Below, piece by piece: positions 1-64,000 of a DNA stretch of 64,000 nt; position 1 is the first letter of the stretch; every line of letters begins with the position of its first letter. Source of the stretch: Aromatoleum aromaticum EbN1 (lineage in GTDB: Bacteria > Pseudomonadota > Gammaproteobacteria > Burkholderiales > Rhodocyclaceae); assembly GCF_000025965.1 (NCBI RefSeq), contig NC_006823.1:62001-126000 (forward strand), read 5' to 3'. A program made the position numbers and the translations under genes. The notes below the pieces were generated by a model. It worked only from the letters and a program-made list of their open reading frames with translations, made no database searches and was not told the origin of the DNA.

Positions 1-18
1 ACTGACCATAACTAATAA

Positions 19-92
19 GTTTTGGACGTTTGACGTCCGAAAAACGTTTGTAAAAATCCGATACAATCAGAGTCCTTAGCACTACAATCAGA
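19..92 (+). promoter_or_regulatory. Candidate control region of the first operon
   Basis: Positions 19-45 form an imperfect inverted repeat: a GTTTT-GGACG arm, a 5-nt spacer, then CGTCC-GAAAAAC. A 10-nt direct repeat (TACAATCAGA) occurs at 62-71 and 83-92, and each copy contains a good -10 hexamer (TACAAT). No well-spaced -35 hexamer is obvious. A KfrA-type protein is encoded in the operon and such proteins usually repress their own promoter, so the inverted repeat is a plausible operator. That link is inference. Confidence 0.4.
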
Positions 93-179
93 TCGAGAAT
101 CCAGTGAGCGCACTGACGCAAAATGCAGCAACCGACGAACCCAAGGGGCGACAAGGGCTACCGGCTCTTTCCCACACAC

Positions 180-188
180 TTATCCACA
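180..188 (+). other. Perfect DnaA-box match
   Basis: TTATCCACA matches the strict DnaA consensus TTATNCACA exactly. It lies 21 bases before the first coding region. One isolated box does not make an origin, but two more perfect boxes occur in the rep-like genes at 6024 and 8702. Confidence 0.4.
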
Positions 189-209
189 CAAATCTGAGGA
201 CAACGGAAC

Positions 210-686
210 GTGCGCAGCGCTTTTTCCGCTTGGCTCAGGCTAGTGCGAGCCTTCCTGCATCACGGCGCCCTGCTTTTGGCTGGCCGTGCGGTCTCGAGGC
301 GTCCACCGACCGCTCACCGAGGCCTGTTCATCCACCTGTTCACGCTCAACGTGCTGACGCTCGCACTTGGCTCAGCCCTTCGATCCTGGCCCCTGACGGT
401 GATGCAGCTGGTGGCCACAGTCCTGCTCGCAGCTTTGTTCCTGGTGGCGTGCGTTCGCCTATGCGAGTACCTGTGTCGCTACCTGGCAGGCAGCTCCGCG
501 TTGAGCGATGGCGCTTCATGGCTGCTCCTGCTCACGCTCCTCCCTGCCACGACGATCGAAACGATCTCGTCAGCGCTCGGCGCATCAGTCTCTCCGCTGC
601 TGACGGCATTGGCCCTCACCCGGCTGCCGCAGCAAATACGTGAACTCCAAAAACTCAAGGACAAGGACCCAAGCCATGACCTCTGA
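210..686 (+). CDS. Small hydrophobic membrane protein
   Basis: A 158-residue protein of unknown function with about three hydrophobic segments (roughly residues 38-58, 62-84 and 105-130) and a charged C-terminal tail. The start is GTG, with a GAGGA-like ribosome site about 8 bases before it. The stop overlaps the ATG of the next gene (676), so it is probably translationally coupled and the first gene of the KfrA/bactofilin operon. An overlapping reading frame from 104 has proline/arginine-rich composition typical of a shadow and was not chosen. No family was recognised. Confidence 0.6.
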   Translation: MRSAFSAWLRLVRAFLHHGALLLAGRAVSRRPPTAHRGLFIHLFTLNVLTLALGSALRSWPLTVMQLVATVLLAALFLVACVRLCEYLCRYLAGSSALSDGASWLLLLTLLPATTIETISSALGASVSPLLTALALTRLPQQIRELQKLKDKDPSHDL

Positions 687-1083
687 ACAGACAGCAAACA
701 CCTATAGCGGCCTCACCGTGACATGGCACTTCGTGGCAGCCACCGTATTCGTCTTCTTGAGCACGATGCTGGCGGCGATGGCCGTGCGCGGTTACGCCCC
801 GCTCCTGAGCGGTAGCCTCTCTGCTGCGTTCCTCGGGACCACCGTCCTAAGCGCCTTTGCGGGCTACGGCCTGCAACAGAGGAAGCGCTGGGCGGTAGGC
901 CTGAGCCACATCCTTACAGGAGTGATCGCCATCGGCGCTTTGGCCCTGATCCTGATGCCGCACTACGCGCCCGAGATCGCCCCGCGTACCAACCTGCCCT
1001 TCTGTGCGGTAGTACTCCTCACCTCGATGGCCTGCCTTGTCTCAGGGCACCTCGCCATTCGCTCGAAAGGGGCCACTCGATGA
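676..1083 (+). CDS. Small four-helix membrane protein
   Basis: A 135-residue protein with about four predicted transmembrane segments (near residues 12-34, 40-60, 70-92 and 102-122) and short charged loops. The ATG at 676 overlaps the end of the preceding gene, and its own stop overlaps the ATG of the kfrA-like gene (1080-1083). It therefore sits in a coupled operon. No enzyme motif or family was recognised, so the function is unknown. Confidence 0.65.
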   Translation: MTSEQTANTYSGLTVTWHFVAATVFVFLSTMLAAMAVRGYAPLLSGSLSAAFLGTTVLSAFAGYGLQQRKRWAVGLSHILTGVIAIGALALILMPHYAPEIAPRTNLPFCAVVLLTSMACLVSGHLAIRSKGATR

Positions 1084-2057
1084 GAGCCACCGCAGTTTCC
1101 TTCGAGGACGTTCGGAACGCCTTCTTCGAAGTTCTCGCCGAAGGAGGAAATCCAACATTCGAGGCGATCTACACCAAAATCGGCCGCAGAGGCGGCGCAG
1201 ATGTGGTCAGGAAGCTCATTGCCGAGGTCAAGACAGAAGCGGCAAACCTGCACGAAAAGCTCACGCTCTCACGCATGCCAGGAGTGCCTGACCCCTTGGT
1301 CGATCTGCTCAATGAGTTCGCGCGTACATCATGGGATCTGGCCCTGGACGGAGCCACCAAGAATCTCGAGGCAGCTCGGGCTGACCTGGAGCGTAAGGAA
1401 GACGCGCTCGAGGAAGAAAACAAGGCCCTACGAGCGACCGCAGATGACTTCGTACAGAAGGCTCTACTGCTGCAGAAGGAGCTTGCCGGCCTCGAGCGTA
1501 TGTGTGCTGAGCGCACAGAGCGCATCCAGGCGCTCACAGAAGAGGTCCAGCACCTCACGGAGCGCAACGAGAACCTGCACGCAGAGATCGCCCATTACCA
1601 GAGACGGATTGGCGAACTTGAGGGCAGCGTCCAGGCTGAACGCGAGCGTGGTGATCGCTTGCTCGCATCAGCGACGGAACGTCACGAGGTCGCGCTCGCC
1701 TCCCTGACTGAGCGCCACCAAGCCTTGGTTGCCGAGCTAAGGGCGGAAGCCGAGCGGCAGATGAAGCTTGCCGATGACCGAGCAGACGGCGACCGAAAGC
1801 ATCTTTTGAAGCAAACAGACGACCTTCGACAGGAGTTCGTCAGGAAAGAAAGCTCGCTTAAACAAGCGCTTGAAGGCGCTCAAATAAATGAGAAAAAAGC
1901 ACGGGAAGAACTGCGAGATTGCCGCAAGGAGAGCGCCGGACTGAGAGAACAGCTTGCGGAAGCCAATGGAAAGATTACAGCGCTATCAAGCATTGAGGCC
2001 TTGATCGGGTCGCTTAGGACGGCAAATAACACACCGGAACGTAAGGAGCAGGACTGA
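1080..2057 (+). CDS. kfrA: KfrA-type coiled-coil DNA-binding protein
   Basis: 325 residues. The N-terminal ~110 residues match the KfrA DNA-binding domain: a short helical start, then a segment like 'FEAIYTKIGRRGG' followed by an 'LIAEVK' helix. Residues ~100-310 are a long Glu/Arg/Leu-rich coiled coil. KfrA proteins of plasmids such as RK2 bind their own promoter and form filament-like multimers that help plasmid maintenance and segregation. Here the gene overlaps its neighbours on both sides (1080 and 2057), tying it to two membrane proteins and a bactofilin. That suggests a membrane-linked partition or positioning system; the last step is inference. Confidence 0.8.
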   Translation: MRATAVSFEDVRNAFFEVLAEGGNPTFEAIYTKIGRRGGADVVRKLIAEVKTEAANLHEKLTLSRMPGVPDPLVDLLNEFARTSWDLALDGATKNLEAARADLERKEDALEEENKALRATADDFVQKALLLQKELAGLERMCAERTERIQALTEEVQHLTERNENLHAEIAHYQRRIGELEGSVQAERERGDRLLASATERHEVALASLTERHQALVAELRAEAERQMKLADDRADGDRKHLLKQTDDLRQEFVRKESSLKQALEGAQINEKKAREELRDCRKESAGLREQLAEANGKITALSSIEALIGSLRTANNTPERKEQD

Positions 2058-2857
2058 TGAGGTACGACGAAATTGAGCGTTCGCTAGGGGTAGGCTCTGA
2101 GGACAGTGATCGCGTTATCGATGCCGAGCTCGTATCACCCGGGCGACTGAGGCTGATCACGATTGCATCGTTGGTCATCTCCATGGGAGCAGTGGCGACC
2201 GCTGCATGGTTTGCAGCCGTCGCCACGACTCGGCCAGCAGAGCAGAGTGCTGTCCATCAGTCCTCGCAACCCCTTGTTGATGTGGTTCGTCAGGATGCAT
2301 TTGATGCGCTACACGCCTCAATTGATGACCGGGAAGAAACATACAAGGCCCTGTTCGAAGCCAACCAGGATCGCGTCTCAAGCCTCGAGGCACGCACGAA
2401 GCAACTTGAAACCGCGCTTGCCGCTCTGCTGCCGCTGATCGGGAACGCAATGAGTGCGATTGAGGAGTCTCCACGCTCCGAAGCCGCGACGAAAACAACA
2501 CCTCAGAAACCTGTTGAAAGAAAACCGCAAGTAGCGATGCCTGCCAGACAAGCAGCTCCTCAACCGTCCGTAGCCACAATCGCTCCTCCTCCCCCGCGCC
2601 CGGCTCAAATGGTCGTGCCGCCCATCGCCCCTACACCAACGCAGACCTCAACAATCGACGAGACCTCGCTGCCGATGCGCGTCATCAGCAAACAGGCTGC
2701 TGGCATTCAATTCAAGGGAGAAAGCGAGATTATGGACTCGAGCGGCAAGTCCGTACGAGCTGGGCAGACTGCAGCAGGTCTCGACGGAAAGGTCCTACGA
2801 ATCAGCCCAGAAGAAGGCTTGGTCATCACCGACCAACGAATCTACGTACTCGAGTGA
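2057..2857 (+). CDS. Bitopic membrane protein with coiled coil and C-terminal domain
   Basis: 266 residues. A ~32-residue cytoplasmic N-terminus is followed by one transmembrane helix (about 34-56), a short coiled coil (80-125), a Pro/Thr/Ala-rich linker (130-205) and a compact C-terminal domain (210-266). The layout resembles periplasm-facing anchor proteins. It is coupled to kfrA at 2057 and lies directly upstream of a bactofilin gene, so it may anchor the KfrA or bactofilin polymer to the membrane (inference). No named family was recognised. Confidence 0.65.
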   Translation: MRYDEIERSLGVGSEDSDRVIDAELVSPGRLRLITIASLVISMGAVATAAWFAAVATTRPAEQSAVHQSSQPLVDVVRQDAFDALHASIDDREETYKALFEANQDRVSSLEARTKQLETALAALLPLIGNAMSAIEESPRSEAATKTTPQKPVERKPQVAMPARQAAPQPSVATIAPPPPRPAQMVVPPIAPTPTQTSTIDETSLPMRVISKQAAGIQFKGESEIMDSSGKSVRAGQTAAGLDGKVLRISPEEGLVITDQRIYVLE

Positions 2858-2865
2858 GGCGCCCC

Positions 2866-3309
2866 ATGTTCAAACTTCCAGGCAAAGGGAAAGACCGTAA
2901 GCAAACTTCTCATGAGACAGCCCAAGGTCTTGGAATCACTTCTCTCATCGCGAAGGGTGTGACCGTCAAGGGAGCTATGGACCTCCAGGCGGGAATTAAG
3001 ATTCACGGCCGCGTGCTGGGCGACGTCACGATCGCGGACGGATCAGGCGTCGTTCTGTTGCACGCAGAATCAGAGGTCTTTGGTTCAATCCTCGCTGAGC
3101 GCGTATTTGTGGCCGGAACAGTTCAAGGTGACATTCGCGCTCGGGAAGTTCACCTGTACGGGACTGCCAACGTCACCGGAGAAGTGAGCTACGGCACGAT
3201 TGTGATACACGATGGTGCGATCCTGAATGGCTATGCACATCACAAAAATGCTGACCGGTCCCTACTTCGCGAAAAGGTGCAAACCAAAGTCATTATCGAC
3301 GCAAAATAG
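2866..3309 (+). CDS. Bactofilin (polymer-forming cytoskeletal protein)
   Basis: About 147 residues from the ATG at 2866, which has a GAGTGAGG ribosome site 5-6 bases upstream. A GTG at 2854, overlapping the previous stop, is an alternative start. After a basic tail, residues ~30-130 form the bactofilin (DUF583) beta-helix: repeated short strands with Gly turns such as 'GRVLGDVTIADG' and 'GSILAERVFVAGTVQGDI'. Bactofilins assemble without nucleotide into membrane-associated filaments. Chromosomal ones act in cell shape and positioning. A copy in a plasmid KfrA operon is unusual and points to plasmid positioning. Confidence 0.85.
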   Translation: MFKLPGKGKDRKQTSHETAQGLGITSLIAKGVTVKGAMDLQAGIKIHGRVLGDVTIADGSGVVLLHAESEVFGSILAERVFVAGTVQGDIRAREVHLYGTANVTGEVSYGTIVIHDGAILNGYAHHKNADRSLLREKVQTKVIIDAK

Positions 3310-3368
3310 ATTCAATTTCCTTCAAAGAAGATTGCTTTGTAAAAGGATTCCGTCGACATAAGCTAACT

Positions 3369-5062
3369 CCTGAATCCGTGTTGTCTTCAGCGCGTACCCG
3401 CTCCGCGAGCCCCAGCGCATGATTTTTCTGCTGCCTGACTCCCAATCTCAGCTCACCGCAGCCCCGAGCGCCGTCCTTTCACGGCCCGGAGCGCCGGTGA
3501 GCCGGGCTTCCGGCGGGGGCGCTACGTCATTTTCCTGCTCCCGCGCGGCCGTCGCCCTTCCGCCGCTGCGAAATAGCCTCGATTCGGAGAATTCAGTCGC
3601 CGGCTTCGCATCACGGCGAAGCCACCACACACAGCCGCGCCTGCACCGTGGTGAACACCTTCACATGCGCGGCGACGCCGCGCCCGAAGTCCAGCACCAG
3701 GCGGCGAGCGTGTTCGACGAACTTCGCCGCCCGGTACATCACCTCCTGCAACACCGTCTTGATGCGCCGGCGCTTGGCCGGGTGGCGGATCGGCGAGAGC
3801 TCGCCGGTCAGCCCGAGCTGCCCGATCAGGCGCAGGCAGTTGTAGGCGAATGCGGCCAGGTGCACGACCGCGTCGTTGGTGTCGAACTTGCCCGAGGGCA
3901 GGCGCTCGAGGTCCAGGTCGGTCTTGATCTCGGAGTGGAACTGCTCGTGGGTGCCGTGGTGCTTGTAGAGCTCGATCACATCGGCCATCGGCACATCAAG
4001 GCTGGTCCACCAGCCTTCGATCTCGATCTCGGGGGCCAGCAGGTGCTGGCCCTTCTTGTCGATCGTGCGCTCGGTCACCCGCACCACCAGACGCAGCGTG
4101 CGCTTGGCCTTCTTCCAGGCGCGCTCCACCTGCAGATCGAGCAGTCCCACGCGCTTGCCCGCGCGGACCTCCTCGAAGACGCCGGCGGCCTCGGCGCGGG
4201 CGACCCAGGCGGCCTTGTCCTGACGGCGCGGATTCCACTTGGTGAGGTAATCGAACGAGCGCTCAAGACCGGCCCAGCGCTCGCGCTCGGCCGCCAGCGC
4301 GAACAACAGCCGGGCGCTGTCGAAGCCGCTGTCGGCGCGCCACAGCACCTTCGCGTCCGCGGCGCACACGCGCTCGAGACGCGGAAAGACCCGCTCGAAG
4401 AAATACTCCGTCTCCAGTGCCGAGTGGTGCGAACCCGCGCGCAGCTCCAGGCCGAGGTTCCAGCCCTCGTTGCCCAGGTACAGCGCGATCGGCGTGTAGC
4501 CGTCGACCCCCTGGTAGGTGCGGCTGACCGCCTCCTTCTTGGTGTCGGAGTTATCCATCACGAAGGTATCCATGTCGGCGCACACGTAGCCCTTGTGCGC
4601 CGTGATCGGCGCCTCGGTGCGCTCGAGCAGGCGCAGGCTCAGCTCGTCGGTCAGCTCGCGCAGCTCGGCCGCGCGGGCATCGAGCCGTTGGCGCATCCAC
4701 ACGCTGCCGGGCACCTTGGCGAGCCCGAGCGCTTCCTTGAAGAAGCGATCGCTGCGAAACGGCTCGATCGCCTCGAAGTCGCTCTTGCCCAGGCTCAGCA
4801 GCCCCACCATCGACTTGACCAGGTCCGAGGTGCGCATGCCCTGCGACACCGGCAGCCTCGGGTCGATCACCGCCTCGACCTGTGCCGCCTGGCAGCACTG
4901 CCCGATCAGTGCCAAGCCCGAGTAGGAGGTCAGGTTGAGCTTGGCGGATTGCTTGACTTCGAAGCGCGGCATGGTCGGTTGGGTGAATGAGTCGGATGCG
5001 TAATTGTACAATTACATCAATGTGTTAGGCTGGATTTCCGGCTAAGCGAACACGGATTCAGG
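3369..5062 (-). mobile_element. IS1380-family insertion sequence, complete
   Basis: A 1694-bp element. Its ends are 14-bp perfect inverted repeats (CCTGAATCCGTGTT at 3369-3382 and its complement at 5049-5062). It is flanked by a 5-bp direct repeat TAACT at 3364-3368 and 5063-5067, consistent with IS1380-type target duplication. One intact transposase gene lies inside on the minus strand. The perfect ends and duplication suggest a recent insertion, just downstream of the bactofilin operon. Confidence 0.92.
3611..4972 (-). CDS. IS1380-family DDE transposase
   Basis: 453 residues from the ATG at 4972; a TTG 13 codons upstream is less likely. The protein matches IS1380-type transposases: an N-terminal segment around 'LIGQCCQAAQVEAVID', a central catalytic part with 'CADMDTFVMDNSD' and 'WRADSGFDSARLLF', and a C-terminal part with 'HGTHEQFHSEIKTDLDLERLPSG'. 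It catalyses cut-and-paste movement of the element around it. The length is usual for the family and no frameshift is seen, so it may be active. Long open frames on the opposite strand are shadows. Confidence 0.95.
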   Translation of the reverse strand: MPRFEVKQSAKLNLTSYSGLALIGQCCQAAQVEAVIDPRLPVSQGMRTSDLVKSMVGLLSLGKSDFEAIEPFRSDRFFKEALGLAKVPGSVWMRQRLDARAAELRELTDELSLRLLERTEAPITAHKGYVCADMDTFVMDNSDTKKEAVSRTYQGVDGYTPIALYLGNEGWNLGLELRAGSHHSALETEYFFERVFPRLERVCAADAKVLWRADSGFDSARLLFALAAERERWAGLERSFDYLTKWNPRRQDKAAWVARAEAAGVFEEVRAGKRVGLLDLQVERAWKKAKRTLRLVVRVTERTIDKKGQHLLAPEIEIEGWWTSLDVPMADVIELYKHHGTHEQFHSEIKTDLDLERLPSGKFDTNDAVVHLAAFAYNCLRLIGQLGLTGELSPIRHPAKRRRIKTVLQEVMYRAAKFVEHARRLVLDFGRGVAAHVKVFTTVQARLCVVASP

Positions 5063-5176
5063 TAACTGATAGAATCGGTAACGCGCCTTTTTAGGCCAAA
5101 AGAATACAGAAAATCAGACCGATTAGAATTTCTGCGAGAAACCATCTAGCGAAGAAAATCAGACATTGAAAACACA

Positions 5177-5215
5177 AAGCCCTGGGATCGAGGTACGAAC
5201 TCGAGCCCAGGGCTT
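5177..5215. terminator. Strong stem-loop, possible terminator
   Basis: A perfect 10-bp stem (AAGCCCTGGG at 5177-5186 with CCCAGGGCTT at 5206-5215) continues inward through TCGAG/CTCGA. A T-rich tract follows only in the minus direction. It lies between the IS element and the first rep-like gene, so it may shield rep from read-through. Confidence 0.5.
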
Positions 5216-5254
5216 ATGTGTACAACTTGCGATTACGTGTGATACGTGATCTGT

Positions 5255-5322
5255 ACTTGCTAAGAAAAATCGGTTGGCGCCGATAAATCCAATCCCACAA
5301 CGATGGAGCTATCTTAGCAAGT
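5255..5322 (+). repeat. Nested inverted repeats upstream of rep-like gene 1
   Basis: An 11-bp perfect inverted repeat, ACTTGCTAAGA (5255-5265) and TCTTAGCAAGT (5312-5322), brackets a smaller one, ATCGG(6 nt)CCGAT (5270-5285). A partial direct repeat of ACTTGC lies at 5224. It ends 33 bases before the start of the rep-like gene. An operator or replication-control site is plausible. The other rep-like gene also has nested inverted repeats at its start. Confidence 0.55.
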
Positions 5323-5355
5323 GCAAATTACGCGTCAAGGGCTTCTGTCGACTTT

Positions 5356-6660
5356 TTGCCAGAAAAAGGGAAAAGTCGGCCTCTTGGACCGTCTTTTGTG
5401 GCCTCCTCATACTCTGCTGCCCCGCTGTCTTCACAGCCACGGCGGCTTCCCAAGCTCCTCGTCGACGCTAAAGCGCGCGTCTTCGATTCGCTCAAATTTC
5501 TAGACCTGAGCACCCTTGCCCGGCGCACGCTGTCGGGGCTCCTCACTTTCCTGAATATCAGGAAGCTCGATCAGCCTTTGTGGCCTGAAAGAGAAGTGCT
5601 ACGCAAGGAGTGCCATCTGGGCAGCGTTGAAACCCTCAGTCGCGGCATTCGAGAACTCTCCGATCGCGGCTACCTGGTCAGGGAGCAATGGCGACGACGC
5701 GACGCAGCTCGCCATGGACAGTTCGCTTATTCCAAAACATGGCTGACGAATCGTTGCCTGCTTGAACTTGACCTCATCTGCCCTGCCCCACAGATCGACC
5801 CCTCGCAAGACCAGCTTGATGCTATCGAGGCATGGGAGGCCATCCAAGCAGCAGTCCCCGTCACCGATCTGATTCTGGACGCAGAAGAAGGCGCAGGAGA
5901 CGACGAAAAGCATTTAGACAGCCCACCCTATCCCGACGAACCATTCGAGGCGCTAGCCGCCCCAGAATCGCGTTTTGCCACGGAAGTGCGCGACGACAGC
6001 GACGCACATTCCCTCGAAAAATTTTATCCACAGGCGCCGTCGGTCAATTTGACCCTCGGTATACATGAGAGTGAACGTCCCACTAAACCTCAACTCATAA
6101 GAGAACAACCCAGAACCGCCAGTGCAAGATCAACCGGCAGGTCATCAGGGGACTTTTCTGAAAAACTTCAAAACCAGATAGACCCGTCAAGCCGTTTACC
6201 AGTCGAGCTGACCGCCTTGTTTGACTATGGCTTGAACAAGCCGACCATTGCTTATCTCATGCGACTTGCCAGAGAGGCCGACAAGACTGGAGCCCTTGGG
6301 TCGATCTGGAAGCTTGCGAAGTCTCGAATCGATGCGCTGAAACTGCAAGGCCGATCTGTCTTCAAATACCTTCGTGCCATGATCAACAAGCCAACTGACT
6401 TCGCACGGGTCGCGTCGAATAAGGCCCAAACTGAAGCGATCAAGCGGGCGCAGTCTGAAGCTGCGCGACACGTTGAGATCAAGTGCGACGAGCTCGAGGG
6501 GCAGCTTTTCAGGGGCGAAGGAGGGACGATGATTCAAGTCGAAGCAAACGGACTGCTGCGTGTTCATAGGCCGGGAGACGTGGTGCGATACGGCCGGATG
6601 AACGCAGAGTTTCTCGAAGCACTTGCAGCCGGGCACTTACGTCGGATCGTAGCGGCTTAA
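5356..6660 (+). CDS. Rep-like protein 1 (winged-helix, putative replication initiator)
   Basis: About 434 residues. The start is unsure: TTG at 5356 is the only convenient start before the conserved part, which begins near residue 30. Residues ~40-115 look like a winged helix-turn-helix of plasmid or phage O-type initiators, with 'REVLRKECHLGSVETLSRGIREL' followed by a wing. A variable acidic linker follows, then a second conserved domain (about 270-350) with 'KLQGRSVFKYLRAMI'. It is clearly paralogous to the protein at 8074-9492. An apparent origin module lies inside the gene at 6024-6076. The initiator role is inference from fold, paralogy and the DnaA box; no named family was confirmed. 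Confidence 0.65.
   Translation: MPEKGKSRPLGPSFVASSYSAAPLSSQPRRLPKLLVDAKARVFDSLKFLDLSTLARRTLSGLLTFLNIRKLDQPLWPEREVLRKECHLGSVETLSRGIRELSDRGYLVREQWRRRDAARHGQFAYSKTWLTNRCLLELDLICPAPQIDPSQDQLDAIEAWEAIQAAVPVTDLILDAEEGAGDDEKHLDSPPYPDEPFEALAAPESRFATEVRDDSDAHSLEKFYPQAPSVNLTLGIHESERPTKPQLIREQPRTASARSTGRSSGDFSEKLQNQIDPSSRLPVELTALFDYGLNKPTIAYLMRLAREADKTGALGSIWKLAKSRIDALKLQGRSVFKYLRAMINKPTDFARVASNKAQTEAIKRAQSEAARHVEIKCDELEGQLFRGEGGTMIQVEANGLLRVHRPGDVVRYGRMNAEFLEALAAGHLRRIVAA
6024..6076 (+). other. Putative intragenic origin module, copy 1
   Basis: In order: a perfect DnaA box (6024-6032), GGCG, a 23-nt palindrome starting CCG and ending CGG with 9 of 11 pairs matched around GGTCAA-T-TTGACC (6037-6059), then TATACA followed by GAGAGTGAAC (6060-6076). 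The module at 8658-8710 in the paralogous gene has the same parts at the same spacing, but a different palindrome core. Confidence 0.6.
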
Positions 6661-6739
6661 TTGAGAGCCAATAAGCCTCATGCATGAATCTATGTGGCGG
6701 AGTTGATCGATAAAGGCCAGTTTTCGGAGACACAGTTAA

Positions 6740-7195
6740 ATGACGAAGAACTACCGCAGTGAAGCACTCGGTGCTATCCACGAGACAATGGAAGCGCTCT
6801 CCGAGATTGGCGCAGTCGACGAGCGCACCATGCGCGAGTTTGACGAAGCGTGCCTCACGTCCGTTGAGGCTTTGTCGCCCGATGAGATTCGTGCGTTGCG
6901 CGAGCTGGGTTTTCAGCTGAAGGTACAACTAAAAGAAGGCAACGACGAGCCCGCGTTTGATGCGCTTATCGACGACCTGATCGTGTTCATCGAGGCGCGA
7001 GGCTTGCTGATGGGAGGTTTTGGAAATCCGAGTGAGCTTTGGCATGAATCGTTGATCTGCGCGGCGGGTCGTGGTTCAGCGTCAGATGAGGACCGATTCG
7101 CAGTGCGCAAATGGCTTTCAGGGCACCCAGCAGTTGAAGAGGTGCAGACTGGCGCCTTGGTTGATGCCTGGTATGGTTGGGAAACGGAGGATTGA
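6740..7195 (+). CDS. Chimera of an HTH-antitoxin N-terminus and a YggL (DUF469) domain
   Basis: 151 residues. Residues 1-56 match the N-terminal segment of HigA-like HTH antitoxins ('YRSEALGAIHETMEAL', 'TMREFDEACLT', 'SPDEIRALRE'), but the HTH that normally follows is absent. From residue ~57 the protein is a YggL/DUF469 domain ('LGFQLKVQLKEG', 'FIEARGLLMGGFG', 'LICAAGRG', 'VRKWLSGHPAVEEV', 'LVDAWYG'). YggL of E. coli associates with the 50S ribosomal subunit. The frame is open throughout with no stop or shift. It stands alone, convergent with the GNAT toxin gene. Whether the fused protein works is unknown. Confidence 0.7.
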   Translation: MTKNYRSEALGAIHETMEALSEIGAVDERTMREFDEACLTSVEALSPDEIRALRELGFQLKVQLKEGNDEPAFDALIDDLIVFIEARGLLMGGFGNPSELWHESLICAAGRGSASDEDRFAVRKWLSGHPAVEEVQTGALVDAWYGWETED

Positions 7196-7205
7196 ATCCC
7201 TGCAT

Positions 7206-7697
7206 CTACCTTACTGACGCCAACGGTAGGAAGAGTCGTAGAGGGGTGTCGCTTAGCGCGATGAAGTCGTAATGTCGGTAGAAGGCGGCAGCGTCATCGT
7301 CCTTGGCATCAACGATCAGGGCAAACGCGGCGATCTCGGAACTGGCGGCACGGCGTAGTGCATTGACCAGCAACGCCCCACCCAAGCCTTGGCCCTTGAG
7401 CGCCTCATCAACAGCCAAACGCCCCATTCGTATGGCTGGCACCGCCGCATAGCGCGGCAACTTCCGGGCGATGTCGCCAGGTAGATCGGTCAGCGGAACG
7501 CTAGCCGTAGCGAGCGTGTAGTAGCCGACGATTTGTTGATCCTCGCCAAGGGCAACGAAACAGGCCGCGACTCGACGACGAACATCTTGGCTAACCTGCT
7601 CGCGGAAGTAGCGATCTAAAGGCGCTGAACCGCTGCTGAAGGACGAGCGGTCAACTGTGGAGTCGAGGGCAACGATTCGCAGCGGCGAACGGTTCAT
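7206..7697 (-). CDS. GNAT-family toxin (TacT/AtaT-like acetyltransferase)
   Basis: 163 residues with a GCN5-related acetyltransferase fold. The acetyl-CoA site is visible as 'RLAVDEALKGQGLGGALL' (about 85-102), and the C-terminal 'DAAAFYRHYDF' carries the usual catalytic-region Tyr. Such toxins acetylate the amino group of charged tRNAs and stop translation. The ATG overlaps the stop of the upstream DUF1778 antitoxin gene by 4 bases, the standard order for this toxin-antitoxin type. It would stabilise the plasmid by post-segregational killing. Confidence 0.9.
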   Translation of the reverse strand: MNRSPLRIVALDSTVDRSSFSSGSAPLDRYFREQVSQDVRRRVAACFVALGEDQQIVGYYTLATASVPLTDLPGDIARKLPRYAAVPAIRMGRLAVDEALKGQGLGGALLVNALRRAASSEIAAFALIVDAKDDDAAAFYRHYDFIALSDTPLRLFLPLASVR

Positions 7698-7975
7698 TCA
7701 GCACCAAACAGTTGATCATGCTTGGCCATCGCCCGCTTCAAAGCAGTGGAGGGTTTAGGCGGCGAAAGCAAGGCGTCGGCAAAGCGCTGCTGGTCGGCCA
7801 ACGAGAGTCGGATTACCTCAGCTTGCTCGATGGCCTTCTGAGCGGCGTCCTTTACGGCAGTGACGACGAAATCGGTCATGGTGCGTCCTTGAATCTCAGC
7901 CGCGCGTTTGAGCAAAGCGTGCAGGTCCGGGCTTATTCGGGCTTCGAGCCGGGCGGTGGAAGTTGTAGGTGGCAT
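7694..7975 (-). CDS. DUF1778 antitoxin (TacA-like)
   Basis: 93 residues. The N-terminal part is a ribbon-helix-helix ('STARLEARISPDLHALLKRAAEIQGRTMTDFVVTA', cited in part), typical of DUF1778 antitoxins; the C-terminus ('ALKRAMAKHDQLFG') would wrap the GNAT toxin. It neutralises the toxin at 7206 and probably represses the operon with it. The start has a perfect AGGAGG site and a well-spaced promoter upstream (7996-8024). Confidence 0.9.
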   Translation of the reverse strand: MPPTTSTARLEARISPDLHALLKRAAEIQGRTMTDFVVTAVKDAAQKAIEQAEVIRLSLADQQRFADALLSPPKPSTALKRAMAKHDQLFGAE

Positions 7976-7995
7976 GGTAGGTTCCTCCTGCGTAA

Positions 7996-8024
7996 ATTGT
8001 ACGGCTAGTTGCCGGTATGTTCAA
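7996..8024 (-). promoter_or_regulatory. Promoter of the toxin-antitoxin operon
   Basis: On the minus strand, TTGAAC (8019-8024) and TACAAT (7996-8001) are separated by 17 bp, followed by AGGAGG and the antitoxin ATG. This is a good sigma-70 arrangement (4/6 and 5/6 matches). Confidence 0.6.
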
Positions 8025-8073
8025 TGTCCCGATCTTAGCGCCCATAGCGGCCCGCACGGGCGGAGGAACGCAC

Positions 8074-9492
8074 TCAGCACGGCCGCAGATGCAAGCGACC
8101 TTCTTCCACTGCCTGCATAAAGCGCAGGTTAGCCGGCAGCGCAACGCGGCCGCGCTTCGGATCAAAGCCCTCCATGTATCCAGTTTCACCGTTCGTGCGC
8201 AGCGTCCCGATCGCTTGACCTTCTGCGTTACGCACTTGAAAGCCATCCCCGCGTGCAAGCAGCACCGCCAGCTTCTCGGACAGTCGCGCCCTGGCTGAGG
8301 CGGTGAGCACCCCGTCGATCTCGCTGGCCGCTTGCTGCTTGAGCAGGTAGGCGTAGTCGCGTTTCTGGCTGAGGACTTTGCGCAGATAGGCAAAGACCGA
8401 TCTGCCTCTTAGCCCATGGATGTGCTGCCAGAAGAGCTTCACTGCTGCGCCAAGCGCACCTTGCTGACCTTGGCGCTTGGCGTGGGCCATCAGGGTGCAG
8501 ATCAGCGTCTTGGAGACACCGAGCTTCATGAGTGGCGTCACGTCCTGTGGCAACCGGGATTTGGGATCGATGTTTTCAGAAGAATCCTTCAGCGACGACG
8601 GGTCGGGTAGGGATTCGCGCGTGGGAAGTTGTCCTTTTAGCTGTAGATCAAGGGTAGGTTCACTCTCTTGTATACCGTGTCTCACCACGAGACACGGCTC
8701 CTGTGGATAAGTAGCGTACGGGGTGACGGTCGTGGGCTCCTGGGGAGCCGCGTCCGCTTCCCAGCCCGATTCGTCATCCTGCCAGTAGTTGCGGCCGGCC
8801 TCCCACGCCTCGAGGATCTCTGCCTGGTGCTGTGCCTCGCAGGTTTCAAGCGAAGCATCGATCTCGAGCAGTCCGGCGGCACTGGAGAGTGAATCGACAG
8901 AGGAGGGGAGGGCGTCGAACTCAGCGGAGGAGGATGGGGGTACTCCAACTTCTGTGTGCTGTTCGTCCTCAATCGAGGAGGCCTGCGTTGATGCGGGCGA
9001 GGTCGAGAGTATCCGAGGGCCTGCCAGTCCGAGCATCAACAATGTCTTGTCGAGGACGTAGATGTGACTTCGACTGAACTGCCCATAGGATCGACGGCCC
9101 CAGTTGCGGACTTGCTCACGACGGATGTAGCCCTTGTCTTCGGCTTCCTGAAGGCCACGAAAAAGTTTGGAGCGACTACTGAGCAGGGTTTCAGCTTGAA
9201 GCGTGTCACGAAAGGCAAAAACAGGTTGTTCAGGATGGCCAAGCTTAAAAAAGGCCAGCACACCGTAAAGCACCTGGCGCGCGGTCTGCGACAGGTCCTG
9301 GCAGTACAGGCGGTTCATCACCGCGGCTCGTGCGTTGATCAGGGGGACAGGGAGAAAGCGCGGACGTGGTCCGTCGCAGTCCCCTCGGCCCGCATTGAGG
9401 CGAATTGGAGTAGTCACGTGAAAAAGTCCGGGTTCGCCTTTTTCAAGGCAATAGAATCCCTTGACGTTTCCCGGCTGTTTGATACCATTCAC
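8074..9492 (-). CDS. Rep-like protein 2 (winged-helix, putative replication initiator)
   Basis: About 472 residues from a GTG at 9492; a GTG ~25 codons later is an alternative start. It is paralogous to the protein at 5356-6660, with the same 'RLYCQDLSQTARQVLYGVLAFF' lead-in, a winged HTH with 'TLLSSRSKLFRGLQEAEDKGYI', an acidic variable linker, the shared 'YPQ-P...GI-ESE' block and the C-terminal 'GLRGRSVFAYLRKVL' domain. It is divergent in orientation from copy 1, with the toxin-antitoxin pair between. The origin-like module at 8658-8710 lies inside it. Two different initiators may mean two replicons in one plasmid, or one spare copy (inference). Confidence 0.65.
   Translation of the reverse strand: MNGIKQPGNVKGFYCLEKGEPGLFHVTTPIRLNAGRGDCDGPRPRFLPVPLINARAAVMNRLYCQDLSQTARQVLYGVLAFFKLGHPEQPVFAFRDTLQAETLLSSRSKLFRGLQEAEDKGYIRREQVRNWGRRSYGQFSRSHIYVLDKTLLMLGLAGPRILSTSPASTQASSIEDEQHTEVGVPPSSSAEFDALPSSVDSLSSAAGLLEIDASLETCEAQHQAEILEAWEAGRNYWQDDESGWEADAAPQEPTTVTPYATYPQEPCLVVRHGIQESEPTLDLQLKGQLPTRESLPDPSSLKDSSENIDPKSRLPQDVTPLMKLGVSKTLICTLMAHAKRQGQQGALGAAVKLFWQHIHGLRGRSVFAYLRKVLSQKRDYAYLLKQQAASEIDGVLTASARARLSEKLAVLLARGDGFQVRNAEGQAIGTLRTNGETGYMEGFDPKRGRVALPANLRFMQAVEEGRLHLRPC
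8658..8710 (-). other. Putative intragenic origin module, copy 2
   Basis: On the minus strand: a perfect DnaA box (8702-8710), GGAG, a 23-nt palindrome with 9-bp perfect outer arms CCGTGTCTC/GAGACACGG (8675-8697), then TATACA followed by GAGAGTGAAC (8658-8674). The spacing and flanks are the same as in copy 1 at 6024-6076; only the palindrome sequence differs. Confidence 0.6.
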
Positions 9493-9537
9493 CTCAGTTG
9501 GCGGTGAGGTCTGACCGGTTGGCCCCGGTTTGGTATC
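9481..9537 (-). repeat. Nested inverted repeats at the start of rep-like gene 2
   Basis: GATACCA (9481-9487) and TGGTATC (9531-9537) bracket ACCTCA(8 nt)TGAGGT and a GGTC-T-GACC palindrome. The inner arm overlaps the start codon. This fits an operator or RNA structure that limits rep expression. Confidence 0.45.
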
Positions 9538-9571
9538 AGACAGCAGAAAAGCATCACCCTTTTCAAGAAAG

Positions 9572-9606
9572 CCCGGCTCGGTTGGCCCCGAGACCGGGTT
9601 TTTCTT
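9572..9606. terminator. Rho-independent terminator, probably bidirectional
   Basis: A GC-rich stem (CCCGG-CTCGG with CCGAG-ACCGGG, 9572-9598) is followed by TTTTTCTTTT on the plus strand. On the minus strand it ends in CTTTCTT and could stop parB transcription before rep-like gene 2. Confidence 0.7.
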
Positions 9607-9670
9607 TTGTCAGCAGGATGTGTCTTTGTTTTGGTCGCTACATCGCGATCTCCAGTCTATAAACGTGCGA

Positions 9671-9692
9671 AACCCCGCTCGGGGGCGGGGTT
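9671..9692 (-). terminator. GC-rich hairpin after parB
   Basis: AACCCCGC (9671-9678) pairs with GCGGGGTT (9685-9692) around a 6-nt loop, about 120 bases beyond the parB stop. The T-tract is short, so it is a moderate terminator candidate. The rest of the 9493-9814 interval shows no gene; it holds only these hairpins and an AT-rich stretch next to parB. Confidence 0.5.
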
Positions 9693-9814
9693 GCGTGATA
9701 GTCAGCAGGACTTTAGAGGCCGGGTGATGCGGGCGTCCGCTGGGGGGCGCCGTAGTATCCGATTTACCATCTCTGCTAACCTAAAAATAAAAAATCGTTA
9801 AAAATCAAAGGTGT

Positions 9815-10708
9815 TCAAGTTGAAACACGGCCTTCAGCTGCCTTTGCATACTTCTTGATCAAGTTCTCGATCTCTTCCTTAAGTGCATCTGTGGCGGATT
9901 CGTCTGAAAAATCCAGTCGAAGACATGATCCAGTCTTCCTGACAGAGCAGAACGTTGTATTGCCCCTTCGAATCGTGATGATCTCCGGCACTGGTTTCTC
10001 TCTCGCCTTGCCTTTTCCAGCGCTCTTGATCAGAGAAATCGCCTGTTTCATGCTGATTTCTTCTGATGCAACCTGCTTAAGAGCTTGTGCAATCACGTCT
10101 GCCGGATGATGCTCAACAAGCTTCGATACCTCGAAAATTCCAGCAAGGCCGAACTTCTCAGGGTTCAGTTCCACAACATTCAATGCAGCTGATGGAAGTG
10201 TCCCGAACGCCATGAGCCGAGAGATAAGACTCCTATTGATGCCCGCCTCTTCAGCAATCTCCGATTGGTTCTTGCCGGTCGAAGCCATACGCTCCTTGAA
10301 GCCCAGGTATTTTTGGTAGTCGGGCAGGTCGATAGAAAGCAGGTTCGAGTAGAAGGCTGCCCGCTCGACGCCGTCGTCATCGAGATCGACGACGTGAACG
10401 TCGATCTCTGTGCGCTCGAGCTCTCGGTATGCGGCCACACGGTTGTGGCCGGCGATGATCTCGAAACGGCCGTTATCGATTGCGCGGACAGTTACCGGCG
10501 TCGCAAGAGGATTGTTCGCCAGGTTCTCCACGAGTTGCTGGTACTGCTCGTCGGTGAGCTTCCTGCGTCGGCCGGGCACTTCTTCCAGGAGGTCCAGGCT
10601 GACCTTCGCGGTTACGGCAGGGAGTCCTTCCGCGGGCCTTCCGAACTCGCTATCGGCGGGCATGGTGCGAAGCACCAGGCCGACTGGATCGCGTTGCCGC
10701 GTCTTCAT
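9815..10708 (-). CDS. parB: Plasmid partition protein ParB
   Basis: 297 residues. The ParB/Sulfiredoxin N-domain carries 'EIIAGHNRVAAYREL' (about 83-98), the GxxRxxA CTP/DNA-clamp motif. It is followed by an HTH, 'NQSEIAEEAGINRSLISRLM' (about 145-165), that would bind parS. The C-terminus is acidic and helical. ParB loads on parS and works with ParA to move plasmid copies to daughter cells. It overlaps parA by 4 bases (10705-10708). Confidence 0.92.
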   Translation of the reverse strand: MKTRQRDPVGLVLRTMPADSEFGRPAEGLPAVTAKVSLDLLEEVPGRRRKLTDEQYQQLVENLANNPLATPVTVRAIDNGRFEIIAGHNRVAAYRELERTEIDVHVVDLDDDGVERAAFYSNLLSIDLPDYQKYLGFKERMASTGKNQSEIAEEAGINRSLISRLMAFGTLPSAALNVVELNPEKFGLAGIFEVSKLVEHHPADVIAQALKQVASEEISMKQAISLIKSAGKGKAREKPVPEIITIRRGNTTFCSVRKTGSCLRLDFSDESATDALKEEIENLIKKYAKAAEGRVST

Positions 10709-11859
10709 TTCCTATCCCCTTTGGTTTTCGAGAGCCTGTCGACAATCTTTTCGCGGATGTAAGCCGCGAACGCCCTGTACTCGCAAGCCGATGTTGATGT
10801 CGGTTTCGTGATAGAGAGCGGCATGCTGCGCTCTTGAGAGTTTGGCAGGTCTTCACTTACAGAGATCACGTAGGGCGAAACGCTGTCGCTGTAAGTCTCG
10901 AGCTCACGCCGCATGCGGCTGATCCGACCGACATTTGTAGAGTAGTGCGTCGGGAGAATGATGAGTTCAGGCTTCAAGCTCCATTCATCCTTAAACACAT
11001 GAATCTCGGAAATCATCTTGCTGATGCCCTTGATCGAAAAAACATCCATCCGTATCGGCGCAATCAGCAGGTCAGCGGCGACCATTCCCGAGGATGTGGT
11101 AGTCGAAACGGTAGGTGGACAGTCGAGAATGATTACGTCATAGATGCTGGTGTCAAAACCGGGGATCGCACCCTTTGCAGCTTCATCGAGCATGTTGCGC
11201 AAGAACCGCTCACGGTTTCCTGTCGCGACAAGAAGAGTCCGTTCGATGCTGCTCAGGAATGTGTCGGCGGGGACGAGATGAGGCCCGTGTTCCCCAAAGG
11301 GCTTTTTGATGAGACTTTTCAGGTCATAGGGCATCTGCCTAACGCGGCCGCCTTGCTGCGAGCTCACGTATGCCTCAAGGACATTCGCGAGCGTTTCGCG
11401 GACCACTGCCTTCTCACTCAAGCCGAAACTTTCGGCTTCCTCCATCATGATGTCAGGTTCGTAACCCATGATTTGTGTTGCGGAGGCCTGAGAGTCAAGG
11501 TCGATCAGCAGCGTCCGAAAGCCCAGTAGTTGAAGCTCAACGGCCAGCTCAACAGAGGTGACTGTTTTGCCTGTCCCGCCTTTGCACACGGTCACTGCAA
11601 TGACGAACGGCTTTCCATGAGTCTGAGGAACCTTGAGATAACCCTGCATCCGTCGCCAGAGCGCAATCTCGAAAATCTGCGAGGGCTCATAGATCCGGAT
11701 GGGGGGTGCCCCAGGGTTCGTATCGGAAGCTCTCCGAATGTCGAAGTTCTCCGAGTAACCCCGGAGCGTGACATCTGTGACGCCAAGCATCGCTGCCGCC
11801 TGTCGAATCCGATAGGTCACGCTTCCGATGTCTGCAAAAGTGTCTCGAGGTTGGCTCAT
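10705..11859 (-). CDS. parA: Plasmid partition ATPase ParA (type Ia)
   Basis: 384 residues. An N-terminal MerR-like HTH ('YRIRQAAAMLGVTDVTLRGY', about 15-35) is typical of type Ia ParA/SopA proteins that repress their own operon. The deviant Walker A motif 'CKGGTGKT' (about 105-112) is followed by 'LIDLDSQASAT' and the 'VIILDCPP' Walker B/A' region. ParA forms dynamic ATP-dependent patches on the nucleoid that pull ParB-parS complexes. A strong promoter lies upstream at 11892-11920. Confidence 0.93.
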   Translation of the reverse strand: MSQPRDTFADIGSVTYRIRQAAAMLGVTDVTLRGYSENFDIRRASDTNPGAPPIRIYEPSQIFEIALWRRMQGYLKVPQTHGKPFVIAVTVCKGGTGKTVTSVELAVELQLLGFRTLLIDLDSQASATQIMGYEPDIMMEEAESFGLSEKAVVRETLANVLEAYVSSQQGGRVRQMPYDLKSLIKKPFGEHGPHLVPADTFLSSIERTLLVATGNRERFLRNMLDEAAKGAIPGFDTSIYDVIILDCPPTVSTTTSSGMVAADLLIAPIRMDVFSIKGISKMISEIHVFKDEWSLKPELIILPTHYSTNVGRISRMRRELETYSDSVSPYVISVSEDLPNSQERSMPLSITKPTSTSACEYRAFAAYIREKIVDRLSKTKGDRK

Positions 11860-11891
11860 GGTGTGTTTGTTGTCGTTGAACTATGGTTGCA

Positions 11892-11920
11892 TTTATAGCC
11901 AAAATCGAGACTTGATGCAA
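11892..11920 (-). promoter_or_regulatory. Promoter of parAB
   Basis: On the minus strand, TTGCAT (11915-11920) and TATAAA (11892-11897) are 17 bp apart, about 32 bases before the parA ATG. This is a good sigma-70 match. No clear Shine-Dalgarno sequence precedes parA. Confidence 0.65.
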
Positions 11921-11948
11921 ATGCCTTCTAAGTGAATGTTAGCAGGGC

Positions 11949-11964
11949 GACCTTGATCAAGGTC
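11949..11964. repeat. Perfect 16-bp palindrome upstream of parA
   Basis: GACCTTGATCAAGGTC is fully self-complementary. It overlaps the end of the topoisomerase gene and lies 29 bases beyond the -35 of the parA promoter. It has the size of a parS half-site pair and is a candidate ParB or ParA binding site; no second copy was found. Confidence 0.45.
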
Positions 11965-13867
11965 AGAGTGGCAGTCCTGCAGTAGCGCTTGCCCTACTGG
12001 ACGACTGTTGGGATCTGCGTTGCTCGAGCAGCTTCGCCCGTTTGTTCTTCACGAGCTCCTTGTCGCCGACGATCGCCTTTTTCCCTACGGAGTCACGCAC
12101 GTCGTCGACGAGCTGCTTGCACATACCCCTGACGCGCAGCATGTAGTCGCCCGGCTTCATCCCTCCGGCCGCAATCAAGCCGAGCGCATCTTCCCAGAGC
12201 GCTGTCAGGCAAGGGTCCGTCAAACGCTCGGGGAGACCATGAACCACGGCACGGCCAAATGGGGTCGAGATGAGTTCTCGGTTCTTCACTGCGACGTAGC
12301 CCCGTTCCTTGAGCGTCTCGATGATCTTCGCCTGAGTCGCAGCGGTCCCGATCCCTGAGGTTTCCTTCAGAATCGCCTTGAGCTTGGGGTCCTCGACGTA
12401 CTTGGCCACGGAGCTCATGTCGTCGAGTAATGTCTTCTCGGTGTAGCGCTTCGGAGGGGTCGTTTTCCCCTTCACTACCCGGAGGCCAGCCATCTGCAGC
12501 GTTGCGCCATCCGCGACCTGAGGCAGCGGCTTATACGTATGAGGGGCCAGTGCTCGCCAGCTCTGCGCCATGTTGAGCGACACCTCGCCCTTGGCGGAGA
12601 ACTCGATCTCACCGTGAGAGAACGACACCACTGTCTCTTCGATTTGGTGCGAAGGAAGCAGGCTCATGAGGAACCGTTCAGCCAGGAGCAGCCAGGCCTT
12701 CTGTTCGTCGGCGGTGAGCGTTTTGAAGTCGGCCGATTTCACGGTCGGGGTTAACGCGTGATGTTCCGTGACTTTCGATGAGTCGTAAATCGACGCTCTC
12801 GGTACTGCAAGAGAAAGCAGGGGAGCGAAGGCAGTGAACGAAGTCTGCTTGACGATGTGTTGAGCGATTGTCAGCGCGTCGTTTGCCTGCCCTGCCGGCA
12901 TGTACTCACAGTCGGTCCGTGGGTAGCTGGCCAACTGGTGCTTTGAGTCGTAGAGCGACTGAGCAAGTTCGAGTGCTTTGGAGGCTGACCAGCCATAGCG
13001 CGAGTTGCACTCGCCCTGGAAGGTTCTGAGCATGAACAACCTCGGAGGGCTCTCCTTTTTAATGCCTGTAGTTACCGTTACGGTAACGGATTGTCTTTGC
13101 TTGACCTCCTCGACAATCCGCTTTGCGTCAACCTCGCTCCAGATCCGCTTGCTCTCGTCTGAAGGGTTGTAGGTCAGAACGATCGGGCCTTGAGGTGTTT
13201 CGAGGGTCACTTCAAGTGAAAAGAACGGGCGGGCGCCGAATTTCTCGATCGCTTCATCCCGGCGGACGACCAGTGCGAGAGTCGGTGTTTGAACACGCCC
13301 TACAGAGACGAGCTCGTCATTCGCCAGGAGCTTAGTCGCGGCAACGGTCAGGTTCATGCCTATGATCCAGTCTGCCTCGGACCGACATTTTGCTGCCTGG
13401 TAAAGATTGAAGAACTCCGAGTTCGGCCGCATCGAGCTCAACGCCTTCTTCACGGTTACCGGGTCTGTTGCGTTGATCAGCAGGCGCAACGTCGGCCCCT
13501 TCCACGCGCTCGACTCGAGAATCTCGTCGATGAGCATCTGGCCTTCGCGATCGGGGTCGCCAGCGTTGACGACCTCGGTAGCCTGAGAGAGCAACGATTG
13601 GATGACGCGGAGCTGCGCCTTTGAGTCCGGCTTGGGCAAGAGCTTGAAGCACTCGATAGGGTAGGGCAGGACATTGACCGCGGTGTTCCAGCTCTTCCAC
13701 GCGGGGTTATATGCTTCTGGAGGCGCAAGCTCGAGGATGTGCCCGTGCGCCCACGTAACCACGTCGGTGCCTACCCGTATGAATCCGTCGTCGCGGGACT
13801 TTACGCCAGGAAGATTCTCTGCGATTGCCTTGCCCAGGGACGGCTTTTCGGCGATGTACAGGCGCAT
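11963..13867 (-). CDS. topB: Plasmid-type DNA topoisomerase III
   Basis: 634 residues of type IA topoisomerase. The Toprim domain is at the N-terminus ('MRLYIAEKPSLGKAIAENL' start, 'GDPDREGQ' near 103-110). The active-site Tyr lies in 'SYPRTDC' near residue 320, and the central domain has 'SVGRVQTPTLALV'. The length is close to TopB/TraE. It decatenates and relaxes DNA, and plasmid copies often help plasmid resolution or transfer. It is upstream of parAB on the same strand and follows the PH-domain gene by 12 bases. Confidence 0.93.
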   Translation of the reverse strand: MRLYIAEKPSLGKAIAENLPGVKSRDDGFIRVGTDVVTWAHGHILELAPPEAYNPAWKSWNTAVNVLPYPIECFKLLPKPDSKAQLRVIQSLLSQATEVVNAGDPDREGQMLIDEILESSAWKGPTLRLLINATDPVTVKKALSSMRPNSEFFNLYQAAKCRSEADWIIGMNLTVAATKLLANDELVSVGRVQTPTLALVVRRDEAIEKFGARPFFSLEVTLETPQGPIVLTYNPSDESKRIWSEVDAKRIVEEVKQRQSVTVTVTTGIKKESPPRLFMLRTFQGECNSRYGWSASKALELAQSLYDSKHQLASYPRTDCEYMPAGQANDALTIAQHIVKQTSFTAFAPLLSLAVPRASIYDSSKVTEHHALTPTVKSADFKTLTADEQKAWLLLAERFLMSLLPSHQIEETVVSFSHGEIEFSAKGEVSLNMAQSWRALAPHTYKPLPQVADGATLQMAGLRVVKGKTTPPKRYTEKTLLDDMSSVAKYVEDPKLKAILKETSGIGTAATQAKIIETLKERGYVAVKNRELISTPFGRAVVHGLPERLTDPCLTALWEDALGLIAAGGMKPGDYMLRVRGMCKQLVDDVRDSVGKKAIVGDKELVKNKRAKLLEQRRSQQSSSRASATAGLPL

Positions 13868-13879
13868 AGTCGATTCTGT

Positions 13880-14380
13880 TTAGTCGTGGATGGTTCGAGA
13901 TCGGTCTTTGCCAAGCATCTTGGAGACCAACTCCTTTGTCTGCATGGGACGGCTAACGGACTTGAAAACGATCTCCGACTCGTCGCTGCCTGCCGAAGAA
14001 AATTCCAGATCGCCGTAGCCAAAGAGCCGGCCGACTAGAGACTGCGTAACGGAGATCGAGCGTACATGGGCGACTTGGATCTGGTGAGATTTGCGTGCGA
14101 TGAGGCCGTATCGAGCGGTGATCGCATCGGGCGTCACCGTGTAGAGCGCCGAAAACTTCAGGTAAGCGATCCTGAGTCCCGCGAACCCTACGCAAGCAAA
14201 GCCAGCTGCAGCGAGGACGGAGGCCTCAACATCCGATGCCTCGGACAGCGCAGGCAGGAAAAGCACAACGGCGACCGCGAGCATGGCCAGGCCTGCCAGT
14301 AAAAGCGCCCACAGCGGGTAGATCGACCGATTGGCGACCCGTAGGGCAAGAAAACGCCCGTCGATCACTGACGAATCCAT
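13880..14380 (-). CDS. PH-domain (bPH2/DUF304) membrane protein
   Basis: 166 residues. Two transmembrane segments (about 20-42 and 52-75) precede a C-terminal bacterial PH domain with 'YTVTPDAITARYGLIARKSHQIQVAHVRSI' (quoted in part) and 'LFGYGDLEFSSAG', the usual bPH2 pattern. Function in plasmids is unknown. An AGGAGG site is 6 bases before the ATG. It is the first gene of a minus-strand unit with topB and then parAB. Confidence 0.8.
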   Translation of the reverse strand: MDSSVIDGRFLALRVANRSIYPLWALLLAGLAMLAVAVVLFLPALSEASDVEASVLAAAGFACVGFAGLRIAYLKFSALYTVTPDAITARYGLIARKSHQIQVAHVRSISVTQSLVGRLFGYGDLEFSSAGSDESEIVFKSVSRPMQTKELVSKMLGKDRSRTIHD

Positions 14381-14397
14381 AACTTTCCTCCTAAAAT

Positions 14398-14426
14398 TTG
14401 ACTAGCACCCTTCCTTCGGTTAGAAC
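14398..14426 (+). promoter_or_regulatory. Candidate promoter of the small membrane gene
   Basis: TTGACT (14398-14403) and TAGAAC (14421-14426) with a 17-bp spacer, on the plus strand, 93 bases before the GTG at 14519. Confidence 0.45.
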
Positions 14427-14518
14427 TAACTTCGTACACCGAGGAGCCACGGGAAATGCTGCCTCGGGATCATCTCGACTCCGAACAATCAAGGGCAGGT
14501 TCGGTGAGGAGACTTTAA

Positions 14519-14767
14519 GTGGAACTAAGCACGGTTTTGTCCATTGGCGCTATTGCGCTGTTTTACTACTTGATCGCTAAAGTGCTAATCGCTCTTTCGA
14601 ACACGTGGGTAGGTGATCTTATTCTCGGCGCAACCAATCGAAAGCCCAAACACTGGACACATTACGTCGGCGAAACCCCAGAAAACCAAGCTTTTTACGA
14701 CACGCGTCACGTAACAAAGCTGGGGGTTGGCGCATTTACCCTCACCACTGACGATGATGACCTCTGA
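14519..14767 (+). CDS. Small single-pass membrane protein
   Basis: 82 residues from a GTG with GAGGAG 7 bases upstream. One transmembrane helix (about 5-27) is followed by a soluble part with 'KPKHWTHYVGETPENQAFYD' and an acidic C-terminus. It is followed at once by a strong bidirectional terminator, which it shares with traG on the other strand. A clean promoter, ribosome site and terminator support a real gene. Function unknown. Confidence 0.6.
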   Translation: MELSTVLSIGAIALFYYLIAKVLIALSNTWVGDLILGATNRKPKHWTHYVGETPENQAFYDTRHVTKLGVGAFTLTTDDDDL

Positions 14768-14801
14768 AACGAGGCCGCCAATTGGAATGGCGGCCTCGTT
14801 T
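14767..14801. terminator. Bidirectional rho-independent terminator
   Basis: The AAACGAGGCCGCCA stem (14767-14780) pairs perfectly with 14788-14801 around a 7-nt loop. T-tracts occur on both strands. It separates the convergent small membrane gene and traG. Confidence 0.9.
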
Positions 14802-14805
14802 TGCT

Positions 14806-17688
14806 TTAGCGGTCAGTATTTCCTGATGGCGACGATTCGTTATTCACGCGTGTGTTTGTGAAAAAATCGTTGACGGCGTTGGAAAACGGCACACCGATAT
14901 TCGAATTGTAGGCGTCAGCCGCAGATTTGATTGCTCGTTCAGGCAGGCTCAACGTCTCGTCTACCATATAACCTCCAACGCCCAACGCAGCTTGAGTAGC
15001 ATTAATATCTGCACCGCGAGCAAAAACGCGGGCCTCTTCTGCTGTAAATACGCGTGCGCCCTCAGGCTTAGCGGGGGATTCATTCGCAGGTCTTGAAGGA
15101 ATTTCATCGATCGGTGCAGGCATCTCTCCAGATGCCATTTTTGCAAAAGTAGGATTAACCTGCGGTGCAGGCGGGCCTGCAGGGGCAGTTCCATGCCGTG
15201 CCTTGAGTTCTTCTACTGATTTTCCTTCAAGGGTTGTAACAGGACTGCCAACACCCTTGTTGCTGCCAAGCTCAGGCGTATCGAGACCTTGGGCCCCCGT
15301 GATCTGTTGTCCTACGCTCATAACGTTGTCGTACTGGCCGGACGAAAGCATCGCACCCATCACCCAGCCAAGTTGAGCATCGAATGCTTGGACGCCGAGA
15401 CCTTTCTCATGGCTTTCGATCTTGTTGTAGGCCTCACGGTATCGATCGGACGCCTCTCCTGTACCGTTATAAAGCGATGCATGCATACCCATCACTGTTT
15501 CGTACATTCCGGCCGCCATCAAATTCCTATTGATTTCACCCGCATGGCCAGAATAAGTTCCGGAAATACTCGATGCGACTTGCGTTGCCTCCTCATAGGC
15601 ACGAACGGTGGAAGCCTGGCGGGAAACGCTCTCACGAATCCCCGCTGCCTCATCCTCCGAGTACCCAGCTTTGGTAGTAAGAGAGTCGGTACCCTGAAGA
15701 GATGAGTACTGTTGTTTGCTGAATTCGTTGCGAATCGCGTTTGCCCAATCCTTACCCTCCTGCGTATTCTCAGCCCACTCACGCGCCTTCTGACTTACTC
15801 CAGTCATGTTTCCTGCTGCAACCCCAGTCACGCCGGTGCCCATAATGGCCCCATTTACTGAAGTCTTTAGCTGAGCACCAAGTTCGCTACGGATAGCGTC
15901 AGACACCTTGTCACCAAAAGCGCTGTTCTGGGACATCTTGTCCGCAAACGAAACGGCTTGCGCCCAAGTTTGACCAACCTGCGATACATCTGATCTAGCG
16001 GTTTGTACGGCGCGATCCCATCCGCTGCTAAAGCGACCGCCTTTCGACCAGTCTTGCGTAACTTCAGACCCCACCCTAAGGGCTTCTTGTTCCTTGTCAG
16101 CGACGGACTGAGAGAGGCCATCTTGGAGGTTGTACTTGACGCGTGCGGCGCCTGTCATTTGTCCGCCGGCACCAAGCGAATAATCCCGTACTGCCGCGTT
16201 GCTACTAACCGCACCCACATTCGATAGGCTGGGGGCGGCCATCTTCTCGTCTGAATAATCCTTGCCACTCCAGCGCTCACCAAGTTTGGCTAAGGCGAAA
16301 TACGAGCCTGTCATGGCAGCCAGGGTGATCAACGGTACTGCCGCAAGCAAGTCGGAAGCCACCGCGATCTTATCCATCGTCTCGGAAAAGAAGAGCGGCA
16401 CCGCTTCGATGGGGAGGGCCGCGTTAGCGGGAGCTGGAACTGGAAGAAACATTTTCTTCAGGTTAGCCATGCTTTCCGTCCAGGTGTACACGATGAAGTA
16501 ATTCACCATGTAGGCCGCAGGCAGCCAACTCTGCGTCCAGGCACCGAAGAGGATGTACTTACCCAAGAGAGGAAGGGCATTGGCACCGGACATCAGTGCC
16601 ACGATGATTACTAGCGGTGCCAACCCAATAAAGATCGCCAGCAAGAACCCCATGGATGTGATCACTGTACGAGTGAAACCCGCGCCCGAAGCCGCTGAGT
16701 CAACCGTGAACGCTTGCTGTTGGCCCGATAGCACCTGGGTGCACTGGAAGTAAGCAGTCGGATCGCTAGAGTTGTTGCCACACTTGAAAACATCATTTGT
16801 CGTTTGGTGCATCATGATGTTCGCGCTCGTCCGCTGGGCGCTAAGGCCAGCAAGAGTGGAGTTCGTGGCGTAGAAATTCGACAGATCAGTCCACGTTTTA
16901 TCGGTCGACGTAGAGTTCCTTCCGGTAGCGTCACGCATAGCGCGGTTCAAAGCCGGATTCGTTTCATTGAAATACGCGATGAAATCAGATTGGATCTGAG
17001 GGCCTGCGTCAGCGCAACTCATGACAGTCGGACTAACCGCATTGGCTGGGTAATAATTCGTGTGCCGATGTGCAGTCAAATTAGCGGCGTTAGTCAAAGC
17101 GCCATAAACACCGTCGGTACTTGATAACAGTTGCTGCGGCGATGAGGCTCCAATCATGCAGTTCCGGACAAAGCCCCCCCAGTTCTGCGTCATGTGGGGA
17201 CTGTAGGATGCGGCCTGACGAACGGAAAGCATCAGCTTGAGTGGATTGACAAAGCCATCCGTCGTCAGCTCCGTAGCATTGGCGTCAGCTGCTTGAAAAG
17301 CGGTCTGCGAAAGACGGCCGAGATCCATTGCTACAGTTGTGATGATCGAAGCGGGTACCGCTACCATTAGAGGTACATTATCAACAGCTCGCGAGCTACC
17401 AGAGTAGATGTCCTCGATCACAACTGTTGCCTTCGTGTAACCCCCAACCATCCAAACGATGAACAAAACGAGCAGCATCGTTGGGTTGTTGCCAGACTTC
17501 CATTGACTCATCAGACCATTCATTAGAACAGCAATCAAAGCAAACAGAAAAGCCAGGTAGATGAGGGTGCCACCGAAGTCGGAAGCATCGCCTCTGAACG
17601 AACTAGACCCGAAGATCATTGCAATGGCGTTGAACAGCCCGGCAAAAAAGCCAGCGTCACCTAGTGTGTAAACCATCCATGAAGACAT
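14806..17688 (-). CDS. traG: TraG mating-pair stabilisation / pilus assembly protein
   Basis: 960 residues, F/SXT-type TraG. The N-terminal half has several transmembrane segments (about 30-75, 345-375, 385-415 and 450-480) and a Cys-containing periplasmic part. The C-terminal half is a long, mostly helical hydrophilic domain rich in Ser/Gln/Ala, thought to act in mating-pair stabilisation and entry exclusion. It is the last gene of the transfer operon, following traH with 9 bases between, with a GAGGAA site before the ATG. Confidence 0.88.
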   Translation of the reverse strand: MSSWMVYTLGDAGFFAGLFNAIAMIFGSSSFRGDASDFGGTLIYLAFLFALIAVLMNGLMSQWKSGNNPTMLLVLFIVWMVGGYTKATVVIEDIYSGSSRAVDNVPLMVAVPASIITTVAMDLGRLSQTAFQAADANATELTTDGFVNPLKLMLSVRQAASYSPHMTQNWGGFVRNCMIGASSPQQLLSSTDGVYGALTNAANLTAHRHTNYYPANAVSPTVMSCADAGPQIQSDFIAYFNETNPALNRAMRDATGRNSTSTDKTWTDLSNFYATNSTLAGLSAQRTSANIMMHQTTNDVFKCGNNSSDPTAYFQCTQVLSGQQQAFTVDSAASGAGFTRTVITSMGFLLAIFIGLAPLVIIVALMSGANALPLLGKYILFGAWTQSWLPAAYMVNYFIVYTWTESMANLKKMFLPVPAPANAALPIEAVPLFFSETMDKIAVASDLLAAVPLITLAAMTGSYFALAKLGERWSGKDYSDEKMAAPSLSNVGAVSSNAAVRDYSLGAGGQMTGAARVKYNLQDGLSQSVADKEQEALRVGSEVTQDWSKGGRFSSGWDRAVQTARSDVSQVGQTWAQAVSFADKMSQNSAFGDKVSDAIRSELGAQLKTSVNGAIMGTGVTGVAAGNMTGVSQKAREWAENTQEGKDWANAIRNEFSKQQYSSLQGTDSLTTKAGYSEDEAAGIRESVSRQASTVRAYEEATQVASSISGTYSGHAGEINRNLMAAGMYETVMGMHASLYNGTGEASDRYREAYNKIESHEKGLGVQAFDAQLGWVMGAMLSSGQYDNVMSVGQQITGAQGLDTPELGSNKGVGSPVTTLEGKSVEELKARHGTAPAGPPAPQVNPTFAKMASGEMPAPIDEIPSRPANESPAKPEGARVFTAEEARVFARGADINATQAALGVGGYMVDETLSLPERAIKSAADAYNSNIGVPFSNAVNDFFTNTRVNNESSPSGNTDR

Positions 17689-17697
17689 GGCTATTCC

Positions 17698-19122
17698 TCA
17701 ACGCGGGGTCGTGAACGTCAGAATCGAAGGGTCGCGCCTGGCGATCGTTCTGACGTATTCGTCAAGCGCAACAAATTCCTGAGCGTTCGCCTTCCGGTTA
17801 GTGACGATTCTCGAGTACTGATTGCCAAGCTCTCTCACTCGATCATGGATCTCGGGCGGAATGGTCGTTGATCCTTTCGTTGAAAGAACCTGCCTTGCTG
17901 CACGCAAAACCGCTTCCGATAGAACGATGTGCAGCTCCTCAGCAATCAAAGGGGCCGCTTGTGCGGCAACAGCCGAGGCTGCACCTTCTTGACTCTGAAC
18001 CTCGAGCATCATGGAGATGAAAGGAACAGAGGTCGCATTGACGAAGCTCTGTTGTGTCGCAGACAGCGTGCAATCAACCGCGCACGCAGGGCTCATCTTT
18101 CCAACGATCGAATCAGCCGTGGTACTGGTTCCATCAATCGACCCAAAAAGCATACGATTGGTATAGCCAACCGTCCCCTCCCAGTCCCAAGCGACTTCAT
18201 CCATCGAACGGCAGCCGTCGCGGGCCGGCGCCGAACTGCACGAGTACTTGATCTTCTGGGCACCACTTGACCTTCCTGTCTTGAGGTCATGAAGATCAAT
18301 TTTCCCTGGCCTTTGCGCCATGCGAGGAGTCTCCGATGCACTCGGAGCCGACTCAGGGTCGTAGATTGCGGTCCCCGTCATCGTCATCACAAGCTCTGCC
18401 GCGTATTTCGTTGAAAGGCCGGCGAAGTATCCTCCCCCGAGAAGTTCACCAACCCTGTTGTCGGCCATCAAATCCCAAACAACGTTACCGCAGAACTCGA
18501 TCGAGCCGGCCTCGCAAGCCTGCTTAATCTTCGCCTTAGGAGATGCTTTCACTGCTTCTTGAGACTCGAACAGATCGCCAACACCCCCCGCAATCGCTTC
18601 AAAAAAAGCAGCTCCACTTTCGGCGCTCGTGGACGCACGTTCAACGCTATTGAACACGGTGTCTACGGCCTGCTTTGCGATCGCACACGTATTAGAGCTA
18701 AGTTGGTTAAGAGATTGAAGCTTCGACTGAATTGTGCTGACGAGGCTTTGCAGCTTCGGATCAATCGCAGCGAGCGCGCGCATGAAAATGAGCCCGAGCG
18801 CATTTTGTGCGATTGACCGAAATACCGCGATAAGCTGATCGGAGTCGATGAACGAGAAGCTTCCAGCAAATAGGTCGATTCCCCCACAGCCGGCAGACAT
18901 TCGCGGCGGATCGAAGGACACGATGTTAACGTTCCGAATAGGACTTCTCATGGCAACGTTGCCTCCAACGAAGCCGCGTCGCGTTTGTGATTGATAAGCT
19001 ACCGGATCTGTTACGTTGATCAGCATTCCATCGAGCGCTCCACCCAGACTCGCGTGCGTCGGTGTCATCATGGTGTAAAGACTCAAGCCGACAGCAAGGG
19101 CAGCGATTTTGATATTTGGCAT
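17698..19122 (-). CDS. traH: TraH pilus assembly protein
   Basis: 474 residues. The Sec signal peptide (about 1-24, ending THA-S) is followed by the TraH family pattern: 'GGIDLFAGSFSFIDSDQLI' near 79-97 and 'LQSLNQLSSNTCAIAKQ' near 145. TraH acts in the periplasm or outer membrane with TraF, TraW, TraU and TrbC in F-pilus assembly. GGGGAGA precedes the ATG, 2 bases after the traF stop. Confidence 0.92.
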   Translation of the reverse strand: MPNIKIAALAVGLSLYTMMTPTHASLGGALDGMLINVTDPVAYQSQTRRGFVGGNVAMRSPIRNVNIVSFDPPRMSAGCGGIDLFAGSFSFIDSDQLIAVFRSIAQNALGLIFMRALAAIDPKLQSLVSTIQSKLQSLNQLSSNTCAIAKQAVDTVFNSVERASTSAESGAAFFEAIAGGVGDLFESQEAVKASPKAKIKQACEAGSIEFCGNVVWDLMADNRVGELLGGGYFAGLSTKYAAELVMTMTGTAIYDPESAPSASETPRMAQRPGKIDLHDLKTGRSSGAQKIKYSCSSAPARDGCRSMDEVAWDWEGTVGYTNRMLFGSIDGTSTTADSIVGKMSPACAVDCTLSATQQSFVNATSVPFISMMLEVQSQEGAASAVAAQAAPLIAEELHIVLSEAVLRAARQVLSTKGSTTIPPEIHDRVRELGNQYSRIVTNRKANAQEFVALDEYVRTIARRDPSILTFTTPR

Positions 19123-19124
19123 TT

Positions 19125-20090
19125 TTAGTATCTCCCCTGTAGGCGTTCTTTCAACAATTTAACCCATTCGGCCGGATCATCTGACGCACCATCAACCATG
19201 TCTTCAATTCGTGCGACGCCCCGCATGGCAGGATTGACCGCTGCGATCATTTCATCTGATATCAGCTTCTCAGACTCAGCCACAACTAGAAGGCGATCAA
19301 CAAGCCCACTTGCGGACATGGCGCCTTGAGCAACGACGTAAAAATTGTTCGGCGGGACAGCATAAACAACGGTCGGTGTGAGTTTTAGGTTGAGTGACTG
19401 AAACTGCCCTGCGTCTGGTATCCAGTTATCCATACCTGGAAGGGGCTTGCCATCAACAGATACAAACCGAGTTTCAAAACCATACCTTTCTTTAAGCATG
19501 CCAATGACAGGAAACTGCTTCTCGCAATGAGAGCAGGACGAGTCGAAGAACATGAAGATGCCACCCTTTGATGCAAGGTGCTTCGTTACTTCGTCTTTTT
19601 GTTCCTTGTTCGTAGCAAGTACTGTTTGCCTGATGAACGTATCAAGGGGCATCCGGTTATTTTCATCGAGAATGGGGTCAGTCTTGACGACGAGTTGTTG
19701 AAGATGTGCAAAATTCTGCGCCTTGTCGAGCGCGATTCTTTGGGCGTACAGATACGCTTCCATGTCTTCACGCTTTCCTGAATCCATCGCTTTCTCAAGA
19801 AGAACCGGCAAGTTATCTCTGAGCCACGCTGTAGAGAAAGGCTGAGTCCCCGTATTAGCTGCTGTTTCAGTGGCTGGAGAGGCCGAAGCTGGAGGTTCGG
19901 GTTCTTTTTCCAATTGAACGGGTTCAGCCGGAGGGGGAGGGGTCTCATACCAGAAATAGCCTTCTCCTCCCCGCTTGAAGAAGCTTTGAGCGTGAACGCT
20001 CGAGGTTGCGGCTACGATCGCTAAAGAAACAAGAATCGCCCGTACAGGCTTACCAGATCGGATAAACGACACCGACGACCTCGTCAACAT
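19125..20090 (-). CDS. traF: TraF pilus assembly protein (thioredoxin fold)
   Basis: About 321 residues if started at the ATG at 20090; an upstream ATG at 20114 is also open. It has a signal peptide (ending VHA-Q), a proline-rich linker and a TraF domain with a thioredoxin fold. The motif 'SSCSHCEKQFP' (about 183-193) retains CxxC, whereas F-plasmid TraF has lost it, so it may be redox active. It works in the periplasm on folding or assembly of pilus proteins. The start overlaps the end of the S26 peptidase gene by about 40 bases. Confidence 0.88.
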   Translation of the reverse strand: MLTRSSVSFIRSGKPVRAILVSLAIVAATSSVHAQSFFKRGGEGYFWYETPPPPAEPVQLEKEPEPPASASPATETAANTGTQPFSTAWLRDNLPVLLEKAMDSGKREDMEAYLYAQRIALDKAQNFAHLQQLVVKTDPILDENNRMPLDTFIRQTVLATNKEQKDEVTKHLASKGGIFMFFDSSCSHCEKQFPVIGMLKERYGFETRFVSVDGKPLPGMDNWIPDAGQFQSLNLKLTPTVVYAVPPNNFYVVAQGAMSASGLVDRLLVVAESEKLISDEMIAAVNPAMRGVARIEDMVDGASDDPAEWVKLLKERLQGRY

Positions 20091-20616
20091 TGATTGGACC
20101 CCAATATCTCGCATCGAAACTTCTCGGCTCAGTACCCATCATTGCAAGCTGTCCATCGACCAATACTTGGGTCCGGTCATAGCTACCTGGCGCGCGATTT
20201 AGCTTTTCCAGCAGATCGAGATCACCGAATTTACGCCCAGCTACGGTGACTGCATCGTTTTCTACCTTGATGATGTCGCCTGCGACACCTGCGAGATATT
20301 TAACAACAAGTATCGAGCCGTTTCCATCAAGTAGGCGTTGATTCAATTGATCAGTTAGCCTTCCGTATGGAAGGAACGCGAGTAGCTGACCCCGCTCGAA
20401 ATCAATGTTCTCTGGACGGGTCATTTTGACGACAACGAGTTTGTAAGGGATGCAGCTGAGATCACCAACCAGAAGAAGAAGGCGATACTTTCCAGAGACG
20501 TGTGACGTCGCTGCAAAAAGCAAAGCGAGGAGTACCGACGCAAGGAAAACCACCCTTATAAAAAGAGTGGCCTTTTCCGGGCGAGTAGTCTCATTCGAGA
20601 TTGAGGCCGAGTTCAT
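20050..20616 (-). CDS. TrhF-like S26 signal peptidase
   Basis: About 188 residues from the ATG at 20616. One N-terminal transmembrane helix is followed by an S26 peptidase fold. 'GDLSCIPYKLVVV' holds the likely catalytic Ser, and 'ILVVKYLAGVAGD' holds the catalytic Lys. It resembles TraF of RP4 and TrhF of SXT/R27 elements, which mature the conjugative pilin. It overlaps trbI at its start and traF at its end, so it is coupled. Substrate assignment to the pilin at 23660 is inference. Confidence 0.85.
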   Translation of the reverse strand: MNSASISNETTRPEKATLFIRVVFLASVLLALLFAATSHVSGKYRLLLLVGDLSCIPYKLVVVKMTRPENIDFERGQLLAFLPYGRLTDQLNQRLLDGNGSILVVKYLAGVAGDIIKVENDAVTVAGRKFGDLDLLEKLNRAPGSYDRTQVLVDGQLAMMGTEPRSFDARYWGPINVDEVVGVVYPIW

Positions 20617-20980
20617 CTGCGACGAGCTGTGTGATTTCCAACTGGGGTGCGTAACCAAGAACTGCCGTCCGGTGTACGACGACGTAGCCTGCATCGACGT
20701 ATCGCTGCGTTGCGGTCTTCAATTGGTCAGCAAACCTAATGGCCGCGTCCCTTGCTGCACTCTCGTCGAGGCCCTTTCCTCGAAGGTCGTTCATGGAAGC
20801 AGTAACAAGTTTTCCAGAGTCGATGACAACGAAAGGAACACTGCTCTGCTGAGGTGCAAGGTAAGGACTCGCGACAAACAAAGTGCCAGCGGTCAGGACA
20901 GCAGACAGTACTGCTGCCATGATGACTGGGCCAACGTTGGAACCGTCAGCTGTCTTTAAGGAAGCAGTACTGTCGCTCAT
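20591..20980 (-). CDS. trbI: TrbI-like F-type transfer protein
   Basis: 129 residues with one transmembrane helix (about 18-38) and a periplasmic tail with 'VVIDSGKLV' and 'QRYVDAGYVVVHRTAVL', as in type-F TrbI. TrbI affects pilus extension and retraction in F. It overlaps the 72-residue membrane protein by ATGA and the S26 peptidase by 26 bases. Confidence 0.75.
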   Translation of the reverse strand: MSDSTASLKTADGSNVGPVIMAAVLSAVLTAGTLFVASPYLAPQQSSVPFVVIDSGKLVTASMNDLRGKGLDESAARDAAIRFADQLKTATQRYVDAGYVVVHRTAVLGYAPQLEITQLVADELGLNLE

Positions 20981-21195
20981 TTCGATGCCTCGGCCGCGCC
21001 TTCTACGCCAGCGGGACGCTCAATCGGGCGACGCGCACGACCGAAAAAGAACATGCTCCCGGAACCGAAGCAGACGCCGGATATGAGAACCAGTGGATCA
21101 AAATTGCTGAAGAACGGAATCAGAAGGATCGCGCCACAATAAAGAGCAAAGACCAGGATCAAGTCTTTCTGGGTCAGGGTTTTCTGCTTGGACAT
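20977..21195 (-). CDS. Small membrane protein of the transfer operon
   Basis: 72 residues with two hydrophobic segments (about 12-28 and 33-50) and a basic, then acidic, C-terminus. It lies 2 bases after traC and overlaps trbI by 4 bases, so it is co-translated. Position matches small unnamed genes between traC and trbI/trhF in SXT-like operons. Function unknown. Confidence 0.7.
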   Translation of the reverse strand: MSKQKTLTQKDLILVFALYCGAILLIPFFSNFDPLVLISGVCFGSGSMFFFGRARRPIERPAGVEGAAEASK

Positions 21196-21197
21196 GT

Positions 21198-23645
21198 TCA
21201 GTTTCCTTTTTCGAGACGTTTCTGCGTGTAAAAATCAATTACTTCTTCAGGATCGGCTCCTTGTTCAATGGCTGCGATTGCTTCATCGCGTTCCTCACCA
21301 TTGCTTGCAAACAACGTGAACATGAATGGATCAGGCCTGAATCGAACAATCCCATAATCTGAATCCGAGCGTTTGATCATCAATTCGGAATACTCACCAG
21401 GCACAACATGAAGAGACTTGACCTGATGAATCCCGAACGCATCCATAGAAAACTGTCCGGACGCAACGGCCGCATCGACGGATTCAGCACGCTGCTCAAG
21501 AACAATCTGCCATGCGCTATTGGCGTAAATCGCTCGGCCGTTCGGTGACTGGAAGAGATCGCCAACGCCCTGGGTGATGAAGATGACTGCCCCTGAATTT
21601 TTCCGCACTTTGCGATAAAGCGCTTCGATCGCTTTCGCCATCAGGGGGTCATCCATAAGCTCCCATGCTTCGTCCAGCACGAGAATCTTACGACCCGGGG
21701 TCGTGTACATCTCGGTCGCGATGCGGTTCATCAGTTGCAGGAGAACGACCTTTTGAAGAATCGGACGTGACTTGAGATGCAGGAGATCAAGAACGGTAAA
21801 GCGATTACTGACATCGATTGTGGCCTCACCCTCGAACCAACGCCCGTAGCTGCCGCTAACGGTGAATGGGTAAAGCTGCTGACCAAGGTCACGAACGCGC
21901 GGATCAGGCTGTTGCATGCACCATTGAGCGACAGCGGTCACGGTCGAGTTATGGGCATATCGGTCCCACGTGGCCTTGATCCCTTCTTCGAGAGCCGCCA
22001 TTTGATAGTCATCAAGACCGCCCTCTGGTGCAGCCATCTTGGCGATCGTGGCCTTGATGATGTCGATGTCTTCATCAATCTCGCTGACGAAGGTAAAAGG
22101 GTTCAAGATGATCTGCGACTCTTCGGAGAATTCGATGTAATCCCCCTTGAGGGCACGGTTGAGCTTAAAAAATGACTTGCCAACGTCAATGACCCACACC
22201 TTGCAGCCTTCAGCAAGGTTATCGACGATCACAAGCTGTGCCAGGAAGGATTTACCCCCGCCGGTGCCAGCAAAAACGACTACGTTGTATCCAGTATTCG
22301 AGTCCCAAACCGAGAATGCGGACACCTGACCACGCCTCGTTACAAAGAGACTCGTAGCGTTCGCGCCGCTGCCTTTGTAGTCAGCGAACAGCGGGACCAG
22401 CGGTGCAGCCTGTCGCGCACTCATGGTGTTGGTGCGGAAGGTCCGGGTCATGGCATCAGCCGACGCGTTCATCGGCAGGGCGTTGTGCCAGAGGAAATCC
22501 AAAATGCGCTTGTCTTCGCGCATGTCGAAGCTAAGCGTAGAAAGGTAGGAGTTCAACGAAGCGGTTTGACGTGCCAGTCGATCCCTGTTCTTCGAGAAGA
22601 TCATCAGGCTAAGGTTGACCTCGAGAGCCATCCCGCCTTGACCGTCAATTTCATGAATGAAGGTCTCGATGCCTTCCTTCTTGTAACCAAGGATGGGAAA
22701 CCAAGTTGCGGAGTTTCCAATGCATTGCTGGGTAATCCACATGTGACGCTGTCGAACCTCACCTTTCTTCTTGACCTGGTCAGGATAGTGGGCAGTGAAC
22801 TGAAAGAAGAATGGCTCAGTGATTTGGTTTGCTCCGCCCATCTGGTCACCGATCAGAAGGTTGGCAACACCAAAAACAGTTCGTTTCGGAAACAGCTTTG
22901 GGCTCATTACACGCACAAAGAATTCTTGATCACTCCCTTGGTGAAAGAGGATCTCATTTTCTTTGAACTCAATATCGTCGCCCGGATAGAAGGCTTGCTC
23001 TCGAATTGGTATAAGTTCGTCGTAGCTGAACTCAGGCTTCTCCCACATGTGGTAGAACTTCCGAATCAAGTGCAGATATCCATGTGGGTCAAGCATCCTG
23101 AACTGGAAGCCAATGGAGCTAAAGCCTTCCATCACCCGTGTGACATCAGATCGGATCGATTGGCGTTCCTCAAGATCCGGAAGACTAGAGCACGGAATCT
23201 TGACGGTGAAGATCAACCGGAAATCACGGTTGAGCACGCCATTTGTCTTGAATTGAGGCTTATGGACGGCATCCTGGAACATCTTGACGCGGGTGCGAAC
23301 GAGCTTCTCCAGAAGACCCGTAGCCTGTTCTTTCCCATCGGTATAGGCGTCAAGATAGGGGTCAATATCGGGAGAGCCGAGAAGACCTACCTGTACGAAG
23401 GAGCCTGCCGGAAGCGGGCAAGCTAATGCAGCTTTGAATTTCTCAAAAACTGACCCCCCGCCCCCTAGGAGCGGGGTGGTCATGAACGTGGCTCCAAGAT
23501 GTCTTTCGCCAGACGGCGAAACGCAGTAAAACAGGCCGGTTTCGTCGTCAAAACCCTCTGCGCCAAGATATTGCCAAGGAAGGCGCCTCTGATCCGCAAC
23601 GGTACCGCGGACAGGGGTTTGCGAGGACTTCGTGAAGCCAAACAT
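21198..23645 (-). CDS. traC: TraC, VirB4-type secretion ATPase
   Basis: 815 residues. The N-terminal TraC_F_IV domain (about 30-260) is followed by the VirB4 P-loop ATPase: Walker A 'FAGTGGGKSFLAQ' near 460-472 and Walker B 'KILVLDEAWELM' near 652-663. It powers pilin polymerisation and channel assembly at the inner membrane. Full-length, with GGAG before the ATG. Long open frames on the opposite strand are shadows. Confidence 0.95.
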   Translation of the reverse strand: MFGFTKSSQTPVRGTVADQRRLPWQYLGAEGFDDETGLFYCVSPSGERHLGATFMTTPLLGGGGSVFEKFKAALACPLPAGSFVQVGLLGSPDIDPYLDAYTDGKEQATGLLEKLVRTRVKMFQDAVHKPQFKTNGVLNRDFRLIFTVKIPCSSLPDLEERQSIRSDVTRVMEGFSSIGFQFRMLDPHGYLHLIRKFYHMWEKPEFSYDELIPIREQAFYPGDDIEFKENEILFHQGSDQEFFVRVMSPKLFPKRTVFGVANLLIGDQMGGANQITEPFFFQFTAHYPDQVKKKGEVRQRHMWITQQCIGNSATWFPILGYKKEGIETFIHEIDGQGGMALEVNLSLMIFSKNRDRLARQTASLNSYLSTLSFDMREDKRILDFLWHNALPMNASADAMTRTFRTNTMSARQAAPLVPLFADYKGSGANATSLFVTRRGQVSAFSVWDSNTGYNVVVFAGTGGGKSFLAQLVIVDNLAEGCKVWVIDVGKSFFKLNRALKGDYIEFSEESQIILNPFTFVSEIDEDIDIIKATIAKMAAPEGGLDDYQMAALEEGIKATWDRYAHNSTVTAVAQWCMQQPDPRVRDLGQQLYPFTVSGSYGRWFEGEATIDVSNRFTVLDLLHLKSRPILQKVVLLQLMNRIATEMYTTPGRKILVLDEAWELMDDPLMAKAIEALYRKVRKNSGAVIFITQGVGDLFQSPNGRAIYANSAWQIVLEQRAESVDAAVASGQFSMDAFGIHQVKSLHVVPGEYSELMIKRSDSDYGIVRFRPDPFMFTLFASNGEERDEAIAAIEQGADPEEVIDFYTQKRLEKGN

Positions 23646-23659
23646 GGGCTAACTCCGTG

Positions 23660-23974
23660 TTAGAGGGTGGCGGTGAACATGGATTCGAGGATGCCCGGGC
23701 CCATGGTGGCTGCCAGAGCAACGCCGACGGCCAGAACCAACCACATGAGCGAGTGCTTGACGATCGTCATAGCCAGGCCGGTCGCCAGAACGCCAAATGC
23801 GACGAGCAGACCGAACGTTCCTTCAGTCCAATCACGAACCTGCTGGGATGCGACGTCGAACGTGGTGTCGGTAACGGCCATCGCGAAAATGGCGTACGCA
23901 GCGAGTGCGATCAGCAGGTAGGCTTGCTTTTCGAAACGGGCGAAGCCGGCGGACAGGTTTTGAGCGTATTGCAT
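23660..23974 (-). CDS. traA: Candidate conjugative pilin (TraA/VirB2-like)
   Basis: 104 residues with three hydrophobic segments (about 17-36, 52-72 and 74-92) separated by short loops, as in TraA/VirB2 pilins. It lies between traV and traC, the place of traA in SXT/R391. No sharp leader-peptidase site is obvious. It has a strong AAGGAG site, fitting high expression of a structural subunit. The pilin call rests on context and topology; sequence motifs are weak in this family. Confidence 0.65.
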   Translation of the reverse strand: MQYAQNLSAGFARFEKQAYLLIALAAYAIFAMAVTDTTFDVASQQVRDWTEGTFGLLVAFGVLATGLAMTIVKHSLMWLVLAVGVALAATMGPGILESMFTATL

Positions 23975-23990
23975 GTGAAACTCCTTATCG

Positions 23991-24647
23991 TTACTCGAGG
24001 GTTAAGGTGCTGAGGTCGGTCGAAGGCGCGTTACGTGACGCCTGCAGCCGGGTCGGGGGAGTGATCGTCTGCGATGCAGCAGACTGACCATTTTGCGCAT
24101 CACCAGTTGGCGATCCCGAATGCGCAACACCGGTAGTTACACGGTGAGGAATTCTTGCATTACGCAAGGTGCCTTCCTCGTGCACTCCAAAAGTCCATTT
24201 TCTTTGCTCGATTTCTGTATATACATACCCTCCCGAGTGCAAATTGTCGTTCTTGTCAGTCCATGGGAATACCCGAATCCGCATTACTTGAGCGGGCATC
24301 CGCACCGGTGCAACGCCATCCGAATGGATTGCAAGTTCAGGCGGCATTGTCCCTACAGAGGAGCTTGTGGCCGTAGAAGAAATAACCGATGGAAGCCTTT
24401 CGCCTTCTTTCTGCTTGCGAATAACGGCGTCAACATCGATCTTGTTCTCGGTTGTGTGATTGGCAATGCGCTCCTCGAATTCATCAATGCTTCCGCTCGT
24501 GATCGCATAAACATCACCAGGAGATGCGCAAGCGCCAGGACCGATGCCAGGGCAGGACGAAGAGTCGCGGCCTGCAGTGTTAAGCGCGGAGGCGCAGCCG
24601 GTTAGTGCAATTACCGAAAGAGCAATAGCCAAGGCATGGGGTTTCAT
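23991..24647 (-). CDS. traV: TraV outer-membrane lipoprotein
   Basis: 218 residues. A lipoprotein signal with lipobox LTGC (Cys ~18) precedes the TraV pattern: further Cys residues in 'SSCPGIGPGAC', a Thr/Ser-rich centre and a domain with 'MRIRVFPWTDKNDNLHSGGYVYTEI' (quoted in part) near 120-145. TraV anchors the TraB/TraK core complex in the outer membrane. Its ATG overlaps the stop of the upstream lipoprotein gene (TAATG). Confidence 0.9.
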   Translation of the reverse strand: MKPHALAIALSVIALTGCASALNTAGRDSSSCPGIGPGACASPGDVYAITSGSIDEFEERIANHTTENKIDVDAVIRKQKEGERLPSVISSTATSSSVGTMPPELAIHSDGVAPVRMPAQVMRIRVFPWTDKNDNLHSGGYVYTEIEQRKWTFGVHEEGTLRNARIPHRVTTGVAHSGSPTGDAQNGQSAASQTITPPTRLQASRNAPSTDLSTLTLE

Positions 24648-25144
24648 TATTGAATCCCCCCCGGAATCCGGCCTTCCGAGACAGCCAGAACTGCGCCCGT
24701 CCGCGCATCGACGAGTCGATAGGAAACCACCGTCTCGCCACCCAGATGGTGATAGGAGCCAAGTGCAATCACTCCAGCGTTTGCGGCTTCGGCGCGTCGT
24801 TTGACAACTGCATTAACCGGGTGGCCTGAAGTCCAACCGGAAGACTCGGTTTGCACGACCGGCACACCCGAATTGACAAGTGCGCCGGAGATGAGCGTCG
24901 CAAGGCTTTCGCCGTAATAGCTTGGGCGCAACTGTCCGTCATGCTTAACAGCCGGTGCAACAACGACAGTTGCTGGCATTGGCGTGTTCTTGAGGTAGAG
25001 TCGCCCGAGATTTGTACCAAGCTCGGAAACCGTGCTCGCCACCCACGGAGTTGGAGCTTCGATTTGAACTTGGGTCGCAGTAGTGCAAGCTCCGACAATC
25101 GAGGATGAAATTGCGATTGCGACCAAAATGGACTTCTTCATCAT
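24647..25144 (-). CDS. Lipoprotein with a FlgO-like domain
   Basis: 165 residues. The lipobox is VGAC (Cys ~20). The mature part resembles FlgO-type outer-membrane lipoproteins ('LATLISGALVNSGVPVVQTE', 'GVIALGSYHHLGGETVVSYRLVDARTGAVLAVSEG', quoted in part below 20 per run in the sequence). It sits between traB and traV with TGATG and TAATG overlaps, so it is made together with the core complex. A role as an extra outer-membrane part of the channel is inference. Confidence 0.65.
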   Translation of the reverse strand: MMKKSILVAIAISSSIVGACTTATQVQIEAPTPWVASTVSELGTNLGRLYLKNTPMPATVVVAPAVKHDGQLRPSYYGESLATLISGALVNSGVPVVQTESSGWTSGHPVNAVVKRRAEAANAGVIALGSYHHLGGETVVSYRLVDARTGAVLAVSEGRIPGGIQ

Positions 25145-26406
25145 CACTTAACCTCCAGACCCTTCGTCAGCACGATCGTCGCGCGTCGGGCTGCATCAAT
25201 TTCAACTACAGGGAACATCTCGCGAGCCATTTCCAGATAAAAGTTGGCAACCTGGTTTGCCGCGGAACTTGCACCGCTCATTGCTCCAGCTGTCAGTACG
25301 TCACCCATTTCAAAACGCTCGGCCTGACCGACGCTCGTTTGGGTATTGGCCCATTGATCCGGGGTACCCCATGGCTGAAGACCCTTCGCAATGCCGCCCA
25401 GGAATCCCGCAGTGAGTGATCGGGCGATCATCTGGCCTTGTTTGGATACCAGTTCGCCTTTGATACCTACGCGACCATCGTCACCGACGACATACCCTTC
25501 CATCGGACCTTCGATAACCGCACCGTCGTCCTTGATGCACGAGAAACCTTCGGTGCGCATAACGGCTCGTTCGCTCGAAAGGTCACCGAATCCGGAAATG
25601 ATCACGAAGCACTCACGAACGTCATGAGTGAAGTGATTGGGGAGAATTGCATCGGTTTTCACACGAAGGACTGCCGGAACGGGATCTTTGCTCTTCGCGT
25701 TGGAGGTCGGAACGTCCATACCGTTGAGCAAGAAACCTTCGAACTGACTTCCCATTGGCAGGTAGGCAATCCGCTCCTTGTCGTCTTTTGTCTTCTTTTC
25801 CTCTTTGGGGGTCGCTGCCCCTACTACACGCAGAGTTGGGGGCGGTGGTGCGAACACTGGCGCCGCACTGACTGAGGGTTGAGGAAGCGCTCCAGATGAG
25901 AAAGCATCTGCAGGGTTGTCGGCAGAAAGCGGTTTCCCATCCTCACCAACAACGGGCAGGCCATCAGGTCCCACGAGGCCTTGTGCCACTGCGCCGCCAC
26001 CGGAAAACTTCAGCCTTTCGAGCTCGCGGCTCAACCGCTGGACCTCATCCACAAGGTCTACGGTCACACCGTTTGAACCCTGAGTGCCGCGCATCTCCTG
26101 AAGCTGACGGAACAGCAACTGGCGATCGGCCTCCATCTTCTTGACTCTGTTATCCATGCCCACTGTGCTCTTCTCGATACTTTCGAGCTTCGCAGCGAGG
26201 TCATCGACGCCAGTTTCCCGAGCAGTAGGGACACGGAAGTTCGCGGGCCTGTTTGCACCGATAGGTTGTCCAGCAATCTCTCGCGTCGGGCCTCGAGTTG
26301 ATTGAACAACTGCGGCGAGCGCGATAACGCTGACAAAGATCCCGCCCACCATAATGCCCAGCCGAGCGTTCGATGGAAGCTCTTGCCATTTCTCTTTCAG
26401 ACTCAT
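25144..26406 (-). CDS. traB: TraB, VirB10-type core channel protein
   Basis: 420 residues. A cytoplasmic N-terminus is followed by one transmembrane helix (about 16-38), a coiled coil (70-125), a Pro-rich stretch and the C-terminal TraB/VirB10 beta-barrel ('YLPMGSQFEGFLLNGMDVP' near 213, 'AGAMSGASSAANQVANFYLE' near 378). It spans both membranes and links the ATPases to the TraV/TraK ring. Start and stop overlap traK and the lipoprotein gene. Confidence 0.93.
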   Translation of the reverse strand: MSLKEKWQELPSNARLGIMVGGIFVSVIALAAVVQSTRGPTREIAGQPIGANRPANFRVPTARETGVDDLAAKLESIEKSTVGMDNRVKKMEADRQLLFRQLQEMRGTQGSNGVTVDLVDEVQRLSRELERLKFSGGGAVAQGLVGPDGLPVVGEDGKPLSADNPADAFSSGALPQPSVSAAPVFAPPPPTLRVVGAATPKEEKKTKDDKERIAYLPMGSQFEGFLLNGMDVPTSNAKSKDPVPAVLRVKTDAILPNHFTHDVRECFVIISGFGDLSSERAVMRTEGFSCIKDDGAVIEGPMEGYVVGDDGRVGIKGELVSKQGQMIARSLTAGFLGGIAKGLQPWGTPDQWANTQTSVGQAERFEMGDVLTAGAMSGASSAANQVANFYLEMAREMFPVVEIDAARRATIVLTKGLEVK

Positions 26407-27287
26407 CGCGCACCATTCTGGAAGGCGGTTTTATCCGAAATCACGTAGACGTAGGCGTGATCACCTTTACGAAGACGCGTGCTCGGAAGGATGGCGACAG
26501 CACGAACGCCTCGTTCCCAAAATGCTGCTTCATCGAGTTCGATTTCTTCGTCACTAATCGATTCAACTCGGTAACGCCATTGATCCATGGTGGCGCTCGA
26601 GTACCGCATTTCCGGCCGGATCAATAAAGGGCCACGGCGACCCACAGCGCGAGGCAGGGCTGCTTCGGACATGCCGACGGGAACCTGATTGACGGCAGCC
26701 TGGCGCATCATCTGGATCAGCCGCTGCTGGTAGTTGTCGGGTTCATTGTTTTGATCTGGCTGTAGTCCAGGCTCCGGAACATCGAACTGAAGAATCGCTG
26801 TCTGTGACGGGATCGCCTGGGGAACCAGAATCAGTGAGATAACCGGATCGTTCGGACGAGATCCGGTCACAAAGAGTGACTGCGGGTCCGTGCTAGTGCT
26901 GGGCATCTGAATGTAGAGGCTCTGCCCGACAGCCTCCACGATCATCCCTTCGGGGATGATTCCAACGGCCTTAGGTGCGGCAAATGGAGTGCCGACTCGG
27001 TTGGCCTGAACCATTGAGACGTTGACGACTTCGTTCTGCCCAGGCGTTACGCGGATTGTCTGCGCTTTAAGCGCATTAACGTCGCCCGAGAGGCTCGAAC
27101 CGAACCCCGGCATGGGCAAAGGCGCAGTTGCGCGGGGCTGTACATCAAGTCGCGGTTGCGGCGGAACTGTCCCTGCCACAAATGGAACTGCGGGCGGCTG
27201 GTCCGGAGTCGGCGGACGAATTGTCGTCTGTGCAAGAACCGATGAGGAAATCAGCGTTGCAACAGCAGTCAGTACAAGTCTTTTCAT
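26403..27287 (-). CDS. traK: TraK, VirB9-type secretin-like core protein
   Basis: About 294 residues from the ATG at 27287, which has a GAGGAGG site and overlaps the traE stop. A signal peptide is followed by a proline-rich segment, a central beta-domain with 'TIRVTPGQNEVVNVSM' (VirB9/TraK N-domain) and a C-terminal beta-domain. It forms the outer-membrane core ring with TraV and TraB. Confidence 0.9.
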   Translation of the reverse strand: MKRLVLTAVATLISSSVLAQTTIRPPTPDQPPAVPFVAGTVPPQPRLDVQPRATAPLPMPGFGSSLSGDVNALKAQTIRVTPGQNEVVNVSMVQANRVGTPFAAPKAVGIIPEGMIVEAVGQSLYIQMPSTSTDPQSLFVTGSRPNDPVISLILVPQAIPSQTAILQFDVPEPGLQPDQNNEPDNYQQRLIQMMRQAAVNQVPVGMSEAALPRAVGRRGPLLIRPEMRYSSATMDQWRYRVESISDEEIELDEAAFWERGVRAVAILPSTRLRKGDHAYVYVISDKTAFQNGAR

Positions 27288-27904
27288 TTTCCAGCCTCCT
27301 CGCGGAAGTTCGGATGCTGTTGTCTCCATTTCTGGGTACGCATTTCTCGGCCGTCGTAAGTTTCAATGCTGGTAATCCATGGGCGGCCAGTTCTCATCTC
27401 GACGCCCAGCTCGTAAATCATTTCGGTATCTGTCTTTCGCCCTGCAGCATCTCGGTGAGTTGCAGTGCCACCAACGAAAACCTTCATGGTTTCGGGTTCG
27501 AAGAGAATTTCGTTCGGCTGGAATACAAGCGAGCTGCCCGTCCCTCTGAATTGAGGGTTTTCGGCGGTTGCTTTTAGCGTGCGGCGAACGTCCGGGAAGA
27601 TTCTTGAATCCACGAAGAGCTCGAGGTTCTGAGCGACGAAATCGATGTTGTTCGGGGTTACGTTCGCAGCCAGAGTCGTGAAGTACATCCCAAACGATTT
27701 AAGGTAGTCGGCTGACGCTGCCGACCACCCGAGCTGAACTTGTCGATCCAAGTACGGAGGAATGAGGATGATTCGTTCGCGTTGTTCCATCGCCCGACTG
27801 ACAGCTATGCCGCCGACTGCTATAGCGATCACCAATCCAACCGTAAGGACGATGACCATCGCTGTTGCAGCCTGCAGGCTACGAAAAAGCATCGGAACTT
27901 TCAT
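27284..27904 (-). CDS. traE: TraE, VirB8-like transfer protein
   Basis: 206 residues. One transmembrane helix (about 15-38) is followed by the TraE domain with 'IILIPPYLDRQVQLGWSAAS' (near 45-64), 'YLKSFGMYFTTLAANVTP' and 'VGGTATHRDAAGR'. It is a periplasmic-facing inner-membrane component, the functional counterpart of VirB8. Overlaps traK and traL by 4 bases each. Confidence 0.92.
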   Translation of the reverse strand: MKVPMLFRSLQAATAMVIVLTVGLVIAIAVGGIAVSRAMEQRERIILIPPYLDRQVQLGWSAASADYLKSFGMYFTTLAANVTPNNIDFVAQNLELFVDSRIFPDVRRTLKATAENPQFRGTGSSLVFQPNEILFEPETMKVFVGGTATHRDAAGRKTDTEMIYELGVEMRTGRPWITSIETYDGREMRTQKWRQQHPNFREEAGK

Positions 27905-28191
27905 AGCCAGAACCTCCGACGCATCCCGTCTGTGTACACTTTATTCATTCCGCCAAAACCCTTTGCATAGAAAACATGCGTGATTGCGCCTTCGAGTTCC
28001 CCTTCCTTCCAGCGCCTCATTATTCGAATAGAGATAAGCATCACTGCAACGCCGAGAAATAGACCGATCGTTGATCGCGAGAGAATGCCAACAGAGAACA
28101 GAGTAAACCCGACAATAAATTCGTCAAATTCCCATGCGTAAAACTGTTGTTGGGAATCGACATAACGGGGAATATCAACCTCGAGCGCCAT
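27901..28191 (-). CDS. traL: TraL pilus assembly protein
   Basis: 96 residues. A short cytoplasmic N-terminus ('IPRYVDSQQQFYAWEFDEF') is followed by two hydrophobic segments (about 27-45 and 47-62) and a basic tail, as in TraL/VirB3. It helps dock the TraC ATPase and assemble the pilus. Its ATG overlaps the upstream stop (TAATG). Confidence 0.9.
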   Translation of the reverse strand: MALEVDIPRYVDSQQQFYAWEFDEFIVGFTLFSVGILSRSTIGLFLGVAVMLISIRIMRRWKEGELEGAITHVFYAKGFGGMNKVYTDGMRRRFWL

Positions 28192-28796
28192 TATTGCTTC
28201 CTCAATTCAATGAGAACTTGTCGATTCTTTTGGCGACCAGACTCGGTATCAGTTGGAGCAATTGGCGACCGTGCGCCCAAGGAAACAAGTTCCATCTGGG
28301 ATTGCTTCATGCCTTTCAGCTTAAAGAGAGAGGCAACTGAGGCCGCGCGTTTGTAGGCAAGACGATCGTTGTACGAGTTGGTGCCGATCGGATCTGTACG
28401 CCCAATAAGACGAATCTTGGTGTCATCCCCAAACTGGAAGCTGGATATGACCTCGGGGTTCAACGGAACCGTAGAGTCAAAGGCAAAGAAAACGGTGGCG
28501 CCAGGAATGAGGTCATAGTCACCCGTGTTCGATCCAGTCCCGTCGGACTTGGCTGATGTCGAGGCGGTACGAAGTGGAGTGCGCTCCATTTCGACCCACT
28601 GAGTTTCACCTTTCTGAACGGGGCGCTTAATAAGAGTTGTTGCCGTGTCCTGGCCCACGCCGTAAGAGAACTGGCTAGGTTCGTATTCAGTAGCCTCGAA
28701 CGGATACACGCTATGCCGGTCTTGTGCGATTACCGATGTCGCGCCGATGAACGCCGCGGCAGCCAACAGAATATTCAGAGGTACTTGGGGTTTCAC
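28191..28796 (-). CDS. OmpA-family peptidoglycan-binding protein
   Basis: 201 residues. A signal peptide (about 1-24) is followed by a ~70-residue linker and a C-terminal OmpA-like domain with 'FFAFDSTVPLNPEVI', 'IRLIGRTDPIGTNSYNDRLAYKRA' (quoted in part) and 'NRQVLIEL', the peptidoglycan-binding pattern. Start GTG at 28796 overlaps the DsbA-like stop. Placed directly before traL, it may anchor the transfer apparatus to the cell wall (inference). Confidence 0.85.
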   Translation of the reverse strand: MKPQVPLNILLAAAAFIGATSVIAQDRHSVYPFEATEYEPSQFSYGVGQDTATTLIKRPVQKGETQWVEMERTPLRTASTSAKSDGTGSNTGDYDLIPGATVFFAFDSTVPLNPEVISSFQFGDDTKIRLIGRTDPIGTNSYNDRLAYKRAASVASLFKLKGMKQSQMELVSLGARSPIAPTDTESGRQKNRQVLIELRKQ

Positions 28797-29431
28797 AGCT
28801 TTCTGCCTTCGATCACAGCAGAAGTGATCCCGTTGAGCAGTTGAATAAAGATCCCTTCATGCCCATTGGCGTTGTCGGGAGTAACGAGGTACTGGCCTCC
28901 GATCGTGATCGACGGTGTTGCCTGAACCTGATTCCGGAAAAAGATATGGGCAAGTGGCTCAAGGCTGTCCTTGGTGATCTTTGCCCACGCAGCAGCGTAG
29001 GCCGCATGAGGGATACCGGCGTCTCGAGCAACAACAGACCAGGTAGCGGGCTTGACCGGATCGAGCCCCCCGCTTTGCAACGCCTTGTAGGCCGCAGTTT
29101 CAAAAGCTCTCAACGATGCTGCGTCAAGAAGAGAAGCTGCAAGCCAAGCTCTCGCGGAAGCAATGACAGACATGTCAGGATAGATGACCGGAACAAACTC
29201 GAAGGTCATTGGACTAGGGACCGTCGCGCCCCAACGATGGAGCATCTCGTGCGATGCACGGCATGCAGGGCAGCTGAACTGGAAGAAAGCAAGAATCTTG
29301 TTCTTGTCTTCCGGGTTTGGGCCGATGCGACGAAACGGTTCCGGAGGGGCATCTTGAGCAAACAAGGTGGGCGCCGCGAGCGTAGCTGTAGCAGCCATCG
29401 AACCGTTAAGCAGAAACTGACGACGATTCAA
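28793..29431 (-). CDS. DsbA-like thiol:disulfide oxidoreductase
   Basis: 212 residues. The N-terminal export signal has an RRQFL start, possibly Tat type. It is followed by a DsbA thioredoxin fold with active site 'CPAC' (about 55-58), a helical insert, and cis-Pro in 'QATPSITIGGQY'. It probably forms disulfides in Cys-rich Tra proteins such as TraN and TraU. The start is TTG at 29431 with a strong GGAGGTG site; it overlaps the ATPase gene by 26 bases. Confidence 0.88.
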   Translation of the reverse strand: MNRRQFLLNGSMAATATLAAPTLFAQDAPPEPFRRIGPNPEDKNKILAFFQFSCPACRASHEMLHRWGATVPSPMTFEFVPVIYPDMSVIASARAWLAASLLDAASLRAFETAAYKALQSGGLDPVKPATWSVVARDAGIPHAAYAAAWAKITKDSLEPLAHIFFRNQVQATPSITIGGQYLVTPDNANGHEGIFIQLLNGITSAVIEGRKL

Positions 29432-30848
29432 TTTTCACCTCCTCAAGCTTCTCGTCCTGGCCAAGAGCCTGACGAATTTCGATTTCAGAGCAAACTCCCA
29501 TCTCAATGAGCACTCGACCAATAGGGCGCAATACACCATTGCGCTTGTACTCAGTCTGCCTACTAATGGCCTGCTCAATTTCGGATGAAGTGGCAACCCC
29601 AGATTCAATCAGGGCATAGCCCAGGCGTTTGTACTCAAGCTTCAGTGCATCCGCCGACGAGGTAACGCGTCGAGCTTCATCCAGCGTCGTCAAGCCCCTA
29701 GTTGCTTTGGAAGCGGCTTCGAATGCGAGCAACTCAAATTGAGGCTGACGGGAGGCGGCTGCAACAATCTCTTCAGGGCTGCCTCCGCGAGAGATAACCC
29801 GCCGGACGGCCTCGTCGCCAACAATCATCTCCACAAGCGGGACATTCCCTTTGTAGGAGAGGGCGTTCGGAACACGGGGAAACGATTCGCCCTCGAACGG
29901 CAATCCATGGATTCGCATCCATTCGAGCTCAAGCTCATTCGCCGAGCCCCATGATGGCTTGAGTTCTGGATCAATTCGACGAACCAGCCGTTGCGCAGTG
30001 ATTCCGCGCAGGGATGCGGCAAGCGTGCCAGGATCAACGCCGAGTTCAATGAGCCGCGTGCATCCCATCGCAGCGTTGTTTGCGTGCATCGAAGCGATGA
30101 CGAGGTGACCGGTATTTGCCGCTTCAACCGCTATACGTGCCGTCTCGGCGTCGCGAATCTCACCGATCATGATCACATCCGGGTCCTGACGAAGAACTGC
30201 TCGCAGTGCGGCCGGATACGGCATGTGAATTGGATCGATGTTGATCTGATTCAGGCCGGCAAGTCGATACTCAACCGGGTTCTCGATCGTGATGATGTTC
30301 AGGCTGTGGTCGTTGATCTCATTGACCAGTGCGTACAGCGTCGTGGTTTTTCCAGACCCTGTCGGACCGGTTACGACAAATAACCCGTGCGGTTCTTGAA
30401 GGATGACCCGCATTGCCTCATCGACTGCTGGAGGGAGCGCAAGCTCAGTAAGGTCCATCGATACGTTCGCCTGATCAAGCAGTCGGCAGACGACGCTTTG
30501 CCCATCGACCGTCGGTACAATGGACACGCGAATGTCGATGACTTTTCCCTTTTCGGGGAAGCGAAGACCCATGCGCCCATCAAGAGGAGTGTGGTGATCC
30601 GAAAGGGAAAGGCGAGAGCGACTCCGTACCTTTTGGTCGAAGATTCCTGCGTAATAAGACGGGTATTGGCCGATTTCCATCAGTGCTCCACCAGGTGCGC
30701 GTCGGCGCACTCGAACCCCCTTGGTGTCTTCTTGAAAGTGGATGTCGGCCGATCGAGTCAGCGCAGCTTCAAGAAAGAGCTCGTTCAGTACCTGAACTGC
30801 TTCGCGTTCATTCGGATTGTTTGAGATGAAATTGTCTGGCTCTTTCAA
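29406..30848 (-). CDS. GspE/PilB-like secretion ATPase with C-terminal MshEN-like repeat
   Basis: 480 residues. The N2 domain ('SADIHFQ', 'RRRAPGGALMEIG') is followed by a RecA-like ATPase: Walker A 'TGPTGSGKTTTLY' (about 158-170), Asp box, 'DVIMIGEIRDAETARIA' Walker B and His box 'ASMHANNAA'. The tetracysteine zinc motif usual after 'AQRLVRRI' is missing. The last ~85 residues ('LGYALIESGVATSSEIEQAI', 'IGRVLIEMGVCSEIEIRQAL') resemble MshEN/GspE-N repeats that normally sit at the N-terminus. An ATPase of type II secretion/type IV pilus kind inside an F-type operon is unusual. Start TTG at 30848. Confidence 0.85.
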   Translation of the reverse strand: MKEPDNFISNNPNEREAVQVLNELFLEAALTRSADIHFQEDTKGVRVRRRAPGGALMEIGQYPSYYAGIFDQKVRSRSRLSLSDHHTPLDGRMGLRFPEKGKVIDIRVSIVPTVDGQSVVCRLLDQANVSMDLTELALPPAVDEAMRVILQEPHGLFVVTGPTGSGKTTTLYALVNEINDHSLNIITIENPVEYRLAGLNQINIDPIHMPYPAALRAVLRQDPDVIMIGEIRDAETARIAVEAANTGHLVIASMHANNAAMGCTRLIELGVDPGTLAASLRGITAQRLVRRIDPELKPSWGSANELELEWMRIHGLPFEGESFPRVPNALSYKGNVPLVEMIVGDEAVRRVISRGGSPEEIVAAASRQPQFELLAFEAASKATRGLTTLDEARRVTSSADALKLEYKRLGYALIESGVATSSEIEQAISRQTEYKRNGVLRPIGRVLIEMGVCSEIEIRQALGQDEKLEEVKIESSSVSA

Positions 30849-31234
30849 GGCTGCTGCTCCGGTTCTTGTTTCGTCCGATTCTCTTGCTCAATAGCGCCGG
30901 GCTGGGACGCTGCAGACTCATCGAGAAGCTCCAAAAGGCGCTCTCTGAATTCGTCTCGACCGTGCCACTTCGTGCAGTCCATGCGGTTGAAAAACTGGTT
31001 GGCGACAAAGCCCTTGAAGCTGTTCTCCGCCTGAATCGACCACCGAAGCATGTCCAACTTCGTATCGGAGCTAACTCTTGGTTCGAGCGTGTCTCGCAAG
31101 ACGTTGCCGATACCTCTGATGACACTTCCGGAGCGTTCAATACGCTCACAGGAGTCCTGCGGGACGATCACCCAAACAAACCATCCAACCATCAGAACAA
31201 GGCCCGCACCTCCGAGAAGACTTTTGATAATCAT
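30845..31234 (-). CDS. Unknown membrane-anchored protein of the transfer operon
   Basis: About 129 residues from an ATG overlapping the transglycosylase stop (TGATG at 31236-31232). One transmembrane helix (about 4-24) is followed by a periplasmic domain with 'PQDSCERIERSGSVIRG' and 'NRMDCTKWHGRDEFRERLLE' (two Cys, possible disulfide) and a polar, disordered tail. No family was recognised. Coupled to both neighbours. Confidence 0.7.
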   Translation of the reverse strand: MIIKSLLGGAGLVLMVGWFVWVIVPQDSCERIERSGSVIRGIGNVLRDTLEPRVSSDTKLDMLRWSIQAENSFKGFVANQFFNRMDCTKWHGRDEFRERLLELLDESAASQPGAIEQENRTKQEPEQQP

Positions 31235-31683
31235 CAGGACGACCTGTACGCGGCCCACACCTTTCGGATGTAGATGTCACGCTTTTCCGGAGAGCGTGCG
31301 TTGTAGCTACCCACGGCCTCCCATGTAGCGCCATGCCGCTGAATCTTCATTGCCAAAACCCACGCCCCCATTCGAACGTTGAAACACGGATCAAACAAAT
31401 CTCGCCGAGTGATCTGAACGCCAAATCGAAACTTCAGGTCCTCGATGTGGATCGTTCGAACTTGCATCAAGCCCAGATCCTTGCCGTCGGGTCCGATCGC
31501 ATCCGGGTTAAAGCCGCTCTCAACCTTCGCAATCGCCCACAACAAACGGCTATCCACACCGAACTCGCGTCCCGCAGCATCAAAACAAAACGCATGTGCC
31601 GGCCCCGACAGGTAGAGCAGGAGCGATGCGAGAGTGAGAGCGGTTCGGATAGGATTACTAAGCATTGCGGATTGCATTATCAT
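31234..31683 (-). CDS. Lytic transglycosylase (SLT domain)
   Basis: About 149 residues from the first ATG (31683); ATGs at 31677 and 31665 are also possible. Signal peptide ends PAHA. The SLT domain has the catalytic Glu in 'AIAKVESGFNPDAIG' (about 54-68), 'DLGLMQVRTIH' and 'GSYNARSPEKR'. It cuts peptidoglycan to let the secretion channel pass, like orf169 of F or VirB1. First gene of the minus-strand transfer unit down to traG, divergent from the Sel1-like gene at 31726. Confidence 0.9.
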   Translation of the reverse strand: MIMQSAMLSNPIRTALTLASLLLYLSGPAHAFCFDAAGREFGVDSRLLWAIAKVESGFNPDAIGPDGKDLGLMQVRTIHIEDLKFRFGVQITRRDLFDPCFNVRMGAWVLAMKIQRHGATWEAVGSYNARSPEKRDIYIRKVWAAYRSS

Positions 31684-31725
31684 GCGTTCAAACAAGATTA
31701 TCAACCGACGCAGGGAGAATCACAA

Positions 31726-32679
31726 ATGTTTCTACGAAGACTGCCGAGATCCCTACTGGCTGCAGCGCTTACAGTGAGCTTTCCTGTCGTTGCCGAGGCC
31801 AGGGGCCTTGTGGATCGTGGAATACAGGCGGCTGCCGATGCGGCGAGCTCTGTAAGTTCGTGGGCGACGACAGGGGTTGAGAGCACTGAAGCCACAAGCG
31901 CCTGGAGGGCATTCAAGGGACGCAACAAGAACGCACTGGTGCGGCTCGAGCGGCTGGCCGACCGAGGGAACGCTGACGCGCAGAACTACGTGGGGCACAT
32001 TTATGCAGAGGGGCTTAGCCGCCAAAAGAAGGCGGAAGATGTGGCTGCGATCGCCGCACGTTATTTCGCTCAGGCAGCTCAATCCGGGCACGCGGTGGGA
32101 ACATACAACTTCGCGCTCATGCAGCTGAAGGGGGCGGGCGTACAGTTCGATGAGAAGCGAGCGATGTACGCGATGAACATCGTCAAGGATCAGATACCTG
32201 CAGCTGCTGTCCACTTGGCTCTTTATCATTACAAGCGAAATGAGTACGGTATCGCTTGGCAGAATGCGCAGTTTGCAGCGTCGCGAGGCGAGGCGATGGG
32301 TGCCTATATCGCGGGGAAAATGCTTCACGAAGGGACGGCGAGTGGTGGATCGAGCCGTCAGATTCGGGGATACCTACTGGATGCTGCGAAGTCGTACATT
32401 TCAGATGCGGCCTGGATCGTGGCCACCACCTATGATGACGATGCATCAACGGCAGACAGCCTTATGCTCTCCCGAGCGTACCGTCTTATTGCAGTGGGGA
32501 TGGAGCGAAGCGGATCGAAACAGACTCCACAGATCCTCGCGGGACTTTCGACTCAGGAAGCCCGTAGGGCTCAGAACTTTGCTCAAAACTGGTTCAAGCG
32601 GTTCAAAAAACCTGATAATGCCTCCTACATGAAGACACTTGCCGAGCAGCCTGCGATTCTTCCGCCTCGAACCTACTAA
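31726..32679 (+). CDS. Exported Sel1/TPR-like repeat protein
   Basis: 317 residues from the ATG at 31726 with GGGAG 8 bases upstream. The open frame reaches further upstream only by chance. Signal peptide (about 1-24, ending AEA). Residues ~65-260 hold helical Sel1-like repeats ('LADRGNADAQNYVGHIYAEG', 'FAQAAQSGHAVGTYNFALM'). Such repeats bind proteins in the periplasm. It is the only plus-strand gene inside the transfer block, so it is separately regulated. Role in transfer unknown. Confidence 0.75.
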   Translation: MFLRRLPRSLLAAALTVSFPVVAEARGLVDRGIQAAADAASSVSSWATTGVESTEATSAWRAFKGRNKNALVRLERLADRGNADAQNYVGHIYAEGLSRQKKAEDVAAIAARYFAQAAQSGHAVGTYNFALMQLKGAGVQFDEKRAMYAMNIVKDQIPAAAVHLALYHYKRNEYGIAWQNAQFAASRGEAMGAYIAGKMLHEGTASGGSSRQIRGYLLDAAKSYISDAAWIVATTYDDDASTADSLMLSRAYRLIAVGMERSGSKQTPQILAGLSTQEARRAQNFAQNWFKRFKKPDNASYMKTLAEQPAILPPRTY

Positions 32680-32718
32680 CGCCGGGTCAGTTGCTTCTAC
32701 CTGCATTCCGCGATCACG

Positions 32719-33120
32719 TTAATCGCCGACGCCCTTTATCTCTTCGTAGTTCTGCATAAGGCGCCTGTACATGTCGGGAGGTAGAAAGCCCGGAGCCGGC
32801 AAGCCGTTCTCGCATACGGGCACCCTTATAGGCTGCTCGTAAGGGGTCACGCCACCCTGTTGCGTTTTCACGCTCATCTTCAAGCGCACATCAAAAACTC
32901 GGCATCCGGCCTCTCTTCCGGCGTCAACGACCAGTGCGTGAATATCACCAACTGCCTGAGTGTAGTCGCGAATATTGCGCTCAAAGCGGCCGGTAACCAC
33001 CCCTTCTGCCCTGCCCCTCTCTGACGCAATATCGAACAGATCTGCAATCTCACCAGCATGGATAGAGGGTGCAACAACAAGAAAAGTAATCGCCATCAAG
33101 CGCAGTTTCAATGTCTGCAT
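32719..33120 (-). CDS. Exported protein of unknown function
   Basis: 133 residues with a signal peptide (about 1-22, ending IHA). The mature part has 'DIASERGRAEGVVTGRFE', two Cys ('AGCRVFDVRLKMSV', 'RVPVCENG') and a polar C-terminus. GGAG precedes the ATG. It lies beyond the traN terminator and converges with the Sel1-like gene, so it may have its own promoter or depend on read-through. No family recognised. Confidence 0.65.
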   Translation of the reverse strand: MQTLKLRLMAITFLVVAPSIHAGEIADLFDIASERGRAEGVVTGRFERNIRDYTQAVGDIHALVVDAGREAGCRVFDVRLKMSVKTQQGGVTPYEQPIRVPVCENGLPAPGFLPPDMYRRLMQNYEEIKGVGD

Positions 33121-33130
33121 TTATTTCTCC

Positions 33131-33161
33131 AAAAAGGAGCCTCATCGTCAGAGGAGGCTCC
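33131..33161 (-). terminator. Rho-independent terminator after traN
   Basis: GGAGCCTC/GAGGCTCC stem (33136-33143 with 33154-33161) followed on the minus strand by TTTTT (33135-33131), 11 bases past the traN stop. Confidence 0.8.
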
Positions 33162-33171
33162 GCATCATGGG

Positions 33172-35385
33172 TTATTCGTACCCGCTCATCGACTCAATGA
33201 CACGCTGTCGGGCGAAATCCGCCCCAGGCTGGCCCGTCGAATTCATCAAATCGGCGTAGAAAGGACTGAAGTCGATTGCGCTGAAGTTAAGACTTTGGAA
33301 CTGGGATGCAGTAAGCCCTGCGCAGCTTGTGCCAGTTCCCAGCTGTGCTCTGCCTGCGTCACCGATAATCTTCGCCAGCTCTGAGTTGTAGCAGCAGTAG
33401 CTGCGTCGGCAAGTCTTTAGAATGCGACCGCTACATCGGCTCCCGACTTGAGTACATAGCCCCGCGCCTTTCTTCATTGAAAGCATCTGCTCGGCTTCTG
33501 TGCAGGATGTCAATTCGAAGTAGATGTAAAGCAATACCATCAAGGCGAAGAGGTACGGGTTGAAGTAAAGATTGAAATTGGTTCCAGCGACATTTGTCGC
33601 CAATGTCGTTGTGCCAGGTATAGCCCCCCCGATAAGAGGAATGGTCGGCATGTTATAGGCGAATGTGAAACCATAGAAACTGAAGCTCGGATTGAAAGTG
33701 ACATTTGTCCAGCTATTGGAGATCCATCCCTCCATACCAACCGCAGAAAGGAATGGTTGAGTCGAGCTGTACATGAAGTCATAAACGTAGGGCGCAGACT
33801 TGTACCAGACGTAGTCGATCCCCGTCATTACAGCTGATACTGTAGCCGCCGATACGAACTGAGAGACAACATCGTTATTGCTCTGGGCGCCACCTGAACT
33901 TTGGCAACATTTGATTGAGATGCCCTTGTTACGGTAACGGCATCGCTCAGAGCTTCCTGAAAAGAGACGGAATGTGTCCGGATTCAGGTAAGTACCGGCC
34001 TCCTTTGCAAACTCCATTGCTGCGGCAGCCTGCAGGAAATCTTCTTGATTCGACGCATACCCAGAGTCCCAGCATTTTGTAACTCCATTGTTATCAGTAA
34101 CGCACACTTGCTGTGATGAGCAGTTGTCGACTGGAATAGATGCGCTATCAAGAGGGCACTCATAGTTCCTTGCGAAGGTTTCACACTGGTTCGCGTATGG
34201 GTTTGCGACAATTACTCCATCAAGTCCACGCTTCGTCGCGGGGAATGTCTTGGCACATGTCCGCTCTCCTTGCTGCTGGCAAGAGAGCGCCTCCATCGCG
34301 CCGCAGCCTTCCTCGAATCGATCAGTGATGCATCCGAAGGGTAACGATTGCGACCAGCACCGTGTTATTGCACGACCGTTGATAATTCGTGTGCCGTAAT
34401 CGCTGCAGTGCGCCTCAGGGACAAGGCCAGGGTTTTCAGGGTCAGGTTCATTCTCAAGGTCGCACCGTGAATTTGACTCGAGGTGGCCGCAATTATTCAC
34501 CCATGTTTCGGAGGAGATAGTCCTGCAAACGTAGGTGTCTTGCTCGGTCGTACATACCCAGGTTTCGCCGACTTGAACTTGTTCAGTACCGGTAACCGCG
34601 CCAGTTTCCGGATCGACGATGTTGCGCGTTTCGTAGATCGGGTCCCAATAGCCGCCAACGCAGGTCGTGCCAGTTTTGGTACAAACCGGGCTTTCCATAC
34701 GGCATGTCGTTTCAAGGGGTTTTTGCCACGTGTTCGTGCATACCTGTATCGGGGCCGGGGGCGTAATCGAGCATGAACCCCCAACAGGGCGGGTGCAGCT
34801 ACGATTAACGCTCGACACGGTGACATTCAGGTTGTAAGAGCACCAGGCTTCATCAACGATCCGCCCCTCATTACATGTCTCAGTCCGGAAAGTAGCTCGT
34901 TCGAAATCCTCAGCAACACATGCGTTCGGCGAAGCGGTAATTCCGAAGCCCATCGTGCTCAATTGCGAATTCGGACTCTGTTGGATTACCCTAGATTGCG
35001 TAAAGATTGGATCGGTTGGAGCCGGCCCTTTAGACATGTCGATATTGGCTTGCGTTGAGGTATTTACCGCAAAGCACTCCATATGCGCGGGATTGTTGGG
35101 GTCGAGTGTTGCAGAGCCGCATGCGTCGATACGGGCTTGTCCTCCAGGGCCCGAATCAAAGTTCGAACTAAAGTTCAGGGCTTGCGGTACGTCCGCTGTT
35201 GCGTCCGGAAAAGGCAAGGCGTCTTCGGCTTGTTGATAGATGTCAAAAGTTGATCCGGGGCGGACGAGATTCGAGAGGTTACTTGCTTCCGAGTATGGGT
35301 CGACTGCATAAACAACAGACGTGAAGCAAACCCAGAAGGCCATGAACCTTGCCAAGAACTTGAAGAAAGCACACTCTATGAACAC
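33172..35385 (-). CDS. traN: TraN mating-pair stabilisation protein
   Basis: 737 residues from a GTG with AGGAG upstream. Signal peptide (ending VYA-V). The mature protein is very Cys-rich (more than 40 Cys in pairs such as CxxxW and CC), as in TraN, the outer-membrane adhesin that recognises recipient cells. Near the C-terminus is the hydrophobic 'PYLFALMVLLYIYFELTSC' followed by the conserved 'CRRSYCCYNSELAKII'. It is preceded 2 bases away by trbC and followed by a terminator, closing the dsbC-traW-traU-trbC-traN unit. Confidence 0.93.
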   Translation of the reverse strand: MFIECAFFKFLARFMAFWVCFTSVVYAVDPYSEASNLSNLVRPGSTFDIYQQAEDALPFPDATADVPQALNFSSNFDSGPGGQARIDACGSATLDPNNPAHMECFAVNTSTQANIDMSKGPAPTDPIFTQSRVIQQSPNSQLSTMGFGITASPNACVAEDFERATFRTETCNEGRIVDEAWCSYNLNVTVSSVNRSCTRPVGGSCSITPPAPIQVCTNTWQKPLETTCRMESPVCTKTGTTCVGGYWDPIYETRNIVDPETGAVTGTEQVQVGETWVCTTEQDTYVCRTISSETWVNNCGHLESNSRCDLENEPDPENPGLVPEAHCSDYGTRIINGRAITRCWSQSLPFGCITDRFEEGCGAMEALSCQQQGERTCAKTFPATKRGLDGVIVANPYANQCETFARNYECPLDSASIPVDNCSSQQVCVTDNNGVTKCWDSGYASNQEDFLQAAAAMEFAKEAGTYLNPDTFRLFSGSSERCRYRNKGISIKCCQSSGGAQSNNDVVSQFVSAATVSAVMTGIDYVWYKSAPYVYDFMYSSTQPFLSAVGMEGWISNSWTNVTFNPSFSFYGFTFAYNMPTIPLIGGAIPGTTTLATNVAGTNFNLYFNPYLFALMVLLYIYFELTSCTEAEQMLSMKKGAGLCTQVGSRCSGRILKTCRRSYCCYNSELAKIIGDAGRAQLGTGTSCAGLTASQFQSLNFSAIDFSPFYADLMNSTGQPGADFARQRVIESMSGYE

Positions 35386-35387
35386 GG

Positions 35388-36152
35388 CTATTTCTCCTTG
35401 ATCATCGCAAGCCGCTTAGCTGCAAGTTGTCGAATCTCTGGCTTGGTTGCGCTCTGGGATATTTTCTCGAGAGAACCGATGATCGATATATCTCCAAAAA
35501 CGGAGGCGTACTCGCCAACTGGAAAACAGCCTTCGTCGTCGACATTCAGATTGTCGCGGGACAGGACTAACGCGGGTACAGCGTCGATCTTGTAGCCGGT
35601 GAACACCTCGGGATTGATAATCCACCCAGCACCGCCGGCGTTTAGTGCGCCGGCCTGCTCCGTGGTGCGTCGAACCGTCCCGCCCTTGTAGTTACCTCGA
35701 AGCACGAGCGTTGCCCCAGCGGCTTGTGCCTGCCGCGAGTACTCGCGGATAACGTCGGGTGGCATTGAGAACGAGACAAACAGCATGAGGGTGCCGTCGG
35801 AGTTTGTCGGCGCAGCCTCGGAGGTGCGTGCAGTCTCGTACCGCTTGACGAGTTCGTTGAGGTCAGAGAAATCCTTTTCCCCTGCAGCCTTCTTTGCTGC
35901 TGCGTCGGTTGTAACGCCGAGCTGATTCGTGCCTTTGAGGGCCCGTGCTGCCCGCATGGCCTTATTCATTGAGTCCATGCCTTCGACACGAAGCTGTGCT
36001 TCATCGTCTTTAAGCTTTACGTCGGCTTTGTCAAAAAGCTCTTTCGATTCCGTTCTGATCCTGTCGTATTCGGTAGATGTCGGATGGAGATTCTCTGAGA
36101 ACGCATAAGCAGAAAGTGTTGAGAGAAATAAGGTCGCGAGTTGTTTTTTCAT
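35388..36152 (-). CDS. trbC: TrbC pilus assembly protein
   Basis: About 254 residues from the ATG at 36152, overlapping the traU stop. A signal peptide is followed by a helical N-domain and a C-terminal TrbC domain with a thioredoxin-like fold: 'LMLFVSFSMPPDVIREYSRQ' near 130-150, 'LVLRGNYKGGTVR' and 'NPEVFTGYKIDAVPALVL'. The site lacks CxxC, as in the family. It acts with TraW/TraU in pilus assembly. Confidence 0.92.
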   Translation of the reverse strand: MKKQLATLFLSTLSAYAFSENLHPTSTEYDRIRTESKELFDKADVKLKDDEAQLRVEGMDSMNKAMRAARALKGTNQLGVTTDAAAKKAAGEKDFSDLNELVKRYETARTSEAAPTNSDGTLMLFVSFSMPPDVIREYSRQAQAAGATLVLRGNYKGGTVRRTTEQAGALNAGGAGWIINPEVFTGYKIDAVPALVLSRDNLNVDDEGCFPVGEYASVFGDISIIGSLEKISQSATKPEIRQLAAKRLAMIKEK

Positions 36153-37204
36153 TGCAGGTCTACAACTCCCTGGCAGCAATGACGTTTGCGGAAAATGGTG
36201 TAGCCCATGTCTTTGCCATAGACGGGAACTTCTGCTCCTATTTCGGCAAGATCAGTCATTCGGCCCAGAGGATCGCAACACCGGCCGGCAACCTTTCTTT
36301 GGGGAATGTAAAAGGTGCGGGACACCTTATAGGCACGCTTATCCATCATCAGCATCGGATACCCTACACGGCACATCGCGTCGCTACCATGTGTGGCCCA
36401 GATCATTCCAGATGCATGCATCTTTGCCAGCAACCGCTGAGTCAGCAGTCGTCCCGTTTGCTCGGCGGAAAGATGCGATGTGTTATCGCCTGTCAGTGGA
36501 TATGTTCCGCCGTTGCAACCTGCGCACCAGAACAGACTGGAGATCGGAAAGCCCACCGCGGCAGCCCCACAGTCGACTGCGCAGGCATTTTGAGCAGCAG
36601 TGTCAGCGAAGGCATACATGTATGGGGTGATGATTCCCGCGAGCTCCGGATCGTCCCACATAGGGTCAAGGTTCGATGTGTAGGCCAGGTCGAAGTTGAG
36701 TTTCTCCATGCAATCGTTGTCCATCACCGTTTGCATGATGAACATGAAGGGCGAGACGTAATAGTTGATATTGCGGAACGACTTTTCGCCGGAACGGATG
36801 GCACCTTGGTCATAGTCTGTAGCGGTTGTGATCTCTTCTGTTGTTCCGCCAATCAGGCCTCGAAAAGAGATGTCCAACTGCATACCGCCAAGCATCGGGT
36901 AGCAATAAGGCTCGTTGACGACCTCTGCAAAGCGCGATTGCTCCCAGAATTCCACTGGAACGCCAAAAACCGTACTACCCCCTTTATCCAGACAGCTGCA
37001 TAGCAGAGAGCTGTCACGAGTCAGAGCATCTTCTTGTCCCATAGAAAGGACGTTTGCATTGAAGATGCGAATTGGAAACATGCAACTCCAACAGATATCC
37101 GTTAGTGGATTGGGAAATTTACCGGGGCAGGTTTGCGCGAAGGACGGGAGAGGCGTCAACAGCGCAAGAACGAATGCGATGAGGGGCAAGAGACGCTTGA
37201 TCAT
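36149..37204 (-). CDS. traU: TraU mating-pair / pilus assembly protein
   Basis: 351 residues with a signal peptide (about 1-23, ending SFA-Q). TraU family features: 'CPGKFPNPLTDICWSCMFPI', many Cys, 'CCDPLGRMTDLAEIGAEVP' and 'KRHCCQG' at the end. A periplasmic protein needed for DNA transfer. Overlaps traW and trbC by 4 bases each. Confidence 0.95.
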   Translation of the reverse strand: MIKRLLPLIAFVLALLTPLPSFAQTCPGKFPNPLTDICWSCMFPIRIFNANVLSMGQEDALTRDSSLLCSCLDKGGSTVFGVPVEFWEQSRFAEVVNEPYCYPMLGGMQLDISFRGLIGGTTEEITTATDYDQGAIRSGEKSFRNINYYVSPFMFIMQTVMDNDCMEKLNFDLAYTSNLDPMWDDPELAGIITPYMYAFADTAAQNACAVDCGAAAVGFPISSLFWCAGCNGGTYPLTGDNTSHLSAEQTGRLLTQRLLAKMHASGMIWATHGSDAMCRVGYPMLMMDKRAYKVSRTFYIPQRKVAGRCCDPLGRMTDLAEIGAEVPVYGKDMGYTIFRKRHCCQGVVDLQ

Positions 37205-37836
37205 TGGGTTACCTCATCGACGCGTATCTTCATTCCATCTTGAGAGAGGACTGCTGGAACGCGCTTGATACCGAAGTGCTGGGTCAGTTTTCCGTGCTGG
37301 TCGTAGTAGATCTTCACTTTCCAGCGGTCTTGGAGCTCACGCCAGGAGCCTCCGACCAGCACCACTCGATTGAGCGGATTTTCCTCAAGGTAGCGAGCAG
37401 CGATAGAAACCTGCTTCTCATCCCGAGCATCGATAAAGACGAGTGACTTGGAGAGGGCGATGTAGTTGAAGGGGTTGTAGACGACGCCCGCTTTTGCTAC
37501 GACCCGCCCTTGTTCGTCGACTACATCCTCGGAAAAACTGACAGACGGATCGAAGTGCCAAGTCTTGTTCTCTGTGGCGTAACTGATCCCTGGAACTGGG
37601 GGAGGGTCAGAGAATGTCGCAAGCGTTTCTTCTTGAAAGCGCCGTTGCATTGCATCCATCTCGCCATTCGACTGAAGCCGTTTGATGAGATCCTTGATCT
37701 GTTCAACCATGTCTGGCTCAGCGATCGGCCATGTTTGCCCATACGTTGAGCCGATGCGCTCGGCGGAAGCTGAGGAGCACATTAGCGCGGTCAAGCAGGC
37801 GAGCAGGATCTTGGTTCCTGGCCGCACTGGATTCAT
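37201..37836 (-). CDS. traW: TraW pilus assembly protein
   Basis: 211 residues. Signal peptide (about 1-25, ending SASA). TraW pattern: 'GSTYGQTWPIAEPDMVEQI' after the signal, 'KTWHFDPSVSFSEDV', and a TrbC-like thioredoxin-fold end with 'LVFIDARDEKQVSIAA' and 'FGIKRVPAVLSQ'. Periplasmic, partner of TrbC. Coupled to dsbC and traU. Confidence 0.93.
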   Translation of the reverse strand: MNPVRPGTKILLACLTALMCSSASAERIGSTYGQTWPIAEPDMVEQIKDLIKRLQSNGEMDAMQRRFQEETLATFSDPPPVPGISYATENKTWHFDPSVSFSEDVVDEQGRVVAKAGVVYNPFNYIALSKSLVFIDARDEKQVSIAARYLEENPLNRVVLVGGSWRELQDRWKVKIYYDQHGKLTQHFGIKRVPAVLSQDGMKIRVDEVTQ

Positions 37837-38570
37837 CGTTTCGCGCTCGAGTCGTTAAGCCATGCGTCCATGGCGGCCACGGGCATGTAGCCGGCCTTGA
37901 AGGTGCCGTCGTCGCGGACCAAGGACGGGGTTCCGGAAACACCAATTTCGCGTGACAGGCGCTCGATCTTCTCAAGCGGGTTGTCGCACGTCGCGACGGG
38001 GGGCGTCACCCCTTCGACCATCATTGCCGTCCAGGCCTGTGCTCTGTCTTTGGAGCACCACACGGATTCAGCCTTCTCTTTGGCGTTCGGATGCAAGGAC
38101 GCGATCGGACTCAGGAAGACATGCATGGTGTAGTTGTCCAGCTTCATGAGTTCCTGCTCGAATCGCTTGCAGAACGGACAATCAGGGTCGGTGAATACGG
38201 CGAACTTCCTGCTTCCGTCGCCCTTGACCACCTTGAAAGCAAGATCGAGCGGAAGCGAGTCCCACTTGGCGCGCGACAGGTTGTTGCGGGCCTCTGCGGT
38301 CAGGTCGACTTGTTCCTTCATGTCGAACATCGGGCCAAAGATGAAGTAACGCCCCGATTTGTCTGCGAAAGCGACCGTACGCCCCATAGTCACTTGAAAG
38401 ATTCCAGGCACCGGAGAGCGCTTGATTTCAGCGATCGGAGTGTTGGGATAGGTCTTCTCCATGTAGGCCTTAAGTTCTGCCTCTTCGGTGGTTGCAGCAA
38501 ACGCACTGCCCACCACACAAGCGGCGGCCAGAGCGGTAACAGACAGAGTTCGGGCGAATTTTGAAAGCAT
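37833..38570 (-). CDS. dsbC: DsbC-type disulfide isomerase
   Basis: 245 residues. A signal peptide (ending AFA) is followed by the DsbC dimerisation domain (about 28-100), then a thioredoxin fold with 'TDPDCPFCKRFEQEL' (CPFC near 130) and cis-Pro 'SGTPSLVRDDG'. It corrects disulfides in Cys-rich transfer proteins such as TraN and TraU. dsbC is a regular part of SXT-like transfer clusters. It is the first gene of a minus-strand unit, divergent from traD with 62 bases between. Confidence 0.93.
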   Translation of the reverse strand: MLSKFARTLSVTALAAACVVGSAFAATTEEAELKAYMEKTYPNTPIAEIKRSPVPGIFQVTMGRTVAFADKSGRYFIFGPMFDMKEQVDLTAEARNNLSRAKWDSLPLDLAFKVVKGDGSRKFAVFTDPDCPFCKRFEQELMKLDNYTMHVFLSPIASLHPNAKEKAESVWCSKDRAQAWTAMMVEGVTPPVATCDNPLEKIERLSREIGVSGTPSLVRDDGTFKAGYMPVAAMDAWLNDSSAKR

Positions 38571-38632
38571 CGTGTGATAACCTTACAAGAAAAGACAAAT
38601 GGAATAGTAACTGTCACCCAGAAGGATATCAA

Positions 38633-40339
38633 ATGCTTCCACGACTTGGCGGATGCTCTGATGCGGTTGCCCTTTGCAGTCTTGGCGCAGCAGTCGCCGC
38701 AACAACTCCGTTTGTAGGGGTCGATCCCCAGCATGCAGCTGCGCTGGCAATGGCCGGTACTACGTGGTTGGGCTACCGGGTGCTAGAGAAGGTGTCTTTC
38801 TCAAAGGCTGCGTTCGACTCGAACGTAGCGATCTCGTCGTCAGTCAAAACCCCTGATCTGGCTGGAGAAGCGGGAATGCTTATTGGCTACAAGGTCGAGG
38901 ACGGAAGGCCCGTGTATGTGCCGGACGAAGACCTCATGCGGCATCTGTTCATTCTGGGTCAAAGCGGCGTTGGCAAGACCGTCCTGGGCGCCAACCTGAT
39001 CTTTCAGCAGATTGCACGCGGGGGCGGGCTCACGTTCATCGACGGCAAGATGACGGACGAGGAACTGCAAAAAATCTGGCAGATGTGCGCCTGGTGCGGT
39101 CGGGAGCGCGACCTTTTCATCATCAACCCCGGCCGGCCCGAAATGAGCAACACCTACAATCCGTTGCTCTATGGTGATCCAGACGAGATTGCTGACCGGC
39201 CGATCTCAACCATTCCTCAGAATGACTCCAATCCGGGAACGGACTACTACAGAAAGGCCGCGCACCAAGGCATCGTGACTCTGGTTTCAGCAATGAAAAA
39301 GGCCGGGTTGGCCTATAACTTCATTGACTTCGCGGTCATGCTGATGAACTCCAAGGCTCTTGAAGAGCTTGAGCGCAAGCTCATGGAGGTCGCCCCAAAC
39401 TCCGATGAGGCTAGAGCCTTCAGTCTTTTTGTCGATCAGTTTCGGTATTCGGCTAAGCCCGGCGCAGATGCCACCATCGACATGAAGCGGCTGAAGGAAG
39501 TGTTCGGTGGCATTGGGCAACGAATGTATCTGTTGGGAACAGGAAAATTCGGTGAAGTACTGAACTCGTACACGCCAGATTTGAACCTCTTCGAAGCAAT
39601 TATGAATAACAAGATCATTTATGTTCAGTTGCCTACGATGGGGAAGAACGAAGCAGCGATGAACTTCGCCAAGATGTTCATCTCTGATTTTAGAACGTCG
39701 ATCTCGTGGCTTCAGGATCTACCCGAAGAAAACAAGCTTCAGATACCTCACCTCTTCTTCATGGACGAAGCAGGCGGGTACGTTTCCATGAACATGACAA
39801 GGCCTTTTGAGCAAGCTCGCTCTGCCCGAGTGATCCTCTGTCCGGCCGCCCAGACCATGGCGAACTTCAAAGCGATCAGTGAAGAGTTTGCCGAGATGGT
39901 CATCGGAAACACCTGGACGAAGCTGATTTTCAAGGTCGGAACGCAGGCGTCTGCGGAAGAGATGGCGGAAGTCGCGGGAATGCACATCGTCAACGTACGG
40001 CAAGTTGCGGAGGCGCGAAATAAGGGGACCAGCTCCCAGCTTCTTCGTCTCGACCCCGCAGCCAGCGAAAGCGAGGGTCTCAGCGAGACGGTGACCTACA
40101 AGGAGCAAGAGGAAAACCGGGTTAGCGCCGATCAGCTCAAGGCGCTTGGGAAAGGTGAGTGCGTGATGCTCTATGGCGGTGATCAGGTGCACCACCTCAA
40201 AATACCCATGCTGAAATTCGATTCTCAAGAAGCGAAGAAGTTCGGAAAACCACGTGTGCACAGATTCAGGAAGCGTGCCGTCAAAGGTGCAGACTTCTTC
40301 AAGAACGCGGAAAAATATCTCTCCCGGAAAATGTCATGA
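38633..40339 (+). CDS. traD: TraD coupling ATPase (type IV coupling protein)
   Basis: 568 residues from the ATG at 38633 with AAGGAT 9 bases upstream; the frame is open further but without a good start. Two hydrophobic stretches (about 10-48) are followed by the TraD/TrwB ATPase: Walker A 'GQSGVGKTVLGANL' (about 108-121) and Walker B 'HLFFMDEAGGY' (about 378-388). It brings the relaxase-DNA complex to the secretion channel. It is the first gene of a plus-strand unit. SXT-type TraD is of similar length. Confidence 0.93.
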   Translation: MLPRLGGCSDAVALCSLGAAVAATTPFVGVDPQHAAALAMAGTTWLGYRVLEKVSFSKAAFDSNVAISSSVKTPDLAGEAGMLIGYKVEDGRPVYVPDEDLMRHLFILGQSGVGKTVLGANLIFQQIARGGGLTFIDGKMTDEELQKIWQMCAWCGRERDLFIINPGRPEMSNTYNPLLYGDPDEIADRPISTIPQNDSNPGTDYYRKAAHQGIVTLVSAMKKAGLAYNFIDFAVMLMNSKALEELERKLMEVAPNSDEARAFSLFVDQFRYSAKPGADATIDMKRLKEVFGGIGQRMYLLGTGKFGEVLNSYTPDLNLFEAIMNNKIIYVQLPTMGKNEAAMNFAKMFISDFRTSISWLQDLPEENKLQIPHLFFMDEAGGYVSMNMTRPFEQARSARVILCPAAQTMANFKAISEEFAEMVIGNTWTKLIFKVGTQASAEEMAEVAGMHIVNVRQVAEARNKGTSSQLLRLDPAASESEGLSETVTYKEQEENRVSADQLKALGKGECVMLYGGDQVHHLKIPMLKFDSQEAKKFGKPRVHRFRKRAVKGADFFKNAEKYLSRKMS

Positions 40340-40641
40340 ACGAATGGTCACTCGGAGAGATGTTGGTTGACGGAATTCGCAAGTCACTTTTCTACGGTCT
40401 TGCGATATTCCTCATCTTGATGCTCATTCCGGCAACTCGTGAAATGTTTATGAAGTTTGTCGGAGTCGTTGGGGGCGAGACCGGTACTCGCGTCTTCAAT
40501 ACAGTCATCTATCTGATAAAGGGAATTTACAAGGCACACGTTACGTTGATCTGGCATCTCTTTAATAGCAGAAAGCAAGTCTTTTTGTCTCCCGATGAAA
40601 GCCAGATAGGTGGGGCGGCAAAAGAGAAGATCAAGACTTGA
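40336..40641 (+). CDS. Small membrane protein after traD
   Basis: 101 residues with two hydrophobic segments (about 18-34 and 50-70). It overlaps traD by ATGA, so it is co-translated. In SXT-like elements a small unnamed gene (orfJ/s043 type) also follows traD; a match to it is inference from position only. Confidence 0.7.
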   Translation: MNEWSLGEMLVDGIRKSLFYGLAIFLILMLIPATREMFMKFVGVVGGETGTRVFNTVIYLIKGIYKAHVTLIWHLFNSRKQVFLSPDESQIGGAAKEKIKT

Positions 40642-40662
40642 CTGATGAGGATGGATTGAGAC

Positions 40663-41622
40663 GTGAGCAAAATCAAGAAGGATGCCCTTGAAGAGGCTAT
40701 TGAAATTGCTGACGAGGTTGTGTTCAGCGATAAATGGCTTGAAGAGAGTAGTCTTGAAGTCTTGAAAGGTGACCCTCCCCCCTTTGAGCAATTTTTTGCA
40801 GAAGGGACCGACCTTGAGGAACTGGATGTGGCGGATTCGCTGGACGATTTCGCGGCAGACTTCAGTTTTGATAACTTCTCGGAAGCGGAATCTGAATCAT
40901 CTGCAAGTCAGAAGATTCAAGCGGCCCTTAGTACCCTGAATATCAAGGACACAGAGGGCGTTGTTACGGCAGAAGACTTCGAGGAAGGCCCTCCACGCCA
41001 GGCATTCCAGATCATCATGCACTACGCAACTGCACTGTTGCCAGAGCTTGCCTACCCAACGAAGCGCCCGAAGAACATCGTCTACTCGCACGAAAGAGTG
41101 ATGCAGGCGGTTCGTTTCATCTTTGGTAGAGAAGAGCATGAGGGTGAAGGACGGGAAGGAATCAATTTTGCATTGTGCTGCGAGACGATTGGAGAGTATG
41201 TCCGGCCTGATGTAATAAGACTGCGGTTCCACTACGAGTTCTGGCTAAGGCAACTGCGCTTCCAACACGAGTTCCCGTTCCTGATCGACCCGGTGCCAGC
41301 ATTCATCGAAAATCACGCATATTTCTTGAATGGGAAAAGTGCAGCGATTATTTGCGATTTGCTCTGGTCACACCCTGGACTCAACGTGCATGAGCTTTAC
41401 CGGCGTGCAATCGATATGGAGCCGACCATCACGTTGAAGGAGTGGGAAAAGAGCCTGGTGATGCTGGACGAGGAGTACATCGTCAGCGAATTCGTCGGTC
41501 ACTGGTATCTCACAGGGAAAAACCCGGTTCGCTCGCATCAAGACGACGTTGCTGCGGGGAGACGCTATCTATCTAAGTACGGCCGACTGAATTGGTCCGC
41601 CCACTTTGGGACTCCGGCGTGA
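40663..41622 (+). CDS. Unknown protein of the traD unit
   Basis: 319 residues from a GTG. An acidic N-terminal third (about 1-100, with several Asp/Glu runs) precedes a folded part with 'AFQIIMHYATALLPELAY', 'HYEFWLRQLRFQHEFPFLID' and a winged-helix-like end ('LLWSHPGLNVHELYRRAI', 'LDEEYIVSEFVGHWYLTG'). No family recognised. Its stop overlaps the next ATG (TGATG at 41620-41624). Confidence 0.7.
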   Translation: MSKIKKDALEEAIEIADEVVFSDKWLEESSLEVLKGDPPPFEQFFAEGTDLEELDVADSLDDFAADFSFDNFSEAESESSASQKIQAALSTLNIKDTEGVVTAEDFEEGPPRQAFQIIMHYATALLPELAYPTKRPKNIVYSHERVMQAVRFIFGREEHEGEGREGINFALCCETIGEYVRPDVIRLRFHYEFWLRQLRFQHEFPFLIDPVPAFIENHAYFLNGKSAAIICDLLWSHPGLNVHELYRRAIDMEPTITLKEWEKSLVMLDEEYIVSEFVGHWYLTGKNPVRSHQDDVAAGRRYLSKYGRLNWSAHFGTPA

Positions 41623-42155
41623 TGAATCGTCGAGATTTCCTGTTATTTGCAGCCAGCGCTGCTGTTGCCACGGCGCTACCTCTCCCTGCTCAAGCGCAAC
41701 AGTTGCCGCGAACGCTTTGGATCGCTCGCGATAACCCTCAGGATGGTGTGCTGCTCGATATCAGCACTGGGAAAGGGATTGCCTACCTCCAATACCTTTT
41801 GCGTGATGTTCGTGCAAACCGTCAGGGATTGGTCCATCCCCAGATCGTCAGCAACCTTGCTTGGGTCCAAGCGTGGCTCGCGCACTGGGGGCTGAAGGCG
41901 CCGATCGTGGCGACGTCCGGCCTCCGAACGGAGGTGACCAATCGTGAGGTGGGAGGAGCCCATCAGTCTCAGCATCTCCCTGACAATAATGGCGTCTTTC
42001 GCGCTGTCGATTTCTGGGTTCCCGGCGCAAACTCTGAGGACGTTGCCAGAATGCTCGAGTGGGCAAGAACGGGAGGTGTCGGCTTCTACCGGTCCTCAAA
42101 GCACATTCACCTTGATGCCGGTCGCCCGCGTTCGTGGGGACTGGCTAGAAACTGA
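41622..42155 (+). CDS. DUF882/peptidase M15-like exported protein
   Basis: About 177 residues from the ATG at 41622. A twin-Arg-like export signal ('NRRDFLLFAAS', ending AQA) is followed by a DUF882/M15 fold with zinc-ligand residues 'SQHLPDNNGVFRAVDF' (His and Asp) and 'HIHLDAGRPRSWG' (His-x-His). This is the metal site of MepK-type murein endopeptidases. Probably trims peptidoglycan cross-links for the channel. Confidence 0.8.
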   Translation: MNRRDFLLFAASAAVATALPLPAQAQQLPRTLWIARDNPQDGVLLDISTGKGIAYLQYLLRDVRANRQGLVHPQIVSNLAWVQAWLAHWGLKAPIVATSGLRTEVTNREVGGAHQSQHLPDNNGVFRAVDFWVPGANSEDVARMLEWARTGGVGFYRSSKHIHLDAGRPRSWGLARN

Positions 42156-42163
42156 ACAACACC

Positions 42164-43201
42164 ATGCTACGAAAAGTCAGTCTGTGGCTTTCTAAGAAAG
42201 CAGCTGGAGATATGGATCTCGACATTGCAGGAAACAACACCGTATCGGAGGCAGAGCTCCACAATACGATGGCGAGCATTCTGCTGGCAGATATTTTGAA
42301 AGAACGGCGGTCCGAACGCAGATGGAAGCTGTTTCGGCGCTTCATGATCGCATCTTTCTTTATCGGTGGTGCTGTGCTGTACGCGATGTTTTACACAAGC
42401 ACCCTTGGCATAAAGGTGAACATATTTGAGCGATTCAAAGAACGCGAGCCTGAGCTGGCAGTGGTGCGTATCTCTGGGACGATTGGTGAATTGGTGACGG
42501 CGGACACGTTGATTCCTGCCATTCGATCGGCCTTTGAAGCTAAGACTACGAAGGCCGTGGTGCTTCAGATTAACTCACCAGGGGGGGCGCCCGGGGACGC
42601 CGAACGCATAGGTAGCTTCGTGCGCGAGATGCGTCTTTCCAGTGAAATCCCGATCCATGCAGTGATCGAAGGGATTGGTGCCTCCGCGGCGTACTTGATC
42701 GCGATGGAGACAGACAGCATCTACGCTGGTCGTTACAGTCTCGTAGGCTCAATCGGCGCAGTTCTGTCTGCGTGGGAAGCTCACCAGTTGCTCGATCGCA
42801 TCGGAGTTCAGCAAAGGACGTTCTCGTCTGGCGAACTCAAGTCGATGTTGAATCCGTTCGCCCCACCAAACGAAGAGGGTAATGCCAAGGCTCAGAGCTT
42901 GGTTGACGAAATGGGCGAGATGTTTAGGGAAGACTTGATGCTGGCAAGGGCAAAGAAGCTTACATCGGGTATCGACTATGGGACCGGGGAGGTATGGAAT
43001 GGTGTGGTGGCACAAGAGATCGGGCTAGTCGATGAGATTGGAACGATCGAGTCGATCCAGTCCAAGTACGGACTCGAAAAGTTGCGCGTTTATCGCCCGT
43101 TTCGACCCTACAGTTTCATGCGAATGATGGCAGAGTGGGCGCAGGACCTGGGTATGGCGTTACCCTGGATTTCTGAAGGTTACAGTTACGAGCTGCGCTG
43201 A
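42164..43201 (+). CDS. S49 (SppA/SohB-like) membrane peptidase
   Basis: 345 residues. One transmembrane helix (about 57-78) is followed by a ClpP-like S49 domain with 'VVLQINSPGGAPGDAERIG' (about 129-147), the nucleophile Ser in 'EGIGASAAYLIAM' (near 174), and Lys in 'SGELKSMLNPFAPP' (near 226) as likely base. S49 peptidases degrade signal peptides and membrane proteins. Presence in a transfer region suggests processing of an envelope protein (inference). Confidence 0.88.
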   Translation: MLRKVSLWLSKKAAGDMDLDIAGNNTVSEAELHNTMASILLADILKERRSERRWKLFRRFMIASFFIGGAVLYAMFYTSTLGIKVNIFERFKEREPELAVVRISGTIGELVTADTLIPAIRSAFEAKTTKAVVLQINSPGGAPGDAERIGSFVREMRLSSEIPIHAVIEGIGASAAYLIAMETDSIYAGRYSLVGSIGAVLSAWEAHQLLDRIGVQQRTFSSGELKSMLNPFAPPNEEGNAKAQSLVDEMGEMFREDLMLARAKKLTSGIDYGTGEVWNGVVAQEIGLVDEIGTIESIQSKYGLEKLRVYRPFRPYSFMRMMAEWAQDLGMALPWISEGYSYELR

Positions 43202-43215
43202 GGGAGTGGAAGGTC

Positions 43216-43701
43216 ATGATCGGTTTCATCATTCGGCATCCAATTTTGTCGACAGCAGCAGCAGTGATTATTGCGCTTAATTTTACGGATGCTCCGCTGT
43301 CACATGCTTTCGAGAAAGCCAACGTGTCGGAAGTAATGGGCTTGGATGCGAACGCAAGTGGCTTGCGTGATGATGTTGAGAGCTGGATTCAAGGGCTCTA
43401 CCCAGAGGCAGCCCACCCGATCCGGGTGGCCGCAGAACAGCTTGGTAAAGCGTATCAGCTTGGGATGCTGGCTTTCCACGAGAACTCGCCAGCGCTTAAA
43501 AACAATGCGATACAGGCCTATGGGATTGCGCAGGCCTGTGTGGGAAAGCATTTCTCACCCGAAGCTGCTGCGAAGATCAATGCTGGGATTGAAAAAGCTA
43601 TGGGAAATACATCGGAGCGAGCGCAGTACGTTGTTGCACTCAAGGCCCAGCACGCGCGGGTTGTGAATAGCAACCCTGGCACTTACAGCTGCCCGTATTG
43701 A
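43216..43701 (+). CDS. Exported helical protein of unknown function
   Basis: 161 residues. Signal peptide (about 1-30, ending SHA). The mature part is helical with 'YPEAAHPIRVAAEQLGKAYQ' and one Cys near each end ('AQACVGKHF', 'TYSCPY'). GGGAGTGGAAGG precedes the ATG. Last gene of the plus-strand traD unit. No family recognised. Confidence 0.65.
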   Translation: MIGFIIRHPILSTAAAVIIALNFTDAPLSHAFEKANVSEVMGLDANASGLRDDVESWIQGLYPEAAHPIRVAAEQLGKAYQLGMLAFHENSPALKNNAIQAYGIAQACVGKHFSPEAAAKINAGIEKAMGNTSERAQYVVALKAQHARVVNSNPGTYSCPY

Positions 43702-43737
43702 GCTCGGGGCGGCACTGGTTCAGGCTTTGCCCGCACG

Positions 43738-44238
43738 TCAAAGGAAAAACGGTTCGCCGTGAGGAAACGTGATGGCAGGCAAGCCAATTTCCTTGCGTCC
43801 CTTGAGATAGGTATCCATCTCAACAAAGCCAAACTTTGCAATTCGCGGCAGATGAATAAAAACGCCGTAAGTAAGGTGATACTGCTTCAACAGTTTTTCG
43901 ATTCCATGATGAGGCGGAAGGCCCGTCTTCATCCAATCTTTGAGCAAGTTGACCTCATCGCTGTCCCAGCAAGGGCAGCCAGGTTTCTCATAGAGGTGCA
44001 TTTCGTTGCAACGCGCACAGACGGTCGCTAGGCCCCTGACCAAGATAATTTTACCCTGCTCGCTCTGGACAAGAAGGCGCTCCTGGTTGTAGCCCCGAGC
44101 AAAGAAAGGGTCCTGTATTGCTAGATCGAGAGGCGCGATGAATCCTTCGCGAGCAGCCCTGCGGCCTTCACGAAAATTTTTCAACTCTTCTTCATCAAAG
44201 AGTTTTACGGGCTTCTTGTGCGCGTCGATGGATCTCAA
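43738..44238 (-). CDS. Unknown protein with a Cys-rich knuckle
   Basis: 166 residues. A central 'VCARCNEMHLYEKPGCPCWD' pattern with four Cys suggests a zinc-binding knuckle. The rest is mixed and has 'GFVEMDTYLKGRKEIGLPA'. Its start overlaps the stop of the 92-residue gene upstream (44235-44238). Unknown function. Confidence 0.6.
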   Translation of the reverse strand: MRSIDAHKKPVKLFDEEELKNFREGRRAAREGFIAPLDLAIQDPFFARGYNQERLLVQSEQGKIILVRGLATVCARCNEMHLYEKPGCPCWDSDEVNLLKDWMKTGLPPHHGIEKLLKQYHLTYGVFIHLPRIAKFGFVEMDTYLKGRKEIGLPAITFPHGEPFFL

Positions 44239-44513
44239 CCGTAATCTCGAGATTGCTCATTGCTATATTCAACGGAGCCTGCATCCTTTTTGCAGCGATG
44301 AAGCTTTATAATCGTCAGAAATCCAAGAGCAAACTCTTCGTAGTTCATTCCTTGGTATGGCTCTGTGCGTTTGAATTTGCGACACCAGAAAGCGTAATAG
44401 CGGAACCCTTCCTCAGTGAAAAGTGCGCCACCCTCTGTGGTCCTGGATACTCCTTCGCGCCAAAAGCCTTTCCAGCGGAATTGGTCGAAGCGGATAGGAT
44501 TGCTCTGCGTCAT
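44235..44513 (-). CDS. Small protein of unknown function
   Basis: 92 residues, aromatic and basic ('FDQFRWKGFWREGVSR', 'GFRYYAFWCRKFKRTEPYQG'). Coupled by ATGA overlap to the gene at 43738. No family recognised. The pairing supports a real two-gene unit. Confidence 0.55.
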   Translation of the reverse strand: MTQSNPIRFDQFRWKGFWREGVSRTTEGGALFTEEGFRYYAFWCRKFKRTEPYQGMNYEEFALGFLTIIKLHRCKKDAGSVEYSNEQSRDYG

Positions 44514-44562
44514 TGAGTAAGGCTAACACTGGAAAGGTTTGCCTTCAAGGATTCTTCTTATA

Positions 44563-44591
44563 CAAAAAAAACCCGACCTCATGAGGCCGGG
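44563..44591 (-). terminator. Rho-independent terminator
   Basis: CCCG-CCTC/GAGG-CGGG hairpin (44572-44591) followed on the minus strand by a run of eight T (44571-44564). It ends the 44599-44994 gene. Confidence 0.85.
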
Positions 44592-44598
44592 CTGTGTG

Positions 44599-44994
44599 TC
44601 ATCGTTTAGAGATCCGCACGTAGTGCCGACAACGTAACGCTTGGCGGACAGCTGCAGCAGATCCACCGGCATGGGCTACTGCTTCCGAACCCTGGTCATG
44701 CAATCCCCGCACTCTCAGTCCAAAGAGTGCATTCGTCGCTTCACCCGTAGTTAGAAGACAACTTTGAATCATCGTCTTGATAAGTCGCCTGTAGCGATTC
44801 TCGATTCCAGGAAGATCGATAAAGAATCGACATCCATTCAGTTTGCTCCGTTCGATCTGATGTTCGGAAGGATCGCAAGGTGAAAAGAGGCTGACGACTT
44901 CGGAACTGACTCCGCAGATCTCGAAAACCATTCCGTCAATAATGACGCTGTCACCAGAAGCCCAATTATTTAAGTGCATCGCTGTAACTTGCAT
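44599..44994 (-). CDS. Small protein of unknown function
   Basis: About 131 residues from the ATG at 44994, with GGGAG upstream; earlier in-frame codons lack a good start. Beta-rich N-terminus ('DSVIIDGMVFEICGVSSEVV'), then helical with 'RYRRLIKTMIQSCLL'. Followed by a strong terminator. Divergent from the H-NS-like gene. No family recognised. Confidence 0.6.
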   Translation of the reverse strand: MQVTAMHLNNWASGDSVIIDGMVFEICGVSSEVVSLFSPCDPSEHQIERSKLNGCRFFIDLPGIENRYRRLIKTMIQSCLLTTGEATNALFGLRVRGLHDQGSEAVAHAGGSAAAVRQALRCRHYVRISKR

Positions 44995-45053
44995 CGTATC
45001 TCCCGTTCGATAGTCCTGCCTGCAGCAATGCAACTTCTTGTGTGAGAAAAAAG

Positions 45054-45067
45054 GTTTAGGGCTAAAC
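45054..45067. promoter_or_regulatory. Palindrome upstream of the H-NS-like gene
   Basis: GTTTAG-GG-CTAAAC is a perfect palindrome 53 bases before the H-NS-like start. A CCGCAG/CTGCGG hairpin follows at about 45071-45086. Together they mark a regulated leader; the regulator is unknown. Confidence 0.35.
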
Positions 45068-45120
45068 TGCGCCGCAGAGGGCTGCGGAACCCTCTATTCC
45101 CGCGTTTACAAGGAAAAACA

Positions 45121-45513
45121 ATGATGGACCTGAAGAACTTGTCGCTTCCTGAGCTGAAGAAGCTCTCTGTCGCCGTTCAGAAGGAGCTGGACCGGAGGAC
45201 ACTTCAGTCGAAGAAGGCGCTGATCAAGCAAGTACAGCAGATGGCAGCTGAACATGGCTTGGATGCCGACGAGATGCTTGCTGAGGTCGGCTCGTCCGGC
45301 CGGGAAGGGTCGAGCGTGAAGTCAGGTGCCGGAAAAGCTGCTCCTGGGCGCAAGAAGAAGGCACCTGCCGTGAAGAAGGAGAAGTTGCCGCCGGTGTACT
45401 GGAATCCGGTGAACGCTCAGGAGGGCTGGAGTGGCCGCGGCCGCAAGCCGTCTTGGGTGATCACGTTCCTGGAGAACGGCGGCGATCTCGAGAGCCTGAA
45501 GAAGCGGCAGTAA
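45121..45513 (+). CDS. H-NS-family nucleoid protein
   Basis: 130 residues. An N-terminal helical oligomerisation part (about 1-55, 'ELKKLSVAVQKELDRRTLQS') is followed by a basic Lys/Ala linker and the C-terminal AT-hook-like DNA-binding motif 'GWSGRGRKPSWVITFLENGG' (about 101-120). Betaproteobacterial H-NS proteins (BpH3/HvrA-like) silence AT-rich DNA. Plasmid copies lower the fitness cost of the plasmid and keep transfer genes quiet. AAGGAAAAA precedes the ATG; a bidirectional terminator follows. Confidence 0.9.
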   Translation: MMDLKNLSLPELKKLSVAVQKELDRRTLQSKKALIKQVQQMAAEHGLDADEMLAEVGSSGREGSSVKSGAGKAAPGRKKKAPAVKKEKLPPVYWNPVNAQEGWSGRGRKPSWVITFLENGGDLESLKKRQ

Positions 45514-45521
45514 GTTGGAGG

Positions 45522-45558
45522 CAAAAAAACGCCCGGGACAATGAGGTCTCGGGCGTTT
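45522..45558. terminator. Bidirectional rho-independent terminator
   Basis: AAAACGCCCG-GAC stem (about 45527-45538) pairs with GTC-CGGGCGTTTT (45544-45558), with A/T tracts on both sides. It separates the H-NS-like gene and the convergent 45571 gene. Confidence 0.85.
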
Positions 45559-45570
45559 TAGGGTCAGGAT

Positions 45571-45963
45571 TCAAATGAAGCCTTGGTGGCGGAAAACCGC
45601 CTCCTTGACCACACTGCCATCGGGCAATGCCTTTTCGACGCTCACACGTTTAGAGAACGAGTAGCGCGGTTCGATGCCCTGCTGCCGCAGCGCATCCTCA
45701 AGCGCCGACATCATCCACGGCGCCCCCCCGATCATCGCTTCGAAAGCGAATCCGGGGTTTCCGTCATCGCGATCGTCCGGACTCGCAAGACTCGCAGCCA
45801 GTGCGGCAATACTTTCGCACCGCTGAAAAATCTCCTCTTTCGAGGGGAGCTCATTGACTGTCAGACAGCCGATGAGCATCGCCCGAGCTTCGGCGGGCAG
45901 ATCGACAACTCCGGCTTGCTTCTGCTCCGGTGTCGCCATGTGCTGCGTTAAATTGAGCATCAT
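45571..45963 (-). CDS. Conserved plasmid/phage protein of unknown function
   Basis: 130 residues. It begins 'LNLTQHMATPEQKQAGVVDL' and has 'MIGGAPWMMSALEDALRQQG' and 'YSFSKRVSVEKALPDGSVVK' with a 'FRHQGFI' end. I recall this pattern from many small plasmid and prophage proteins of unknown role. Overlaps the broken gene upstream by 4 bases, so it was co-translated with it before the IS21 insertion. Confidence 0.7.
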   Translation of the reverse strand: MMLNLTQHMATPEQKQAGVVDLPAEARAMLIGCLTVNELPSKEEIFQRCESIAALAASLASPDDRDDGNPGFAFEAMIGGAPWMMSALEDALRQQGIEPRYSFSKRVSVEKALPDGSVVKEAVFRHQGFI

Positions 45964-46480
45964 GCAAATTCCTCCTCGAAATGCTCATACCTGTGCCAGG
46001 GTTCCGACTCAGGTTCTTCGGCCTTAAAAAGACATTCTGGATTGTGACCGCCGTAGCCGTCGACCCACGGGGTTTCACCTTGGGGTAGCCCGTCGATTTG
46101 GAAGCGCTCGTACCGGTTGACCCGGCCCATCTCTCGTGTTGGCGTAATGTGCCACATCGGCACCGTCGAGACGGAAAGCCATCCTGCCTTGATGAACTCG
46201 TAGAGATCTTCAGAGCGGACATCTGTCACCTCCACGCCCCTCCAAACCTTGATGGTCGGAATGAGGCCATTGAAGGTTTCTACCCGCCAGCCTCGGCGGA
46301 GAAAATGCCTGACGTTCCTCGGAGACACCAACTCCCTCACGACACCGCCGAGCGTGATCTCGGAGCAAAACCGCGGCTCCGTGACCTTCTTCAATACAAA
46401 GTGCCGCCCCGACAGCCAGTCCTCTGTGACAGAGTAACCACCAGCGATCAGCAGCGCCTCAAGGACGTGATGCTTGTCCC
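45960..46480 (-). pseudogene. C-terminal part of a gene split by IS21
   Basis: About 172 residues remain ('LEALLIAGGYSVTEDWLSGR' onward, ending 'HRYEHFEEEFA'). Removing the element at 46481-48965 and one copy of its 7-bp duplication joins this frame directly to the fragment at 48966-49294, reading '...FYQVYGD-KHHVLEALL...' with no shift. The whole protein would be about 282 residues, unknown function. An ATG-like start inside the IS end could still express this part. Confidence 0.85.
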
Positions 46481-46550
46481 TGCCCGGCGTCAATTACCTT
46501 GGCCTGTCGACGTCAATTATCCTGGCCGGTGGAAGCGAGGCATGAGGGGT

Positions 46551-47348
46551 TCAGCCTTTCGGGTTTGAGGTTTGGGGTTTGCGTTGCTCAGAAGGGGCGA
46601 GCCCCTTCTGAGCAACGCGGCGACGGAAACTCTCCACGTTCATCTCGAAGATCGTGGCGTGATGCACCAGGCGATCGACGGCGGCCAGCGTCATGGCCGG
46701 TTCGGCAAAGACGTGATCCCAGCCGGAGAACGGCTGGTTGGCCGTGATGGCCAGGCTCTTGCGCTCGTAGCGTTCGGCGATGAGTTCGAACAGCACCGAA
46801 GTCTCGCCCTGATCGCGGCGGACATAGCTGAAGTCGTCGCAGATCAGCAGATCGAAACGATCGAGCTTGGCCAGTTCGGCCGGTAGCCGCAAATCCCGCC
46901 GGGCGGCTTGCAGCCGCTGCACCAGATCGCTCGTGCGGGTGAAGAGCACGCGGTATCCGCGTTCGACGAGCGCGTGGCCCAGGCTGGCAATCAGATGCGT
47001 CTTGCCCACGCCTGGCGGGCCGAACAGCAGGATGTTGGCACCTTGCTCGAGCCAGCTGTCGCCCTCGGCAAGCGCAGTGACGTGGGCTTTGGAGACCGTG
47101 GGCACGGCGGCGAAGTCGAACGCTGACAGCCGCTTGTCCGGCGGCAGGCCCGACTCGGCCCGATGGCGATCGATACGGCGCCGCTCGCGCTCATTCATTT
47201 CGTGCTCGCACAGTGCCGCCAGAAACCGCTCGGCAGGCCAGCCCTCGCGGTTGGACTGCTCGGCCAGGGCCGGCCACAGACGCTTGATGGTGGGCAAGCG
47301 CAGTTCGGTGAGCATCATCGGCAGCGTGACGGCCTCGACCGCGCTCAT
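46551..47348 (-). CDS. istB: IS21 helper ATPase IstB
   Basis: 265 residues. DnaA/DnaC-like AAA ATPase with Walker A 'LFGPPGVGKTHLIASLG' (about 106-122) and Walker B 'DRFDLLICDDFSYV' (about 167-180). It assists the IstA transposase in target choice. Coupled to istA by a 4-base overlap. Confidence 0.96.
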   Translation of the reverse strand: MSAVEAVTLPMMLTELRLPTIKRLWPALAEQSNREGWPAERFLAALCEHEMNERERRRIDRHRAESGLPPDKRLSAFDFAAVPTVSKAHVTALAEGDSWLEQGANILLFGPPGVGKTHLIASLGHALVERGYRVLFTRTSDLVQRLQAARRDLRLPAELAKLDRFDLLICDDFSYVRRDQGETSVLFELIAERYERKSLAITANQPFSGWDHVFAEPAMTLAAVDRLVHHATIFEMNVESFRRRVAQKGLAPSEQRKPQTSNPKG

Positions 47349-48841
47349 GCCGCCACCGCGAACAAGTCGTCGTAGGCCGACAGCGGCGGCAACGACACGG
47401 TGACCACCGGCATCGGTGTCTCGCGCGGTGCGAAGCGCTCCGCCAGCGCGTCCAGATCGGGTACGGCGTCCGCCTGCAGCACCTCGCCGAGCACCTGTGC
47501 CAGTTGCGCTTCACAGGCGCCGCGTGCGGCCAGATCGAGCAGACCGACCATGAGCTTGCACGCCTGGCGCTCGGGCAGTTTCTCGACGAGCCGCTCCCAG
47601 GTCTGCCGGTACTCGGTGCGGGGGAACATCTCGTCGCGCAGCGCCCAGCGGGCGAAGGCGCCGGGCTTGCGCTTGAGCGCGGGCAACAGGTGGCGGTAGT
47701 CGATCTGCTTGCCGCGTGGCTTGCCCGCCGGCACCGTCCCACGCACGCTCTCGAACACGGACACCCCGCCGAGCCAGCCCTCCAGGCGCTCCGGGTAGAG
47801 CCGGAACTGGAGCCGGTGGCCGATCAGGCGCGAGGGCACGCTGTAGAGCACGCGCCGTATGCTGACCGTACCGAACTTGGTCACGCGCGCCTCGATCTCC
47901 TCGTACTCGCTGGTGCGGCGAACCGGCAGCGCCTTGAGCTGGCTGCGCTCCTCGGTCAGCGGTGTCTGGATGCGTCGGTTCAGCCGTGCAACGACATCGG
48001 CGACGACGCGTTGGTAGTCGGCGACCGTGGCAAAGTCGCGATGCCCGCGCAGCAGCAATGCCTGATCGAGCGCGCCCTTGAGACTGCCCTGGCGCGATTC
48101 GATCGCGCCGTTCTCATGCGATTGCCCGAGATTGTTCCGCGTCGGACGCATGCCATAGTGCTGGCAAAGGTCTGCATAGCGGCGCGTGAGCGTTTCCGCT
48201 TCCGCCAAGTTATTGAAGGCGGCCGACAGGCTGTCGGTGCGGTGCTCCTCGGGCACGCCGCCCAAGGCCCACAGGGCGTTCTGCAGCCCCTGCGCCAGCG
48301 CGGCGAAGCTCTCGCCGCCGCACACGAGTTCGGCGTGGCGCCAGCCCGAGTAGGCGAGCGCGAACTGGTACAGGCGATGCTCGAAACGCTCACCGGCGAT
48401 CGAGACGTTCAATTCGTTGCACACCGTGAAGTCGGACAGTGCCAGCCGCCCGGGCGGATTGGACTGGGCGAAGAAGACCTCCTTCTCCTGGCCATGCTCG
48501 GCCCGCCACATGCGAATCCGCCGCTGCAGCGTGCGCAACACGCCATCACCGAACACATCACCGTGCCGACGCTGCAACTCCTCGAGCAGCGTACGGCCCT
48601 GCAACCCCGGCTCGCGCGCGAGCAGCGGCAGCAACTCCTCCTCCCACACTCCCGCCAGCGGGTCGGCACGTGTCCTCCAGGTCCTCGGCCCACCCTGAGA
48701 CGGCAACCCGTCTGCCTGCTCGATGCGTCGCGCCGAGCGCACGCTGATGCCCATCCGGGCCGCTGCGATCTGCTGCGTCGCCTGCCTTCTTGCTTCCGTG
48801 TATTTGCGCACTTGTTGGTCCGTGATCTTCCTGCCGGGCAC
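47345..48841 (-). CDS. istA: IS21 transposase IstA
   Basis: 498 residues from a GTG. An N-terminal HTH ('QIAAARMGISVRSARRIEQA' near 22-42) is followed by the rve integrase core (about 120-300), with 'LALSDFTVCNELNVSI', a 'THAELV'-like second strand and 'NLGQSHENGAIESRQGSLK', and a C-terminal beta domain. DDE transposase of the surrounding element. Intact. Confidence 0.95.
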   Translation of the reverse strand: MPGRKITDQQVRKYTEARRQATQQIAAARMGISVRSARRIEQADGLPSQGGPRTWRTRADPLAGVWEEELLPLLAREPGLQGRTLLEELQRRHGDVFGDGVLRTLQRRIRMWRAEHGQEKEVFFAQSNPPGRLALSDFTVCNELNVSIAGERFEHRLYQFALAYSGWRHAELVCGGESFAALAQGLQNALWALGGVPEEHRTDSLSAAFNNLAEAETLTRRYADLCQHYGMRPTRNNLGQSHENGAIESRQGSLKGALDQALLLRGHRDFATVADYQRVVADVVARLNRRIQTPLTEERSQLKALPVRRTSEYEEIEARVTKFGTVSIRRVLYSVPSRLIGHRLQFRLYPERLEGWLGGVSVFESVRGTVPAGKPRGKQIDYRHLLPALKRKPGAFARWALRDEMFPRTEYRQTWERLVEKLPERQACKLMVGLLDLAARGACEAQLAQVLGEVLQADAVPDLDALAERFAPRETPMPVVTVSLPPLSAYDDLFAVAA

Positions 48842-48965
48842 TGAGCGCCTCCCAACGTCTGTCGTCAGAAGAGCACTCTATCCCTCGCTTCCGGACCTTC
48901 CCGGCTGCAGATCCAACCGGCCAAGATAGTTGTCGTCGACCGGCCAGGCTAATTGTCGCCGGCCA

Positions 48966-49294
48966 TTGTCCCCATAGACCTGGTAAAACAGGTGGCCAGC
49001 CAACAGAGCGCGAGCGACAATAACCCCACGCTCGTCCGCAAGTGTTGCGATCACGACCCCAAGCAGGGAATAGAACTGGTGGCACAGAGCGCCTTTCCCC
49101 TGCATGCAAGAACGTACATCGTGGTAAGCGGCCTCAAAGGCCGAATAGTCACCGCTGACCGAGAATCTCAGCCCGGCGAGTTGCGCGAGGCTCTGGATTT
49201 CGGCATCGCTGCCGCTGAACACGCGCCTTGCTGCACGGCCCGGCCGCATGCCGCCGGCGACCAGGGACTCGAACTTCGCGATCTTCTCCTGCAT
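48966..49294 (-). pseudogene. N-terminal part of the gene split by IS21
   Basis: About 110 residues from the ATG at 49294, which has AGAGGAGAG upstream. The fragment ('FESLVAGGMRPGRAARRVFS' ... 'ALLAGHLFYQVYGD') runs into the IS21 end, where it reads on with foreign residues. Its partner is at 45960-46480. The first part has a phage-plasmid-like helical pattern; no family recognised. Confidence 0.85.
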
Positions 49295-49480
49295 GATTTC
49301 TCTCCTCTCTGAACTGTGGCACACGAGGGCGCCACGGCAGGCTGATGACAAGCTTGTGATCAGAGATGAGCTTTGCGGGGTGTGAAAAATGTGGGCATAA
49401 ACGAGTTCATACTGAGCTTGAGGCATCTCCTTGCTGCAGACGCAGCCTGATGGTCAGGCGCGAAACCAAGGAGATGTGAA

Positions 49481-51202
49481 ATGGATCAGTATCAGTTCTA
49501 CCCCACCCCCGCCACGCTTGCTTCAAGGGCGTGGTCGCTCTTCAAGAGCAAGGAATGGGTGCGTGTTTTGGAGCCCAGTGCCGGAAACGGTGACCTGGCG
49601 CTGGCTTGCCCCGCATGGCGAGACGATTACAGGCGCCGTGTACCTGTCGATTGTTGTGAGATTGACCTGAGGCGGCACCCTACCCTTCGGGCCAAAGGCT
49701 TGAATGTGGTTGGGACGGACTTTTTGCAGTTTAAGAACGGGCATCTTTACGACGCAATCGTTCTCAATCCTCCGTTCCGGGATGGTGTGAAGCATGTGTT
49801 GCATGCATGGGAGATTACGTGGGACTGCGAGATCGTCGCAATCTTGAACGCCTCGTCGCTCAAAAACGCCTACAGCACCGAGCGGGATCATCTTCTCAGC
49901 CTGATCGAGAAGCATGGCAGCGTGGAGTTTCATACCGGGGCCTTTGCAACGGAGGAGGCCGAACGCAGGACAGAGGTCGAGGTTGCGCTCATCTACCTTC
50001 GTAAGAAGGCTCAGGTGGAGGAGATTGTCGGCGACATTCTCAGTGAGATGAAAACAGATGAAGAAACCGGCGAATCGCTTGCGGGTGGGTATGCCGAAGC
50101 GCAGTGTCTTGCTCTGCCCAACTCGGTGCTCGAGAACACGGTGGTAGCCTTCAATGCCGCTGTTCGAGCCATGAAGGACGCAGTACTGGCCGAGGCGCGC
50201 GCAGGCTATTACTCGGGCCTCATTGGGGAGACGATGGCGGTCAGAGACGGCGCTGAAGGCGGTAGCAAGCGCGACATCTCAACATCGTGGGTACAGGGCG
50301 AGATGGCCTCGCGTTACCTGGAGTTGAAGGATCGCGCCTGGGCATCGGTGCTTCGCAGCGTCGATGTGATGGATAGGCTTTCTTTCGGGGCACAGCGTCG
50401 GCTCGAAGCCAGCTTCGCTGAGATCAAGCAGATGGAGTTCTCAGTGTCCAATGTCCAGGGGTTCATCCTCGGCATCATCGACAGCCAGGATGAAATCGCG
50501 ATCGGGATGTGTTGCGACGTGTTCGATCACATTATTCGATGGCATACGGAGGAGAACGGGACGCTTTATCGGGGTTGGGCATCGAACGACCGCCACCGGA
50601 CGGCCGGCATGAGAATCAAGACGACACGTTTCATTTTGCCGGGATTCCAGCTCGAAGGGTGGCAGCGTCAGCTCGGATGGAACCAGATGAAGATGCTGCA
50701 GGATTTCGACAAGGTTTTCGCGATGCTTGACGGGGGTAAGCTCAAACCGGAAGTTGGTCTGTGCGACATCTTCACCACGGAGCTCGAGCAGATGCGGAGA
50801 GGGGCCCGGGTGTCATCGAGCTACTTCGATTGCAGGTGGTATCCGGGGATTGGGACCATCCATTTCTTCAGTAGGAGCGCTGCGCTGACGGATGCACTGA
50901 ACCGCAAGGTCGGCCGCCACCGCCAGTGGTTGCCACCTGAAGGGACGCGAGTTTCCGAGGATTTCTGGAAGCAGTACGAGAAGTCGGAAAAGTTCGACAA
51001 GGAGATTCGCCAGGCGTTGAATACGAACCGCAAACGGTGGGAACGCACAGCAATCGACCGTCTGTTCAGTAGCGATGAAAAGGAGCGTGAGGCGGCACAC
51101 GAGGCCGTGGCCGATGTGATTGACCAGGTCCTTGCGCGGCACGGAATCAGCACTGATTTCTTGCTGGAAGATTCTCAACAGATGCCGCTCCTGGCGGCTT
51201 GA
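49481..51202 (+). CDS. DNA methyltransferase fused to DUF4942
   Basis: 573 residues. N-terminal class I SAM methyltransferase: motif I 'VLEPSAGNGDLALAC' (about 28-42) and motif IV 'IVLNPPF' (about 92-99), an N6-adenine type signature. C-terminal from ~300 is the DUF4942 domain, a common partner in plasmid and phage methyltransferases. No restriction enzyme is next to it, so it may protect the plasmid from host restriction. AAGGAGATG precedes the ATG. Divergent from the broken gene at 49294; the ~185 bases between hold only leader sequence. Confidence 0.85.
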   Translation: MDQYQFYPTPATLASRAWSLFKSKEWVRVLEPSAGNGDLALACPAWRDDYRRRVPVDCCEIDLRRHPTLRAKGLNVVGTDFLQFKNGHLYDAIVLNPPFRDGVKHVLHAWEITWDCEIVAILNASSLKNAYSTERDHLLSLIEKHGSVEFHTGAFATEEAERRTEVEVALIYLRKKAQVEEIVGDILSEMKTDEETGESLAGGYAEAQCLALPNSVLENTVVAFNAAVRAMKDAVLAEARAGYYSGLIGETMAVRDGAEGGSKRDISTSWVQGEMASRYLELKDRAWASVLRSVDVMDRLSFGAQRRLEASFAEIKQMEFSVSNVQGFILGIIDSQDEIAIGMCCDVFDHIIRWHTEENGTLYRGWASNDRHRTAGMRIKTTRFILPGFQLEGWQRQLGWNQMKMLQDFDKVFAMLDGGKLKPEVGLCDIFTTELEQMRRGARVSSSYFDCRWYPGIGTIHFFSRSAALTDALNRKVGRHRQWLPPEGTRVSEDFWKQYEKSEKFDKEIRQALNTNRKRWERTAIDRLFSSDEKEREAAHEAVADVIDQVLARHGISTDFLLEDSQQMPLLAA

Positions 51203-51209
51203 CCAACAC

Positions 51210-51256
51210 AACCCCGTAGCGCACCGTACTCAATGGTGCCTATGGGGTTTTCTTTT
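51210..51256 (+). terminator. Rho-independent terminator after the methyltransferase
   Basis: AACCCC...GCACC stem (51210-51224) pairs with GGTGC...GGGGTT (51234-51249) and is followed by TTCTTTT. The ribosome site of the next gene lies just after it. Confidence 0.75.
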
Positions 51257-51269
51257 GAGGAGAAGCGTT

Positions 51270-51674
51270 TTGAGGATCGGCTTGGTGGCGTGCTGCGCGA
51301 AGAAGGGAGCGGAGCCATGTGCCGCAAAGGATCTCTACTTGTCCCCGCTCTTCAAGAAGTCTCGGGACTGGGTCGAGCGTCACTGCGATCGGTGGCTCAT
51401 CCTGTCCGCGGAACATGGTGTTCTCGCGCCAGAGACGGTCATCGCACCTTACGACCGAACTCTGAACCAGATGAGCGCGAATGATCGGCGGGTGTGGGGT
51501 GATCTAGTACGGCAGCAGCTTGAATCGGTGGCCGGAAGCCGCTTCGTGGCCCTCGCCGGCGTGAGGTATTGCGAGCCGCTGGTCGCTCTCGATCTGGAGC
51601 GGCCGATGGCCGGCCTGGGCATTGGCCAGCAGCTCGCATGGCTATCGCACGCCAGAAAAGCAACGACGTTTTGA
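51270..51674 (+). CDS. DUF6884-family protein
   Basis: 134 residues from a TTG at 51270, chosen for the perfect GAGGAGAAG at 51257-51265. It begins 'RIGLVACCAKKGAEPCAAKD', then 'LYLSPLFKKSRDWVERHCDRW' (in part) and 'LILSAEHGVLAPETVIAPYD', the signature of DUF6884, an uncharacterised family found with phages, plasmids and defence genes. Convergent with the XRE gene at 51679. Confidence 0.8.
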   Translation: MRIGLVACCAKKGAEPCAAKDLYLSPLFKKSRDWVERHCDRWLILSAEHGVLAPETVIAPYDRTLNQMSANDRRVWGDLVRQQLESVAGSRFVALAGVRYCEPLVALDLERPMAGLGIGQQLAWLSHARKATTF

Positions 51675-51678
51675 ACGG

Positions 51679-52281
51679 TTAGCCGTTTACGCCAGCGATG
51701 GTCCGAATATTAGCGCCGGAGGCCATAGCGAGCGCCGCGACCTTGTCTATTGGCTTGTGCGCCTCGAAGTAGGCAACTGCTGCGACCAGAATGTTGCGAT
51801 TCTGAATGACGGGATCAGGTGTGCCAATGTGCCCGTTGTATAGCTGCATGACCAGCTCAATGTCGTCGTCGCATGGGCGTAGCTGTTCGACGAAGGCAAG
51901 CACATCGGGCTCGGCGACATCTTTGAGGTGACCGTCGCGGATCAGGACGAGCAGCCTCAGGGCGCATTCGTTGGCATCCACCACCCCGGCACGGGCCAGC
52001 GCAACCTGAAGGCGGATGGCGCGGAACAGATCCAAATTGATCCCTGCACCCCCGAACATCGCCCCATCCCCCGCTAACAACCAGTCGGCGCTGATCCCGA
52101 ACGTTTGCTTTATACCGAGGAGAAATTCGCCACCCGGCCTCTTTACGCCACGCACGACGTCGCTGACGAACCTCGGCGACGCACCAAGCTGTCGAGCGAA
52201 TTCTGATTGGCTGATGGCGAGATGCTTGATCACGAGCGAAAGGCGCCTGCCAAGGCCATCAAAGCGTTCCTGAATCGTCAT
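51679..52281 (-). CDS. XRE-family transcriptional regulator
   Basis: 200 residues. N-terminal HTH ('LSQSEFARQLGASPRFVSDV' type, about 25-45) with 'GIKQTFGISADWLLAGDG', as in phage-like repressors; the C-terminal ~120 residues are helical and unassigned. Third gene of a minus-strand unit after the SNase and a hypothetical gene. The ATG at 52281 is preceded by GGAAAAA. Confidence 0.85.
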   Translation of the reverse strand: MTIQERFDGLGRRLSLVIKHLAISQSEFARQLGASPRFVSDVVRGVKRPGGEFLLGIKQTFGISADWLLAGDGAMFGGAGINLDLFRAIRLQVALARAGVVDANECALRLLVLIRDGHLKDVAEPDVLAFVEQLRPCDDDIELVMQLYNGHIGTPDPVIQNRNILVAAVAYFEAHKPIDKVAALAMASGANIRTIAGVNG

Positions 52282-52284
52282 CAA

Positions 52285-52701
52285 TCATTTTTCCGACTTA
52301 GCCATTGGAACGAAGAGATCAAGGTCTGGTTCGTTATCAACGGCCTCCAGCTCCGGGCGTGCGACGGCAGCCAGCATCCAGGCAGCCTTTCTGAACAGGA
52401 TTTCGGCCGACGCACGATATCGCCTCGCTTCCTCTGTCGCGATGGTCTTTGAGCATCCGATCGGTGGGCGTGACTCGTAGCGCTGTGCGGTTGCCAGCGC
52501 ATGATTAGCCTGAAACTCGAGGCAGCTTGCGCGCATTGCAGCCGTCTGGGTATACCAAACGTTGGTGACACTGACGACCTCCCCGCTATCGAGCATGCGG
52601 TACTCCAGAAAACCTGACTTTGAGGCATTTGCAGTCAGCAGCTCGTGTGGGCGGGATTTGTCGAAACTCTGCACGAAGGCAGGGCGTTGGTAGGGCGACA
52701 T
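52285..52701 (-). CDS. Unknown protein between SNase and XRE genes
   Basis: About 138 residues from the ATG at 52701 with a perfect AGGAGG. Helical, with 'TAAMRASCLEFQANHALATA' and 'EEARRYRASAEILFRKAAWM'. Only 3 bases before the XRE start, so co-transcribed. No family recognised. Confidence 0.7.
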   Translation of the reverse strand: MSPYQRPAFVQSFDKSRPHELLTANASKSGFLEYRMLDSGEVVSVTNVWYTQTAAMRASCLEFQANHALATAQRYESRPPIGCSKTIATEEARRYRASAEILFRKAAWMLAAVARPELEAVDNEPDLDLFVPMAKSEK

Positions 52702-52737
52702 GTGTTCCTCCTGAAGTTTGCCGCGCAACAGCCGAAT

Positions 52738-53217
52738 TCAGCGGCTCTTTCGCCACTCCCACGGGGGAACAGGGTTCGCATCGCGCCAAAGCCCACGTTT
52801 TGCGAGGCGTGCCTGCTGCTCAAGCCCGAATAGCGGCGAGTTCGCCGAGGCGTATTGGGTATAGACCCAAGCCAGCCCACTCTCGACCATTTTTGCGTTT
52901 GCATTGACGCCATCGCACGTCACGACGCCGACGTTGCGTCCATACCGGTCCTTGGTGTGAACGGTGATCTCCGCAAGTTTCCTGTAGCACAACCTACTGA
53001 GCGCATGCTTGGCTTGGTTCCCGAAGGCCTGGCCACTCGACTCTGGCGCATCAATTTCCGCAAGCCGTACGCGATACTCTCTTTTGCTCGAATCAAGAAC
53101 CGACAGCGTGTCGCCGTCAGCCACACCTACGACGGTGCCGGTGATCTGCGGATTGCCGGCCGCGAATGTGTTCAGGGAAAAGCATGCAAGCAGAATCAAT
53201 GTATAGCGATCGAACAT
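52738..53217 (-). CDS. Exported thermonuclease (SNase-family)
   Basis: 159 residues from the ATG at 53217 with GGGAGAG. Signal peptide (about 1-19, ending FAA). SNase fold: 'GTVVGVADGDTLSVLD', 'RVRLAEIDAPESSGQAFG' with catalytic Arg/Asp/Glu, and 'TKDRYGRNVGVV' with the second Arg. Plasmid homologues are close to the ParB/Nuc type. Exported, calcium-dependent nuclease. The TnpB gene ends only 14 bases upstream, so the natural promoter may be displaced. Confidence 0.9.
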   Translation of the reverse strand: MFDRYTLILLACFSLNTFAAGNPQITGTVVGVADGDTLSVLDSSKREYRVRLAEIDAPESSGQAFGNQAKHALSRLCYRKLAEITVHTKDRYGRNVGVVTCDGVNANAKMVESGLAWVYTQYASANSPLFGLEQQARLAKRGLWRDANPVPPWEWRKSR

Positions 53218-53231
53218 GAACTCTCCCACCG

Positions 53232-54512
53232 CTAAACGCCTTGCGTTGTTGTAGCGGGGGTTTCGCGGGTCATAGACTTTGACTTGCGCGACCTTACGGT
53301 CGGCAGCGGTTTGGGTCTCGCCGCCACGCCCGTTCCAGGCGTGTGCGCATCGATGAGGACCACCGACGCACTGTTTTGATCGCGGGGTGCCGTATGCCCA
53401 CAATGCGGGCAGACATGCACTCGCTGGGCGAGCGTCTTGGGCACGGTGGCCCAGCACTTCGCACAGCGTTGCGAGGGTTTGAGTTGGCGTGTATTCGCCA
53501 GGTGCAGCCTCGTGCCAGCTTCCGCCGCTTTGTACGAGAGCATCTGATGCGCCATACCGAAGGCTGCCGAGAGGATTTCCCGGTTGAGCCCGGCCTTCTG
53601 CCGCACGCGCCGGCCCGGTGCTTCCACCGTTCCCCGCGCACTGCGGCTCATGTTCTTTGGGGCCAGTTCTTCTGTAGCGATCACCGCGCACGTTTGAACG
53701 AGCTTCGTGGTTTCCTGATGCACAAACTCTCGACGCAGGTTGGCAATCCGCTCATGCAGGCGAGCCGCCTGCCAGGAGATGCGCTTGTAGCGCAGCGAGC
53801 CTTTACGCTTTCTCGCCCGCTCCCTTTGCAGCGTAGCCAGTTTCGGCAACTCCTCCCGCACCCATCGTGGGTTCGCAATTGCCTTGCCGTTGTCGAAGGT
53901 TGCCCAGTCGGAGATGCCGAAATCGATGCCGCGATGTTGGGCATCGCTACGCTCACGAGCACAGGCCGTTTCCTGCACGCGCAAGGTCACGGAGGCGAAC
54001 CATTCGCCGTTCTTTCGAGTGATCGTCAGATCGTTGGGCTTTGCCTCACTACCGAATCGATGTTGACCGCGCAAGCGAATGGACATCGCATCCTTGCCGC
54101 TGCCCAGGCGTAGCGTTCCACCGCGTTTGCCGCACTGCATGAGTTTCCAGCCCGCAGGATCGGGATAGCAAAAGCCCGAGAACCGTGCCGACGACTTGAA
54201 CCGAGGGAATCCCGGTGTCTGTCCAGCCTTGACGCGGCGAAAGAACGCGGCAAAGGCCAGATCGAGTCGGCGCAGGGTTTGCTGCAGGGCGTGACTACCG
54301 AGTTCGACCAGTTCCGGCCGTGCTGCCTTGATTTCGGGTAGGACATTCTGCTGGTCGTAATAGGAGATCGACTTGCCGCACTTTCGGTATGCCTCGATGC
54401 GCTCTTGCAGCGCCGCGTTGTACAGCTCGCAGTGCAAGCGCACCCAGCAGGTGAGCCGTTCGGCCTGCCGTGCGTTGGGGTATAGCTTGAAGGTGACTTT
54501 GCGGCGTTCCAT
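53232..54512 (-). CDS. tnpB: RNA-guided nuclease TnpB
   Basis: 426 residues. N-terminal helical domain ('YNAALQERIEAYRKCGKSIS'), then split RuvC with Asp in 'GIDFGISDWATF' (near 197), Glu in 'VIATEELAPKNM' (near 280) and Asp in 'APRDQNSASV' (near 377). A zinc finger (CAKC...CPHC, about 352-372) lies before the last. All catalytic residues are present. TnpB uses a guide RNA from the element's right end to cut the donor site and keep the element. Confidence 0.93.
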   Translation of the reverse strand: MERRKVTFKLYPNARQAERLTCWVRLHCELYNAALQERIEAYRKCGKSISYYDQQNVLPEIKAARPELVELGSHALQQTLRRLDLAFAAFFRRVKAGQTPGFPRFKSSARFSGFCYPDPAGWKLMQCGKRGGTLRLGSGKDAMSIRLRGQHRFGSEAKPNDLTITRKNGEWFASVTLRVQETACARERSDAQHRGIDFGISDWATFDNGKAIANPRWVREELPKLATLQRERARKRKGSLRYKRISWQAARLHERIANLRREFVHQETTKLVQTCAVIATEELAPKNMSRSARGTVEAPGRRVRQKAGLNREILSAAFGMAHQMLSYKAAEAGTRLHLANTRQLKPSQRCAKCWATVPKTLAQRVHVCPHCGHTAPRDQNSASVVLIDAHTPGTGVAARPKPLPTVRSRKSKSMTRETPATTTQGV

Positions 54513-54548
54513 GCGGATATACTACAAGAATTCTATTAAGGCGCAACC

Positions 54549-54998
54549 ATGAAAAACGCCAACAAATCGAGTTCGCACGCAGTTTTTAACCTTAAGCTAC
54601 ATATTATTTTCGTGACGAAATATCGGCGTAAAACGCTGACGCCGGAACTGCTTGATTACCTCAAGGAAGCGTTCGCTGATTGCCTCTCCGCTTGGCGCTG
54701 CAAGCTGGTGGAGTTTGGCGGTGATCACGTCCATTTGCTGGCCGACATCCATCCAGCACTGGACATCTCAATCCTCATCAACAACCTCAAGACAGCGAGT
54801 GCCCGGCGTGCCCGCAACCGTTTTGCCGATCACCTCGCAGCGTTCTACAAGAAACCTTTGTTCTGGCACCGGGCCTACTTCGTTGGCAGTGTCGGCGGGG
54901 CAACTCTGGAAACCGTCCGGGCCTACGTCGACGCACAGGGCACCGAAGAACATGCGCGACAATCCGAAGCCAAGCGCAAGGCCAAACCGTCCGCTTGA
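54549..54998 (+). CDS. tnpA: IS200-type Y1 transposase TnpA
   Basis: 149 residues. HUH motif 'FGGDHVHLLADI' (about 57-68) and catalytic Tyr in 'TVRAYVDAQGT' (near 134). The N-terminal 'HIIFVTKYRRKTL' is typical. It moves the element as single-stranded DNA. Intact, 36 bases from the divergent tnpB start. Confidence 0.94.
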   Translation: MKNANKSSSHAVFNLKLHIIFVTKYRRKTLTPELLDYLKEAFADCLSAWRCKLVEFGGDHVHLLADIHPALDISILINNLKTASARRARNRFADHLAAFYKKPLFWHRAYFVGSVGGATLETVRAYVDAQGTEEHARQSEAKRKAKPSA

Positions 54999-55060
54999 CC
55001 CCCTCCTGGCGTCGTGCTCGCGCACTGAGGAGCCAACGCCTCCGTGCGCCTAGCAGGGGG
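54999..55060. repeat. Large imperfect hairpin after tnpA
   Basis: CCCCCTCCTGGCG (54999-55011) pairs with CGCCTAGCAGGGGG (55047-55060) with one mismatch and one bulge. Inner small stems (GTGC/GCAC, GGAG/CTCC) lie between. CGCCTAGCAG recurs at 55108-55117. A left-end structure of the IS element is the likely reading. Confidence 0.5.
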
Positions 55061-55139
55061 AATGCGCGGACAGGCGTTCATGGGCTTTGAAGCGGATAGC
55101 GGGCATTCGCCTAGCAGAGCCAAGCCATGGAGCGCGGTT

Positions 55140-55350
55140 ATGTCAGTCGATCACTTCAAGAAACAGGCGAAGAACGCAAAACACCATTTGCCAGAGATCT
55201 TCGCGCAACACCCACCCCCCTACTCCTTGACGGAGTGCCAAGAGTTCATTGCAAAGATAAACGGTTATCCTTCCTGGCACATCGCCGCGAAGGAAGCCGG
55301 ACGAAAAAGCGCTTCGCCGAGCGACGATCCGATAGCAGCTTTCTCAGCGG
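55140..55350 (+). pseudogene. Remnant of a small conserved gene, frame lost at its end
   Basis: The ATG at 55140 starts 'SVDHFKKQAKNAKHHLPEIF', then 'YSLTECQEFIAKINGYPSWH', a pattern seen at the N-terminus of small phage/plasmid proteins and glyoxalase-superfamily plasmid proteins. After about residue 70 the frame runs on into low-complexity residues to a stop at 55421, while a different frame becomes coding. Likely a truncated gene or a join of two remnants. Confidence 0.5.
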
Positions 55351-55509
55351 GTGGTGAAAGGTCAGGTTGGAACGGTGGTCGAGGAGTTGGACGCCGACCA
55401 TGTTCTCGTCGAATTCGCTGACGTGAACGGAGTCGCCTATGGCATCGCGCCGATGCCTGTAGGCCAACTGATGGAACTCAAACACGCCCCCGCTGAACAG
55501 GCGGCGTAA
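55336..55509 (+). pseudogene. DUF4926-like C-terminal remnant
   Basis: About 57 codons in a frame shifted +1 from the upstream remnant, with 'VVKGQVGTVVEELDADHVLV' then 'EFADVNGVAYGIAPMPVGQL'. This matches DUF4926, small proteins often beside toxin genes. The first ~15 residues of the family are missing. A GTG at 55351 could act as start but has no clear ribosome site. Confidence 0.5.
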
Positions 55510-55522
55510 GCGTGCATTCTCG

Positions 55523-55554
55523 GCCCGCCCTCCTTCTGGAGTGGCGGGCTTTTT
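55523..55554 (+). terminator. Rho-independent terminator
   Basis: GCCCGCC-CTCC stem (55523-55533) pairs with GGAG-GGCGGGC (55538-55549), followed by TTTTT. It separates the remnants from the recombinase gene. Confidence 0.85.
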
Positions 55555-55659
55555 ACGTTCTCGACCCCGGCTTTCGTAACGCCCGGTGTTTCCGAGGATT
55601 CGAGCTTCCCTGCGGCTGTACGCCGTTGTACTATTGGCAGGCGAGCCCAATGTCATGTG

Positions 55660-55694
55660 CTCGTAACGCACACCAGTTCCCACTGCGTTACGAG
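55660..55694. repeat. 11-bp inverted repeat overlapping the recombinase ribosome site
   Basis: CTCGTAACGCA (55660-55670) and TGCGTTACGAG (55684-55694) are perfect complements with a 13-nt spacer. The right arm includes part of the GAGGA ribosome site of the recombinase gene (ATG 55705). It may be an RNA hairpin that hides the site, an operator, or the recombinase's own core site. Confidence 0.6.
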
Positions 55695-55704
55695 GACCAC
55701 CGAC

Positions 55705-56379
55705 ATGACCAAGCGAGCCGCCGTACTTCTCCCCTCCCAGCTTCGCCACCTTCTTCGCGTCACCGAGACCACCAGCCGCCATCCTGAGCGCGACGTGCTT
55801 ATCCTCTGGCTTGGTTTCTCCTGTGGTCTGCGTGTGACCGAAACCGCCCGCCTGACCGTAGCCGACGTGCTGCTGCCCTCTGGCCGCCTGAAGGCCGAAA
55901 TCAGCCTGCGAGCCGAAATCACCAAGGGCTGCCGGCAGCGCCTCGCTTGCCTGGCGCATCCGAAGCTCGTCGCCGCGCTGGAGCGCTACATCGAGTGGCG
56001 CAAAGCCAAGCGGTTCGCCTGCACATTCAACGATCGCCAGTATCGCGGGCTGAACCCGGCCAGTCGGCTGATTCTGACGTGGAAGGGTGGTCCCTATGCG
56101 CTCGACCTGAAGCGCACCACGAACACCGCAGGCGAGCCGGTCGAATATTGGGCAGCGGATAGCTTGCAGGCATACATCAAGGGGCTATACCGAGCGGCAG
56201 GGCTGCATCTGGCATCCAGTCATAGCGGGCGGCGCACCTTTGCCTCGCGCCTGCTTGCCGTTGGCGAGTCGCTGGAGACCGTGCAGGCCCTGCTCGGGCA
56301 TGCCGACCTAGACCATGTGATGCCCTACCTGGAGGTCAATGAGGACACCTTGCGCGAGATGTTCGAGGTAGTGGTATGA
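55705..56379 (+). CDS. Short tyrosine recombinase/integrase
   Basis: 224 residues from the ATG at 55705. It holds only the catalytic domain: Arg in 'SCGLRVTETARL' (near 43), 'HSGRRTFASRLL' (His and Arg near 173-176), 'LLGHADLDHVMPYLEV' with His (near 198) and the nucleophile Tyr (near 208). The N-terminal core-binding SAM domain of phage integrases is nearly absent. It heads the small-gene array. A TATGAT hexamer at 56375 may start transcription of the next gene. Confidence 0.9.
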   Translation: MTKRAAVLLPSQLRHLLRVTETTSRHPERDVLILWLGFSCGLRVTETARLTVADVLLPSGRLKAEISLRAEITKGCRQRLACLAHPKLVAALERYIEWRKAKRFACTFNDRQYRGLNPASRLILTWKGGPYALDLKRTTNTAGEPVEYWAADSLQAYIKGLYRAAGLHLASSHSGRRTFASRLLAVGESLETVQALLGHADLDHVMPYLEVNEDTLREMFEVVV

Positions 56380-56412
56380 TGATACATCAGTGATACAAGC
56401 GAAACTCTGACG

Positions 56413-56616
56413 ATGGAAATTGCAGTGATGTACGGGGAGGACGCGCAGGCGCTCAGAAAGCGCTGTGGCCTCACTCAGGAACAGCTCGGCAGGCTCTGGA
56501 ACAAGAGCCGGGTGCAGATTGGGCGCTACGAGAAGGCCCGCCAAGTCGTCGAGCCCCAGGTGGCGTCGGCGTACCGGGGGTTGGCTGCCGAGCTTGCGCC
56601 ACGTAAAGCAACATAG
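56413..56616 (+). CDS. Small XRE-type HTH protein
   Basis: 67 residues, almost only an HTH: 'DAQALRKRCGLTQEQLGRLW', then 'KSRVQIGRYEKARQVVEPQV'. A Cro/XRE-like regulator. It follows the recombinase by 33 bases and precedes the array, so it may control either. Confidence 0.75.
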   Translation: MEIAVMYGEDAQALRKRCGLTQEQLGRLWNKSRVQIGRYEKARQVVEPQVASAYRGLAAELAPRKAT

Positions 56617-56691
56617 GTGTTGCATTGACGTGTCGCCGGTGGTATATTTGAATCATTGGTGCTTCATTCGAAGCGCAACAAAGGAAAAGTT

Positions 56692-56913
56692 ATGGCTACG
56701 CTGCTTGAGTGCTTGAAGTCCTTGCCGCCGGACATGGTGATGCGGGACTTGTCTGCGGTGCGGAACGAAGTGGCCCTGGTATCTGAGCACATTGCCCGCC
56801 TTGGTCGTGATGAGGAGGGCTACGAGGTCCGCGAAGAGCGCCGGAACTATGGTAAGGACAAGTTCAAGGTTATAGGGCTCATTGGCGGATGGACCATCTA
56901 TCGTCAGGTCTGA
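56692..56913 (+). CDS. Array gene 1, unknown
   Basis: 73 residues from the ATG at 56692 after AAAGGAAAAG. Helical first half ('LLECLKSLPPDMVMRDL'), then a basic stretch and a 'FKVIGLIGGWTIYRQV' end. The 75 bases before it are the longest gap at the array's head and could hold its promoter (TTGACG at about 56629, TATATT at about 56645, spacing not ideal). No family recognised. Confidence 0.6.
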   Translation: MATLLECLKSLPPDMVMRDLSAVRNEVALVSEHIARLGRDEEGYEVREERRNYGKDKFKVIGLIGGWTIYRQV

Positions 56914-56927
56914 ACGCAGAGGAAAAG

Positions 56928-57152
56928 ATGATGAACTACGTCAACGTACAACCGACTGCTGAAGCCATTGAGAAAATGGCGGAGAACTTGCGTTCTGCGG
57001 CGGCGCAACTTGACGCGATTGCTGAGCGCACGCGACAGAAAGGCAACTTCGAATTGGTGGGTGATGCCGCGAGCTGTGTTGCAAACTTGATGCCGAATCT
57101 TCGCCTCGACCTCCTGGTGGTTCGTCCGCTGCGTGAGTTTGGCGCCAGTTGA
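56928..57152 (+). CDS. Array gene 2, helical protein
   Basis: 74 residues. GAGGAAAAG abuts two tandem ATGs (56928 and 56931); the second has better spacing. Helical, with 'AEAIEKMAENLRSAAAQLDA'. Its stop is 14 bases before gene 3. Unknown. Confidence 0.6.
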   Translation: MMNYVNVQPTAEAIEKMAENLRSAAAQLDAIAERTRQKGNFELVGDAASCVANLMPNLRLDLLVVRPLREFGAS

Positions 57153-57166
57153 ACTGGAAAAGAACC

Positions 57167-57412
57167 TTGAACATCATCAACGCGACCCCGCCCGCCGACT
57201 TCCCGAACCAGGTCATCATCCTGGACAAGGAGCTTGGCCGGCGACACCCGAACAAAGCGTTCTACCTGCGCGTGCAGACCGAGGACGGCGTGGAACACGT
57301 GGATCTGGCCGGCGCGGTTACGCCGGTCGAGGCTCGGAGCATGGCACGCGAGAAGGGTTACGCGCCGACGCACTGGATGATGGTCGGTGACGCCGGGCCG
57401 ATGATGTTCTGA
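57167..57412 (+). CDS. Array gene 3, small protein
   Basis: 81 residues from a TTG at 57167, chosen because GGAAAAG lies at 57156-57162; a TTG at 57149 would overlap the previous stop. Contains 'KAFYLRVQTEDGVEHVDLAG' and 'GYAPTHWMMVGDAGPMMF'. Unknown. Confidence 0.55.
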   Translation: MNIINATPPADFPNQVIILDKELGRRHPNKAFYLRVQTEDGVEHVDLAGAVTPVEARSMAREKGYAPTHWMMVGDAGPMMF

Positions 57413-57431
57413 CCAAGGAAAAGGGAACCGT

Positions 57432-57839
57432 ATGAAACCCGCTCAAGACGCCAATACCGACCAGCTGCTCGCGGCACTGAAACCGTTTGCGGAGATTGGC
57501 GCGTGGCTTTTCGCCAGAAACCTTCCAGATGAAACGCCTGTGGTTGAAATCAACGGTCTTAATGGCGCCGCTGGCTGCTTGACCCGTGGCGACTTCAAGG
57601 CCGCATTCAATGCGATGCGTGCCCTTGAGAACATGCAAGAGGCGGAAAGCGCACCCCGTGGGGAGGCATCAGTAGCGCTGGAGGGGTCAGGGCAAGGGTA
57701 TTACCTTCTGACCCCGAAGAATGGAGGCAAGTCCTATACCTCCACCACGGCTCCCGACTCGTGGGAGCTGCGCGAGTGTGATATTCAGTGGGTGCCTGAG
57801 CAACCTGGAGCACAGGAGGCCGCCAATAGGCGGAAATAG
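57432..57839 (+). CDS. Array gene 4, phage-like small protein
   Basis: 135 residues after ACCAAGGAAAAG. N-terminal 'LLAALKPFAEIGAWLF' and 'LTRGDFKAAFNAMRAL' recall a family of small phage proteins with an 'ALKPFAE...LTVGD' pattern (from memory). C-terminal Ser/Thr-rich part with 'YYLLTPKNGGKSYTS'. Function unknown. Confidence 0.6.
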   Translation: MKPAQDANTDQLLAALKPFAEIGAWLFARNLPDETPVVEINGLNGAAGCLTRGDFKAAFNAMRALENMQEAESAPRGEASVALEGSGQGYYLLTPKNGGKSYTSTTAPDSWELRECDIQWVPEQPGAQEAANRRK

Positions 57840-57840
57840 T

Positions 57841-58113
57841 ATGTGTCCGACTATTGCGAAACGTGACGTTCCTACAGCTTGGATGGACCGGTTTCGGGAA
57901 GCGCTGGCCAAGATGTGCGGGGCGACGCCGCCGGAGGACCTCTGCCAAGAATGGCTCGCCGGCGTGTCGATGGACCACGTTGACCGACTGCAGGAGTGGG
58001 TTGTCAATCAACCGGGCACTCCGGCATGGGCGCAAGGCATTGTGACAATCGAGGCGGCGATGATGTGGGCGGATGTGCCAACAGAAGGCGTGCCGCACGA
58101 ATATCGAGACTGA
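57841..58113 (+). CDS. Array gene 5, unknown
   Basis: 90 residues, ATG one base after the previous stop; GGCGGAAAT lies 5 bases upstream inside gene 4. Two Cys ('LAKMCGATPPEDLCQEWLAG'). Acidic helical protein. Unknown. Confidence 0.55.
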   Translation: MCPTIAKRDVPTAWMDRFREALAKMCGATPPEDLCQEWLAGVSMDHVDRLQEWVVNQPGTPAWAQGIVTIEAAMMWADVPTEGVPHEYRD

Positions 58114-58130
58114 ACACCAAGGAAAAGAAT

Positions 58131-58490
58131 GTGAAACGCGCCCCGATTGTCAATCCTGTTCTTGCCAAACTCATGGCTAACGAGCGAGACCCCGTTGAAG
58201 CGCTTGCTGGCGACCAAGTATCCGCGAAGGGCATTTGGGCGGTTGGGCTGGCGCAAACGGACCTCTTAAGGCATGGCCGGGTGGTGAAGTTGGCCTGCGG
58301 TCACTACACGCTCACAAAGGCGACCCACCGGTCTGGTTGTCCTCGCTGCGGCGAAATGATCCGGGCCGGCTACGACCACGATGCCTTTCGCCGGCAGGGA
58401 GCGCCAGATGAATTCTCGTGGCCGGACGATCCATTTCGTGCGGTCCATGAGCCGCCAAAAGCCGAGTTCCAACGGCGCTCGGTAATTTGA
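58131..58490 (+). CDS. Array gene 6, zinc-knuckle protein
   Basis: 119 residues from a GTG after ACCAAGGAAAAG. 'VVKLACGHYTLTKATHRSGC' followed by 'PRCGEM' gives a CxH...CxxC zinc-ribbon-like site (about 59-80). The rest is charged. Unknown role, possibly nucleic acid or protein binding. Confidence 0.6.
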   Translation: MKRAPIVNPVLAKLMANERDPVEALAGDQVSAKGIWAVGLAQTDLLRHGRVVKLACGHYTLTKATHRSGCPRCGEMIRAGYDHDAFRRQGAPDEFSWPDDPFRAVHEPPKAEFQRRSVI

Positions 58491-58510
58491 AACGGAAGCG
58501 GAAATCCGAC

Positions 58511-58621
58511 ATGAAAGCTCTCATTAACCTGCCGACCTGTGAAGCTGGGCGGGCTCCATCAAGTCAGTCTCAAACTGAACGCAACGGGAAAGGCCATGAG
58601 CAAGACCTTTACGGACACTGA
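58511..58621 (+). CDS. Possible micro-ORF, 36 residues
   Basis: ATG at 58511 follows CGGAAATCCGAC after the gene 6 stop. It overlaps the start of gene 7 in another frame. Low-complexity Ser/Gln end; may be a decayed gene or a leader that couples to gene 7. Confidence 0.3.
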   Translation: MKALINLPTCEAGRAPSSQSQTERNGKGHEQDLYGH

Positions 58622-58817
58622 GCGGCTTGACTGGCTCCTCTGTCACACCGATGCCGAATTCCACCCGGACAATTCGGGATGCAGCAGCGTCGTTTTCTGG
58701 TTGGGAGCGAGCACTGCGCCCTTAGGCAGGCCTGGTAAGCATATTGCTAAAGGAGAGTCTCAGCGGGGCTGCATCGACAGCGCCCTTGAAGGTCGCGTTG
58801 AGCGTCTTGATTGCTGA
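58596..58817 (+). CDS. Array gene 7, unknown
   Basis: 73 residues after ACGGGAAAGGCC. Starts 'SKTFTDTERLDWLLCHTDAE', a pattern common in small phage proteins ('T.RLDWL'). Two further Cys. Unknown function. Confidence 0.6.
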   Translation: MSKTFTDTERLDWLLCHTDAEFHPDNSGCSSVVFWLGASTAPLGRPGKHIAKGESQRGCIDSALEGRVERLDC

Positions 58818-58834
58818 CCGAAACGGAAAAGACC

Positions 58835-59371
58835 ATGAAGGCATCCAGCATTGAAATTGGTGGCATCTACCACGACAGCAAGCTCGGCGTGCGCGAGGTG
58901 GTAGCGATGGAGGGCGCTCCGGGGTGTAGCGACACGAGGATCACCTACCGGATCTTGGCGGCCAAGTCCGAACAGGAATACAGCCATGCCGAAAAGGCGA
59001 TGGTGTCGCTGATCGGAAGCACCAGCAAATGTGATCTTGCAAGCTTGGCGGCCTGGGCCAAAGTCAAAGTACCCCATGGCGAAAAGGACGTGCTACTGGC
59101 TTCGCTCGCAGCGGCTAAATTGCGCTTGCCTCCCGGTGAGGCAGCATTCATGGCGTCTGTCGCCAGGGAGTTCGACGATGAATTTCCGATCAAGGCCGGT
59201 ACGAGCGTGTCCTTCAATTTCAACGAAACACGCCAAGCGCGCGGCATCGAGAAAAAAGGTTTGGCAACGGTCGCTATGGCCCGTCCCGGCGCCGGCGGCG
59301 AGATCACTCTGACCGAACTGGGTGCTGCATGGCTTCGTGCGAACCGTGCCGCCGCAGCGCCGACAAGCTAA
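58835..59371 (+). CDS. Array gene 8, largest array product
   Basis: 178 residues from the ATG at 58835 after ACGGAAAAGACC. N-terminal beta-rich part ('IEIGGIYHDSKLGVREVVAM', 'TRITYRILAAKS'), central alanine-rich helices, C-terminal 'RGIEKKGLATVAMARPG' and 'EITLTELGAAWLRAN' that looks like a winged-helix wing. Unknown. Confidence 0.6.
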   Translation: MKASSIEIGGIYHDSKLGVREVVAMEGAPGCSDTRITYRILAAKSEQEYSHAEKAMVSLIGSTSKCDLASLAAWAKVKVPHGEKDVLLASLAAAKLRLPPGEAAFMASVAREFDDEFPIKAGTSVSFNFNETRQARGIEKKGLATVAMARPGAGGEITLTELGAAWLRANRAAAAPTS

Positions 59372-59382
59372 CCACGGAAAAG

Positions 59383-59580
59383 ATGACGATGGCTACTCGA
59401 CTGGACCAAGCATTGACGCTGCTCGGCTACCAGGATGCCAAGCAGTTGCACTACCGCAGCAACCTCGTGCACGCGATTCATCTATTCGCCGGGGTTCAGG
59501 GTGACGCTAAGCTGGAAGCCGAGTGCGAGGCTGAAATCGCGCGCATCCGCGCCGCTGTTGAGCAAGCGCGTAGCACATAG
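59383..59580 (+). CDS. Array gene 9, unknown
   Basis: 65 residues from the ATG at 59383; the ATG at 59389 has better spacing to CGGAAAAG. Helical ('LDQALTLLGYQDAKQLHYRS', 'EAECEAEIARIRAAVEQARS'). Unknown. Confidence 0.55.
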   Translation: MTMATRLDQALTLLGYQDAKQLHYRSNLVHAIHLFAGVQGDAKLEAECEAEIARIRAAVEQARST

Positions 59581-59589
59581 GAAGAGAAC

Positions 59590-59868
59590 ATGGACTTGAA
59601 AGCCGCGATACCATTTCTAATCGCTGTAGCGGTGTTCGCGGGACTTGCCCTCGTGCGCATGCTTGTTGTCGTGCTGATTGAGCGCCAGGCAATCCGCGCT
59701 TTCCGCGAATGCCTTGAGGCCGCCCGTGCAGCTGGCGTGGAAGATGCTTTCATGGCGCGTTTCAACTCCACTGCGAGCTACGGTGATTCCCTGGACAAAA
59801 TCATCCGGGGTTGGGGTGCGGCAAGGATTCGGCGCATGTACGAGGAGGCCATTGCAAAGCCGACATGA
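59590..59868 (+). CDS. Array gene 10, small membrane-anchored protein
   Basis: 92 residues. One N-terminal transmembrane helix (about 7-30), then a helical cytoplasmic part. GGAAGAG lies at the previous TAG. Unknown. Confidence 0.6.
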   Translation: MDLKAAIPFLIAVAVFAGLALVRMLVVVLIERQAIRAFRECLEAARAAGVEDAFMARFNSTASYGDSLDKIIRGWGAARIRRMYEEAIAKPT

Positions 59869-59913
59869 CAATTGCCAACGTGGCCGATATCTAACTGGAT
59901 AGGAAAAGTCGCC

Positions 59914-60138
59914 ATGCCGAACCTGAACATTGTCATCTGCCCCGGCTGCGGTAGCGAGCTCTCGGTGGACAACCGCGGCTGTCCGGACTGCGGCTATGAG
60001 AACAACGAAGATGGCCGGTTGCTGACCCTAGCCGAACTGCTGGAGCGACCCAGCTACCCTACCCTTGGCGCGATGCGCCTCAACGATGTCTGCCCGGCGT
60101 TTATCAAGGCCGTCATGGCGGCGGCCCAAGCGGTCTGA
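59914..60138 (+). CDS. Array gene 11, zinc-ribbon protein
   Basis: 74 residues from the ATG at 59914 after AGGAAAAGTCGCC. Clear zinc ribbon: 'CPGCGSELSVDNRGCPDCGY' (CxxC...CxxC, about 9-27), then a helical tail. Possible nucleic acid or polymerase-binding factor. Confidence 0.65.
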   Translation: MPNLNIVICPGCGSELSVDNRGCPDCGYENNEDGRLLTLAELLERPSYPTLGAMRLNDVCPAFIKAVMAAAQAV

Positions 60139-60157
60139 CCGGGGGAAGGGAGCCGCG

Positions 60158-60367
60158 ATGGCGATTGCTGACGAGACTCACATGCTTGATGACGGCACGG
60201 ACGCTGAGCCGGAGTACCGGCTGCTGACGCCCGGCGACCTTATCCAGGCGGGAGACGAGTTCCTTCAGGCCGACGCTGTCACCTGGCTCGAGGGGGCACC
60301 GATATCGGTTGGCATGCGCTACATGCGCGTAATGCTCCCCGGGCGCCGTCGTGTACCGTCCAACTAG
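60158..60367 (+). CDS. Array gene 12, unknown
   Basis: 69 residues from the ATG at 60158 after GGGGGAAGGGAG. 'YRLLTPGDLIQAGDEFLQAD' followed by 'VTWLEGAPISVGMRYMRVML', a small beta pattern seen in phage proteins. Unknown. Confidence 0.55.
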   Translation: MAIADETHMLDDGTDAEPEYRLLTPGDLIQAGDEFLQADAVTWLEGAPISVGMRYMRVMLPGRRRVPSN

Positions 60368-60394
60368 CGACATCGGCACCATCTAGGAAAAGGC

Positions 60395-60622
60395 ATGGCG
60401 ACGAAGCTGACGCAAGCGCAAATGCGCGTACTGAAGTGGATCGGCAAGGGCTGGGAAGCACAGCCCGGCGCTGGCAGCTCACTAGTGGTCAATGGGCAGC
60501 GCATCTGCAACACCGACACCATGATGGCGTTGTACCGTCAGGGGCTTGCAGCACAAGACGATAAGCGCTGCTGGCACGCCACCGAAAGCGGCAAGACGAT
60601 TGCCCGCGAACTCGGGCTCTAG
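60395..60622 (+). CDS. Array gene 13, paralogue of gene 16
   Basis: 75 residues after AGGAAAAGGC. 'KLTQAQMRVLKWIGKGWEAQ' and 'NTDTMMALYRQGLAAQDDKR' look like a small winged-helix fold. It shares its layout with the product at 61271 (K-L-x-x-A-Q start, Cys/Asp centre, R-x-G-L end). Unknown. Confidence 0.6.
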   Translation: MATKLTQAQMRVLKWIGKGWEAQPGAGSSLVVNGQRICNTDTMMALYRQGLAAQDDKRCWHATESGKTIARELGL

Positions 60623-60634
60623 GAGAAGGCCGCC

Positions 60635-61051
60635 ATGAAAATGAGAGAACATGTCGTCTTGCCGCTAGAGTCTGCATTACGCCTGCGAGATGCTGCGATC
60701 CGGTACGGAATATTGAAGGCGGGACAGTGGGTGTCGCTGGCAATCGCGGTAGCTGCGGCAATCGTGGGAACTGCGGCGATGCAGTTTGAGTGGCCGGCAG
60801 TCTTGTGGGGTGCCACGGCCGCGTGCCTCATCGGATTCGGCGGAGCTTACTGGGTATCGCGCCAACTGGAATATCCTCACTTTCCTCGTGTAGCAGAAGA
60901 GGAGTTGGAGGAAATGAGAGAGATCGGCATTCCGGCCGCCGTTGTAAAGCGTACAGAGTGCAGCGTACTCGTCGGGTCGCTTGCCGAGCTGGATGCGATG
61001 AAGATGTCCGGCGAGATCATTGCGCGTCTGCGCAGAAGGTCAGCAAAATAG
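60635..61051 (+). CDS. Array gene 14, two-helix membrane protein
   Basis: 138 residues after GGAGAAGGCCGCC. Two transmembrane segments (about 32-50 and 55-75) and a C-terminal helical soluble part. Unknown. Confidence 0.6.
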   Translation: MKMREHVVLPLESALRLRDAAIRYGILKAGQWVSLAIAVAAAIVGTAAMQFEWPAVLWGATAACLIGFGGAYWVSRQLEYPHFPRVAEEELEEMREIGIPAAVVKRTECSVLVGSLAELDAMKMSGEIIARLRRRSAK

Positions 61052-61062
61052 GAAAAGTCAGC

Positions 61063-61116
61063 ATGACCGACCGAGCTAAGACCCACGCTGAAAAGGGGAG
61101 CAAATTATGGACCTGA
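61063..61116 (+). CDS. Possible micro-ORF, 17 residues
   Basis: ATG at 61063 has the full AGGAAAAGTCAGC ribosome context, and its stop overlaps the start of gene 15 (61107). It may be a leader peptide that couples translation. Confidence 0.35.
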   Translation: MTDRAKTHAEKGSKLWT

Positions 61117-61253
61117 AGACAGCAACGCCCGAAGAACTCACGGCACGCCAGAAACTTCTCGAGAGCGAGATTGAGGCGAACGAAGAGGAGAACCGCATGT
61201 TTCAGGAGGAACTCGACAAGATTTACGCAGAGCAGGACAAACGGCGCGGATAA
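61107..61253 (+). CDS. Array gene 15, 48-residue charged helix
   Basis: 48 residues, one long charged helix ('PEELTARQKLLESEIEANEE', 'ENRMFQEELDKIYAEQDK'), probably a coiled coil. AAAAGGGGAG lies upstream. Short but well placed. Confidence 0.55.
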   Translation: MDLKTATPEELTARQKLLESEIEANEEENRMFQEELDKIYAEQDKRRG

Positions 61254-61270
61254 CGACGGAAAAGAGCGCC

Positions 61271-61483
61271 ATGGGGAAGCTAAGTTCTGCGCAAGCCAAG
61301 ATCCTTGCCGCGATCAATGCCGGCGGCCGGTTGGCGCTTGAAGCCAGGGCGGGCCGCTACATTCGGACTCACGCGGACGGTAAGGTTTGCCCGGTCGATC
61401 AGCAGCCGATCCTCCTGATGATCCGCAGCGGCCTTTTGCAGCAAACCCTGACCGGCGAATGCAGCCCTTCCGATGGCCACTGA
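61271..61483 (+). CDS. Array gene 16, paralogue of gene 13
   Basis: 70 residues after CGGAAAAGAGCGCC. 'KLSSAQAKILAAINAGGRLA' and 'PILLMIRSGLLQQTLTGECS'; small winged-helix-like, similar in layout to gene 13. Overlaps gene 17 by 11 bases. Confidence 0.6.
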   Translation: MGKLSSAQAKILAAINAGGRLALEARAGRYIRTHADGKVCPVDQQPILLMIRSGLLQQTLTGECSPSDGH

Positions 61484-61910
61484 TACTCCCCTCCAGACAA
61501 GGCCCGCTCGCCAGATCCCGGAGCGGGAGATCGCCATTCAGCTTGTCATTGAACTGGCGGAATCCGGCCTTCAATCCTTCTCACTTCTCGGGTTCTATGA
61601 TGACGATGCCGGCTTCGTGGATGACCTATCGAAGCGCCTCAGGGTAACGGAGGACAAGACCTGGACGAACAAGCTGACGAAGGTGGTTCGCCGACTGGCG
61701 CGGTATGGCGTCCTGGATGCCGAAATGCGGGGCACCCAGAAATATTACATCGGTGAGCCTACCAAGCAGATGAACTACTCGCTGCCGCCCGGCAAGGTCA
61801 ATCTGCTGACCCGAGGGATGACCGACCATACCGGCACTCCGGAATGGGAAGCCGCGTTTCTCCTGCGTCGGGCGTACCCGGCACCCGAAGAACAATCTGA
61901 GGAAGCATAG
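61473..61910 (+). CDS. Array gene 17, winged-helix-like protein
   Basis: 145 residues. 'EREIAIQLVIELAESGLQSF' and 'WTNKLTKVVRRLARYGVLDA' then 'MRGTQKYYIGEPTKQ' suggest a winged helix with a wing. Its ATG lies inside gene 16, so it is coupled. Possible regulator of the array. Confidence 0.6.
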   Translation: MATDTPLQTRPARQIPEREIAIQLVIELAESGLQSFSLLGFYDDDAGFVDDLSKRLRVTEDKTWTNKLTKVVRRLARYGVLDAEMRGTQKYYIGEPTKQMNYSLPPGKVNLLTRGMTDHTGTPEWEAAFLLRRAYPAPEEQSEEA

Positions 61911-61915
61911 GCAAT

Positions 61916-62137
61916 ATGACCGGACAAGAATTTGAGCTGGCCATCAAGGCGGCCGGGTATAACCAGGCCCGATTTGCCAAGGTGATGGGCGTCCACCGGC
62001 AAACCATCGGCTCCCTCTGCCAGTCAGGGGAAGTGGCTCGGTATTGGGCGTATGCCCTGGCGGGCCTGGTGGCGTCCAAGTCGGCTCGGACCGTCGCCAG
62101 CATTGTCGAGGAATTCGACCTAATCGATGCAGAATAG
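61916..62137 (+). CDS. Array gene 18, Cro-like HTH protein
   Basis: 73 residues. 'LAIKAAGYNQARFAKVMGVH' then 'RQTIGSLCQSGEVARYWAYA' is a single HTH domain. It follows gene 17 by 5 bases. Probable DNA-binding regulator. Confidence 0.65.
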   Translation: MTGQEFELAIKAAGYNQARFAKVMGVHRQTIGSLCQSGEVARYWAYALAGLVASKSARTVASIVEEFDLIDAE

Positions 62138-62160
62138 GCGAAAAAGTCGACAGGCAACTG

Positions 62161-62189
62161 TTGTATAGGTCGTCATGTTCGACTAGAAT
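62161..62189 (+). promoter_or_regulatory. Internal promoter in the array
   Basis: TTGTAT (62161-62166) and TAGAAT (62184-62189) with a 17-bp spacer, 43 bases before the gene 19 ATG, in one of the two long gaps of the array. Confidence 0.6.
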
Positions 62190-62232
62190 AACCACATCAG
62201 GTCGAGAACGCCGACATAGCAGGAGAACGCTC

Positions 62233-62595
62233 ATGGCAGGTCTAGGTAGAGTGCAGGTGGCGGAAGTGCCGGAATGGACGTACGCACGCTCCAAGCCCAG
62301 CAAGTACACCTTCTTCGCAGCGCTGGCGCTCGCCGGCCTGGAAGATCGCCACATTCGCCTGAATGCGGCGACTCAGCGCGCCTTACTCGGCGCTCCGGTG
62401 TTCGGCCGGCGCGTCCTTCGCGTGGACAGCAAGACCGGGATGGTCCAGGTGATGTCCTCCACTTGCTTCGGCACCGACATCAATTCGGGCGACTACCCGC
62501 CCTCCATCGTGCAGTTTGCCGCCGACCAGAAGAAGGCTTGCAACCCCGGCTTCTGGGGTGACGTGTATGTGCCGGCTGAGTTGCTGCAGTCATAG
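62233..62595 (+). CDS. Array gene 19, unknown
   Basis: 120 residues from the ATG at 62233 after AGGAGAACG, behind its own promoter. 'YTFFAALALAGLEDRHIRLN' and 'CFGTDINSGDYPPSIVQFAA'; two Cys. Unknown. Confidence 0.6.
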   Translation: MAGLGRVQVAEVPEWTYARSKPSKYTFFAALALAGLEDRHIRLNAATQRALLGAPVFGRRVLRVDSKTGMVQVMSSTCFGTDINSGDYPPSIVQFAADQKKACNPGFWGDVYVPAELLQS

Positions 62596-62621
62596 CGGAA
62601 ACATACCAAGGAAATGTGAAC

Positions 62622-62867
62622 ATGCCAAAACTCTTCGGATTCTCTGCACTGCAACTGCTGGGCACACTCTTGGTAGCCGGTGCAGTAATGCACTTTGTCG
62701 GGGCATTTGCTGCCTTTCTGATTGTTGCCCTGATTTCCGCCGCTATCCACTTCCGGGCCATCAAGGCGCAACGCCCGGAGGCCGCTTGGGAAATTACAGA
62801 ACAAGGCACGCGGGAACTTTGGAACGACGGCCCCAGGGCGCCGACTCGCCGAGAGATTAAGCCGTAA
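62622..62867 (+). CDS. Array gene 20, small membrane protein
   Basis: 81 residues from the ATG at 62622 after AAGGAAATG. Two hydrophobic segments (about 6-24 and 26-44) and a polar tail. Unknown. Confidence 0.6.
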   Translation: MPKLFGFSALQLLGTLLVAGAVMHFVGAFAAFLIVALISAAIHFRAIKAQRPEAAWEITEQGTRELWNDGPRAPTRREIKP

Positions 62868-62889
62868 TACTGACCAGGAAAAGGACGGC

Positions 62890-63285
62890 ATGGACATCGA
62901 CGCCATCATCAGGGCCGCCAAGCTGGGCCGCGAGCGCAAAGACGCCCAGGTGGAAACCTGCACCGTGTTCGCAGCGGCGCTCTACGACGTGCTCTCCGCT
63001 CAAGGTATTCAATGCGAAATGGTGACCGTCGTGCCGAAGGGTCTCGAGGCATGGGCGCATGCCCTGGTGGCAGTCGCCGGCCGGTACTACGACTCAATGG
63101 GCGAGTTTTCTGCTGACATTTACCGAACCCGCGCCAAGATTCATCCGAAAGTGCGGTTCGAGCTTGATTACCGGGCCGACGCCCGCTGCGAATGCTACGA
63201 GCCCGAGTTTGACGAGCTGCACGCTTTCTTCGTCAACGTGCTAACCAAGACCCTACACGAGCCGGCTGCTGCAGTGGCAGCCTAA
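62890..63285 (+). CDS. Array gene 21, possible Cys/His enzyme-like protein
   Basis: 131 residues after CAGGAAAAGGACGGC. 'ETCTVFAAALYDVLSAQG' followed by 'WAHALVAVAGRYYDSMGEF' places Cys, His and Asp in the order of transglutaminase/papain-like folds. Domain assignment is inference only. Confidence 0.6.
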   Translation: MDIDAIIRAAKLGRERKDAQVETCTVFAAALYDVLSAQGIQCEMVTVVPKGLEAWAHALVAVAGRYYDSMGEFSADIYRTRAKIHPKVRFELDYRADARCECYEPEFDELHAFFVNVLTKTLHEPAAAVAA

Positions 63286-63302
63286 ACACCACGGGGAAGA
63301 AG

Positions 63303-63395
63303 ATGCGCCGAAACCATGACGATGCAATGCCCTGGGAGCGAGTGATTCCGCCTCTCTGGTGGCCCGCGGCTGGAATGTATAGGCACCTCGAATAA
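63303..63395 (+). CDS. Possible micro-ORF, 30 residues, end of array
   Basis: ATG at 63303 after CGGGGAAGAAG. Trp/Pro-rich. Its end lies where the IS5-like element probably begins, so it may be cut short. Confidence 0.35.
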   Translation: MRRNHDDAMPWERVIPPLWWPAAGMYRHLE

Positions 63396-63406
63396 CCCGA
63401 GGTTTT
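63386..63406 (+). terminator. Weak hairpin at the array end
   Basis: CCTCG (63386-63390) and CGAGG (63398-63402) with a 7-nt loop, then TTTT. Possible terminator of the array. Confidence 0.4.
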
Positions 63407-63545
63407 GCATGAATTCCGCCGCGAGATGACGCACGCAACTGAACTCTGTTCATTTTCTTCAGCGAACCGCCATTTTGCTAGGCGGTGTCGCTCCGTTTTC
63501 TCTTCGAATCGCCCTGGAAACCGGCGATTCGACCCATTTCGGGCG

Positions 63546-64000
63546 TCAAAAAGCCTCGATTCCGGCCTTCTGGAAGTACACCAGCCGCTTCAGGTTGTAG
63601 CAGGCGGCCATCATCGTCATCGTAAAGTTCGCTCGCGCCTGGCCGATCGTGCGAACCATCTTGCCACCCATCTGATCGATGGCCGCGAACACGTGCTCGA
63701 CCCGGGCGCGCGTCTTGGCGATACGGTGATTACGCCCTTGCTGACACTCAGACAGCGGCTTGTTGCGCGTACCCTTTCTCTGAATCTGGTTCCGGTAACC
63801 CTTGTCCTTCAACCAGTCTTCACGCCCCTTGGACGTGTAGCCCCGGTCCGCATAGACGTCTCGGCTCGTGTTCAGGGTGTAGAACACGCTCTCGAAGTGC
63901 TGGCTGTCGTGGATGCTGGCCGTACCCGTCTCGATCTTGCGGATGACCTTGTACTTCTTGTCGACGTTGATCGAGAGCTTGTAGCCGAAGTGACTCTTGC
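63546..64000 (-). CDS. IS5-like transposase, partial (runs off window)
   Basis: The C-terminal ~150 residues: 'HFGYKLSINVDKKYKVI', 'DVYADRGYTSKGREDWLKD', 'RVEHVFAAIDQMGGKMVRT' and 'MMAACYNLKRLVYF', the DDE region and end of an IS5-group transposase. The frame is open to the window edge, so the start is not seen. The 150 bases before it (63396-63545) hold an ACCGCC/GGCGGT hairpin and the IS end; no gene seen. Confidence 0.9.
   Translation of the reverse strand, partial: KSHFGYKLSINVDKKYKVIRKIETGTASIHDSQHFESVFYTLNTSRDVYADRGYTSKGREDWLKDKGYRNQIQRKGTRNKPLSECQQGRNHRIAKTRARVEHVFAAIDQMGGKMVRTIGQARANFTMTMMAACYNLKRLVYFQKAGIEAF

Follow-up and report, generated by a model that had tools for sequence, protein, structure and literature searches.

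The plasmid p1 of a soil bacterium, a large replicon of 207,355 bp, carries two related rep genes, which raises the question of where its replication starts. Both genes lie in the window, as we call the whole stretch of 64,000 nucleotides analysed here. In phage lambda, the origin is located within the initiator gene O, between the DNA-binding and the helicase-recruiting regions. An earlier note on this DNA had drawn this parallel for origin-like modules within the two rep genes. In this study, we propose from sequence comparisons that each module is probably the core of a theta-type origin, located inside its own initiator gene and bound by the Rep protein.

Results

RepA, a plasmid replication initiator, is encoded at 5356–6660 on the plus strand, and RepB, the second initiator, at 8074–9492 on the minus strand; both are ORFs whose start codons are uncertain. 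The two proteins are paralogues, as had been claimed, with 32% identity (139 of 441 aligned positions identical). The repB locus has the gene order parA-parB-rep, with all three genes on the minus strand. The ParB partition protein (9815–10708, minus strand) matches TIGR00180 (70.4 bits, cut-off 58.45) and PF02195 (35.6 bits, cut-off 26.3), and the ParA partition ATPase (10705–11859, minus strand) matches PF13614 (108.9 bits) and PF01656 (55.4 bits). KorB-type operators were considered as parS sites of p1 and none were found. The repA gene is inverted relative to repB and has no parAB alongside it in the window. Gene order was examined in 24 plasmid records picked from the plasmid hits for spread. 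parA-parB lies directly or nearly directly ahead of rep in 20 of them and not in those of Delftia, C. oxalaticus and pHG1; the M. endofungorum record starts inside the locus, cutting it. Compared between two plasmids, RepA has a pN/pS of 0.14 (3 and 7 changes) and RepB one of 0.23 (26 and 38 changes). These values fit the maintenance of both genes. A dual replicon is plausible because both rep genes look selected for.

RepA appears to consist of a winged-helix-like N-terminal region (approximately residues 27–145), a linker and a C-terminal region. NCBIfam gave no family for it, and Pfam none that is credible. Most initiators of the family are annotated as 'hypothetical protein', 'helix-turn-helix' or 'replication protein O', the last being the name of many relatives. 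The AlphaFold model of RepB, from a four-sequence alignment, had a pLDDT of 33 and was unusable. A tblastn search of the plasmid collection with RepA and RepB gave no match at E 1e-5, and relatives were reached via intermediate proteins. No viral or phage relatives were found.

Both rep genes contain the same module in the same frame, and its coordinates were confirmed. It begins with an exact DnaA box, TTATCCACA (repA, 6024–6032, plus strand; repB, 8702–8710, minus strand), followed by a 4-nt spacer (6033–6036, plus; 8701–8698, minus) and a 23-bp dyad with 9 of 11 pairs. The dyads, CCGTCGGTCAATTTGACCCTCGG in repA (6037–6059, plus) and CCGTGTCTCGTGGTGAGACACGG in repB (8675–8697, minus), are the proposed binding sites of RepA and RepB and the putative origin cores. 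The module ends with a conserved AT-rich tail of the form TATACA-n-GAGAGTGAAC. In repA the tail is TATACATGAGAGTGAAC (6060–6076, plus; TATACA at 6060–6065, GAGAGTGAAC at 6067–6076), a candidate unwinding region, and in repB it is TATACAAGAGAGTGAAC (8658–8674, minus; TATACA at 8674–8669, GAGAGTGAAC at 8667–8658). The two tails differ at one base only. Each dyad begins in codon frame 0, and the site falls in the variable linker of each Rep. The 20 nt 3' of the repA dyad are 60% AT, compared with 44% across the gene.

The box TTATCCACA is present three times in the 64 kb, at 180, 6024 and 8702, and the looser TTWTNCACA was matched 7 times where 2.6 matches were expected (3 of 100 shuffles reached this number). 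With up to three mismatches allowed, the tail motif occurs on the two large plasmids of the genome in three rep copies and nowhere else. An iteron plasmid was also considered. No direct repeats of at least 15 nt within 200 nt, and no tandem repeats near rep, were found in 4950–9830, and iterons were therefore dropped as an alternative; the leaders and the surroundings of the modules contain only short repeats, each in two copies.

The palindrome is not rare by itself, since 138 of 430,981 23-mers in the two large plasmids have at least 9 of 11 pairs. However, in a blastn comparison of repA with repB, the 53-bp module was the sole strong match (E 2.4e-7; next best, E 0.019). Where RepA and RepB have a residue in common, its codon is identical at 9 of 9 positions inside the module and at 33 of 109 outside it (Fisher P 5e-5), which points to synonymous constraint at the site. 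Each of the nine gene pairs compared showed this excess of identical codons (P from 1e-5 to 0.022), although these pairs are not independent. Single-gene synonymous tests gave P values of only 0.0013–0.063 with genes chosen for having the dyad. Covariation in the dyad was 0.257 compared with 0.107 after shuffling (0 of 500 as high) and 0.034–0.078 when the dyad was slid, and 6 of the 11 pairs vary on both sides across relatives. Between the two plasmids of the pN/pS comparison, 4 of the 23 bases of the RepB dyad are changed, but only three of the first 470 bases of the gene. This change of the dyad with a nearly unchanged N-terminal region counts against simple co-evolution.

The dyad was found in frame 0 in 21 of the 33 rep genes examined, from Rhodocyclaceae and Burkholderiaceae and including soil- and plant-associated bacteria. 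Its presence requires 2 changes on the protein tree, compared with 10.1 after shuffling (0 of 500 as low). The dyad is missing from the other 12, among which pMOL28 retains an in-frame remnant with 6 of 11 pairs, so some members of the family must use another arrangement. One copy each of the dyad was present in 9 of the 12 plasmids searched. The AT content of the 20 nt 3' of the dyad exceeds that of the gene in all 22 dyad genes scored. A DnaA box lies 4–5 nt ahead of the dyad in 11 of these 22 genes, exact in 9 and with one mismatch in 2. In the Burkholderiaceae clade of 11 genes, ten have no box, and the box of the remaining gene has one mismatch and is spaced differently. Judging from these sequences, the DnaA box is specific to the Rhodocyclaceae lineage. 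The expectation that homologues keep both palindrome and box was borne out only in part.

Several sequences were left out of these counts: a rep fragment without the N-terminus (G674, L039), the weak hits G559, G298 and G266, three entries (G661, G745 and G771) represented by Thauera K11 pTX1, and a second B. glumae record with the same locus type as bglu_2p. A MAG RepA with 10 base differences and an unchanged dyad was omitted from the synonymous tests, the 33-gene count and tree and the covariation, and was included in the 22 genes scored for box and tail.

In 7 of 11 plasmids (Fisher P 1.4e-5), the distance between the module and the GC-skew minimum is at most 10% of the half-length; skew cannot tell the module apart from the adjoining par/rep locus. 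The minimum lies 220 bp 3' of the dyad in p1 and 374 bp 3' in pBRH02, and 12–54 kb off in 4 of the 11. Overall, the frame, constraint, covariation, copy number and skew give good comparative support to origin cores in the rep genes, with a DnaA box that is not a general part of them.

A countertranscribed (antisense) RNA is predicted over each rep leader. In the repB leader (9461–9610, plus strand) it has a promoter-like TTGACG-16-TACCAT (9461–9488) and a terminator hairpin with a T-run (9575–9600), and its predicted start coincides with the start of the repB ORF. In the repA leader (5177–5338, minus strand) it has a promoter-like TTGACG-16-TAAGAT (5338–5311) and a terminator-like hairpin (5215–5177). 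The consensus scan of the repB leader is weak alone (one promoter vs 0.2 expected; one terminator vs 0.9 expected). The scan of the repA leader recovered the promoter (0.6 expected) and listed weaker hairpins at 5391–5377 and 5284–5269, not that at 5215–5177. Rfam gave no match. The prediction is therefore based on the family-wide terminator count and not on the scan of a single leader: an antisense terminator is predicted in 25 of 32 rep leaders against 0.14 expected, and 7 are predicted on the sense strand.

Discussion

In the mechanism that we propose, a Rep dimer would use the winged helix of its N-terminal region to bind the 10-bp arms of the dyad (approximately CCGTCTxxCA-nnn-TGxxAGACGG). 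The AT-rich DNA immediately 3' of the dyad (TATACAAGAGA or TATATATAAGGA) would then melt, and the helicase would be loaded there. In the Rhodocyclaceae lineage, the DnaA box 4–5 nt upstream may bring in host DnaA. The antisense RNA over the leader would limit Rep. The coding sequence probably tolerates such a site because the linker between the two protein regions is variable, and initiator and origin would move together. On this plasmid there would be two units of this kind, whose dyads differ: that of RepB, which belongs to the parA-parB-rep locus, and that of the inverted RepA. Rep binding, melting, DnaA use, antisense control and the activity of both units are what we infer from the arrangement of these sequences, and each Rep may have co-evolved with its own dyad.

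It might be argued that the dyad is a centromere (parS) bound by ParB and sited in the adjoining rep gene, with the origin elsewhere. parS sites are palindromes near parAB. Perfect palindromes of 14 or 16 bp with at least three copies were absent in 7 of 11 plasmids, including p1 and p2, no repeated palindrome of 12–16 bp was found near the par-rep region of p1, and no parS of p1 was identified. This reading is nevertheless unlikely. The single ParB gene identified adjoins two modules with unlike dyad cores, and the dyad goes together with an AT-rich tail and, in a single lineage, with a DnaA box at near-fixed spacing. Moreover, other candidates for parS are available on several plasmids: 7 copies of TTTCGCATGCGAAA on P. 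dioscoreae pI, 6 copies of AATTTGGCGCCAAATT on Robbsia p4, 4 copies of AGGAACATGTTCCT on pMOL28, and candidate KorB-type sites on p2.

There is a similarly small chance that Rep binds the dyad as an operator or an incompatibility (titration) site that controls rep, and that replication does not start there. A Rep-binding site within rep could stop transcription, and a binding site by itself predicts equal conservation of the dyad. However, the conserved AT-rich tail and DnaA box would be superfluous for an operator, a candidate antisense RNA is already available for the control of rep, no iteron-like repeats were found in 4950–9830, and the skew minima of p1 and pBRH02 lie shortly 3' of the dyad. 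A hairpin in the rep mRNA, acting in pausing, stability or as an antisense target, is more improbable still. Covariation alone fits an RNA hairpin and a DNA dyad equally, but of the 197 paired cells only 4 are G-U, the sequence of the arms and not just their pairing is kept within clades, and the DnaA box and AT tail are features of DNA. It is hardly credible that a conserved linker peptide caused the DNA similarity: the linkers of RepA and RepB have the common pattern YPQxPxxxxxxGIxESE, but the residues encoded by the dyad differ by clade (PSVNLTLG, PCLVVRHG, RSLTVRDR, PSASVADG) while pairing stays, and identical codons for shared residues are far above background.

An origin core within each rep gene, the reading that we prefer, resembles the repABC plasmids. 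In these, oriV (p42d, pTiR10) lies inside repC, with a RepC-bound dyad in the middle of the gene (PMC3155836; PMC6090056). The same literature describes further features in common with the plasmids studied here: the order ParA-ParB-antisense RNA-initiator (the RNA being predicted here), large low-copy plasmids, and an in-gene origin (proposed here) with an imperfect mid-gene dyad near AT-rich DNA, which in repABC is bound by the initiator (PMC3155836; PMC6090056; PMC5613091). The repABC plasmids are described as restricted to Alphaproteobacteria and without DnaA boxes, whereas an exact DnaA box lies beside both dyads of p1; this plasmid was not classed as a repABC member.

Any relation at the protein level would be confined to a small region. 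PF03428 (RP-C) matched neither RepA nor RepB of the window, nor anything elsewhere in the genome. Among 21 Reps of the family scanned with Pfam, only pMOL28 RepA passed RP-C (33.2 bits, cut-off 24.4), and those of C. gilardii (20.8 bits) and B. vietnamiensis (16.8 bits) stayed below the cut-off. In hhalign, the Rep family against 20 RepC gave 92.7–96.7% over 80–113 columns, compared with about 2% or less for reversed RepC, and the similarity spans residues 27–145 of RepA at most. These figures are from plain local runs; another run, which was not used, aligned 368–393 columns at 90–95%. Against single sequences, hhalign gave at least 80% for 9 of 20 RepC loci, the 20 including one read in the wrong orientation. 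Seven other winged-helix proteins were compared as well, and one of them also exceeded 80% (83%), with a second at 56%. Of 19 repC genes, none showed a dyad like that of the Rep family among its best palindromes in mid-gene.

Of the lambda O parallel, the layout of an origin within the initiator gene, between two protein regions, would hold, and many relatives bear the name 'replication protein O', but repABC, with oriV inside rep and the order parA-parB-antisense RNA-rep, is closer. The lambda origin has four iterons, whereas the Rep module has a single dyad and the gene no iterons. Phage_rep_O in Pfam did not match RepA or RepB. The PHROG O-like family matched RepA at E 0.2 only and RepB not at all, and its best match in the Rep family (4.3e-5) was a Thauera K11-type protein without the dyad.

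Somewhat short of an even chance, in our view, the Rhodocyclaceae and Burkholderiaceae plasmids form a second repABC-like branch, with a dyad and AT-tail origin inside rep, a DnaA box in one lineage and perhaps an ancestry shared with RepC at the winged helix; p1 would then have two origins by nature, each forming an insulated pair with its own initiator. No description of such a branch was found in the literature searched. If the in-gene origin is true, it would define the origin base by base in a plasmid family with poorly annotated initiators, and suggest that the parAB-antisense RNA-rep arrangement with an in-gene origin reaches beyond Alphaproteobacteria. The dyad variants would offer matched Rep/site sets for studying the evolution of initiator-origin specificity, incompatibility and cis-preference, and could show whether DnaA is an optional add-on.

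The parAB-repA replicon of pMOL28 from Cupriavidus metallidurans was reportedly described by Taghavi in 1996. It belongs to the Rep family of the window and has the same gene order, and differs in its degenerate dyad and in having no adjacent DnaA box. The partition and replication region of pMOL28 drives the vector pCUP3, whose copy number is 1 (PMC8570001).

Paired modules within the rep genes

The replication region of p1 within the window (G000:C2:62001-126000) encodes RepA (5356-6660, plus strand) and the convergent RepB (8074-9492, minus strand), which share 32% identity, as well as ParB (9815-10708, minus) and ParA (10705-11859, minus). The plasmid p1 (C2) comprises 207,355 bases, the second plasmid p2 (C3) 223,670 and the chromosome (C1) 4,296,230. 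The matched modules that the earlier note placed in the same codon frame of repA (6024-6076, plus) and repB (8658-8710, minus) were exact on re-reading of the sequence. In each, a DnaA box is followed after 4 nt by a 23-bp dyad (9/11 pairs) and then by TATACA-n-GAGAGTGAAC; these elements are in frame 0 and occupy a weakly conserved linker flanked by two better conserved regions. Blastn aligned the 53-bp module of the two genes at 77% (E 2.4e-7), with all else at E 0.019 or worse, and residues shared by RepA and RepB used the same codon in 9/9 cases inside the module versus 33/109 outside (P 5e-5). This excess recurred in 9/9 gene pairs tested, which overlap (P 1e-5 to 0.022). A plasmid-borne ORF with a YggL_50S_bp domain (6740-7195) lies directly downstream of repA.

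The modules are quite probably best read as in-gene origin cores. The main rivals are that the dyad is a ParB centromere or an operator for Rep. The pattern of a half-dyad plus tail (at most 3 mismatches) occurred as a single copy in each of 9/12 plasmids and was not found in the other three, whose sequences diverge from it. Within the dyad alignment, 85.3% of cells were paired, as against 76.8% when shuffled and 31-41% when slid; covariation was 0.257 versus 0.107 in shuffles (sd 0.021; 0/500 as high), and both sides had changed in 6/11 pairs. The innermost pair was unpaired in 11/21 genes and pair 2-22 in 10/21, so that the dyad amounts to roughly two arms of 10 bp with 3 bp between them. 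When codons were redrawn with the protein fixed, the dyad was better than expected, with single genes giving P 0.0013-0.063. The summed -2lnP (199 on 42 degrees) should not be taken as a clean P, since the genes are related to one another and had been selected for their dyad. The 20 nt 3' of the dyad exceeded the AT content of the gene in 22/22 dyad genes.

Conservation among relatives

By profile search, the rep family was found in 3/17 genomes of the genus, 12/395 of the family and 3/369 of the class, with the own genome counted each time and some matches weak. Relatives in Sulfuricystis (G035) and Thauera (the K11-type match) point to the Rhodocyclaceae. A third rep gene, on p2, carries TTTTCCACA-GGGG-CGGTCTCTCACCGTGAGAGACCG-TATACAAGAGATTGAAC with an 11/11 dyad. 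Box, dyad and tail are kept with different cores in genomes G438 and G614, while G428 keeps the dyad with an 8/9 box and a tail replaced by AATATAAGGAAC, resembling the more distantly related Burkholderiaceae plasmids (about CCGTCTGCCA-nnn-TGGCAGACGG, then mostly TATATATAAGGA).

The earlier note had named loss of the dyad or box in homologues as evidence against its proposal, and such losses were seen in part of the family: the dyad was present in frame in 21/33 rep genes, and ten of 22 dyad genes had no DnaA box. The 12 genes without a dyad are those of Thauera K11 (which has an exact DnaA box), two Sulfuricystis plasmids, Azospira, Comamonas, Acidovorax, Diaphorobacter, Delftia, pHG1, a C. 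oxalaticus plasmid, P. aromaticivorans and pMOL28. A 6/11 remnant persists in the same frame in pMOL28, and a TATATA stretch in Azospira and one Sulfuricystis. Dyad presence required 2 changes on the tree versus 10.1 with shuffled labels (0/500 as low); EbN1 RepA, pMOL28 and P. aromaticivorans form long branches. The box stood at -13/-14 of the dyad, exact in 9/22 dyad genes and with one mismatch in 2/22; in M. endofungorum the box, also one mismatch off, lies at -22. Judged by these counts, the DnaA box is a lineage trait of the Rhodocyclaceae-type dyad genes and C. gilardii.

Candidate origin position and predicted antisense control

The minimum of detrended cumulative GC skew lay 220 bp from the repA module on p1, closer to it than to the repB module, and 5.75 kb from the module on p2. 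The distance was 374 bp in pBRH02, 1.6 kb in M. endofungorum, 1.7 kb in Robbsia, 2.4 kb in P. fungorum, 5.6 kb in pMOL28 and 12-54 kb in both Pandoraea plasmids, P. dioscoreae pI and C. gilardii. In 7/11 plasmids, some of them related, the minimum was no further away than 10% of the half-length (P 1.4e-5 by Fisher's test), although telling module from locus is beyond the resolution of skew.

Upstream of rep, terminator-like hairpins (-18 kcal/mol or stronger plus a T-run) occurred on the opposite strand in 25/32 leaders versus 0.14 expected from mononucleotide shuffles, and in 7 on the sense strand. In 21 of the 25, the hairpin ends 150-182 nt upstream of the start adopted for rep, and the apex across the family is often GTTGGCGC or GGTTCCAGCC. 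Antisense RNAs are predicted over the leaders of repA (5177-5338, minus) and repB (9461-9610, plus). Both leaders have a promoter-like TTGACG site on the antisense strand, with consensus hits near shuffle level (1 versus 0.6 and 0.2). The consensus scan found one repB terminator (0.9 expected) and did not list that of repA; Rfam gave no match. This pattern suggests that a countertranscribed RNA would limit Rep.

Comparison with known replicons

In repABC plasmids, oriV is described within repC, where silent changes in the AT-rich part abolish replication (PMC3155836); repB and repC are separated by a region that encodes an antisense RNA (PMC3155836, PMC5613091). Purified RepC of pTiR10 binds a mid-repC segment that contains an imperfect dyad close to AT-rich DNA; the same source describes repABC origins without DnaA boxes and terms the family alphaproteobacterial only (PMC6090056). 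The layout proposed for the rep family studied here matches this, with a DnaA box added in one lineage. The family may be related to RepC: the RP-C cut-off was passed by 1/21 rep proteins scanned (pMOL28). With hhalign, the family scored 92.7-96.7% against RepC in alignments of 80-113 columns, which reach no further than RepA residues 27-145; reversed RepC gave about 2% or less, but one other winged-helix protein 83%. The partition/replication region of pMOL28 is reported to function as a single-copy vector (PMC8570001), which supports the rep family as functional replicons. A limited literature search found no publication that describes origins within genes for these plasmids.

Comparison with a near-identical contig and other features

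The metagenome contig L027 (JALHFX010000001.1), labelled Propionibacterium, is 95-99% identical to this betaproteobacterial plasmid region and is probably mis-binned. Against it, RepA showed 7 synonymous and 3 other changes (pN/pS 0.14) and RepB 38 and 26 (pN/pS 0.23), values that fit upkeep of both genes, the RepA count being small. Four bases of the RepB dyad differ, three of them central, with two pairs gained and one lost. An insertion at 3369-5059, holding a minus-strand transposase ORF (3611-5011, DDE_Tnp_1_4), is missing in L027, where the flanks overlap by 8 bases, like a target duplication. Also missing is 6906-8073, between repA and repB, with a GNAT/TacA1-type antitoxin pair (7206-7975).

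Seven exact KorB-type operators TTTAGCSGCTAAA on p2 (12003, 12453, 20570, 53573, 58001, 135117 and 142665) suggest IncP-like regulation there; an exact search found none on p1. Locus L039 (G674), read by eye, has two KorB-type operators and a rep frame cut down to its C-terminal part, with no linker dyad. Perfect palindromes are repeated in P. dioscoreae pI (7 copies of TTTCGCATGCGAAA), Robbsia p4 (6 of AATTTGGCGCCAAATT) and pMOL28 (4 of AGGAACATGTTCCT), and are possible candidates for parS or operator sites. A near-identical dispersed repeat with TTATCCACAGGCGGCCGCC was present in 7/8 chromosomal loci read (L001-L004, L006-L008; one variant base in L006) and twice on p2 (98692, 173041). F-type conjugation genes (TraH, TraC, TraN, coupling protein) occupy about 14800-44000 of the window, at 52-56% GC versus 55-61% before and 59-65% after.
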